Assembly: GCA_947631865.1 (NCBI GenBank)
Contig: CANRNF010000030.1
Span: 1 to 33,655, forward strand
From: an uncultured Oscillospiraceae bacterium
GTDB taxonomy: Bacteria > Bacillota > Clostridia > Oscillospirales > Oscillospiraceae
Direction: 5' to 3'
DNA length: 33,655 nucleotides
Shown: positions 1-33,655 of the stretch, in pieces
Layout of the letters: the number at the start of each line of letters is the position of its first letter
Numbering within the stretch: position 1 is the stretch's first letter
Position numbers and translations under genes: made by a program
Notes under the pieces: generated by a model
Database searches by the model: none
Seen by the model: only the letters and a program-made list of their open reading frames with translations
What the model was told of the DNA's origin: nothing

Positions 1-707
1 GCGCCGGAGATCTCCTCGGGGGACAGCTCCATGGTCTCGAAGTACTTCTCCATCAGCTCCTCGCTGGTCTCGGCGGCGGACTCGGCAAGCTCGGTGTACA
101 GCTCGTCCAGCCGGCCGCTCATGGCGTCGGGAACGGGGATCTCCACACGCTTCTTGCCGTCCATCTTGTAGGCCTTGCGGGTGACCACATCCACGATGCC
201 CACGTACTTGTCGCCGTCCTTGATGGGGGCGGTCATGGCGCAGACGGAGCTGCCGAACCGCTCACGCAGGCCGTCGAAGGTCTTGTCGAAGTCGGCGTGC
301 TCCTCGTCCAGCTTGGAGATATAGAAGGCCCGGGGCTTGTTGGCGTCCCGCAGGTATTTCCAGCTCTTCTCAGCGCCTACGTTCACACCCTCCTTGGCGG
401 CCACGCAGATGACGCCGATATCGGCCACGCGCAGCGCCTGGTACACCTCGCCGGCAAAATCGAAGAAGCCCGGGGTGTCGATGATGTTGATCTTGTGGCC
501 CTGCCAGTTGGCGTACATGGTGGCGGCAGAGATACTGATCTGGCGGCGGATCTCCTCGGGGTCGTAGTCGGAGACAGTGTTGCCGTCGGTGATCTTGCCC
601 TGGCGGTCAGTCATGCCCGCCACGGACAGGATGTTCTCCGCGAAGGAGGTCTTGCCGTTGGTGCCGTGGCCCAGCAGGCAGATGTTGCGGATGTTTTTCA
701 TTTCCAT
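1..707 (-). CDS. Elongation factor G-like translational GTPase (5' part, runs off window)
   Basis: The first 235 codons of an EF-G-type GTPase are visible; the rest lies beyond base 1. Seen: the P-loop GHGTNGKT at residues ~12-19, a switch I segment with RRQISISA, the G3 motif DTPG, and a G4 position reading SKLD where canonical EF-G has NKxD. EF-G family proteins drive ribosomal translocation or recycling with GTP. The SKLD variant and the divergent N-terminus suggest the FusA-like paralogue common in Clostridia rather than the main EF-G in a str operon, and no rpsL/rpsG/tuf neighbours are seen. The start at 707 is chosen because AAGGAG lies 10 nt upstream; the second ATG, two codons in, has no better site. 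A near-consensus sigma-A promoter lies at 771-799, so the gene is probably transcribed alone. Confidence 0.88.
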   Translation of the reverse strand, partial: MEMKNIRNICLLGHGTNGKTSFAENILSVAGMTDRQGKITDGNTVSDYDPEEIRRQISISAATMYANWQGHKINIIDTPGFFDFAGEVYQALRVADIGVICVAAKEGVNVGAEKSWKYLRDANKPRAFYISKLDEEHADFDKTFDGLRERFGSSVCAMTAPIKDGDKYVGIVDVVTRKAYKMDGKKRVEIPVPDAMSGRLDELYTELAESAAETSEELMEKYFETMELSPEEISG

Positions 708-770
708 AGGTGCTGCTCTCCTTATATCAGATACGATTTCTAAAGTTGGATAGGCGTTTCACAAATATCT

Positions 771-799
771 ATTATACACGATTGGGAAATCCTTGGCAA
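771..799 (-). promoter_or_regulatory. Sigma-A promoter of the EF-G-like gene
   Basis: On the minus strand TTGCCA (794-799) is followed by a 17-nt spacer and TATAAT (771-776). This is one mismatch in the -35 and a perfect -10. It predicts a 5' leader of roughly 60 nt before the ATG at 707. Confidence 0.75.
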
Positions 800-825
800 C
801 CCATTTATTTGGCCCTTTTTGGCCC

Positions 826-3090
826 TCAGCGGCTCTGGCCAAAGGCCAGGATGACCACCGGCAGGGCCCAGAGGAACATGTACATGAGCACGTTGCCCGC
901 CGTGGCCGTGTCGTAGGAGCCGGCCCGGAACAGAAGGAACATGGTGATCATGCCGATGACCGTTCCCAGAAGGGAGATGACCGCGCCGGCGCGGCTGGCG
1001 GCATAGAGCTTCCGACCGGCCTCCGCCGCGTCCACCAGGGGGCCCATGCCCGGCCGGGACAGCACCGCCGCCACAGGGCCGGGCTGCTCCTGCCGGGAGA
1101 AGACACGATAACGGTCCCGGAAGGGCGGGAAGTTGAAGTTATCCGTGGGCATACGGAACAGCTGGCGTATCATCAGGGGGGTGATGTTGAAGTCCCGGAT
1201 GGCGAAGATGGGCTGGGTGCGGCCGGACAGGAGGGTCACCAGCGCCTCCTGGACGCTGGACACGGGGATGTAGTCCAAAGTGAACACGCCCACCAGCTCG
1301 CCGCTGAGAGCCGTGCACACAGCGTTTTTCACCACCATGTTCTGGGGAAGGCGGATGCCCATCAGGTTCATGAACCCGGCGGAACCCACCAGTACCTGCT
1401 CGCCGTTCACCCGGGCGGACAGGCCGCCGCCCTCGTGGATGCGGAACTCCTCCGGCTGGACCAGGGAGTACTTGCGCCGCTCTATGAGCTCCATGAATAC
1501 CCCGGAAACGCCGCTGCCGGAGGCCAGGAGCATGCTGGCGGTGCAGGAGATCACCTTGTCCACCAGGGCGCCCTCCAGGATGCTGATGCTGCTGAATTTG
1601 ATGTTCCCGGGCGGGAACAGGTCCTCGTCAAAGATGACCACCCGCTTGGTCCGGCCGATATCGGCGGCGCCGGCATAGCCCGCCACGGCGGCGCCGGACA
1701 GCTGGAGCTTCCGGGCGAGCATGGAATAGGGCAGGGGGAAGCTCAAAAAGGCCGTGAAGGAGGCGCTGACCGCCATGAGGGCGGAGAAGGTGTGCAGGAA
1801 GAGAGAGCCCATGTTCCCCAGAGAGGACACCACCGCCAGCAGCAGGGACGCCAGCAGCAGCAGAGGTGACGCGGTGGCGTACAGGCCCTGGCAGAAGTCC
1901 GGCTCCTCGGTGCGGTGGACCACACCGTCCAGGCCCCGCGGGACCCGGCTCAGGAAACGGCCGCCCCGGTTCGTCTCCCCGGCGGCCAGCACGGTGGGGG
2001 TCTTGGAGATGGCCGCCATGCGCATGGTCCGGGCCCGGGCCACGCAGGTGAGCTTTTCTCCCCAGAGGGCGGCGGTCAGGGAGAAGGCGCCCAAGGCGCA
2101 GAAGGGCATGGTCCCGCCCTGGCCGAAGGTCACGAGGGCGCTGTCCACGAAGCTCAGAAGAGCTGAGACGCAGGCCAGGGATTCCGCCCTGGGCTGCAGG
2201 GCCAGCAGCTGCCGCAGGCCCGCCACGAAAATGTCCAGGGACGAGAGCATCACCGTGAGCAGCAGGATCATGGACACGGCCGCCTGGGTCTGCAGGCTCT
2301 TTCCCAAGATGCCCGCCATGGGCAGGCGGAGGCTGATCCAGGCCAGGACGATGCACAGAAATACGCATACCTTCAGCCGGAAGCGGATGCTCTTCACCTG
2401 GCCGGCATAGAACTTGTGGGCCTTTTTGGGGGAGACCTCGTCGGCGGCGTCGTATTCCTCCGGGTCGGGCCAGTTGGCAGCCTCGGCCTTCTGCAGCTCC
2501 TTTCGGGCGGCGCGGGTGGCGAAATACCGGGCCAGAGGGGTCAGGAAGCGGTCCTTGAAGGAGGGCTTTTCCTCCGGGGGAACGTCGTCAGACCGCCGGA
2601 CACGGCGGCGGGGACGCTCGTCGGTTACGGGTCCTTCCTCCGGGATGGGGGCGGTTTCTTCCTCAGGCTCCTCCTCGGGTCCCTCCTCCGGGGCAGGCTC
2701 GTCCTCGCCGGGCATGTCCACATCCACGGTGATGACGCCCTCCGGGGAGATGTGCACCCGGGGCTTTTTGGGTGGCGGGGACTCCTCAGCGGGAGCGCTT
2801 TCGCCTTCCTCCGGTGCCGGCTCATCGTCCTCCAGAAGGTCCCCCAGGCCCTTGGCGTCAAAGTCCAGGACAGAGGAGCCGCCCCGCTGGCTGATGGTCT
2901 CGCCCAGGGCCTCCATAACGATCTGCCGGGACCGCTGGGCGATGGCCTCCGCCGCCTTCGCGGGCTGAACGGGGGACGGGCCGCCGCTGGCGGGCTTGGC
3001 CGCCGCACGGTCCCGGTAGCTGTCCAGGATGGAGTCCAGGGAGTACTCCCCAAAATCCGGCAATAGGTTGTCCAGATAGTGGTCACTCAT
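826..3090 (-). CDS. Degenerate (pseudo) P-type ATPase-like membrane protein
   Basis: 754 residues. Residues 1-215 are acidic and proline-rich, low complexity and probably cytosolic. Several hydrophobic segments follow (~235-255, ~262-290, ~310-345, ~410-455), and a last pair lies near the C-terminus. The order after the ~450 segment follows heavy-metal P-type ATPases: a Pro-containing helix (FPLPYS), a stretch equivalent to the region before the phosphorylation loop, and a P/N-like domain. The DKTGT signature, however, reads FDEDLFP, and neither a TGD-like nor a GDGxND hinge motif is found (the region reads RPGMGPLVD). The protein is therefore unlikely to be a working pump; a regulatory or scaffold role is inference only. 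The ATG overlaps the rlmB stop as ATGA, implying translational coupling. An ancient unrelated membrane protein is the alternative. Confidence 0.7.
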   Translation of the reverse strand: MSDHYLDNLLPDFGEYSLDSILDSYRDRAAAKPASGGPSPVQPAKAAEAIAQRSRQIVMEALGETISQRGGSSVLDFDAKGLGDLLEDDEPAPEEGESAPAEESPPPKKPRVHISPEGVITVDVDMPGEDEPAPEEGPEEEPEEETAPIPEEGPVTDERPRRRVRRSDDVPPEEKPSFKDRFLTPLARYFATRAARKELQKAEAANWPDPEEYDAADEVSPKKAHKFYAGQVKSIRFRLKVCVFLCIVLAWISLRLPMAGILGKSLQTQAAVSMILLLTVMLSSLDIFVAGLRQLLALQPRAESLACVSALLSFVDSALVTFGQGGTMPFCALGAFSLTAALWGEKLTCVARARTMRMAAISKTPTVLAAGETNRGGRFLSRVPRGLDGVVHRTEEPDFCQGLYATASPLLLLASLLLAVVSSLGNMGSLFLHTFSALMAVSASFTAFLSFPLPYSMLARKLQLSGAAVAGYAGAADIGRTKRVVIFDEDLFPPGNIKFSSISILEGALVDKVISCTASMLLASGSGVSGVFMELIERRKYSLVQPEEFRIHEGGGLSARVNGEQVLVGSAGFMNLMGIRLPQNMVVKNAVCTALSGELVGVFTLDYIPVSSVQEALVTLLSGRTQPIFAIRDFNITPLMIRQLFRMPTDNFNFPPFRDRYRVFSRQEQPGPVAAVLSRPGMGPLVDAAEAGRKLYAASRAGAVISLLGTVIGMITMFLLFRAGSYDTATAGNVLMYMFLWALPVVILAFGQSR

Positions 3091-3824
3091 TGGCGCTGTC
3101 TGACGATCTCATAGAGAAGGACCGCCGCGGCGGCGGCGGCGTTCAGGGAGTTCACCTTCCCCATGAGCGGGATGTCCATGACGAAATCGCACTCTTCGCG
3201 CACCAGACGGCTCATGCCGGCGCCCTCCGAGCCGATCACGAGACAGACCGGTCCTTTCATATCCGTTTTCCAAAGGGGGCTGCCGCCCCCCGCCTCGGCG
3301 CCGAAGATCCAAAGGCCCCGCTCCTTCATGGTGTGGAGCGCGGCGGTCAGGTTCGGCACTCGGGCCACCAGCATGTGCTCGGCGGCGCCGGCGCTGGTCT
3401 TGTCCGCGGCGGCGGTGAGCCCGGCGCTGCGGTGCTTGGGCAGGACGACGCCGTGGGCACCGGCGCACTCGGCGCAGCGGATGACGGCCCCCAGGTTCCG
3501 GGGGTCCTCTATGCCGTCGCAGACCACCACGAAGGGGTCCTGGCCCAGCTCTTCGGCGTGGGCGAGGATGTCCTCCAGGGTACAGTAGGCCCGGGCGGCG
3601 GCCACGGCGATCACGCCCTGGTGGGCGTGGGTCTGGCTCATGGCGTCCAGTTTCCGCCGGTCGCAGTCCGTCACGGTCACGCCGGCATTTTTCGCGCTGG
3701 CGGCGATGAAGGCCAGGGCCTTATCGGCGCTTCCCCGGGCAAGGAACACCTTGTCCAGGGGACGACCCGCCCGGATGGCCTCCATGACGGCGTTTTTTCC
3801 CTCTATAATGTTTTCTTCCGACAT
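3087..3824 (-). CDS. rlmB: 23S rRNA (guanosine-2'-O)-methyltransferase RlmB (TrmH/SpoU family)
   Basis: 245 residues, a usual length for RlmB. The N-terminal part is the RNA-binding substrate domain (IIEGKNAVMEA). The SPOUT catalytic domain shows motif 1 around DPRNLGAVIR, motif 2 IGSEGAGMS, and motif 3 IPLMGKVNSLNAA, which together form the knotted SAM site. The family methylates the ribose of G2251 in 23S rRNA. The family-like start MSEENIIEG at 3824 is preferred; two upstream in-frame ATGs exist (3830, 3851). No Shine-Dalgarno is visible, and a TATAAT lies only 4 nt before the 3830 ATG, so the transcript may be nearly leaderless. The gene is coupled by a 4-nt overlap to the pseudo-ATPase gene downstream. 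Confidence 0.92.
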   Translation of the reverse strand: MSEENIIEGKNAVMEAIRAGRPLDKVFLARGSADKALAFIAASAKNAGVTVTDCDRRKLDAMSQTHAHQGVIAVAAARAYCTLEDILAHAEELGQDPFVVVCDGIEDPRNLGAVIRCAECAGAHGVVLPKHRSAGLTAAADKTSAGAAEHMLVARVPNLTAALHTMKERGLWIFGAEAGGGSPLWKTDMKGPVCLVIGSEGAGMSRLVREECDFVMDIPLMGKVNSLNAAAAAAVLLYEIVRQRQ

Positions 3825-3927
3825 ATTCATACAGATTATACTATAGCACAAATATTCCTATTTTAAAAGGGAAATCCACGCCTTTGCCAAAAAATACTCA
3901 GGATGGCCGGACATGGGTAAAATGGTA

Positions 3928-3956
3928 TGGACTTTAATTGAAAAAAAGGGTATGAT
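3928..3956 (+). promoter_or_regulatory. Possible sigma-A promoter of the rhomboid-like gene
   Basis: TGGACT (3928-3933), a 17-nt spacer and TATGAT (3951-3956). The predicted transcription start falls at about 3963, inside the ribosome site of the next gene, giving an unusually short leader. That makes this call tentative. Confidence 0.4.
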
Positions 3957-3974
3957 TGACGGGAGGTGATGGCA

Positions 3975-4847
3975 TTGAGATCCCTGAATAAGAGGATAGA
4001 CCGGTTCTGCATGAACCACCCCGGGTTCGGACTGCACAATCTGATGATCTTCGTGGTCATCGGACAGGTCATCGTGTGGCTGTTCAGCATGATGGACCGG
4101 ACCGGGACACTGGTGCAGTACCTCTATTTCAACCCGGCCCTGTTCCTGCGGGGGCAGGTGTGGCGCATCGTCACGTTCGTGCTGGTGCCCTATGACTCGT
4201 CGCTGCTGTTTTTCGCCATTGCCCTGTATTTTTATTACTTCATCGGCAGCAGCCTGGAATCGGCCTGGGGCACGCCCCGGTTCAACATCTACTACTTCAG
4301 CGGCATGCTCCTCACGGCCCTGTATTCCCTCTTGTACTACGTGCTCACCAAGCGGATCGTGGTGGCCACGTCGGCCTATCTGAACCTGTCGCTGTTTTTC
4401 GCCTTCGCCACCCTGTGGCCGGAGCAGCGGGTGCTGCTGTTCTTCTTCATCCCCATCAAGATCAAGTGGCTGGCCTGGGTGGACGCGGCCATGTTCTTCA
4501 TCGCCATCGTCACCTACATCGGCCAGGGGCTCATCGGCCTCGCGCTGGTGCCGGTGGTGGCCATGCTGAACTACCTGGTGTTCTGCGGGTCGTGGCTTTT
4601 CGATTTCTTCCGGCCCTCCCACGCCCGGGCGAAGGCGGCCCAGCGGGTCAAGACCATCCAGTTCAAGCAGGCCGCGAAAAAAGTCCAGCAGGAGCAGAAG
4701 GCCCAGGGCTACACCAGAAAATGCGACGTGTGCGGCCGGACGGACCGGGACTATCCGGACCTGGAATTCCGCTATTGCAGCCGGTGCGCGGGCTATCACT
4801 GCTTCTGCATCGACCACATCAACAGCCATATCCATTTCACCGAGTGA
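3975..4847 (+). CDS. Rhomboid-fold membrane protein, probably non-catalytic, with C-terminal Cys/His tail
   Basis: 290 residues from the TTG. GGGAGG at 3961-3966 lies only 2 nt before the ATG at 3969 but 8 nt before this TTG, so TTG is the better start. About six hydrophobic segments span residues ~20-215. Alignment by eye to rhomboid proteases places ATSA where the GxSG serine motif should be, and the TM6 histidine region reads ALVPVVAMLN with no histidine. Proteolysis is therefore unlikely. The tail (residues ~249-290) has two CxxC pairs about 16 residues apart, then HCFC and further histidines, which resembles a zinc-binding finger. The next gene begins 37 nt downstream and may be co-transcribed. 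The function is unknown; membrane protein binding or quality control is inference. Confidence 0.72.
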   Translation: MRSLNKRIDRFCMNHPGFGLHNLMIFVVIGQVIVWLFSMMDRTGTLVQYLYFNPALFLRGQVWRIVTFVLVPYDSSLLFFAIALYFYYFIGSSLESAWGTPRFNIYYFSGMLLTALYSLLYYVLTKRIVVATSAYLNLSLFFAFATLWPEQRVLLFFFIPIKIKWLAWVDAAMFFIAIVTYIGQGLIGLALVPVVAMLNYLVFCGSWLFDFFRPSHARAKAAQRVKTIQFKQAAKKVQQEQKAQGYTRKCDVCGRTDRDYPDLEFRYCSRCAGYHCFCIDHINSHIHFTE

Positions 4848-4883
4848 GAGACCCCATCTCATCAAAGAAATGAAGGGAACGCA

Positions 4884-6587
4884 TTGAAACGTAAGACGAT
4901 CGTGATAAAGGCCCTGGCGCTGCTGGTGCTGCTGGTGGGCCTGGGCGGGCTTGCGCGCGCCGCGAAGGGGCGGCTGACCGGGCAGGCCGTGCCCGCTATG
5001 GGCGGCACGGCGGAGGTGTCGGAGAAGTCCGTATCCCCCACGATGCCTCCCACGCCCACCCCCGTGCCCACGCCGCCGGCAGAATTTACGCCGGAGCGGC
5101 GGATCTCCGACGTCATCACCTCCACCGCCTATATGGTCAATGGAGAGGAGACAGGGAGCTATCAGGCGGACAGTGACCACATCATGGACTTTCTGGGGCC
5201 GGAGGATTACGCGAAGGTGACCGGCATCGTCACCTTCCGGGGCAACAATTTCCGGAACAGCTCCTCCTTTGGCACCGCGGCGCTGAACGCGGCGGTGTTC
5301 GGGGACTACTGGACCGTGACCACCGGCGGCATGTCCGGCGGCGGCACCTACTGGGGCGGCAGCGGCTGGACAGGCCAGCCCTTGGCCGTCCAGTGGCCGG
5401 AGAGCACCAAAAAGATCATGAATATGTACGACTGGGCCAAGGAGAAGGACGGCCTGGTGGAGGTCATATACGCCACGTTGGCGGGGCGGGTGTACTTCAT
5501 CGATCTGGAGACCGGGGAGAAGACCCGGGACTCCATCTACCTGGGCTATCCCTTCAAGGGGGCCGGGTCCATCGACCCCCGGGGGTACCCCCTCATGTAC
5601 CTGGGCGGCGGCGTGTCCGGAGAGGGAACGCCCCGGATCATGATCGTGAGCCTCATCGACGGGGAGGTGCTCTACACCACCGGCAACGGCGACCCCTTCG
5701 CCCCCCGGGAGTGGAGCGCCTGGGACAGCTCCGCCCTGGTGGATGCCGAAACGGACCAGCTCATCTACCCCGGCGAGAACGGCGTGCTCTATGTCATAGA
5801 CCTGAACAGCCAGTATGACGAGGCCGCCGGCACCATATCCATCGACCCGCAGGAGGTCAAGTTCACCTATACCTCCTCCACGGCGGACAAGTATTACTAC
5901 GGCATGGAGGACAGCGCCATCGCCTGGCGGGGCTACCTGTTCATCGCCGACAACGGCGGTGACTTCCTGTGCATAGACCTGAACACCCTCCAGATCGTGT
6001 GGCACTTCGACTGCCTGGACGACACCAACTGCACCGGCGTGCTGGAGGTGGACGAGACGGGCCACCCCTATATCTATCTCAGTACCTCCTACCACCTGGG
6101 GTGGCGGGGCTGGAACGCCCTGGAGATACCTATCTGGAAGATCGACGCGGTCACGGGCAAGGAGGTATGGCACCACAGCTATGACTGCCACTCCATAGCC
6201 GACCTGTCCGGCGGCGTGCAGGGGTCCCTGTCCCTGGGCACGGGACCGCTGGAGGGGCTGCTCTATGTATCCGTGGCCCGGTATCCAAACGTGGAGGACG
6301 GCACATTGGTGGCCCTGGACACCGAGACAGGGGATGAGGTCTGGACCTACCATTCCGACAGCTACTCCTGGTCCACGCCCGTCACCTTCTACGATACGGA
6401 CGGCAACGGCTATGTGCTGTACTGCTCCTGCATCAATGGGAGCATGTATATGCTGGACGGCCTGACGGGGGAGCTTTGCGACGAGTTCTACTTCGGTGTC
6501 ACCACCGAGGCCACGCCCATCGTCTGGAACAACACCGTGGTCATAGGCACCAGGGGCGAAAAGATATACGGCATCACCCTGGGGTGA
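4884..6587 (+). CDS. Secreted or membrane-anchored PQQ-like beta-propeller repeat protein
   Basis: 567 residues. A basic start (MKRKTIVIK) and a hydrophobic segment at ~8-28 form a signal anchor. A proline/threonine linker (~50-70) follows, then a long domain with repeated blades of the type YxIDLxTGE and LYVIDLN, plus IWKIDAVTGKEVW and VALDTETGDEVW. These are PQQ-dehydrogenase-like or WD40-like propeller repeats without dehydrogenase motifs. Such proteins usually act as extracytoplasmic scaffolds or ligand binders. The TTG at 4884 is the start, with GAAGGGAA a few bases upstream; the nearest ATG (4870) is out of frame and stops at once. The gene follows the rhomboid-like gene by 37 nt and ends at a hairpin shared with the convergent deacetylase gene. 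The ligand cannot be told from the sequence. Confidence 0.82.
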   Translation: MKRKTIVIKALALLVLLVGLGGLARAAKGRLTGQAVPAMGGTAEVSEKSVSPTMPPTPTPVPTPPAEFTPERRISDVITSTAYMVNGEETGSYQADSDHIMDFLGPEDYAKVTGIVTFRGNNFRNSSSFGTAALNAAVFGDYWTVTTGGMSGGGTYWGGSGWTGQPLAVQWPESTKKIMNMYDWAKEKDGLVEVIYATLAGRVYFIDLETGEKTRDSIYLGYPFKGAGSIDPRGYPLMYLGGGVSGEGTPRIMIVSLIDGEVLYTTGNGDPFAPREWSAWDSSALVDAETDQLIYPGENGVLYVIDLNSQYDEAAGTISIDPQEVKFTYTSSTADKYYYGMEDSAIAWRGYLFIADNGGDFLCIDLNTLQIVWHFDCLDDTNCTGVLEVDETGHPYIYLSTSYHLGWRGWNALEIPIWKIDAVTGKEVWHHSYDCHSIADLSGGVQGSLSLGTGPLEGLLYVSVARYPNVEDGTLVALDTETGDEVWTYHSDSYSWSTPVTFYDTDGNGYVLYCSCINGSMYMLDGLTGELCDEFYFGVTTEATPIVWNNTVVIGTRGEKIYGITLG

Positions 6588-6602
6588 ACCGACCGACAAA
6601 AT

Positions 6603-6638
6603 AAAACCCGGCCCGCGATGTTCGTCGTGGGCCGGTTT
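6603..6638. terminator. Hairpin between convergent genes, probable bidirectional terminator
   Basis: A G+C-rich inverted repeat, AACCCGGCCC... with ...GGGCCGGTTT around a short loop, has A-rich sequence on the left and a T-rich right edge. It lies between the propeller gene (plus) and the deacetylase gene (minus). Confidence 0.65.
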
Positions 6639-6651
6639 GATATATCCGGTG

Positions 6652-8190
6652 TCAGTTGGTGATGTTGGCGGTGATATACTGAGTGCCGGGGACGGGGGGC
6701 TTGCCGGTCTTGGCCTGGACAAGCTGGCTGACCGTGACCATCTGGTAACCCTTCTCCGCCAGGAAGGGGACGATGCGTTCAACGGCGTCCGCCGTGGACT
6801 CGTACACGTTGTGCATGAGGATGATGTCCCCGTCCTTCACGTGATCCATCACGGCCTTGCAGACGGAGTCGGCGTTCCGGCTCTTCCAGTCCTCGGTGTC
6901 GATGCTCCAGTAGAAGATGGGCATATGCTCGTCCACGCACACGCCCCGGATCAGGTCCGTGGTCATGCCGCCGGGGGAGCGGAACACCGTGGGCCGCTGG
7001 CCGCAGGCCTGCTCGATGGCGTCGTCGGCGCTGAGGATGTCGTCCGGGGTGACCTCGTCGCCGTAGTGGGCGTGGTCGTAGGTGTGACAGCCGATCTCAT
7101 GGCCCGCCTTCAGCATATCGGTGAGCTTTTCCGGCAGATCCGCCGAACGTATCCCGATCTGGAAGAAGGTGGCGTGGCCGCCGTATTCCTTCAGCGCGGC
7201 CAGGATGCGCTCGGTGCAGTCCTCGTAGTCCGGCCCGTCGTCAAAGGTGAGAGCTACCATGGGCTCGTCCACGCGGACGCCGGTCATGTCCGCCGCGCGG
7301 GCCGCGGTGATGGGCTCGGAGGAGGTCCAGCCGGAGTAGACCCGGGAATCGCCGTCCTGGATGAAGCTGCGGATGTTGAACATATACTGGGCGCCCTCCT
7401 GCAGGTCGGGGATGCTGAAGCCTCCGGCGTCGCTGGCTTTCGCGTCCAGGGTCTTCTCCTCGCCGGACACGTCGGCGTACTCCAGCTCATAGCCTCCGGC
7501 CCCACAGTCCTCCCAGGACAGGAGCACGCCGGTGCCGGAATTCAGCGCCGTCATGGCGCTCACGGCTTCCGGCAGGGTGTAGGCGGAGCAGGACACCGCC
7601 CGGCTGAGGCGCTTTCCGAAGAAGCTGTTCACGGCGGAGATGGAGTAGGTGTACCGGGTGGCGCTCTTGAGGCCGTCCACCACGTACTGGGGACCGTCCT
7701 CCGCGCTCACCTCCGCCAGAAGCTCGCCATCGCCGTCGAAAATATCATAGGCCTCTATGCCGCCGGCGCTCTTCCAGGAGAGCACCTGCCGGTCCGCGGC
7801 GGGGGAGGATATCTGAAAGTCCTTTACCCGGAAGACCAGGAGGTTGTGCAGGACGAACACCGCAGCGACGGCAAAAACAAGGGAAAGGCACAGGATGAGC
7901 CTCCTGCGGCGGCGCTTTTTGGCTATGGGGCGGTGCTTTTGGCCCGACGGGGCCTTTACCGGGACAGGTATGGGTTCGCTGGGTGCGGGGCGGCGTTTTG
8001 CGGCAACGCGCACCGGGGCGGCATGCCGGGCGGGCGCCTGGTGCCGGCCGGCGGGAGGCGTTCTGCGGCGCGTCCCGGCGGTCACGCTTACGCTCCGGCC
8101 CTGGCCGGCCGCACGGTCGTCGGGAAGGTCCGGCTCCTCCCGGTATTCTGAAAGATCGCTGTCGTGGCTGCTGCCTCTGTCCGCCGCCAT
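6652..8190 (-). CDS. Membrane-anchored polysaccharide deacetylase (NodB domain) with fibronectin III-like region
   Basis: 512 residues. Residues 1-97 are a basic, proline-rich cytoplasmic tail ending in a run of arginines, and 98-118 form one transmembrane helix. Residues ~125-300 hold two fibronectin III-like segments (SWKS...YDIF; LSWEDCG...YELEYAD). The NodB domain starts near 308 with all motifs: TFDDGP (315-320), HTYDH, RSPGG, DTEDW and ILMHN. The aspartate and histidines bind the metal for N- or O-deacetylation of a cell-wall polymer outside the membrane. The family includes peptidoglycan and chitooligosaccharide deacetylases, and the exact substrate is not shown. AGAGGA lies 6 nt before the ATG. 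Its own promoter is at 8232-8261. Confidence 0.92.
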   Translation of the reverse strand: MAADRGSSHDSDLSEYREEPDLPDDRAAGQGRSVSVTAGTRRRTPPAGRHQAPARHAAPVRVAAKRRPAPSEPIPVPVKAPSGQKHRPIAKKRRRRRLILCLSLVFAVAAVFVLHNLLVFRVKDFQISSPAADRQVLSWKSAGGIEAYDIFDGDGELLAEVSAEDGPQYVVDGLKSATRYTYSISAVNSFFGKRLSRAVSCSAYTLPEAVSAMTALNSGTGVLLSWEDCGAGGYELEYADVSGEEKTLDAKASDAGGFSIPDLQEGAQYMFNIRSFIQDGDSRVYSGWTSSEPITAARAADMTGVRVDEPMVALTFDDGPDYEDCTERILAALKEYGGHATFFQIGIRSADLPEKLTDMLKAGHEIGCHTYDHAHYGDEVTPDDILSADDAIEQACGQRPTVFRSPGGMTTDLIRGVCVDEHMPIFYWSIDTEDWKSRNADSVCKAVMDHVKDGDIILMHNVYESTADAVERIVPFLAEKGYQMVTVSQLVQAKTGKPPVPGTQYITANITN

Positions 8191-8231
8191 GTCTCATCCT
8201 CTTTTCTGCTTACGACCCTATTCTTTGAAAT

Positions 8232-8261
8232 AATATAGGATTTTATAGGCGGCGTTGTCAA
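8232..8261 (-). promoter_or_regulatory. Sigma-A promoter of the deacetylase gene
   Basis: On the minus strand TTGACA (8256-8261), an 18-nt spacer, then TATATT (8232-8237). The -35 is perfect and the -10 has one mismatch. Confidence 0.7.
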
Positions 8262-8293
8262 GGTTTTTCTTCCCACAGGAAAAGGAGACAATA

Positions 8294-9562
8294 TCAATGC
8301 CAAACGAACCAGCAGAACAGGTAGCCTGTCAGCACGGCGGCCAGGGTGAAGGGCACGCCGATGCGCATGAAGTCTTTGGTGCTGACTTCGTAATCCTGCC
8401 GGCGCAGGATGCCGATGGCGGTGATATTGGCGGAGGCGCCGATGGGGGTGATGTTGCCGCCCAGGGTGGCGCCGGTGAGAAGGCCAAAATACAAAAGGAT
8501 GGGCGAGCAGCCCATGGTGGCGGCGATGCCGGTGACGACAGGGAGCATGGTGGCCACGTAGGGGATGTTGTCCACGAAGGCGGAGATGAGCACCGAGCCC
8601 CAGACGATGATGGTGTACATCACGAACAGGTTGGACCCGCCCAGCCGGACGAACAGGTCCGCGATGGCGTCGATGACGCCGCCCCGGTTGATGCCCTCGA
8701 TGACGATGAACAGGCCCGCCAGCAGAAGGAGCGTCTGGTAGTCGATCTCCAAAAACGCCGCCTTCACATTATGCCAGCTCTTCTCCCGCAGGCGGGAGTG
8801 GATGGCGCCCACCAGAAACACGCTGCAGCAGATGATGCCGTTGGTGATGGCGGGCTTGCCGGGGATGAAGCTGGCACAGATGAGAAGCACCACCGTGCCC
8901 ACCAGCAGCCAGGTGGGGAAGTAGTTGGTCACCTCCGTCTTGTCGGGGATGGTGACCGGCTCCCGCTGGTCCCGGAACAGCCACAGGATGATGGGCACAG
9001 TCATGAGCGCGCCCAGTTCCACGGCCCAGAAGATGGAGAACTTCCCATCCATGAAGAAGAAGTCCAGAAAGTCCATGTCGGCGTAGCCGCCCAGCATGAT
9101 GGAGGTGGTGTCGCCCACCAGGGTGGCCGCGCCCTGCAGGTTGGAGCTCACAGCGATGGAGATCAGAAGCGGCACGGGGCTTACGCCCAGCTTCGCCGCG
9201 ATGGCGAGGCCCACCGGCGCCAGCATCAGCACCGTGGCCACGTTGTCCACGAAGGCGCTCACAACGCCGGCGAACAGGCTCATGGCCACCGCCACCCACA
9301 TGACGTTGGGCGTCTTGGTCAGCAGGACCTCCGCCATGCGGTTGGGCATCTTCGACTCGATGAACAGGCTCACCGTGCCCATGGTGCCGGCCAGCATCAT
9401 CAGCACGTTCCAATCCACCGCCCCGGCCAACTCCGACAGGGGCACGAAGCCCAGGACCACGTACAGCACAGCGCTGGACAAGGCCACCCAGGGCCGGTAC
9501 TTGGGCAGGGCGATCATCAGGCAGTAGGTGAGGATGAATAGGACCAGAGCGGTGACAGACAT
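8294..9562 (-). CDS. SLC13/ArsB/NhaD-superfamily transporter under manganese riboswitch control
   Basis: 422 residues, almost entirely hydrophobic with about 10-12 transmembrane segments. Two inverted halves each carry the hallmark AFVDN (SAFVDNVATV and SAFVDNIPYV), each followed by a conserved small-residue stretch (SSNLQGAATLVGD; TGATLGGNITPIG). This is the pattern of the ion transporter superfamily (ArsB, NhaD, SLC13, P-protein). Known members move anions, dicarboxylates, arsenite or sodium/protons. The start at 9562 is chosen because AAGGAGG lies 6 nt upstream; an upstream ATG at 9670 would translate the riboswitch. The leader at 9591-9732 matches a yybP-ykoY Mn2+ aptamer, so export of Mn2+ or of a Mn-linked solute is an inference. 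Annotation from sequence alone would stop at 'SLC13 family permease'. Confidence 0.88.
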   Translation of the reverse strand: MSVTALVLFILTYCLMIALPKYRPWVALSSAVLYVVLGFVPLSELAGAVDWNVLMMLAGTMGTVSLFIESKMPNRMAEVLLTKTPNVMWVAVAMSLFAGVVSAFVDNVATVLMLAPVGLAIAAKLGVSPVPLLISIAVSSNLQGAATLVGDTTSIMLGGYADMDFLDFFFMDGKFSIFWAVELGALMTVPIILWLFRDQREPVTIPDKTEVTNYFPTWLLVGTVVLLICASFIPGKPAITNGIICCSVFLVGAIHSRLREKSWHNVKAAFLEIDYQTLLLLAGLFIVIEGINRGGVIDAIADLFVRLGGSNLFVMYTIIVWGSVLISAFVDNIPYVATMLPVVTGIAATMGCSPILLYFGLLTGATLGGNITPIGASANITAIGILRRQDYEVSTKDFMRIGVPFTLAAVLTGYLFCWFVWH

Positions 9563-9590
9563 GGCGTTCCTCCTTCTTACATCAGGCATC

Positions 9591-9630
9591 AAAAAAAGAC
9601 TTTTACCGCGGGAAAGGCGCGGTAAAAGTC
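9591..9630 (-). terminator. Intrinsic terminator in the transporter leader (riboswitch expression platform)
   Basis: Read on the minus strand: a perfect 13-bp stem (GACTTTTACCGCG, 9618-9630, pairing with 9598-9610), a 7-nt loop, then seven T (9591-9597). The 5' arm contains the CTTTTAC that also closes P1 of the aptamer, so aptamer folding and terminator folding are mutually exclusive. It lies about 30 nt before the start codon. Confidence 0.9.
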
Positions 9631-9732
9631 TCGTTTCAGATGCAATATCTGCGGCGGCCCGGATCATCATGATGATCGTACTGACGAGACGCCGGACGCG
9701 GGCGGCTGCCCGCGCAAACTACTCCCTCTTAC
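9622..9732 (-). promoter_or_regulatory. yybP-ykoY (manganese-sensing) riboswitch aptamer
   Basis: Seen on the minus strand, in order: GTAAGAG (P1 5' strand), then GGAGTAG, a GC hairpin (GCGGGC/GCCCGC), CGTCAGTACG, an inner palindromic hairpin (GATCATC/GATGATC) closed by CGGCG/CGCCG, a hairpin CAGAT/ATCTG, then ACGAGACTTTTACC whose CTTTTAC pairs back to GTAAGAG. GGAGTAG, the CGTCA loop and the GAGAC-pyrimidine-ACC end are the conserved parts of the yybP-ykoY class, which binds Mn2+. Because the P1 3' strand is shared with the terminator, ligand binding should release transcription (an ON switch), as for known manganese exporters. Identification is by remembered consensus; a covariance-model search would settle it. 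Confidence 0.82.
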
Positions 9733-9740
9733 AGAACAAT

Positions 9741-9770
9741 ATTATAGTCCACCAGGGGCGGATATGTCAA
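9741..9770 (-). promoter_or_regulatory. Sigma-A promoter of the riboswitch-transporter transcript
   Basis: On the minus strand a perfect TTGACA (9765-9770), an 18-nt spacer and a perfect TATAAT (9741-9746). Transcription would start at about 9734, immediately before the aptamer P1 strand. Confidence 0.88.
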
Positions 9771-9815
9771 GAAGGCGTCATTTTTCAGCTGGAAAAGATC
9801 GTTAAAGAAAATTTC

Positions 9816-9844
9816 TTGACATCTTCTTTATATCTGCATATACT
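9816..9844 (+). promoter_or_regulatory. Promoter of the toxin-antitoxin operon with overlapping palindrome
   Basis: TTGACA (9816-9821), a 17-nt spacer, TATACT (9839-9844). A small inverted repeat, TATAT-CTGC-ATATA (9829-9842), overlaps the -10. It is a candidate site for autorepression by the antitoxin, which is usual for RelB/DinJ-type systems. The promoter is divergent from that of the transporter. Confidence 0.8.
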
Positions 9845-9870
9845 GAGAGTGAAAAAAGGGGGTGTAAAGC

Positions 9871-10137
9871 ATGGCCCAGACAGTGAATGTGAATTTTAAG
9901 CTGGACGCAGACGTAAAAAAGAGCATGGAGCAGGCCTGCGCCGATATGGGGCTGACTATGAGCGCCGCTTTCACCGTGTTTGCCAAAAAGGTCGGCCGGG
10001 AAAAGCGGATACCCTTTGAGATATCTGCCGATCCGTTCTTTTCCGAGAGCAATATGGCCCATCTGCGCCGGGGCGCGGCCGCGCTCAACGCCGGTAAGGG
10101 TGTGGAACATGAGCCCATCGAGGACGACAGCGAATGA
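9871..10137 (+). CDS. RelB/DinJ-family antitoxin
   Basis: 88 residues. The N-terminal part (TVNVNFKLDADVKKSMEQ followed by ADMGLTMSAAFTVFAKK) is the ribbon-helix-helix typical of RelB/DinJ antitoxins: a beta strand and two helices for DNA binding. The C-terminal part is charged and would wrap the toxin. The gene overlaps the toxin gene by four bases (ATGA), so the two are translationally coupled, with the antitoxin made first as expected. GGGGGTG precedes the ATG by about 6 nt. Its role is to neutralise the YoeB-like RNase encoded next and, with it, repress the operon promoter at 9816-9844. Confidence 0.93.
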   Translation: MAQTVNVNFKLDADVKKSMEQACADMGLTMSAAFTVFAKKVGREKRIPFEISADPFFSESNMAHLRRGAAALNAGKGVEHEPIEDDSE

Positions 10138-10394
10138 AGAAGGTTTGGTTCGACGAGGCCTGGGACGATTATCTGTACTGGCTGACCCAGGACAGGAAAA
10201 CGCTCAGACGCATCAACGCCCTGATCCGAGACATAGAGCGGGGAAGCTTTGACGGCATCGGCAGTCCCGAACCGCTGAAGGGGGATTTGAGCGGCTTCTG
10301 GAGCCGGCGAATCGACCAGACGAACCGGCTCGTCTACCGCGTCAGCGGCGGGGTGCTGGAGATCCTGTCCTGCCGGGGACATTATGATGATTGA
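10134..10394 (+). CDS. yoeB: YoeB-family mRNA interferase toxin
   Basis: 86 residues, closely matching the length and pattern of YoeB: WDDYLYW near the N-terminus, PEPLKG, LSGFWSRRID, NRLVYRV, and a terminal CRGHY. The catalytic positions known from Escherichia coli YoeB are all in place: Glu46, Arg65, His83 and Tyr84. YoeB binds the ribosomal A site and cuts mRNA there; the toxin is held inactive by its antitoxin. It looks intact. A terminator hairpin starts at the last base of the stop codon, so the operon has two genes only. Confidence 0.95.
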   Translation: MKKVWFDEAWDDYLYWLTQDRKTLRRINALIRDIERGSFDGIGSPEPLKGDLSGFWSRRIDQTNRLVYRVSGGVLEILSCRGHYDD

Positions 10395-10425
10395 ACAGAG
10401 GACGGGAGACCGTCCTCTGTTTGCT
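10394..10425 (+). terminator. Terminator of the toxin-antitoxin operon
   Basis: A perfect 12-bp stem (AACAGAGGACGG, 10394-10405; complement 10410-10421), a GAGA tetraloop, then TGCTTT. The T run is short. It may also stop the convergent AraC-type gene. Confidence 0.75.
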
Positions 10426-10439
10426 TTGCGCCCTGGAAG

Positions 10440-11300
10440 TCACTTCTCCCTGACCGGGACCCAGATCTCGCTGGTATAGTCCGGCGAGGACATGTCCCCG
10501 TCGGGGTAAGCCTCTATGTCCAGCTCGTAGGTGGGCTCGTACCGGGACGAGGGGAAGTATTCCGTGATGATCCGGTGCCAGAGCTGCTGGATGGCTTTCG
10601 GCATGGGGCCGCGGCAGGGAAACACTGCCCAGGTCTGAGCGGGGATGACCGTCCGGCGGAAGCCCTCCGGCACGGAGCCGCCGCAGTCCGCGGCGATGGC
10701 GTAATCAAAGGTCTTCTCGTCTGAGGGGGCGTTGCCGTAGCAGACGCCGTAAACAAAGGTCTTGTCCGGGGCCTGGGCCAGGAGCTTTTCCAGCGTCCCG
10801 TCCGCCTGGGCGCGGGTCCAGAAGTCAGGGATGGTATTTTCGTTCTGGGAGTCCACGATCGTGTGCTGTTCCACCCGCTCCAGCAGGGTGAGGGCGGGCT
10901 TTTCCATGATCTTGCAGTCCATGATATGACCACCTTTCAGTGTGATATGCACGGTGAAGGGCTCAAAGGATCGGGGATGGGCTCCGCGGCGCACCTCTGA
11001 GGGTGTGACGCCGTGGAAGCGCTGAAAGGCCCGGGCAAAACTCTCCGGGCTCTCATAGCCGTACTTCAGCGCCACGTCCAGGACCTTTCCATCTCCGGCG
11101 GCCAATTCCCTGCCGGCTTCGGCCAGCCGCCGGGAGCGGACGTATTCGCCCAGACTCATGCCGCAGAGGACGCCGAAAAGACGCTGGAAGTAGAAGGGAG
11201 AGCAGGCCGCCTCCCGGGCGGCGGCGGAGATATCCAGCTCCCCGGTCAGATGCGCCTCGATATAGTCCAGCGCCCGCTGGAACCCGGTCATCCAATCCAT
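10440..11300 (-). CDS. AraC-family regulator with GyrI-like effector-binding domain
   Basis: 286 residues. Residues ~8-105 hold two helix-turn-helix units of the AraC/XylS type (LDISAAAREAACSPFYFQRLF; KVLDVALKYGYESPESFARAFQRFHGVTPSEVR), placed at the N-terminus. Residues ~125-286 form a GyrI-like/SOUL-type ligand-binding domain with the WxVFPCRGPMP segment and the final TSEIWVPV. Proteins with this layout (Rob, SoxS-like and Bmr/EmrR-like regulators) sense small hydrophobic molecules and act on nearby or distant genes. The start is at 11300 because AAGGAGG lies 6 nt upstream; the longer frame to 11420 has no ribosome site. The target genes cannot be told from the neighbourhood. Confidence 0.9.
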   Translation of the reverse strand: MDWMTGFQRALDYIEAHLTGELDISAAAREAACSPFYFQRLFGVLCGMSLGEYVRSRRLAEAGRELAAGDGKVLDVALKYGYESPESFARAFQRFHGVTPSEVRRGAHPRSFEPFTVHITLKGGHIMDCKIMEKPALTLLERVEQHTIVDSQNENTIPDFWTRAQADGTLEKLLAQAPDKTFVYGVCYGNAPSDEKTFDYAIAADCGGSVPEGFRRTVIPAQTWAVFPCRGPMPKAIQQLWHRIITEYFPSSRYEPTYELDIEAYPDGDMSSPDYTSEIWVPVREK

Positions 11301-11385
11301 AGGGACCCTCCTTCCGTGTGCCGCCATCATACCCTGCCGGGGCGGCGCTGTCCTGACATTTTCTGCCCTTTTCAGCCAGATGAAG

Positions 11386-11410
11386 CGGCCCGCTGGAAAA
11401 CAGCGGGCCG
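11386..11410 (-). terminator. GC hairpin after mnmG, possible weak terminator
   Basis: Inverted repeat CGGCCCGCTG/CAGCGGGCCG with a 5-nt loop, 7 nt beyond the mnmG stop. No T run follows on the minus strand, so termination may be weak or factor-dependent. Confidence 0.45.
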
Positions 11411-11416
11411 TAAGCG

Positions 11417-13216
11417 TCATTTTTCCTTCTCCGTCCAGATCATGAGGGCGGTGAGGTCGGCGGGGGAGACACCGGAGATGCGGCTGGCCTGGCCAAAGCT
11501 CACCGGGCGGATGGCGGTCAGTTTCTGGCGCGCCTCCGTGCGCAGGCCGGGGACGGCGTCATAGTCGATATCCGCTGGTATACGGCGGCGCTCCATCTTC
11601 GAGAAGGCCTCCACCTCCCGGAGCTGCCGCTGGATATATCCCTCATATTTTATGGATATTTCCACTTCCTCGATGACGGCCCGGGGGAGAGCGGGACGGT
11701 TCGGGTCCTGATCGGCCAGGGAATCATACGTATTCTCGGGCCTTTTCAGGGGCTGATAGAGTTTGCCCTTTTTGAGGCGGGCGATCTCAGAATCGACCTG
11801 TGAATATTTATCCAGCGTGCGCTGGTACTGTTCCCGGCTCACCAGCCCCAAGTCGTATCCGATGTATGCAAGTCGTTTATCGGCGTTATCCTGCCGGTGG
11901 AGAAGGCGGTATTCGCTGCGGCTCGTCATCATCCGATAGGGCTCCTCGGTGCCCTTGGTCACCAGGTCGTCGATGAGCGCGCCGATGTATCCCTGGTCCC
12001 GGCGGATGATCACCGGGTCTTTGCCCTGGATCTTCCGGGCGGCGTTGACCCCGGCCACCCAGCCCTGGACGGCGGCCTCCTCATAGCCGGAGGAGCCGTT
12101 GAACTGGCCCGCGCCGTAGAGGCCGGATATCTTCTTTGTCTCCAGGGTGGCGTACAGCTCCGTGGGGTCCAGGCAGTCGTACTCGATGGCGTAGGCCGGG
12201 CGGGTGAATTCCGCGTGTTCCAGGCCGGGGATGGTGCGGACCATGGCGATCTGCACGTCCTCGGGCAGGGAGGAGGACAGGCCCTGGATATAGAGCTCGT
12301 CGGTGTTCAGCCCCATGGGCTCGATGAAAAGCTGGTGGCGGGGCTTGTCCGGGAAGGTGACGATCTTCGTCTCGATGCTGGGGCAGTACCGGGGGCCCAC
12401 GCCCTGGATCACTCCGTCGTAGAGGGGGCTCCGGTCCAGGTTCTCCCGGATGATCCGATGGGTCTCGGCGTTGGTGTAGGTGAGCCAGCACACCGCCTGG
12501 TTTTGGGGCGGGGCGTCGGTGGAGAAGGAGAAGGGCTGGGGGTCCGGGTCGCCGGGCTGCATCTCCATTTTGGAGAAGTCCACGCTGCGGGCGTTGACCC
12601 TGGGCGGGGTGCCGGTCTTGAACCTGCGCATGCGAAGGCCCAGAGATTTGAGGCAGTCGGTGAGGGGCAGCGCCGCGGCCAGCCCGTCCGGCCCGGAGGC
12701 GCGCACCGCCTCGCCGGTGATGGTCCGGCCGCCCAGATAGGTGCCGGAGGCCACGATCACGGCCTTGGTGCGCACAACGGCGCCCTTGTCCGTGGTGACG
12801 GATACCACGCGGCCGTCCTCCACGGCGATGGAGATGACCTCACCCTGGCGGACGTAGAGGTGCTCCTGCCGTTCCAGGGTGTGCTTCATGATCTCCTGAT
12901 ACCGGCGGCGGTCCGCCTGGGCCCGGAGGGAGTGGACGGCGGGCCCCTTGCCCACGTTCAGCATGCGGTACTGGATGCAGGCCTTGTCCGCGGCCTTGCC
13001 CATCTCGCCGCCCAGAGCGTCCAGTTCCCGGACCAGATGGCCCTTGCCCGTACCGCCAATGGCCGGGTTGCAGGGCATGTTGCCCACGGCGTCCAGGCTC
13101 ACGGTGTAGCACGCCGTCTCCAGACCAAGGCGCGCGGCGGCCAGAGCCGCCTCGATGCCCGCATGGCCCGCGCCGATGACCACGATATCCACTTGTCCCG
13201 CGTCATACGTTCTCAT
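11417..13216 (-). CDS. mnmG: tRNA uridine-5-carboxymethylaminomethylation enzyme MnmG (GidA)
   Basis: 599 residues. The FAD-binding Rossmann motif [13 protein letters not shown] lies at ~13-25. The first family signature [17 protein letters not shown] follows, then [20 protein letters not shown], and the second signature region [13 protein letters not shown] with [14 protein letters not shown]. The C-terminal helical domain that recognises tRNA and MnmE is complete (ending in [10 protein letters not shown]). With MnmE, MnmG installs the cmnm5 group at U34 of certain tRNAs using FAD, NADH, glycine and folate. The family-like start [15 protein letters not shown] at 13216 has no Shine-Dalgarno at normal distance, and the promoter at 13224-13252 predicts a transcript starting at the ATG. 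In many Bacillota mnmG follows mnmE and precedes rsmG; neither is seen next to it here. Confidence 0.96.
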
Positions 13217-13223
13217 AGGCGCT

Positions 13224-13252
13224 ATTGTACTCCAAAGTCCGCCCCGCCGCAA
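13224..13252 (-). promoter_or_regulatory. Promoter of mnmG, predicting a leaderless transcript
   Basis: On the minus strand TTGCGG (13247-13252), a 17-nt spacer, TACAAT (13224-13229). The expected transcription start 7-8 nt further on is 13217-13216, the A of the mnmG ATG. Confidence 0.6.
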
Positions 13253-13265
13253 GTGCGGTATTTCG

Positions 13266-13294
13266 TTGACTTTGGCCGGGGGATGGTGTACTCT
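13266..13294 (+). promoter_or_regulatory. Promoter of tRNA-Leu
   Basis: TTGACT (13266-13271), a 17-nt spacer, TACTCT (13289-13294), ending 10 nt before the tRNA. It is back to back with the mnmG promoter. Confidence 0.6.
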
Positions 13295-13304
13295 ATTAGT
13301 GTAC

Positions 13305-13391
13305 GCCGGCGTGGTGGAATTGGCAGACACCAGGGACTTAAAATCCCTTGTCCCTCGGGACGTGCGGGTTCAAGCCCCGCCGCCGGTACCA
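13305..13391 (+). tRNA. tRNA-Leu (anticodon UAA)
   Basis: 87 nt including an encoded CCA. The acceptor stem GCCGGCG pairs with CGCCGGT; the G1-U72 end pair is also present in E. coli tRNA-Leu(UAA). The D arm is GTGGAATTGGCAGAC. The anticodon stem AGGGA/TCCCT carries loop CTTAAAA, so the anticodon TAA is at 13339-13341. The long class II variable arm (GTCCC-TC-GGGAC) is typical of leucine, and the T arm is GCGGG-TTCAAGC-CCCGC. It reads UUA/UUG leucine codons. Confidence 0.97.
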
Positions 13392-13396
13392 CGTCA

Positions 13397-13467
13397 GAAG
13401 CGCCTTGGAGATTCGAGGTCCTGGCAAGCCAGGCCCCCTCATCGGCCAAGGCGCTTCTTCCTTTTTC
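13397..13467 (+). terminator. Terminator of tRNA-Leu, branched
   Basis: A 12-bp outer stem (GAAGCGCCTTGG, 13397-13408, with 13446-13457) encloses an inner hairpin CCTGG/CCAGG and is followed by TTCCTTTTT. Confidence 0.8.
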
Positions 13468-13486
13468 CCGCGGGACCCACTTCGTT

Positions 13487-13504
13487 GGGCTCCCGTGGGA
13501 GCCC
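13487..13504. repeat. GC-rich palindrome GGGCTCCC-GT-GGGAGCCC
   Basis: A perfect 8-bp inverted repeat with a 2-nt loop, inside a larger self-complementary stretch (13470-13510) between the tRNA-Leu terminator and the DUF262-HNH gene. It could stop the minus-strand operon or be a dispersed palindromic element; no T run supports either firmly. Confidence 0.4.
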
Positions 13505-13547
13505 CGGGGAACAAGGTGTTATTTTTATAACCCTCCGGGCGCTTACA

Positions 13548-14657
13548 TTATTGTTGGGCGCCCTTTTTCAGGTTGCAGTCACGGCAGAGCATTTGGCAGT
13601 TATCCGGCACGGTCTTGCCGCCCCGGACCCAGGGGGTGATGTGGTCGGCGTGCATCTGGTCAAACTCAAAGGCCTGCCCGCAGATGGCGCACTTATGCCC
13701 CTGACGCTCATAGGCGGCCAGGGCGTCCCGGCGGTCAAACGCACGGATGGACAGCTTCCGCACATCGCCGGTCAGCAGATATTCGTATATACCAGATTTG
13801 CGGGTCACGTCCTCGTCTCCCATCAGGCGCTGGACCTCTGCCTCCAGCGTCTGGGGGTCCAGATCTGTCCGCTTGCCGTGCTCGTTGAACAGCAGCCCCC
13901 AGGGCAGGCCCTTCATCTCCCGGCGGGTCTTGGGGAAGATAGCCTGCACCCAGTCGATGACGGAGCGGAAGTAATTCCAAAGCTGCACGGCGCTGGGGTC
14001 GTCCTGATGCCGGGCCATGTATTGCTCGATAGCCTCCCCCTCGGCGCTGGCCGCCCAGAGGATGGCCGTCTCCAGATACTCCTGGCGGATGGAAGAGCCT
14101 TTTAAGTAGTCCCCGGCCAGGGTGCCGGCGGCGCAGCCGGTCTTGGAAAAATACTTCTTCGCGCTGGAGGTCCAGCTGCCGGCATAGACGGCGTTTCGAA
14201 GCTCCTGGTCGGTGAGCTGCTCCCCGGCGATGTTGATGATGCGGAACCAGTCCAGCTTCTCGCTGTCCGTGCCGTCACAGACGTACACGAAAAGAGGGTA
14301 GTTCATGATCTGCAGCTTTATGTCGAGGGGCAGATTATAGAAGTACTTGTCGTCCACAGAGAAGGAGCCGTCCACGTACTCGCACAGGGAGATGGTGCGC
14401 TGCTGGCCGTCCAGGACCTCGAACCCATCGGAGCCGTCCTCCTTTTTTACCTTGCACCAGTAGATGACGTTCAGGGGCAGGCCCTTCATCACTGTGCGGA
14501 TGACCTCGTCCCGCTGGGCGTCCTTGTAGACGAATTCCCGCTGGTACCGGGGGCGGATGTCCAGCCGGCCGTCATAGCCGACAACGCCCTCCTCCGCGTC
14601 GTTGAAATAGCCCTGGTACACTTGGCCGACGGTGACACGTAATTCATCTATCTCCAT
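13548..14657 (-). CDS. DUF262 protein with C-terminal HNH nuclease domain
   Basis: 369 residues. The N-terminal half is a DUF262/GmrS-type ParB-like domain: [10 protein letters not shown] at ~36-45 and the nucleotide-site signature VLDGQQRT at ~81-88. The C-terminus (~310-365) is an HNH nuclease: a CAICG zinc-knuckle pair, then [12 protein letters not shown] with the catalytic histidine region, then CRDCNLKKG. In GmrSD, BrxU and SspE, DUF262 couples NTP hydrolysis to nuclease attack on foreign or modified DNA. Here both parts are in one chain. The ATG directly follows the methylase stop codon (TAA-ATG), with GAAGGAGG just inside the methylase gene, so the two are one operon. That pairing suggests a restriction partner for the methylase, which is inference. 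Confidence 0.88.
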
Positions 14658-15830
14658 TTATGTTTCCTCCTTCGGCGGTTCCGGGTGTTTATTGCGGATG
14701 AGGATGCGGGAATAGGGGAGCTTGCCAGGCAGCCCATTGTCATTTATCCTCAATGAGTTCCCTGCTTTTCGTTCTGTGACGGTATATGGCGTTGACCATA
14801 TGCACACGCCGTCCTTGAGATATTGAATTTCATCACCAACGACTTTATGTACCATAGTTTTGGGAACATCGGTTGCCATGCCGATTATCTCAAACTGTTC
14901 TGGGTTATATTGGTCTAAAAAGGTATCAGGCACACCTATCATGCCGGTATAGTCGCAAGGGATATTTGCCGTTTGAGAAACATCAATACCGTCATAATTG
15001 TAGTAGCGTGGGTAGTCCTCCGGTCGATAGCGCTTGACCAATATCAACTCTTCATGGCGCTTCTTGATATCGAGATTGGTCAGCCAAATGGATGGGCTTC
15101 TTGTCATGTATTCGCCATTATCAATGATATAGCCAGACGCCCTATTGCTTTCTATTAGCTGCTCAATATAGCTTTTAGGGGACATGAAATGCAGGTCAGT
15201 TGATATAGGGGTCATACCCACCCAAACCTTGTTTTCTTTGATAAGTGGAAATATTTCTTTGTAATGAAGCGCACTTTTGGGGCCAATGATCACAAACTTC
15301 TTCTCACGCTCCATCAGCGTGGCCACGTACTCCCGGAACAAAGAAAAAGGCGGGTTGGTGACAACGATGTCCGCCTCGTCCAGCAGGGCCAGGCACTCCA
15401 GGGAGCGGAAGTCGCCGTCGCCCTCCAGCTCGGTCAGTTCATTCTCCCCCGACTTGAACAGTTCTGCCACGTCCAGCATATCTACGCTGCCGTCCCCGGT
15501 CGTGTCGTAGACCCGGGTCACCACCGCCTTATAGGGGCGGTTTTTTGTTTCCTCCCCGCCGGTCACATCGGACAGGGACAGACGCCGGTCGGCGATGGGG
15601 GAGCCGGCATAGCAGGTGGCGATCAGCTTCTTCAGTCCCAGCCGGTTGAAATTTAAAACAAAGTACTTAAAAAAACTGCTCTCGAAGGGGTCGTCGCAGT
15701 TACAGAAAACGGTCTTGCCTTGGAAGTGCTTTTTATAATGGCGCAGTTCCTTCTCGATATCCGTGAGCTGGGTATAGAATTCATCCTTTCGGGCTTTGGC
15801 CGCCGCGTTGAGGTTTGCATTCCCTGCCAT
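14658..15830 (-). CDS. EcoRI-family adenine-specific DNA methyltransferase
   Basis: 390 residues. The N-terminal part (NAAAKARKDEFYTQLTDIEKEL, then FCNCDDPFESSFFKYF) and the catalytic motif IVVTNPPFSLF at ~155-165 match the EcoRI modification methylase family, which transfers methyl from SAM to adenine N6. The start at 15830 follows GGAGGTG by 5 nt; an upstream in-frame ATG (15857) falls within the promoter. The DNA encoding the C-terminal half (about 14,740-15,340) is clearly richer in A+T than both the N-terminal half and the flanking genes, and the change lies just beyond the NPPF motif. This suggests a mosaic gene with an imported specificity-determining half. The promoter at 15858-15886 carries an operator, and the regulator gene is divergent. 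Confidence 0.88.
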   Translation of the reverse strand: MAGNANLNAAAKARKDEFYTQLTDIEKELRHYKKHFQGKTVFCNCDDPFESSFFKYFVLNFNRLGLKKLIATCYAGSPIADRRLSLSDVTGGEETKNRPYKAVVTRVYDTTGDGSVDMLDVAELFKSGENELTELEGDGDFRSLECLALLDEADIVVTNPPFSLFREYVATLMEREKKFVIIGPKSALHYKEIFPLIKENKVWVGMTPISTDLHFMSPKSYIEQLIESNRASGYIIDNGEYMTRSPSIWLTNLDIKKRHEELILVKRYRPEDYPRYYNYDGIDVSQTANIPCDYTGMIGVPDTFLDQYNPEQFEIIGMATDVPKTMVHKVVGDEIQYLKDGVCIWSTPYTVTERKAGNSLRINDNGLPGKLPYSRILIRNKHPEPPKEET

Positions 15831-15857
15831 GACCGCACCTCCACAAATGATGGCCAC

Positions 15858-15886
15858 ATTTTAGTAAAGATATTTACTAAAGTCAA
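15858..15886 (-). promoter_or_regulatory. Promoter of the methylase operon
   Basis: On the minus strand TTGACT (15881-15886), a 17-nt spacer, TAAAAT (15858-15863). The spacer is filled by the inverted repeat at 15860-15881, so a bound regulator would block polymerase. Confidence 0.75.
15860..15881. promoter_or_regulatory. Operator: perfect 9-bp inverted repeat plus a third half-site
   Basis: TTTAGTAAA (15860-15868), 4-nt spacer GATA, TTTACTAAA (15873-15881). A third half-site TAGTAAA lies at 15887-15893, in the -35 region of the divergent regulator gene. The symmetry suits a dimeric HTH protein, presumably the one encoded at 15936-16142. Repression of the methylase operon and feedback on the regulator are inferred from position. 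Confidence 0.78.
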
Positions 15887-15935
15887 TAGTAAACATCTGT
15901 ACTGGGGTATACTCCCTCTGACAGGGGGTGAGGTC

Positions 15936-16142
15936 ATGAAAAGCTATCGGGAGCGCATTCGGGAGCTTCGGGAGGACCATGACCTGTCCCAGGAGCAGGT
16001 GGCAAAGGAATTGGGCACATCCCAGACGATGTACTCCCGGTATGAGCGGGGCGCCTCTGAGCTGCCGGTACGCCATCTGATCAAGCTGTGTTACTTATAC
16101 AAAACTTCGGCGGATGATATATTGGGGATACAATTGAAGTGA
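15936..16142 (+). CDS. Small Cro/C1-type HTH regulator (controller-like protein)
   Basis: 68 residues, essentially one HTH_3 domain: RIRELREDHDLSQEQVAKELG, then TSQTMYSRYERGASELPVRHL with the recognition helix, and a closing DDILGI. Size and position, divergent from a methylase operon, are like C proteins of restriction-modification systems, which time methylase and nuclease expression. GGGGGTGAGG precedes the ATG closely. A -10 TATACT sits at 15908-15913 without a good -35, and a regulator half-site (15887-15893) overlaps where the -35 would be. It is followed by a strong terminator at 16158-16181. It could instead be a phage- or host-type repressor unrelated to modification. Confidence 0.88.
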   Translation: MKSYRERIRELREDHDLSQEQVAKELGTSQTMYSRYERGASELPVRHLIKLCYLYKTSADDILGIQLK

Positions 16143-16157
16143 CATCTCTCTTATAAG

Positions 16158-16181
16158 AAGCGGGCCGGGAGGCCCGCTTTT
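16158..16181 (+). terminator. Terminator of the HTH regulator gene
   Basis: A perfect 9-bp stem AAGCGGGCC/GGCCCGCTT with a GGGA loop, then TT. It separates the regulator from the sporulation cluster. Confidence 0.75.
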
Positions 16182-16182
16182 G

Positions 16183-16211
16183 GCATATCGGGGCGGGAGG
16201 GGGCATAGGCT
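16183..16211 (+). promoter_or_regulatory. Sigma-E-type sporulation promoter of yabP
   Basis: GCATATC (16183-16189), a 14-nt spacer, CATAGGCT (16204-16211). This fits the sigma-E consensus (-35 kmATATT-like; -10 CATAnnnT) and agrees with mother-cell expression of yabP in Bacillus subtilis. Confidence 0.65.
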
Positions 16212-16239
16212 GGTGCAAAGGCATAGGGGAGGTATCTCG

Positions 16240-16521
16240 ATGGGGAACGGGGAGCGGAGCCAGGCGGCCCAGACGGCCCACAAGCTGACCATGGACGAGC
16301 GCAGGAGCCTTTGGATGAGCGGCGTGGAGGAAGTGGAGAGCTTTGACGACCAGACCGTGGCCGTGAAAACGGTGAAGGGACGGCTGTACGTGCGGGGCGA
16401 GGGGCTGAAGGTGGATAAGCTGGAAAAATCTACCGGGGAGCTGAACATATCCGGCGAGATCGCCAGCCTGGACTATGAGGAGGCGGGCACCGGCGGGTTC
16501 CTGTCCCGGCTGTTCCACTGA
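16240..16521 (+). CDS. yabP: Sporulation protein YabP
   Basis: 93 residues, the usual size. LTMDERRSLWMSGVEEVESFDDQTV followed by a strand-rich part (VKTVKGRLYVRGEGLKVDKL ... NISGEI) is the YabP fold shared with YqfC. YabP is a mother-cell protein needed for normal spore coat/cortex formation together with YabQ. The start at 16240 is preceded by GGGGAGG at good distance. The stop overlaps the yabQ start by one base (TGATGG), so the two are coupled. Confidence 0.93.
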   Translation: MGNGERSQAAQTAHKLTMDERRSLWMSGVEEVESFDDQTVAVKTVKGRLYVRGEGLKVDKLEKSTGELNISGEIASLDYEEAGTGGFLSRLFH

Positions 16522-17207
16522 TGGCGCTGCCGGCAAAGATCCAGCTGCTCCAGGCGGGGTGGTGCGTTCTCGCCGGGGCGGGGCTGGGGTTGTTATACGA
16601 TATCCTGGGCGGGGCAAGGGATAAGGCGAGGCTTCCCAAGACCCTGGGGGACGGGCTGTTCGCCCTGGCGGCGGTATGGGCACTGTTTCTGGGAGGGATG
16701 GCGTCCATAGAGGGACGGCCCCGGCTCTATATGCTTTTGGCGGCGGGGTGCGGGTTCGCCTTTTGGGTGCTGGACGGGTCGCCGTTTTTGCGCCCGGCTA
16801 TGGGAAAGCTATGGGCTCTGGCGGCCCGGGGCGGGGCATTTTTGGCCGGGCCTGTCCGGCGGGGAAGTGCATATATTCAAAAAAGTATGAAAAAACTCTT
16901 TTCAAACGGGCGAAAATGGTTTACAATAATAGCCACACGTGAGAAGGAAGCACGCCGGAAGCGAAAAGGAGGCAGTCGCCGTGAAGCTGCGCCGGGCAAG
17001 CTGGCTCACCGGATTGGTGATCGTGGGGCTGATCGTGTACGCATGTATCGCCCTGATGAATATGCGGACAAAGGTGGCCATGGCCAGCGAGACGGAAGCG
17101 GAACTGCGCCAGAGGGCGGAGGAGATCCAGGAGACAAACGCCGCGCTCCAGTACGCCATCGACAACCGCTACGACGAAAAGACCATCGAGGACATAGCCC
17201 GGGATAA
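16521..17207 (+). CDS. yabQ: Spore cortex protein YabQ, with unusually long C-terminus
   Basis: The first ~150 codons look like YabQ: a short start (LPAKIQLLQAGWCVLAGAGLGLLYD), three to four transmembrane helices between ~10 and ~105, and the conserved cytoplasmic KKLFSNGRKWFTII near 135-145. YabQ is a sporulation membrane protein required for cortex assembly. The frame does not stop there but stays open for ~75 more codons, running 227 nt into divIC in another frame and ending at 17207. The extra tail (basic, Gly/Arg/Asp-rich) looks like a shadow of divIC, so a stop codon may have been lost recently or the tail may be degraded. The start overlaps the yabP stop. Confidence 0.8.
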   Translation: MALPAKIQLLQAGWCVLAGAGLGLLYDILGGARDKARLPKTLGDGLFALAAVWALFLGGMASIEGRPRLYMLLAAGCGFAFWVLDGSPFLRPAMGKLWALAARGGAFLAGPVRRGSAYIQKSMKKLFSNGRKWFTIIATREKEARRKRKGGSRREAAPGKLAHRIGDRGADRVRMYRPDEYADKGGHGQRDGSGTAPEGGGDPGDKRRAPVRHRQPLRRKDHRGHSPG

Positions 17208-17259
17208 ACTGGGACTGGTGCTGCCGGACGAAGTGATCTTCTATGACAGCGGCAAATAA
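16981..17259 (+). CDS. divIC: Septum formation initiator DivIC/FtsB family protein
   Basis: 92 residues. A short basic start, one transmembrane helix (~8-27, WLTGLVIVGLIVYACIALMN), then a coiled coil (ETEAELRQRAEEIQETNAAL) and the family end DEKTIEDIARDKLGLVLPDEVIFYD. DivIC/FtsB works with FtsL and DivIB/FtsQ in the divisome to activate septal wall synthesis. The start is GTG at 16981 because AGGAGG (16967-16972) lies 8 nt upstream; the in-frame ATG at 16939 has no ribosome site. It follows yabP-yabQ as in Bacillus. The next gene is phage-like, not the usual S1-domain protein. Confidence 0.92.
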   Translation: MKLRRASWLTGLVIVGLIVYACIALMNMRTKVAMASETEAELRQRAEEIQETNAALQYAIDNRYDEKTIEDIARDKLGLVLPDEVIFYDSGK

Positions 17260-17265
17260 TACATT

Positions 17266-17296
17266 AGGCGCGCCGGGAGGCGCGCCTCTTTTTTTT
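17266..17296 (+). terminator. Strong terminator after divIC
   Basis: A perfect 9-bp stem AGGCGCGCC/GGCGCGCCT with a GGGA loop, then C and eight T. It marks the host side of the phage cassette boundary. Confidence 0.92.
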
Positions 17297-17343
17297 GCGG
17301 GAAAATGATAATTTCATGAGGCGATTCTCCGAAAAGTCTGTGC

Positions 17344-17402
17344 TATACTTAACACCATCAAAAAAGAATGAGGCTCCGGCGGGGGACCGCCGGGGTCTTT
17401 TT
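17344..17402 (+). promoter_or_regulatory. Leader of the phage cassette: -10 element plus terminator-like hairpin
   Basis: TATACT (17344-17349), with no recognisable -35, is followed 22 nt later by a stem GGCTCCGGC (17372-17380) pairing with GCCGGGGTC (17389-17397, two G-T pairs) and five T. This is a terminator shape placed before terS. It may silence the cassette unless antiterminated, or end a short RNA. Confidence 0.55.
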
Positions 17403-17430
17403 ATCGGTTTGCAGGACGGGAGGGATGAGG

Positions 17431-17775
17431 TTGCCGAGGGCGGAGATCTGGCTGGAGGAGGACAAGCTGGTGCTGTTGGAGGGCTGGGCCAGGGACGGCC
17501 TGAGCAGGGAGAAGATCGCGGAGCAGATGGGCATCAGCGTCAGGACCTTTTACAAGTGGCAGAAGAAATACCCCCAGATCGCCCATGCGGTGCGCAAGGG
17601 AAGGGAGCTGGTGGACTACCAAGTGGAGCAGGCCCTGCTGGACAGGGCCCTGGGCGGTGACCTGCGGGCGCAGATGTACTGGCTCAACAACCGGCGGGGC
17701 GACAAGTGGCAGGAGCATCCCAAGGAGAAGGAGAAAGAGGACAGGGAGGACGTGACGGTAATCATTGATGTATGA
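17431..17775 (+). CDS. Phage terminase small subunit (TerS-like, HTH)
   Basis: 114 residues. A helix-turn-helix near the N-terminus (GLSREKIAEQMGISVRTFYKWQKKYPQI) is followed by helices (VDYQVEQALLDRALGGDLRAQMYWLNNRRGDKW) and a charged tail. Small terminase subunits bind the packaging site and guide TerL. The identity rests on this HTH layout and on the TerL gene following. GGGAGGG ends directly against the ATG at 17425 but lies 6 nt before this TTG, so TTG is preferred. It is the first gene of the cassette. Confidence 0.8.
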   Translation: MPRAEIWLEEDKLVLLEGWARDGLSREKIAEQMGISVRTFYKWQKKYPQIAHAVRKGRELVDYQVEQALLDRALGGDLRAQMYWLNNRRGDKWQEHPKEKEKEDREDVTVIIDV

Positions 17776-17778
17776 GAC

Positions 17779-17878
17779 GAAGTCGGGGCCCCCACGCGAG
17801 TCCAGCGAAGCGAGTCGCGTGGGGAAAGGAGCGGCCGCGCCGTATACGAGCCTTGCCGCTTGCAGCAAGGGGAGTCCT
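17779..17878. repeat. Palindromic repeat element between terS and terL
   Basis: A 10-bp inverted repeat CCCCACGCGA (17790-17799)/TCGCGTGGGG (17815-17824) is followed by a second hairpin CCTTGC/GCAAGG (17851-17870). Together they form a ~100-bp structured insert between the terS stop and the probable terL start. It contains AAGGGGAG, which serves as ribosome site for the GTG at 17882. The frame across it is open, so an N-terminally extended TerL from 17768 cannot be excluded. It looks like a dispersed intergenic palindrome, but only this copy is seen in the window. Confidence 0.6.
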
Positions 17879-17881
17879 ACG

Positions 17882-19111
17882 GTGCGGGTAAGCGACGTGC
17901 TTGGACCGGCATTCCATGATCTGGCGGGGGATGTGTTCCGCCACGGGCACACCCACTACGATCTCAGCGGCGGGCGGGGGAGCCTCAAGAGCTCCGCCGT
18001 GAGCCTGATGGTGCCGGTGCTGCTGCTGGAGCACCCGGAGGCCCACGCACTGGTGATGCGAAAGGTGGGGGCCACCCTCCGGAACAGCGTGTTCGCCCAG
18101 TACTGCTGGGCACTGGAAAAGCTGGGGATGGCGGCGGGATGGGAGACCCGTTACACGACCATGGAGCTGGTGCGGAAAAAGACAGGGCAGCGGATATTGT
18201 TTCGGGGGGTAGACGACTCCATGAAGCTAAAGAGCATCAAGGTGCCCTTCGGGTACATCGCTGTCACCCACTTCGAGGAGAAGGACCAGTTCGCCGGGCG
18301 GGAGGAGATACGCGCTATCCTCCAGTCCACTATGCGAGGCGGGGAGTTGTTCTGGAACTTCGAGAGCTACAACCCGCCGCTGAGCCGGGACAACTGGGCC
18401 AATGCGGACGCCCTGGAGGACCGGCCGGACCGGCTGTGCCACAAAAGCTGCTACCTGGACGCGCCCAGCCAATGGCTGGGGGAGGCGTTTTTCGCCGAGG
18501 CGGAGAGGCTCAAAGCGATAGATGAGCGGGCCTGGCGGCACGAGTACATGGGTGAGGCGGTGGGCACCGGCGGGAACGTGTTCGAGCAGCTGGAGAGCCG
18601 GACTATCACCGACGAGGAGATAGGCCGGATGGACCGGATCTACCAAGGAGTGGACTTCGGATGGTACCCGGACAAGTTCGCGTTCCTGCGGGTCCACTAC
18701 GACAGCGCCCGGGAACGGATCTATCTCATAGATGAACATTATGTCAACCGAGAGAGCAACCGGGAGACAGGGGCGTGGATACGGGAAAAGGGATACTTCG
18801 ACCGGCCTATCACCTGCGACTCGGCGGAGCCCAAGAGTATCGCCGATTACAGGGACATGGGGCTGCCCGCCCGGGGCGCGGTGAAGGGGCCGGGAAGCGT
18901 GGAGTACGGGTTCAAGTGGCTCCAGAGCCGGACCATCGTGGCGGACCCCGGACGGACCCCAAACGCCTGGCGGGAGCTGAGCCGGTACGAGTACGAGCGT
19001 GACCGGGAGGGTCGGCCGGTGAGCGGGTATCCCGACAGGGACGACCACGCCATCTCGGCACTGCGGTACGCCATGGAGAGCTTTTTCACGCGGCGGGGCA
19101 CCTGCGCGTGA
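17882..19111 (+). CDS. Phage terminase large subunit (PBSX/Terminase_3 type)
   Basis: 409 residues from GTG 17882. The ATPase domain has Walker A SGGRGSLKSS at ~29-38 and the Walker B-like VTHFEEKDQF. The C-terminal RNase H-like nuclease domain has GVDFGWYPD, TCDSAEPKSI and the final DRDDHAISALRY, supplying the metal-binding aspartates. TerL pumps and cuts phage DNA at the portal. This start gives the usual family length, has AAGGGGAG 8 nt upstream and lies just after the palindromic element. The alternative ATG at 17768 would add 38 residues encoded by that element and overlap the terS stop. The gene looks intact. Confidence 0.93.
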   Translation: MRVSDVLGPAFHDLAGDVFRHGHTHYDLSGGRGSLKSSAVSLMVPVLLLEHPEAHALVMRKVGATLRNSVFAQYCWALEKLGMAAGWETRYTTMELVRKKTGQRILFRGVDDSMKLKSIKVPFGYIAVTHFEEKDQFAGREEIRAILQSTMRGGELFWNFESYNPPLSRDNWANADALEDRPDRLCHKSCYLDAPSQWLGEAFFAEAERLKAIDERAWRHEYMGEAVGTGGNVFEQLESRTITDEEIGRMDRIYQGVDFGWYPDKFAFLRVHYDSARERIYLIDEHYVNRESNRETGAWIREKGYFDRPITCDSAEPKSIADYRDMGLPARGAVKGPGSVEYGFKWLQSRTIVADPGRTPNAWRELSRYEYERDREGRPVSGYPDRDDHAISALRYAMESFFTRRGTCA

Positions 19112-19127
19112 ACGGGAAGGAGATAGT

Positions 19128-20495
19128 ATGGGTTTCTTTCAGAGGAAGGAGAAAAAGGGGACGGGCCTGGCCTCCCGGGCGGGAGAGGTCTTCCACGTGA
19201 AGGTCCCGCCCGGCAGGGGCGGGGAAGGCGTCGCGGCCCTGTGCGCCCAGGTGTACCGGGGCCGGCCGCCCTGGCGGGACCCGGAGAAGGGCGTGGAGAC
19301 GGTGAACTTCGCCAAGAGCGTGTGCGCAGAGCTGGCGCGTCTGGCCACACTGGCGGTGAAGATTACCGTCTCAGGCGCAGAGCGGGCGGCCTGGCTCCAG
19401 GAGCAGGTGGATGGATCTTACTTCCGGCTGCGGCAGTGGACGGAGCTGGGCTGCGCCTGGGGCACGGTCATTCTAAAGCCCAACGGGGAGAGCGTGGACG
19501 CTCTGACGCCGGAGCAGTTTCTCATCACGGACGTCACGGGCGACGCGGTCACCGGGGCGGTGTTCGAGAGCGGAGCATGGGACGGGGAGCGGTACTACAC
19601 AAGGCTGGAGTACCACCGCTTCCTGCCGGATGGGCGGTACGCCGTGAGCAACCGGTGCTTCGCGGGGGCGGGGCCCTACGACAGGGGCAAGTATGTGCCC
19701 ATCCAGGCCACGCCCTGGGCGGGGCTGGCGGAGGATGTGATGGCGGAAGGGCTGGAACGGCCTCTGTTCGCTGTGCTGCGTATGCCGGGTGCCAACCATC
19801 TGCAGCCGGGCTCGGTGATGGGACTGCCCGTATTCGCCGAGGCGCTGCGGGAACTGGAGGACCTGGACGTGGCATACAGCCGGACCGTCCAGGAGATATA
19901 CGACAGCCAGCGTATCTGCCTTATCGACGACCGGCTCACGGACCAGACGGGCCTGCCCGCCGGACGGGGACAGCGGGTGGAACTGCCACGGTTCGTGCGG
20001 CGGGTGTTCGGAGCCGGGCCGGAGGAGTACTACCAGGCCATCGACCCCGCTTTGCACACCCAGGAGCGGCTGGCGGGCATCCGGGCCCTGTTGGGGCAGA
20101 TCGGGTTCAAATGCGGCTTTTCCAATGGCTACTTCGTATTCAACGAGCGGTCAGGGCTCATGACGGCCACCCAGGTGGAGGCCGACGACCGGCGGACCGT
20201 GCAGCTGGTGAAAGACGTACGGGACAGGCTGGAGGAGGCGCTGGACGGACTTTTGTACGCCTTGGACAAGACGGCGGACGCCATGTGTCTCGCGCCGGCG
20301 GGAGCCTATGAGGCGATATATGACTTCGGCGACGTGACCTACAACCGGGAGGAGGACAGGGCCCGGTGGTACGGGTATGTGGCCGACGGGCGGCTGCCCT
20401 TCTGGTATTACCTTATGAAATTCGAGGGGTATTCGGAGCAGGAGGCCAAAGCGCTGGCTGTGGCCGGAAAGGAGCAAAACAACGATGGAACGTGA
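19128..20495 (+). CDS. Phage portal protein
   Basis: 455 residues with the order typical of SPP1 gp6-like portals: an N-terminal clip/wing region, PWRDPEKGVETVNFAKSVCAELARLAT near 55-80, a stem/crown region with SNGYFVFNERSGLMTATQVEADDRRTVQ at ~340-370, and a C-terminal helical crown. The dodecameric portal forms the DNA gate at one capsid vertex and docks TerL. GGGAAGGAG precedes the ATG. It lies 16 nt after terL and overlaps the next gene by 11 nt, as in a packed structural operon. Confidence 0.9.
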   Translation: MGFFQRKEKKGTGLASRAGEVFHVKVPPGRGGEGVAALCAQVYRGRPPWRDPEKGVETVNFAKSVCAELARLATLAVKITVSGAERAAWLQEQVDGSYFRLRQWTELGCAWGTVILKPNGESVDALTPEQFLITDVTGDAVTGAVFESGAWDGERYYTRLEYHRFLPDGRYAVSNRCFAGAGPYDRGKYVPIQATPWAGLAEDVMAEGLERPLFAVLRMPGANHLQPGSVMGLPVFAEALRELEDLDVAYSRTVQEIYDSQRICLIDDRLTDQTGLPAGRGQRVELPRFVRRVFGAGPEEYYQAIDPALHTQERLAGIRALLGQIGFKCGFSNGYFVFNERSGLMTATQVEADDRRTVQLVKDVRDRLEEALDGLLYALDKTADAMCLAPAGAYEAIYDFGDVTYNREEDRARWYGYVADGRLPFWYYLMKFEGYSEQEAKALAVAGKEQNNDGT

Positions 20496-20934
20496 ATTCA
20501 TCGAGGGGCTGGGCCCCATGCCGGAGGGAGCGGCGGACGCCATCTTCCAGGCCCACAAGGAGGAGATGAAGGCGGTCCGGGCCCGGTACCGGGAGGAGCT
20601 GGCCCAGCGGGACTTTGACCAGGCGCTGGACCGGGCGCTGGCCGAGTACGATTTCACATCCCGGGCGGCCAGGGACGCCGCCGTCCGGGCGGTCCGGGAA
20701 AAGGGCCTCGCTGTGGGCGGGGACGGGACCATCCAGGGGATGGAGGCGGTCATAGACGAGATGCGGGAGAGGGACCCCGGGGCGTTTTGCCCTGAGAGGA
20801 CGCCTGTGCGCTTCACGGCGCCGGTCACCGACGGGGGCAGCCTTACCCGGGAGCAGATCATCAGCATCCCCGATCGGGCCCTGCGCAGGGCCGCGATCGC
20901 GGAAAATATGAAACTTTTTGAAGGAGGCCAATGA
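20485..20934 (+). CDS. Small phage structural protein, scaffold-like
   Basis: 149 residues, highly charged and mostly helical (FQAHKEEMKAVRARYREEL, then AALDRALAEYDF-like heptads). Its position between portal and major capsid gene is that of a scaffolding protein, which holds capsid subunits during assembly and is then removed. AAAGGAG lies ~10 nt before the ATG, inside the portal gene. The assignment rests on position and composition; no specific motif is recognised. Confidence 0.65.
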   Translation: MEREFIEGLGPMPEGAADAIFQAHKEEMKAVRARYREELAQRDFDQALDRALAEYDFTSRAARDAAVRAVREKGLAVGGDGTIQGMEAVIDEMRERDPGAFCPERTPVRFTAPVTDGGSLTREQIISIPDRALRRAAIAENMKLFEGGQ

Positions 20935-20935
20935 C

Positions 20936-21799
20936 ATGGCAGAAGAAAATTTGATCACAAAAGCAGAACTGACGCGGGCCAGAGAGATCGACTTTGTCAC
21001 CGCCTTCGGCGGCTCCATCGCCAAGCTCATAGAGGCCATCGGCGTGACCCGGCAGATCCCCAAGCAGGCGGGCACCACCCTCAAGGCCTACAAGGCCAGC
21101 GGCACTCTTGGCGACGGCGAGGTGGGCGAGGGCGAGACCATCCCCCTCAGCAAGTACAAGACCACGGTCGTGGATATGCAGGAGATCACCCTGAAGAAGT
21201 GGCGGAAGGCGGCCTCCGCCGAGGCCATCATCGATAGGGGCTACGACCAGGCGGTGGATATGCTCACCGACGAGATGCTCCGGGACGTGCAGAAGACCAT
21301 CCGCAAGGATTTCTTCGAGCTGCTGGGCAAGGGTACCGGCGAAGCAAAGGGCAGCACCTTCCAGGCGGCCATCGCTCAGGCATGGGGCAAGCTGCAGGTG
21401 CTGTTCGAGGATGACAGCGTGAACGCGGTGTACTTCCTCAACCCCCTGGATGTGGCGGACTATCTGGCCGACGCGCCCATCACCATGCAGACGGCCTTCG
21501 GCATGAGCTACGTGGAAAACTTCATGGGCCTGGGCACCGTCATCCTCAACAGCTCTGTGCCCAAGGGGCAGATCTACGCCACCGCCAAGGAAAATCTGGT
21601 GCTGTACTACATCCCGGTGAACGGGGCGGACCTGGGCAGTGCCTTTGAGTTCACCGCCGATGACACCGGCTACATCGGCATCCATGAGGAGGCGGATTAC
21701 ACCAACATGACCGCCGCCGACACAGTGGTGTGCGGCATGACGCTGTTCGCCGAGCGGGTGGACGGCGTGGTGAAGGCCACCATCGGCGGCGGGGCGTGA
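20936..21799 (+). CDS. Major capsid protein (HK97-fold type)
   Basis: 287 residues. The N-terminus is helical (ITKAELTRAREIDFVTAFGGSIAKLIEAIG), then a T/K-rich extended arm (GTTLKAYKASGTLGDGEVGEGETIPLSKY), and a body with YFLNPLDVADYL, a P-domain-like segment and VVCGMTLFAERVDGVVKAT at the end. This is the pattern of phage capsid proteins of Firmicutes siphoviruses. AAGGAGG precedes the ATG at 20936, which overlaps the scaffold stop region. The sequence appears complete. Confidence 0.85.
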   Translation: MAEENLITKAELTRAREIDFVTAFGGSIAKLIEAIGVTRQIPKQAGTTLKAYKASGTLGDGEVGEGETIPLSKYKTTVVDMQEITLKKWRKAASAEAIIDRGYDQAVDMLTDEMLRDVQKTIRKDFFELLGKGTGEAKGSTFQAAIAQAWGKLQVLFEDDSVNAVYFLNPLDVADYLADAPITMQTAFGMSYVENFMGLGTVILNSSVPKGQIYATAKENLVLYYIPVNGADLGSAFEFTADDTGYIGIHEEADYTNMTAADTVVCGMTLFAERVDGVVKATIGGGA

Positions 21800-21803
21800 T
21801 ACC

Positions 21804-22271
21804 GTGGCGCAGGTGACCTACGAGGACTATAAGTCGCTCTACGGAGAGGACGGGCTGGGCCAGACGGCATTTGACCGCCTGGCCTGGGAGGCCCGGCGTG
21901 TCATGGACAACGTGACCACCGGGGTGGACGGCGTGCGCAAGCTGGCTGTGGCGGCGCCCGTGGAAGAGAGCGCCGCAGAGGCGGTGAAACGCTGTGAGCT
22001 TGCCCTGGCCCATGTCATGGGCGAGGCTGAGAGCGTCCGGGGCACCGTGGCCCGGTCCGACGGCACGGTGACGGGAAGGGTGGTCACGTCCATCTCCGCC
22101 GGGGCCGAGAGCGTGAGTTATGCCGCTCCCGCCGGACAGAGCGGCGACAGGGAAGAGCTGAAAAAGCGGCTGCGGCAGACGGCGGAAGAGTATCTCGCCG
22201 GGGTGGCGGATAAAAACGGCGTGCCACTGTTGTTCGCAGGAAAATACCCAGTATGTTTGGAGGTGGACTAA
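21804..22271 (+). CDS. Head-tail connector (adaptor) protein
   Basis: 155 residues. The helical start TYEDYKSLYG...AFDRLAWEARRVMDNVTTG and the C-terminal SYAA...ELKKRLRQTAEEYLAG match gp6/gp15-like head completion adaptors that bind below the portal. The GTG start at 21804 lies 5 nt after the capsid stop, with only a weak ribosome site, so it may depend on coupling. The assignment is from order and general pattern. Confidence 0.72.
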   Translation: MAQVTYEDYKSLYGEDGLGQTAFDRLAWEARRVMDNVTTGVDGVRKLAVAAPVEESAAEAVKRCELALAHVMGEAESVRGTVARSDGTVTGRVVTSISAGAESVSYAAPAGQSGDREELKKRLRQTAEEYLAGVADKNGVPLLFAGKYPVCLEVD

Positions 22272-22273
22272 CC

Positions 22274-22705
22274 ATGTTCGAGGATGTGGTGACGGTCTTC
22301 GACCGACGGGAGGGGCTTTGGTACCCCACGGTGGTGAAGGGGGTGCATGTGGAGCACGCTGAGGCGGCGGAGCCGGCGGCATATGGCGGACGGCGGGCCG
22401 ACAGCGTCACAGTGCTGATACCCTATATCCAGCAGGAGGGGGCGGCCGTCATCGCCGGAAAGACCTACCTGCCGCCCAGGAGCTGGGAGCGGACGGACGA
22501 CCCGGCGGGGCGCATCACCTTCGCCCCGGGGGAGCGATTCAGCTTCTTTCTGCTAGGCGAGTGGGAGGGAGAAACACCTGTGAAAGACGAGGACTGGCCC
22601 GGAGGCTTCTTTGGAAAGATGGACAGGGAGCGGGACGATGTATACGCCGTCGCCTCCGCCCGCCGGTTCCGGGCTCTGCCCCATTTCGAGATCGTGGGGA
22701 GATGA
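22274..22705 (+). CDS. Putative head-tail joining (stopper-like) protein
   Basis: 143 residues, beta-rich (MFEDVVTVFDRREGLWYPTVVKGVHVE; RITFAPGERFSFFLLGEW; VYAVASARRFRALPHFEIVG). Its position, third after the capsid gene, and the KGV-V-x6 opening fit minor capsid/stopper proteins that close the head after packaging. GGAGGTG lies ahead of the ATG. There is no motif that proves the role. Confidence 0.65.
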   Translation: MFEDVVTVFDRREGLWYPTVVKGVHVEHAEAAEPAAYGGRRADSVTVLIPYIQQEGAAVIAGKTYLPPRSWERTDDPAGRITFAPGERFSFFLLGEWEGETPVKDEDWPGGFFGKMDRERDDVYAVASARRFRALPHFEIVGR

Positions 22706-22708
22706 CAT

Positions 22709-23146
22709 ATGGAGGAACGTTTTGAGAGCGTGGCCCAGGCGGTGCTGGCAACAGCCAACAGCTTTCCGGGGCTGGCAGAGGGGGAGCGGTTCGCCTTTGC
22801 CAGCCTGGACGAGCAAAGCGGCCTCGCCATATTTCCACGGGAAGGAGAGACGGTGGAGGAGGAACGGCGCAGCGTGACCGGCCGGGTGTGGCGTAAGTGC
22901 CTGTGGCCCTTCACAATGGCCTGCCGGGCCGGGGGGCCGGCGGAGCGGCAGCGGCAGAACATCGAGGCATGGATGGACGGGCTGGGAAGGTCCCTGGAGG
23001 ACCGAGACTATCCGGCCCTTACAGAGGGAAGGCGGCTCCTTGCCATCCGGCGGGCCGGCGCGCCCCGGCAAGGGGACCGGCCCGCCGACAGGACGGAAAC
23101 ATGGGTCATGGACATGACCGCCGAATACGAGATAACGATCAACTAA
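22709..23146 (+). CDS. Putative tail completion/terminator protein
   Basis: 145 residues. ESVAQAVLATANSFPGL at the start and ETWVMDMTAEYEITIN at the end, with a helical middle containing AERQRQNIEAWMDGLGRSL, resemble tail terminator/minor capsid proteins that cap the tail tube at the head side. It starts 3 nt after the previous stop. It is identified by order just before the tail tube gene. Confidence 0.65.
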   Translation: MEERFESVAQAVLATANSFPGLAEGERFAFASLDEQSGLAIFPREGETVEEERRSVTGRVWRKCLWPFTMACRAGGPAERQRQNIEAWMDGLGRSLEDRDYPALTEGRRLLAIRRAGAPRQGDRPADRTETWVMDMTAEYEITIN

Positions 23147-23163
23147 ATGCAGGAGGAATAAGG

Positions 23164-23688
23164 ATGAAACTGGAACGGGAAGCGATAGCCCACTATCTGG
23201 ACACCAAGTTCAACCCCAAGATCGCCCAGGCCGCGCAGGCGGAGTTTGAGATCATCGGCGACGACATCGAGGAGATGAGCGTGGAGCTCAATTCTGACAC
23301 CGAGCAGATCAAGAACATCCTGGGCCAGACCAGGACCCGGGACAACGGCTACAGCCCCAGCATGGACGCGGATCCCTTCTACGCCGACCCGGACAAGAAG
23401 CTCTACCCCATGCTGCGGGACATCGCCATGAACCGGCTCAAGGGCGATGCGTGCAAGACCCTGATGCTTGAAGTCATCGTGGAGGACACAGCCGCGGAGA
23501 ACCATCGGGCCTGGCTGCGGGAGGTCATGGTGAAGCCCCAGAGCTACGGCGGCGACACCGCTGGGTTCAACATCCCCTTCACCGTCAGCGAGGACGGGGA
23601 GAGCCAGGAGGGCTACGTCTCCGCCGAGAGCATGAAGGGCGGCAGCCCCACCTTTACCAAGGGGGCTGTCCCCGGCATCGGCGGCTGA
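23164..23688 (+). CDS. Major tail (tube) protein
   Basis: 174 residues. A compact alpha/beta protein with EEMSVELNSDTEQIKNILGQTRTRDNGYSPSMDADPFYADPDKKLYPML and a C-terminal beta part (GFNIPFTVSEDGESQEGYV). This pattern and its place directly before the two tail chaperone genes identify the tube subunit of a long-tailed phage. AGGAGGAATAAGG precedes the ATG: a strong ribosome site, fitting a highly made protein. Confidence 0.85.
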   Translation: MKLEREAIAHYLDTKFNPKIAQAAQAEFEIIGDDIEEMSVELNSDTEQIKNILGQTRTRDNGYSPSMDADPFYADPDKKLYPMLRDIAMNRLKGDACKTLMLEVIVEDTAAENHRAWLREVMVKPQSYGGDTAGFNIPFTVSEDGESQEGYVSAESMKGGSPTFTKGAVPGIGG

Positions 23689-23708
23689 TGACCGGGAGGC
23701 GATAAGAG

Positions 23709-24137
23709 ATGGCAGAGGTATCCAAGCTCCGGGTAGAGACCGGGGCGCTGACGGTGGAGGTGGAGGACGAGCGGGGCGCCGTGATCGGCGCGTTCGACTT
23801 CAATCCCGCCGACTCCAATATCCTCAAGCGCTACAGTGCGGTGGTGGAGTTCTTCAATGGTGTCGGGTTTGACGAGGACATGCCCCAGGAGGCACAGATC
23901 GCCGCTATGAACAAGCTGGCCGGCGACATCGCCGGGCAGTTTGACTACCTGCTGGGCCAGGGCGTGTCGGAGGGGCTCTTCGACAAGTGCGGGCCGCTCA
24001 CCGTTACGCAAAACGGCGACTTCTTCTTCGAGCAGGTATTGGAGGGCGTGGGCGCGCTCATTGAGAGCGTGACGAAAAAGCGCCTGGACAAGAAGCTGGA
24101 CAAGATCAAAAAGGCCACGGCCAAGTACGATAAATGA
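23709..24137 (+). CDS. Tail assembly chaperone, first (gpG-like)
   Basis: 142 residues. A beta-rich N-terminal part (SKLRVETGALTVEVEDERGAVIGAFDFNPAD) and a helical remainder with FFEQVLEGVGALIESV, ending in a lysine-rich tail. It lies between tube and tape measure genes, where chaperones gpG/gpGT are found. Its stop overlaps the next start (AAATGA). No frameshift fusion is possible at the A-run near 24,110, because a TAA precedes the next ATG in that frame. Confidence 0.75.
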   Translation: MAEVSKLRVETGALTVEVEDERGAVIGAFDFNPADSNILKRYSAVVEFFNGVGFDEDMPQEAQIAAMNKLAGDIAGQFDYLLGQGVSEGLFDKCGPLTVTQNGDFFFEQVLEGVGALIESVTKKRLDKKLDKIKKATAKYDK

Positions 24138-24697
24138 GCGCCTATGAGCTGCCCACATCCCTCGACGTGGGGGATGTGGGCTATCCCATCCGGACGGATT
24201 TTCGGGATGTTTTGTATCTTTTGCAGATATTTCAGGACCCGGACTATGAGCCTGACGAGCGGGCGGCCATAGCCTTGCGGGTGCTGTACGAGACCTGGGC
24301 GGACATCCCCAGGGAGCGGTATGAGGAGGCCCTGGAACAGGCGGCGGCGTTCATAGACGGCGGGCTTCCCGGCGGGGAGAGGAAAAACGGGCCACGGACC
24401 GTGGACTGGGCGCAGGACGGAGGGCTCATCCTGCCGGCGGTGAACCGGGTGCTGGGATGCGAGGCGCGGGCTATGCCCTACCTGCACTGGTGGACGTTTT
24501 TGGGGGCCTATATGGAGATCGGGGAGAGCCTGTTCACCACGGTGCTGGAGATCCGGCACAAGCGGGCCAAGGGGCAGAAACTGGAGAAGTGGGAGCAGGA
24601 TTTTTTCAAGGCGAACAGGGCCCTGGTGGAGCTGCGGCGGCCTGAGACGGAGGAAGACAAGGCCCGGCGGGCGGCGCTCAATGAGCTGTTCGTCTGA
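24134..24697 (+). CDS. Gp15-family tail assembly protein
   Basis: 187 residues. LPTSLDVGDVGYPIRTDFRDVLYLLQIFQDPDYEPDERAAIALRVLY is the typical opening of phage Gp15 (PF06854-like). The end HWWTFLGAYMEIGE...FTTVLEIRHKRAKGQKLEKWEQDFFKANR also matches the family. Proteins of this family sit just before the tape measure gene and help tail assembly. It is coupled to the preceding gene by a 4-nt overlap. Confidence 0.88.
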   Translation: MSAYELPTSLDVGDVGYPIRTDFRDVLYLLQIFQDPDYEPDERAAIALRVLYETWADIPRERYEEALEQAAAFIDGGLPGGERKNGPRTVDWAQDGGLILPAVNRVLGCEARAMPYLHWWTFLGAYMEIGESLFTTVLEIRHKRAKGQKLEKWEQDFFKANRALVELRRPETEEDKARRAALNELFV

Positions 24698-24713
24698 GGG
24701 AGAGGTGTGACAT

Positions 24714-26660
24714 ATGACGAGGAAGACGGTGATCCGGTGCCAGGTGGACGCAAGCGGCGTCACCGCGGCCCGGAAGGAGATAGAGGCCTACGGCGAGGCG
24801 TGCCGGGGCGCGGCGGACAAGCTCAAAAGCTTCGGCAACACCATGGCGATGCTGTGCCGGGAGGATGACGCGGCGGGGGCCAGCGTGCGGGCGCTGCGGG
24901 ATTCTTTGAATGGCCTGCAGGACGCGCTGGCGGCGGCGTTCATCCCGGTGGTGACGGCCATCGCGCCGCTGGTATCGGCGCTGTGCGACATCCTGGCGCG
25001 GGCCATCAACATGATCGCCCTGTTTTTCGCGGTGCTGGGCGGCGCAAGCTCCTATAAAAAGCTGGTGACGGGACAGAACGGCTACAACAAGAGCCTGAAG
25101 TCCGGCGCCAAGGCGGCGAAGAAGCTGGTGAACAATCTGGCCGGCCTGGACGAGCTGGAGCTGTGGAAGTCCCCCTCCGGTTCCGGCGGGGGCGGCGGCT
25201 CCGGCGGCGGTGGGGGCCTGGAGGACTATTTTGAGGACGTGCCTATCGAGAACGCAGACGCTATCAAAACGCTGCTCAGCGATATCCTCTGGTACGCCGG
25301 GGCCATCGGCTCGGCGCTGGCCGCGTGGAATATCGCCCGGCGGCTGGGCGCGGATATGAAGACGGCGCTGGGGCTTTCTCTGGCCATCGGCGGGGCGGTG
25401 CTGGCGGTGAAGGGCTATCTGGACGCCTGGACCAACGGCATCGGGCTCAAGAACATGATCACGCTCCTGGGCGGCGTCGCGGCGGCGGCCGCGGGGGCGC
25501 TGGCGGTATTCGGGCCGGCGGGGGCGGCGGTGACGCTGGCGGTGGGCGGCATCGCGTCAGTGGTGCTGGCCCTGCGGGACTGGCTGCGGGCCGGGGAACT
25601 GACGACCGGGGGGATGTACACCCTCCAAGCGGGACTTCTGGCCGTGGGCGGAGCCATCAGCCTGTTCACCGGGTCCTGGATCCCGTTGGCCATCGCCGCG
25701 GCGGGCGCGCTGGTCACCTGGCTCGTCAAGCACGGCAGGGAACTTCCCGGCATGGCGAAAAGCCTCTTCAAGGCCATCGGCGAGAAGGCCTCGGCAGGAG
25801 CGACGGCCGTGGGCGAACTGGTGCGGGCGGCTTGGGAGAAGCTGCGGACCTGGACGAAGGAGAAGTGGGAGGCCATCAAAGCCGTCGTAGCGGACCGGGC
25901 CATGGCCATCAAGAGCAAGGTGACGGCGGTCTTTGAGGGCATCCGGTCGACTATCCAGGACAAGCTTGAGGCCGCCCGGGACAGGGCGGCGGGGGTGTTC
26001 GAGTCCATCCGGTCCACCATCCAGGAGAAATTGGAAAGCGCCCGGCAGAAGGTGTCGGAGCTCATAGAGAAGATCAGAAACTGCTTCAACTTCAGCTGGA
26101 GCCTGCCGAAGCTGAAGCTGCCCCACCTGAGCGTGACGGGGAAGCTCTCTCTGAGCCCGCCGTCGGTGCCCCACTTCAGCATACAGTGGTACGCCCGGGG
26201 CGGCATCGTGGACGGGCCCACCCTCTTCGGCGCGGGGGAGGCCGGGCGGGAGGCCATCGTGCCCCTGGAACGGCATACGGAGTGGATAGACGCCGTGGCG
26301 GGGAAGCTGGCGGCCCTGATGAACCAGGGGGAGATCGCCCCGGCCCTGGAGGCGATCGCTGACAGGCTGGGCCGGATACCGGCGGCGCTGGAAGACCTCT
26401 CCATGCCTGTTCCGGCAATGGCCACCGGGACCGTAGTCCCGCCCAAAGCGGGCTATGCAGCCCGGGAGCGGGAGGAGCTGGGCCAGGCGGCCAGAGCCCT
26501 GCGGGAGCTGCTGGCCGGCGGCCGGGGCGAGAGCCGGACCGGGGGCGAAAACCGTTATACCTTCATCGGAGAGCTGGACGGCAGGGTGCTGTTTGAAAAG
26601 GTCATCACCGAGGGACAGGCCCAGCGGCGGGCCACGGGCAAAAACCCGTTCATGGTGTGA
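24714..26660 (+). CDS. Tape measure protein
   Basis: 648 residues, short for a tape measure. Domains: a helical N-terminus (~1-145) with hydrophobic stretches, a glycine linker at ~156-172 ([14 protein letters not shown]), an Ala/Gly-rich membrane-like region (~195-325), helical repeats at ~405-455 ([17 protein letters not shown] and [17 protein letters not shown]), and the family-typical [26 protein letters not shown] near 495-520. It sets tail length and may form a channel in the target membrane. By the usual ~1.5 Angstrom per residue, a tail near 100 nm is expected (inference). The ATG has GGGAGAGGTG upstream. Confidence 0.93.
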
Positions 26661-26670
26661 GGAGGGGCCT

Positions 26671-27048
26671 ATGGCGCAGGAATATATCAAGCTGAATGGG
26701 GTGGTCATCCGTCAGCCGGACGAGGGGCTGGGGTACGACTTCGAGACCACCTACACGGAGGACTCTACCCGCATGCTGAACGGGACGCTGTACGCCAGCG
26801 CCATGTTCACGGTGGAGTCCTTTTCCTACACCGCATCCTGGCTCACCCGGGAGGAGATGCGGACCATCCTCCAGATCGTGGCCCGGGGAAAGCCCTTCAC
26901 GCTGCGCTACCTGTCGCCCTATTACGGCACGTGGCGGGACGGACGGTTTTACGTGGGCAAAGGCTCCCTCTCCGTGGGCCGGTGGAATGAAACTGAGGAG
27001 CGGTACGAGAGCCTGAGCTTCAACATGATAGGTATAGATCCAATATGA
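26671..27048 (+). CDS. Distal tail-associated protein (DUF6711-like)
   Basis: 125 residues, beta-rich: YIKLNGVVIRQPDEGLGYDFETTYTEDSTRMLNGTL, then RTILQIVARGKPFTLRYLSPYYGTWRDGRFYVGKGSL and a final SFNMIGIDPI. The pattern (a short Dit-like domain with the FxLRYLSP segment) and its position after the tape measure gene indicate a tail hub component. GGAGGGGCCT lies before the ATG. Overlap ATGA with the next gene. Confidence 0.8.
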   Translation: MAQEYIKLNGVVIRQPDEGLGYDFETTYTEDSTRMLNGTLYASAMFTVESFSYTASWLTREEMRTILQIVARGKPFTLRYLSPYYGTWRDGRFYVGKGSLSVGRWNETEERYESLSFNMIGIDPI

Positions 27049-27683
27049 AAAGAGAAGCTGACAGAGAATACAAGGTGGAGGTGGGCGGCATCACCTACGG
27101 CATGGACCGGATCGAGAGCGGATCGCTCAGCCAGGCGCTGTTCGACGCGCCGGGAGTGGGCAACACCGCCTGCGCCGCGTTCACCATGACCTTCCTGCCC
27201 GCTGAGGCACCGCCCCGGATGGGGGAGGTACGGCCCTGGATACGGGACGCGGGGGAGGAGGAATGGACGCCTCTGGGGGTGTTCTGGATAGACCAGCGCT
27301 CTGAGCAGGACGGGCGGATGACCGTCACCTGCTATGACGGGATGCTCAAAGCGGAGCGGATCTGGAAGCCCGCAGGCGAGGACATCTTCCCCATGACCAT
27401 GGAGCTGGCGGCCGGAGACATCGCCGCTGCCATGGGCACCGCGCTGGACAGCCGGTGCGCCTTTAACGGCGGCTACACGGTGGACTACCCGGCGGAACAG
27501 TACACCATGCGGGAGGTGCTGGGCTACATCGCCGCGGCCAACGGCGGCAACTGGCTGGTGACGGCGAAGGGGGAACTGCTGCTTATCCCCCTGTTCGGCT
27601 CCATGCCGGCGGAGACCAGCTATCTCATCGAGGAAGAGGAGGGCGCGGCCATCACCTTCGGCGGCACGCGGATATTGGTATGA
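27045..27683 (+). CDS. Tail hub/tip protein (Tal-like)
   Basis: 212 residues. KVEVGGITYGMDRIESGSLSQALFDAPGVGNTACAAFTMTFL, then IRDAGEEEWTPLGVFWIDQRSEQDGRMTVTCYDGMLKAERIW and a LysM-like-site segment (YTMREVLGYIAAANGGNWLV) are typical of Firmicutes phage tail-tip proteins that sit under the distal tail ring. ATGA overlaps with the genes on both sides (27045-27048; 27680-27683). No hydrolase motif is seen. Confidence 0.78.
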   Translation: MKREADREYKVEVGGITYGMDRIESGSLSQALFDAPGVGNTACAAFTMTFLPAEAPPRMGEVRPWIRDAGEEEWTPLGVFWIDQRSEQDGRMTVTCYDGMLKAERIWKPAGEDIFPMTMELAAGDIAAAMGTALDSRCAFNGGYTVDYPAEQYTMREVLGYIAAANGGNWLVTAKGELLLIPLFGSMPAETSYLIEEEEGAAITFGGTRILV

Positions 27684-29236
27684 ACAATAAGTACTATATT
27701 GGCCGGCAGGTGGGCCGTTTTGAGCGCAGCGGCGACATCCGGGCGGTGGACGGGGTGGTCCTGGTAGTGGACGAGGAGCACGAGTTCCGGGCGGGGGACA
27801 TGGAGGGAAACGTGCTGGAGATCCCATGTCCCTACGGGACCCAGGCCATGGCGGACGGACTGCTCACGCAGCTGCGGGGCCGCAGCTACACCGGCTACGC
27901 GGCGGAGAACGCGGTGACGGACCCGGCAGCGGAGCTGGGGGACGGAGTGACGGTTGGTGGGATATACTCCCTGCTGGCCAGCAGGGAGGTGAGCTTCGGG
28001 TCCGGGCACCTGAGCCGGATCGGAGCCCCCGCGGAGAGCGACATGGACCACGAGTACGCCGCGGCGGACCCCTATACCCGGGAGATAGAGAGGAAGCTGG
28101 CGGGGGCGCGCAGCTACATCGACAAGAAGTCGGACGAGATACGCCTGGGCGTGGAGGGCGTGCAGGGGGACGTGGCGGAGCTGAAGGTGTCGGTGGGGAG
28201 CATATCCGGCACGGTCACGAGCCTGAACGGCGACATGTCCACCCTGAAGCAGACAGCCACGTCTCTGACCGGCCGCATCCAAAGCGCCGAGGGGGATATC
28301 ACGGACCTGGAGGCGACGGCAAGGGGGCTCTCCAGCTCGGTCAGCGGCCTGGACGGACGGGTCAGCAAGATAGAGCAGAGCGCGGAGAGGATCACCCTGA
28401 GCGTGACCGGCTCCCTGGGCGGGAAGGCGTCCATCAGCCTGTCCAACGGCAGCAGCGGCACCATTGACCTTTCAGATGTAAGAACTGCGTTTGCCAACGA
28501 TAGGACCAATGTGACGATCCAGGGCGGTACGCTCACATTCAACGGCGGCGGTATAGCATTCAACAGCGGCAGTACATTTACGGTCAGTAGCACTAATCTT
28601 ACGGTAACCTCCGGCGGCCTTATCACGGCCTTCGACGCAAATTTAAATCAATGTCATCTTGGACGGCGTGATGTCGGTTCAAATCAATTTCCTGCTCCTG
28701 CGGCATTTTGTGATGGGAATGTGTTTCTGCAAAAAATGAGCAGCACGTCCTCTTGGAGCCTTTACGGGACGGTTACTGGGACTGACTTGTGCATAGCGAC
28801 CGTGAGCACACAAAGTCAATTCTTTAGCGGTTCACAGTGTATCGTCATTGGATGGAACGATAATATCTTCCTTTATTGTGGCACTGACAACGAGGTGCGG
28901 GCGAACAAATCCGTCCATTCCACGTCTGACCGTGACCAAAAGCGGGATATAGAGGATATAGACGAGCGATACCTTGCTATCATGGACAACATCTCGCCTG
29001 TCCGGTTCAAGTACGTGGGACAGAGCGAACCGGCGGCGTTTGCGCTTGGCTACATCGCCCAGGATGTGGAGGCGGCGCTTGGAAAGGCCGGGCTCACGCG
29101 GACCGACTTTGCCGGGCTGTCCGGAGAGGACGGCACGGGGTGTATGGCGCTGTCTTACGACGACTTTATCCCCCTGCTGCATTTGAAGATCAGGACGCTG
29201 GAGGCGCGCATCGACAGATTGGAGGGAAGGATATGA
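27680..29236 (+). CDS. Tail fibre/receptor-binding protein with S74 intramolecular chaperone
   Basis: 518 residues. The N-terminal ~130 residues continue the hub pattern (QVGRFERSGDIRAVDGVVLVVDEEHEF; ENAVTDPAAELGDGVTVGG). Residues ~140-260 hold repeated coiled-coil or triple-helix-like segments (LKVSVGSISGTVTSLNGDMSTLKQ). Residues ~265-415 are beta-rich and coded by A+T-richer DNA (about 28,480-28,960). The C-terminus (~415-518) is an S74 peptidase/chaperone: STSDRDQKRDIEDI, ALGYIAQDVEAAL, YDDFIPLLHLKIRTLEARI. S74 domains trimerise fibres and then cut themselves off at a serine. The A+T-rich segment is probably a swapped receptor-binding domain. Confidence 0.88.
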   Translation: MNNKYYIGRQVGRFERSGDIRAVDGVVLVVDEEHEFRAGDMEGNVLEIPCPYGTQAMADGLLTQLRGRSYTGYAAENAVTDPAAELGDGVTVGGIYSLLASREVSFGSGHLSRIGAPAESDMDHEYAAADPYTREIERKLAGARSYIDKKSDEIRLGVEGVQGDVAELKVSVGSISGTVTSLNGDMSTLKQTATSLTGRIQSAEGDITDLEATARGLSSSVSGLDGRVSKIEQSAERITLSVTGSLGGKASISLSNGSSGTIDLSDVRTAFANDRTNVTIQGGTLTFNGGGIAFNSGSTFTVSSTNLTVTSGGLITAFDANLNQCHLGRRDVGSNQFPAPAAFCDGNVFLQKMSSTSSWSLYGTVTGTDLCIATVSTQSQFFSGSQCIVIGWNDNIFLYCGTDNEVRANKSVHSTSDRDQKRDIEDIDERYLAIMDNISPVRFKYVGQSEPAAFALGYIAQDVEAALGKAGLTRTDFAGLSGEDGTGCMALSYDDFIPLLHLKIRTLEARIDRLEGRI

Positions 29237-29430
29237 AGAGAACAGGCTGTGAGGGCTGCCGATATTCCGTCCCCATCTACATGGGGGACGGAGATGAGCT
29301 GATGGACTGTTGCGTGTACATCCTGCGCACGGGACGCAAAAGGCCATGCATACCCGGCGCGGGATGCACAGTCTACGAGCCGGCTAGAGTGAATGAAAAT
29401 ACGCTCCGACAGCGGGAAGGTGCATGGTAA
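29233..29430 (+). CDS. Small Cys-rich protein at the end of the tail module, unknown
   Basis: 65 residues with cysteines at 6, 9, 26, 27, 39 and 45: CEGCRYSVPI, DCCVYILRTGRKRPC, GAGC. The CxxC pair plus later cysteines suggests a small metal-binding knuckle. It starts inside the stop of the fibre gene (ATATGA) and is the last gene of the cassette. GGAGGGAAGG just before the ATG is a good ribosome site. I do not recognise the family. Similar short Cys proteins occur at this place in other prophages from memory, which is weak evidence. Confidence 0.7.
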   Translation: MKRTGCEGCRYSVPIYMGDGDELMDCCVYILRTGRKRPCIPGAGCTVYEPARVNENTLRQREGAW

Positions 29431-29772
29431 CAAATAAAAATACGTAGAAAATACATATTGATGCGCAATTATGCAAAATACAATAGCATATGAATAGGAG
29501 TGGATAAGTGGTTTGGGGGCCCCTTTACACAAGAGGGCCTTTCCATATCGTAGCGGGTGCGTTTCGGCGCACCCGCTTTTTTGTTATATCGAAGCGATCT
29601 CATAATATGGATTATAGCTGGTCTGGGCTCATTACATATATAACATAATTGAAATTCCGGAATAATTGCGGCACGAAGGAAGGGCAGGCGAAAAAACGTG
29701 AAAACGCCACAAAATCAAGGTGTTTTTACAGACATTTCCACGAAAAAAGGGGAAATTCTTTTGAAATGCCTC
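29431..29772. other. Non-coding A+T-rich stretch between phage cassette and surface-protein gene
   Basis: No supported gene. It holds an imperfect hairpin at ~29518-29540 (GGCCCC...GGGCC), the terminator at 29553-29582, an 11-bp stem GTGAAAACGCC/GGTGTTTTTAC at 29698-29729, and a smaller stem ATTTCC/GGGAAAT at ~29735-29757, just before the promoter at 29773. No integrase, attachment repeat or tRNA remnant is recognised. Confidence 0.6.
29553..29582 (+). terminator. Terminator closing the phage cassette
   Basis: A perfect 9-bp stem GCGGGTGCG/CGCACCCGC with a 6-nt loop and six T. Confidence 0.9.
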
Positions 29773-29801
29773 TTGCTTTTGCAGTAGAGGGGCGGTATAA
29801 T
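29773..29801 (+). promoter_or_regulatory. Sigma-A promoter of the surface-protein gene
   Basis: TTGCTT (29773-29778), a 17-nt spacer, perfect TATAAT (29796-29801). It predicts a ~110-nt leader that contains the hairpin CGAAGAA/TTCTTCG (29821-29838). Confidence 0.8.
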
Positions 29802-29918
29802 CTACACATCGAATCGTGCCCGAAGAAGTTTTTCTTCGTGTTTAAACAACGGAATATGTGTTCTGTTGCAAAAGGGCGGGCGCGAAGAAAACCCAAAAAT
29901 CATTAGGAGGACAACAAG

Positions 29919-32900
29919 ATGACAAAACGTGTACTTAGCCTGCTTTTGACGCTGGTCATGGTTCTGTCTCTGGGCGCTCCGGCCTTTGCGGCCGATGAGT
30001 TCGAGGCAGAGGCCCCGGCCGAAGTCGTCGAGGAGGCGCCCGCGGCCCCTGTGGAGCCCGAAGCTCCTGAGGCCGAGGAAGCAGAGGAGCCTGTGGCAGA
30101 GGAGCCCATTGATGAGCCCGTGGCCGCGGCTGCCGTCGAAGTCGAGGAAGAGACCTCTGACGTGCCCGCGACCATCGCTGTGGGCGAGGTCAACGCTCTC
30201 GTCACTGAGAAGTTTGATTACGCCATGGAGCAGGCCAAGGCTCTGAAGGCAAAGGTCGACGCGGGCGAGGTGTATATTATCGGCACCGCAAGCTTCGAGA
30301 TCGGCAAGCCTGAGGGTCGTATCAGTGCTTTCACTGAACTGTATAAGACTGCCCTGGAATATCAGACCGGTCTGGCCACAGGCGATTACGATGGCGATAT
30401 CACGCAGGAGATCATCGATGAGACGGCGGACAGCCTCCTCAATTATATTGACGAGGATGACACGTCCAATTTCATGACCGATAAGTGGGATAGCGCCAAA
30501 ATCGATCCTCTGATCGAGGACGGCAATGGCAAGATACCTCAGGGTACCCTGACTGCGCTGAAGGTCGGCGATATTGCGTCGACCCTTACGATCAAGAAGG
30601 ATACGAAGGCCGCCGACGTCAAGGCGGAGCTGGATGCGAGCCATCGTCCGGAGTATGTGGAGGCCGCGATGAAGGCTATCACCGCTGTCCAGGCGCTTAT
30701 GGCCGTGGATCCCTCCAAGCGTGCGACCACCCTGAAGTACGCCGACTTCACCAAGGCGGAGAACCTGATCATAGCGGCCGCGAAACTGGCGGACAGCACG
30801 AAGAAGGACGACTACATCGAAGGCCTGACCTCTGCTGACGCTCGCGCCCTCCTGGCCGCTCTGCAGAAAGTCATCGCTGCCCAGAAGGATGGCTCCATCA
30901 CCAAGTATGAAAAGGGAACTACCAGCTTGGCAGAATCGAATAATGGGAGCGCGCCCGTATCTACCGCCGTCGGGATGATCGATACCGGCAGCTATCTTCC
31001 CAGCGGCAAGAGCCTGGTCCAAACCATTCAGGACGACATCAAGAACAAGACCAGCAACGCGTCTGCCGCTCTGGAGAAGGTCATCGCCGAGGGCAAGCTG
31101 GGCCTGACTGGTTCTGCTTCTAGCTACGCTGCCTATAAACAGGCGCTGGACGCCCTGGCCCTGAAGGAAGTCACAAAGGACGTCAAGGTGACCATTACCC
31201 GCAACGGGATGGACAGCGTGGACGTGACCATCACCCCGAACAAGTATGATATGGGCACGTACATCTACACCTACACCGTGCAGAGCGGCGGGAAGACCTA
31301 CTACTACTGGCCGGCAAACGGCAACACCGATAAGACCCCTGTGTGGAAGACCGGCGCCCCCACCAAGGCCGACTGGGTCGACGCCAACGTGGCCGGTACT
31401 GCCGGCGAATCGCGGACTGTGACCATCAGCGCGCTCAAGGCCCTGCCTCTTGGCGCGAACAACACGAAGGTCGGCGACGAAGATGATTACGAGTACAATA
31501 ATGCAACTGTCAAGTTCGAGAGCAGTGACAGGGTGACTGTTACTGTCTGCGAGAAGATCCCCGGCACCGGTTCGTTTGCGGCGCCCACCTACGGCAAGGA
31601 ATACACCGCGGCCTATACGTTCCCCAAGGACGGCTATACCGGCCCGGAGATCGCGGCTCCCGAGACTGGCAAGAAAAATCCCAGTGTTGATCACGGCACG
31701 GCCGACGGAGCGACAGGCCTGGGTGAGGTCAAGAATATCACCGAGATTCCCGCGGTCTCTGCGCTGAACGGCAAGACGGCCGACACCACCCAGACGGTCG
31801 TGACTGTCAAATACGAGGGCAATTTCGGCGTGAACTATGACATCTCCGATGCTGGTTACAAGTACGGCTTCAGAGTGAAGGAAGGCTCTACTGAAGTTGG
31901 TTACGTTGGGGACAACGGCGGCTCTGTGTCGATCGCCGATCAGACTCATGAGGCGAAGATCCTGGTCCCGGCTACCGACAAGACAGTCAACGGCCTGGAT
32001 CTGACGGTCGAACTGCTGTTCAACACGACGGACAAGAAGGACGGCCTGATCGCCCACGACGACAGCAACACCGTCGCAGCCATTGCGTTGGAGCCTCTGT
32101 CCAAGTGGGACGAGATGAAGAAGGTCGACAAGCTCATAGAGGTCGCCGAGGCCCTGAAGGTCGACGACTACGAGCTGGCCGCTACCTTCCCGAATGCGAG
32201 CCTGCCCAATATCAAGACTGTGAACGACGCCTGGAAGGTCTTCCAGACCTCCCTGACCGAGCTGAAGAAGCTGGCGGACGACGCGGACAAGGCGCCCAAC
32301 CTGACGGGTCAGCGCAACGCTGTGATCAACGCGGTCACTGACCTGTGCACGAAGTTCGAGTATGTCACCAAGAAGGGCACCGACGCTGTGGACAAGACGG
32401 CTCTTGTCAAGGCGCTTGCTGCCGCGGAGGCCGGCTATGCGGCCTATCAGAAGGAGTCCGGCGACGATACAAATTCCATCTCTGGCGCTGCCTTCCCTGA
32501 GCAGGACGTGAGCAAGGGCCTCTACACCTGGTCTTCCTGGAACGCCCTTGTCAAAGCTTTCAAGGAAGCGTATGACCAGAATGACGAGGGTACGAAGCAG
32601 GATGAGATCGATAAGGCCACCAAGGCTCTGAACGACGCTATCGCTGGCCTGGTCCGTGTGGACGGCGTGGCCAACAAGACCGCGCTGACTGCCGCCATCG
32701 CCAAGGCCGAGAGCCTGACCGAGAAGGACTACACCGAGGATAGCTGGAAGGCTGTTGACACCGCGCTGACCGCCGCCAAGGCTGTTTCCGCGAAGGCTAA
32801 CGCCACCCAGACTGAGGTCGACAAGGCCGCGAAAGCCCTGAACGATGCCATTGACGCTCTGGTCAAGACCGGCGACAAGGCCGCTCTGGAGGCCGCTGTA

Positions 32901-33470
32901 AAGGCTGCCGAGGCCCTGAAGAAGGACGACTACACCGAGGCCACCTGGACCGCTTTCGAGACCGCTCTGAAGGCCGCGCAGGACGTCCTGGCCAAGGCTG
33001 AGCCCTCTGCCGCTGAGATCGACGCCGCTGCGAAAGCCCTGAAGCAGGCGCAGGACAACCTGGCCAGAAAGCCCGCGACCGAGCCTGAGATCCCCGCGGC
33101 CCCCGCGACAAACGACCGGACCTGGCTGCAGGCCTCCGACGGCACCTGGTACTGCTACATCAACAAGCAGCTGCAGAAGAGCAAATGGATCTATAGCCGC
33201 GGCGGACTGTATTACTACGTCGATAAGGACGGCAAGATGCTGGAAGGCTTCCAGAAGATCGACGGCGTGTACTATATGCTGCAGAACGATGACACGAACG
33301 GCACCCGTGGCACGATCGTGACCAGTAAAGACGGTTGGATCTACAACAGCGCGATCCCCGGCGGCTGCGCCTACGCCATCAACAAACACAACGGCCGCTT
33401 CGGTGAGATCACCTGGACGCAGGCTGGCGGCGATTACAACCGCAGCACCCAGACCTGGTCCAAGGGCTGA
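29919..33470 (+). CDS. Large secreted surface protein with FIVAR repeats and C-terminal wall-binding-like repeats
   Basis: 1183 residues. Signal peptide 1-25 (MTKRVLSLLLTLVMVLSLG, cut near AFA-AD). Residues 26-80 are an acidic Glu/Pro/Ala stalk. The middle (~85-780) is of unknown fold with helical and beta-rich parts. FIVAR-like helical repeats follow at ~826-915, ~916-986 and ~987-1052 (pattern LxxAIxxAExLxxxDYTxxSWxAxxxAL ... AxxALNxAI). The C-terminus ~1068-1130 has aromatic repeats like choline- or glucan-binding modules (GTWYCYINKQ; GLYYYVDKDGKML; GVYYMLQND). It probably sits on the cell wall; the ligand is unknown. Codons differ from the neighbours (more GCT, GGT, CGT and AAG; few CGG or AGG), as in highly expressed genes. 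AGGAGG lies 10 nt before the ATG; single-gene unit. Confidence 0.88.
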   Translation: MTKRVLSLLLTLVMVLSLGAPAFAADEFEAEAPAEVVEEAPAAPVEPEAPEAEEAEEPVAEEPIDEPVAAAAVEVEEETSDVPATIAVGEVNALVTEKFDYAMEQAKALKAKVDAGEVYIIGTASFEIGKPEGRISAFTELYKTALEYQTGLATGDYDGDITQEIIDETADSLLNYIDEDDTSNFMTDKWDSAKIDPLIEDGNGKIPQGTLTALKVGDIASTLTIKKDTKAADVKAELDASHRPEYVEAAMKAITAVQALMAVDPSKRATTLKYADFTKAENLIIAAAKLADSTKKDDYIEGLTSADARALLAALQKVIAAQKDGSITKYEKGTTSLAESNNGSAPVSTAVGMIDTGSYLPSGKSLVQTIQDDIKNKTSNASAALEKVIAEGKLGLTGSASSYAAYKQALDALALKEVTKDVKVTITRNGMDSVDVTITPNKYDMGTYIYTYTVQSGGKTYYYWPANGNTDKTPVWKTGAPTKADWVDANVAGTAGESRTVTISALKALPLGANNTKVGDEDDYEYNNATVKFESSDRVTVTVCEKIPGTGSFAAPTYGKEYTAAYTFPKDGYTGPEIAAPETGKKNPSVDHGTADGATGLGEVKNITEIPAVSALNGKTADTTQTVVTVKYEGNFGVNYDISDAGYKYGFRVKEGSTEVGYVGDNGGSVSIADQTHEAKILVPATDKTVNGLDLTVELLFNTTDKKDGLIAHDDSNTVAAIALEPLSKWDEMKKVDKLIEVAEALKVDDYELAATFPNASLPNIKTVNDAWKVFQTSLTELKKLADDADKAPNLTGQRNAVINAVTDLCTKFEYVTKKGTDAVDKTALVKALAAAEAGYAAYQKESGDDTNSISGAAFPEQDVSKGLYTWSSWNALVKAFKEAYDQNDEGTKQDEIDKATKALNDAIAGLVRVDGVANKTALTAAIAKAESLTEKDYTEDSWKAVDTALTAAKAVSAKANATQTEVDKAAKALNDAIDALVKTGDKAALEAAVKAAEALKKDDYTEATWTAFETALKAAQDVLAKAEPSAAEIDAAAKALKQAQDNLARKPATEPEIPAAPATNDRTWLQASDGTWYCYINKQLQKSKWIYSRGGLYYYVDKDGKMLEGFQKIDGVYYMLQNDDTNGTRGTIVTSKDGWIYNSAIPGGCAYAINKHNGRFGEITWTQAGGDYNRSTQTWSKG

Positions 33471-33507
33471 GACCGAGTAAACCAAACCTGGCAATACCTG
33501 ATAAGGG

Positions 33508-33540
33508 GGAGCAGGGTCTATGACCCTGCTCCTCTCTGTA
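33508..33540 (+). terminator. Terminator of the surface-protein gene
   Basis: A perfect 11-bp stem GGAGCAGGGTC/GACCCTGCTCC with a 3-nt loop, then a T/C-rich tail. Confidence 0.85.
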
Positions 33541-33564
33541 CTTTAACTTCACTGTTAAAAAATC

Positions 33565-33655
33565 AGCGCCCCGCAAAAGTGCACTGGCCCATAAAAAGAG
33601 GACAGTAGACAAAAGCCCCCCTGTTGTAGGAGAATAACTACGACAGGGGGTATTG
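33565..33655. mobile_element. Possible insertion-sequence end (edge of window)
   Basis: The run GCGCCCCGCAAAAGTGCAC, then GGACAGTAGACA, followed by a 13-bp inverted repeat CCCCCTGTTGTAG (33617-33629)/33638-33650, looks like the terminal region of an IS. On the minus strand the repeat plus GCTTTTG could equally be a terminator of a gene beyond the window. No transposase is inside the window. Confidence 0.3.

Follow-up and report, generated by a model that had tools for sequence, protein, structure and literature searches.

What does a manganese-type RNA leader do in front of an SLC13/ArsB-like transporter gene? The question is raised by a 33,655-nucleotide stretch of DNA from an uncultured Oscillospiraceae bacterium (contig CANRNF010000030.1), here called the window, whose parent genome is 87% complete in 150 contigs. 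Our reading, to which we give a probability of roughly 0.7, is that the leader acts as an ON riboswitch for Mn2+ excess and drives a probable Mn2+ exporter.

The leader RNA, its fold and its class

All elements described lie on the minus strand of the window. The structure was set by hand from the sequence as helices P1, P2 and P3.1, a 7-nt L3 bulge, and helices P3.2 and P4, and it was followed in two alignments. A2 holds 22 leaders, all from one genus, with the divergent leaders L024 and L028 excluded; A3 holds 88 aligned matches, 84 of them distinct. Two covariance models were built, R1 from the 22 SLC13-associated leaders of A2 only and R2 from A3, that is, from the leader and its relatives in the window's class. 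The window sequence itself is in the training sets of both models, whose scores for it appear in the following list of features.

9741..9770, minus strand: sigma-70-type promoter, TTGACA-18-TATAAT, hexamers matching consensus at 12/12 positions
9770-9765, minus strand: -35 element TTGACA, consensus hexamer
9746-9741, minus strand: -10 element TATAAT, consensus hexamer
9733-9596, minus strand: leader RNA, between promoter and transporter gene
9620..9733, minus strand: predicted aptamer domain, yybP-ykoY/Mn2+-type four-way junction (R1 117.9 bits, R2 78.3 bits)
9726..9732, minus strand: 5' strand of P1 (switch helix), GUAAGAG, pairing with 9628-9622
9718..9726, minus strand: GGGAGUAGU, last P1 base plus L1 5' strand, identified by A3 column conservation
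9696..9715, minus strand: P2 hairpin, two-sided changes in 4/8 pairs in A2 and 8/8 in A3
9652..9694, minus strand: P3.1 - L3 - P3.2 arm, two-sided changes in 9/16 pairs in A2 and 15/16 in A3
9678..9684, minus strand: L3 bulge UCAGUAC, 7 nt, containing the A at 9682
9637..9651, minus strand: P4 hairpin, 100% of cells paired in A2
9596..9632, minus strand: intrinsic terminator, 15 pairs followed by a T tail
9569..9575, minus strand: Shine-Dalgarno AAGGAGG, seen in the sequence
8294..9562, minus strand: SLC13/ArsB/CitMHS-like (IT superfamily) transporter, 422 aa, ATG at 9562

The promoter had been called perfect in the first-pass annotation, and both hexamers indeed equal the consensus across an 18-nt spacer. 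Two consensus hexamers with a 17- or 18-nt spacer are found in 22 of 24 leaders. The 176-nt leader has a fold z-score of -3.94, and none of 200 shuffled sequences is equally stable. In A2, standard pairs fill 94.6% of pair cells, and both partners vary in 15 of 36 pairs, where shuffling gives a mean of 9.3. P1 is paired in 100% of cells in the 22 sequences; five of its seven pairs are invariant, and its two-sided changes number none in A2 and reach six of seven pairs in the wider A3. A3 is 92.2% paired, with two-sided changes in 34/36 pairs and a covariation score of 0.608 against 0.179 when shuffled, pair counts that lean towards the model because the alignment was fitted to the structure. 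The window carries one mismatch in P3.1 (T at 9689 opposite C at 9657). These results confirm the leader and show strong conservation of its structure. Covariation in both alignments bears out the P1-P4 four-way junction that marks yybP-ykoY RNAs, and with it the earlier description of an aptamer-like leader of the yybP-ykoY type.

The signature motifs claimed for the leader, GGGAGTAG, CGTCAGTACG and ACGAGACTTTTACC, are all present on the minus strand. L1 carries GGGAGUAG, with AGAC as its 3' partner. In the A3 columns, GAGUA is kept in 84/84 distinct rows, the two preceding G in 84/84 and 83/84, and the following G in 78/84, so that each column of GGGAGUA stands at 83/84 or better; AGAC is invariant (84/84). 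The L3 adenosine at 9682 is A in 83/84 distinct rows, as in the L3 of yybP-ykoY RNAs. By sequence correspondence, A9682 is probably the counterpart of the invariant adenosine that contacts Mn2+, A41 in Lactococcus lactis and A48 in Xanthomonas oryzae. The L3 sequences there are UCA41AUUC and ACA48UACU, respectively, and the contact with Mn2+ is made through N7 of this adenosine (PMC6754395).

Downstream, the hairpin at 9632-9596 is present as first annotated, except that it has 15 pairs and not 13. The terminator pattern alone is weak evidence, since a scan of 2 kb finds 2 terminator-like sites where shuffled sequence gives 1.6. CUUUUAC (9628-9622), the 3' strand of P1, sits within the 5' arm of the terminator, and P1 and the terminator are thus mutually exclusive. 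This sharing, also noted at first pass, extends well beyond the window: judged from sequence and predicted fold, all seven P1 3' bases are taken up by the terminator in 24/24 leaders, giving the competition between switch helix and terminator that characterizes transcriptional yybP-ykoY members.

Assignment to a known family was less direct. At gathering thresholds, Rfam reports only a tRNA in the whole window and no RF00080. With E up to 10, RF00080 has no match in 9400-9900 or in seven loci with a leader homologous to the window's, and with E up to 0.1 it matches 0/20 loci with homologous leaders (before SLC13, Na+/Ca2+ exchanger, OadB, P-type ATPase, MntP, TerC and other genes). The first-pass annotation had proposed an RF00080 hit above threshold as a check on its reading, and for the window and the seven leader loci that check is negative. 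We consider the test too weak, because three mntP leaders of the same genus also fall under the cut-off of 45 bits (26.7, 26.4 and 20.8 bits). Across 60 relatives, RF00080 gives 0 matches above the cut-off and 3 at E 0.001. The gathering score is a detection rule of the library and not a trait of the RNA, and non-detection of the leader is a sensitivity limit.

The purpose-built models reach further. R1 matched 67 of 391 genomes of the class at E 0.01 and 31 of the 60 relatives at E 0.1. It finds one of the three sub-cut-off mntP leaders (L032, 25.9 bits), and its failure on the other two counts against our reading. R2, from whose training the E. coli leaders and the three same-genus mntP leaders were excluded, recovers all three of the latter and finds both the E. 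coli mntP leader (42.0 bits, E 3.1e-9) and the E. coli alx leader (35.0 bits, E 2.8e-7), which are reported to be Mn-sensing (PMC9603457). R2 marks 43/60 relatives at E 0.01, where RF00080 marks 3/60 at the different threshold of E 0.001, and 201/398 genomes of the phylum at E 0.001. On this homology to experimentally shown members, we identify the leader as a new member of the known yybP-ykoY (Mn2+) riboswitch class, and its ligand is likely to be Mn2+. Other metal riboswitches and RNA families were rejected, as a cmscan of 501 nt with E up to 10 yielded nothing but two chance matches to the opposite strand.

The missing RF00080 match would also suit a leader that is simply an attenuator or terminator and resembles the Mn2+ aptamer by chance. 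We regard this as highly improbable. As an account of the structure it is refuted by the covariation in A2 and A3, where 84 distinct A3 sequences, in an alignment fitted to the structure, show two-sided changes at 34/36 pairs, and the recovery of the E. coli members by R2 speaks against it as well.

Recurrence of the leader-transporter pairing

A protein search found matches in 38 of 60 relatives and yielded 30 loci. In this first homologue set, the leader is present in 24 of the 29 loci with readable upstream sequence and absent upstream of five (L025, L026, L027, L029 and L030). The 30th locus, L017, is truncated by a contig end, and in the same genome (G011) the leader lies on another contig beside the first 69 codons. 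Locus L058 is the same place as L024, and the SLC13 frame is intact there.

We then have a wider set from a genome scan with protein alignment, namely the best 80 loci from 579 relatives, which overlap the earlier relatives (for example, L252 is in G059 and L253 in G050). R2 gives 27 matches in 26 of these best 80 loci, all on the gene strand. The RNA is the immediate leader in 23/80, ending 47-241 nt before the gene. Two of the loci, L206 and L252, have the order RNA, Na/Pi gene, SLC13; a P-type ATPase gene preceded by an RNA of its own comes next at L252 and L211. No such leader is detected by R2 at 52/80 loci despite at least 250 nt of upstream sequence, and at 2/80 the upstream sequence is short. 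A GGAGTA[GA] search within 400 nt upstream of the 52 leaderless homologues found one site only; located at L217, 25 nt upstream of the gene, it resembles a ribosome site and was rejected as a missed leader. Homologues lacking the leader had been named beforehand as a result that would speak against the annotation, and the outcome is divided, with the RNA kept at 23 of the best 80 loci and missing at 52. The leaderless loci indicate that the transporter family does not always need riboswitch control, which counts against our reading.

On a tree built from the window protein and 78 of the best 80 loci (79 proteins), the leader label takes 15 changes, against 20.8 for shuffled labels, and at least 11 of the 15 are forced by well-supported branches. 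Among these proteins the pairing is clustered, yet it has been gained or lost many times. Within the best 80 loci it spans Oscillospiraceae, Lachnospiraceae and one member of the Erysipelotrichaceae. We take such repeated gain and loss to point to a metal-related function more than to one inherited accident.

The transporter and its proposed role

The transporter matches IT-superfamily structures over its full length, and its closest fold is that of ArsB, which has been reported as an H+-coupled efflux pump. It is an IT-superfamily protein that by curated cut-offs is neither a DASS nor an ArsB member. The ArsB arsenite/H+ antiporter (10tp) shares 16% identity with it. The ArsB proton-site residue Asp148 aligns with D151; of the metalloid pocket (Asn111, Asn337 and Ser380), the window protein keeps N107 and N332 and has A376 for Ser380, so that the pocket is incomplete. 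Asp112 of ArsB is V108 here, and D106 and D331 stand where ArsB has Ala110 and Asn336. The ArsB NCBIfam models score 49.5, 44.7 and 41.2 bits against cut-offs of 457, 760 and 415. The model for DASS/SLC13 carriers such as VcINDY, NaCT and NaS1 (TIGR00785) scores 74.7 bits against 198.6. The SNT motif, the anion motif of DASS carriers (PMC13381914), is missing, and both hairpin tips read DN, which would suit a cation or H+ site. The model of the magnetosome transporter MamN (NF040989) matches 44/44 A6 members at E <= 0.001, and the window protein scores 63.3 bits with it against a cut-off of 500. D106, N107, D331 and N332 are invariant in A6, an invariance that is partly built in because the best 80 loci were fetched by patterns with those residues; in the A4 proteins, which were not chosen by pattern, the four residues are kept in 9/9.

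Next, we looked at which other genes follow the RNA. The sample is 85 R1 matches, comprising those outside the training group and the window's own, with the G011 SLC13 leader not counted. Targets were grouped by blastp, and Pfam supplied names for representatives from the main groups. The genes are 25 Na+/Ca2+ exchangers, 21 P-type ATPases, 16 OadB-like, 5 SLC13, 4 GDT1 (one assigned by motif alone), 4 PsiE-like (just under the PsiE cut-off), 2 MntP, 2 that we take to be SPFH, 1 TerC, 1 Na/Pi and 4 other. The commonest targets apart from SLC13 are cation exporter families.

We propose the following mechanism, in which the RNA steps are drawn from homology to studied members and the transport step from regulon company and fold. 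At low Mn2+, CUUUUAC would pair into the terminator, transcription would stop, and the gene would be off. At high Mn2+, the metal (with Mg2+) would clamp L1 against L3; on this docking, the P1 switch helix would keep CUUUUAC, no terminator would form, and the transporter would be made. The transporter would be a secondary exporter on the ArsB/SLC13 fold, lowering cytosolic Mn2+ by ArsB-like antiport. The class has been called "OFF" switches that bind Co2+, Cd2+ and Ni2+ too (PMC11477304) and elsewhere an ON switch (PMC9190785), and in the account of the L. lactis member Mn2+ keeps the terminator from forming (PMC11087558). The terminator anatomy of the leaders supports ON, and we hold that direction to be very likely. 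Regulon company and fold make Mn2+ export, on balance, the probable function.

The transporter could instead move a partner needed for tolerance of Mn2+ excess (Na+/H+, a carboxylate, phosphate or a metal complex), with Mn2+ still the sensed ligand. Transporters of this fold family move dicarboxylates, citrate, sulfate, phosphate and arsenite; genes for OadB and Na/Pi proteins, too, have Mn-type leaders; and at two loci the SLC13 gene follows a Na/Pi gene in one apparent operon. We think this possible but doubtful, given that the SNT anion motif is replaced by Asp-Asn at both tips and that cation exporters predominate among the other targets.

Two mntP genes are present in the genome of the window as well, and the R2 search detects no yybP-ykoY-type leader at either. 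Another candidate for Mn2+ export thus exists, which counts against Mn2+ export by the SLC13 protein, and the idea that the SLC13 gene substitutes for an absent mntP was rejected. Because a Mn-type RNA switch precedes the gene and the pairing recurs in related bacteria, the ArsB/SLC13-type protein is a candidate new manganese-handling transporter. If export is correct, it would represent a further bacterial Mn2+ exporter family, on the ArsB/SLC13 fold, in a transporter family so far named by superfamily only (citrate transporter, ArsB-like). It would also mean that the Rfam model under-calls Mn2+ riboswitches in this group.

L3 subtypes and comparison with known riboswitches

The L3 core reads UCA or ACA and tracks the target gene; the window leader is UCA, like L. 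lactis yoaB. We counted subtypes over 203 distinct R2 matches, a sample that favors the best-scoring ones and in which at least 7 SLC13 rows come from the window's genus. ACA is found before MntP (11/11) and GDT1 (23/24), and UCA before OadB (21/21), SLC13 (30/31) and CaCA (32/38). P-type ATPase leaders are divided (22 UCA, 19 ACA, 1 other). The smaller groups are TerC (6 UCA, 2 ACA), PsiE-like (3 UCA), Na/Pi (2 UCA, 1 ACA) and SPFH (1 UCA), and the 21 matches without an assigned target comprise 10 UCA, 10 ACA and 1 other. An exact test of MntP and GDT1 against OadB, CaCA, SLC13, Na/Pi and PsiE gives 34:0 versus 6:88 (ACA to UCA, p 3e-25), with three rows scored as other dropped, the groups picked post hoc and kinship ignored. 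Both types with their expected targets occur in one genome in four cases among 19 genomes or entries listed: G031 (SLC13 and MntP), G762 (CaCA and MntP), and G817 and G692, of one genus (OadB and GDT1). In E. coli, mntP is ACA and alx is UCA. The Na/Pi-SLC13 operon of L206 has a UCA core, and that of L252 (G059) is a counter-case, with ACA before the operon and UCA before the P-type ATPase.

Most UCA cores thus precede genes outside the MntP and GDT1 groups, which counts against our reading; the window switch belongs to the subtype less tied to those genes, and a ligand that has shifted or become dual has to be taken seriously as a rival. The physiological response of UCA members would then be to Ca2+, or to Mn2+ and Ca2+ together, and their regulon of Na+/Ca2+ exchangers, Ca-type ATPases, OadB and SLC13 would handle Ca2+ or general divalent load. 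The match of subtype to target, including within those four genomes, fits such a shift. Variants for other divalents have been thought likely (PMC7266159), and the mgtA member of Streptococcus pneumoniae is reported to have a higher affinity for Ca2+ than for Mn2+, although Mn2+ is the stronger activator of transcription (PMC9495176). Nevertheless, we judge a shifted ligand unlikely. The yoaB member of L. lactis, whose core is UCA, binds Mn2+ and responds to it (PMC6754395, PMC11087558), the product of the UCA-type alx is annotated as a Mn2+ exporter, P-type ATPases are split between the subtypes, and G059 runs the other way. Furthermore, the subtype test was devised after the data were seen and takes no account of kinship.

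A broader proposal would be that a single L3 base divides the family into two working subtypes, namely ACA (MntP, GDT1) and UCA (SLC13, OadB, Na+/Ca2+ exchangers and part of the P-type ATPases). The UCA subtype would have a distinct or dual (Mn2+/Ca2+) specificity or threshold, and the ArsB-like SLC13 protein would belong to a second, Na+/H+-coupled divalent-cation efflux regulon. This is speculative and, in our judgment, unlikely. The split does make the suggestion of variants for other divalents (PMC7266159) testable with matched leaders of one genome. The excerpts of the literature searched hold no mention of SLC13 targets or of the UCA/ACA split, either of which may have been published before. 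The interest lies in the target family and the subtype split, as the RNA itself belongs to a known class.

Returning to Mn2+ sensing and export as the preferred reading, we compared the leader with known RNAs. On the gene strand of L024/L058, RF02617 (SSRC10, Streptococcus sRNA 10) picks up the leader with 32.3 bits, short of its cut-off of 56; it has no match to the window leader. Its consensus has L1 and L3 signatures similar to those of the leader. It is filed as an sRNA and lies before a "putative calcium transporter" (PMC3675131). Within the yybP-ykoY class (RF00080), the members yoaB of L. lactis and mntP and alx of E. coli have in common with the window leader the four-way junction, L1 with GGGAGUAG and its AGAC partner, and a 7-nt L3 with an invariant A. 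L3 reads UCAGUAC in the window, UCAAUUC in L. lactis and ACAUACU in X. oryzae (PMC6754395). The counterpart of P1 in L. lactis is named P1.1; Mn2+ stabilizes it, and its 3' segment otherwise joins the terminator (PMC11087558), so that switch helix and intrinsic terminator have sequence in common there as in the window leader. The window leader differs from the known members in falling below Rfam detection and in fronting an SLC13/ArsB-like gene.

L3 subtype and downstream gene

We compared the L3 core, the metal-contacting bulge, across 203 Mn-type leaders (distinct matches of covariance model R2; sets A3, A5 and A7), including that of the window leader (9678-9684). Whether the core reads UCA or ACA tracks the downstream gene family. 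ACA and UCA stood at 34:0 ahead of MntP and GDT1 genes versus 6:88 ahead of OadB, CaCA, SLC13, Na/Pi and PsiE genes, in a post hoc comparison whose count ignores kinship among leaders.

Genes and RNAs beside Mn-type leaders

An OadB-like gene (PF03977), encoding a Na+-pump beta subunit, lies immediately downstream of the leader in 16 of 85 covariance model R1 matches (e.g., L060, L066, L067, L070, and L074). Operons that combine a Na/Pi-cotransporter gene with an SLC13 gene follow Mn-type leaders at two loci, possibly for metal-phosphate handling:
L174 (genome G059), 2871-6268
L206

In four genomes of the window's genus (L093-L096), a leader closely related to the one in the window precedes a PsiE-like membrane protein; the member tested, from L093, scored 23.4 bits, just under the cut-off of 23.9. 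At two further loci, a molybdenum/tungsten riboswitch (cut-off 36 bits) adjoins the mntP leader on the opposite strand:
L031, 1186-1330, minus, 60.1 bits
L033, 1184-1328, minus, 66.5 bits

Other features of the window

9816-9844, plus: promoter-like site
9871-10394, plus: toxin-antitoxin pair (YoeB-like toxin, RelB antitoxin) that diverges from the Mn-type leader
13305-13391, plus: tRNA-Leu (taa)
13548-15857, minus: EcoRI-type adenine methylase adjoining a GmrSD_N/HNH protein
27680-29236, plus: Peptidase_S74 protein with a sub-threshold Gp58 match

The methylase and GmrSD_N/HNH protein form a restriction-like pair. It lies alongside the tRNA gene, which overlaps the nominal 5' end of the opposite-strand mnmG frame; this tRNA region is a possible insertion site. 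The Peptidase_S74 gene is likely a phage tail gene.

Resemblance to SSRC10

Rfam family RF02617, "SSRC10," is classed there as a Streptococcus sRNA. Sub-cut-off Rfam matches to it fall on a divergent SLC13 leader, a single place that carries two locus names:
L024, 2778-2899, minus
L058, 1470-1591, minus

The family carries Mn-riboswitch signatures, and an excerpt of PMC3675131 places SSRC10 ahead of a putative calcium transporter. SSRC10 is probably a terminated Mn riboswitch leader.
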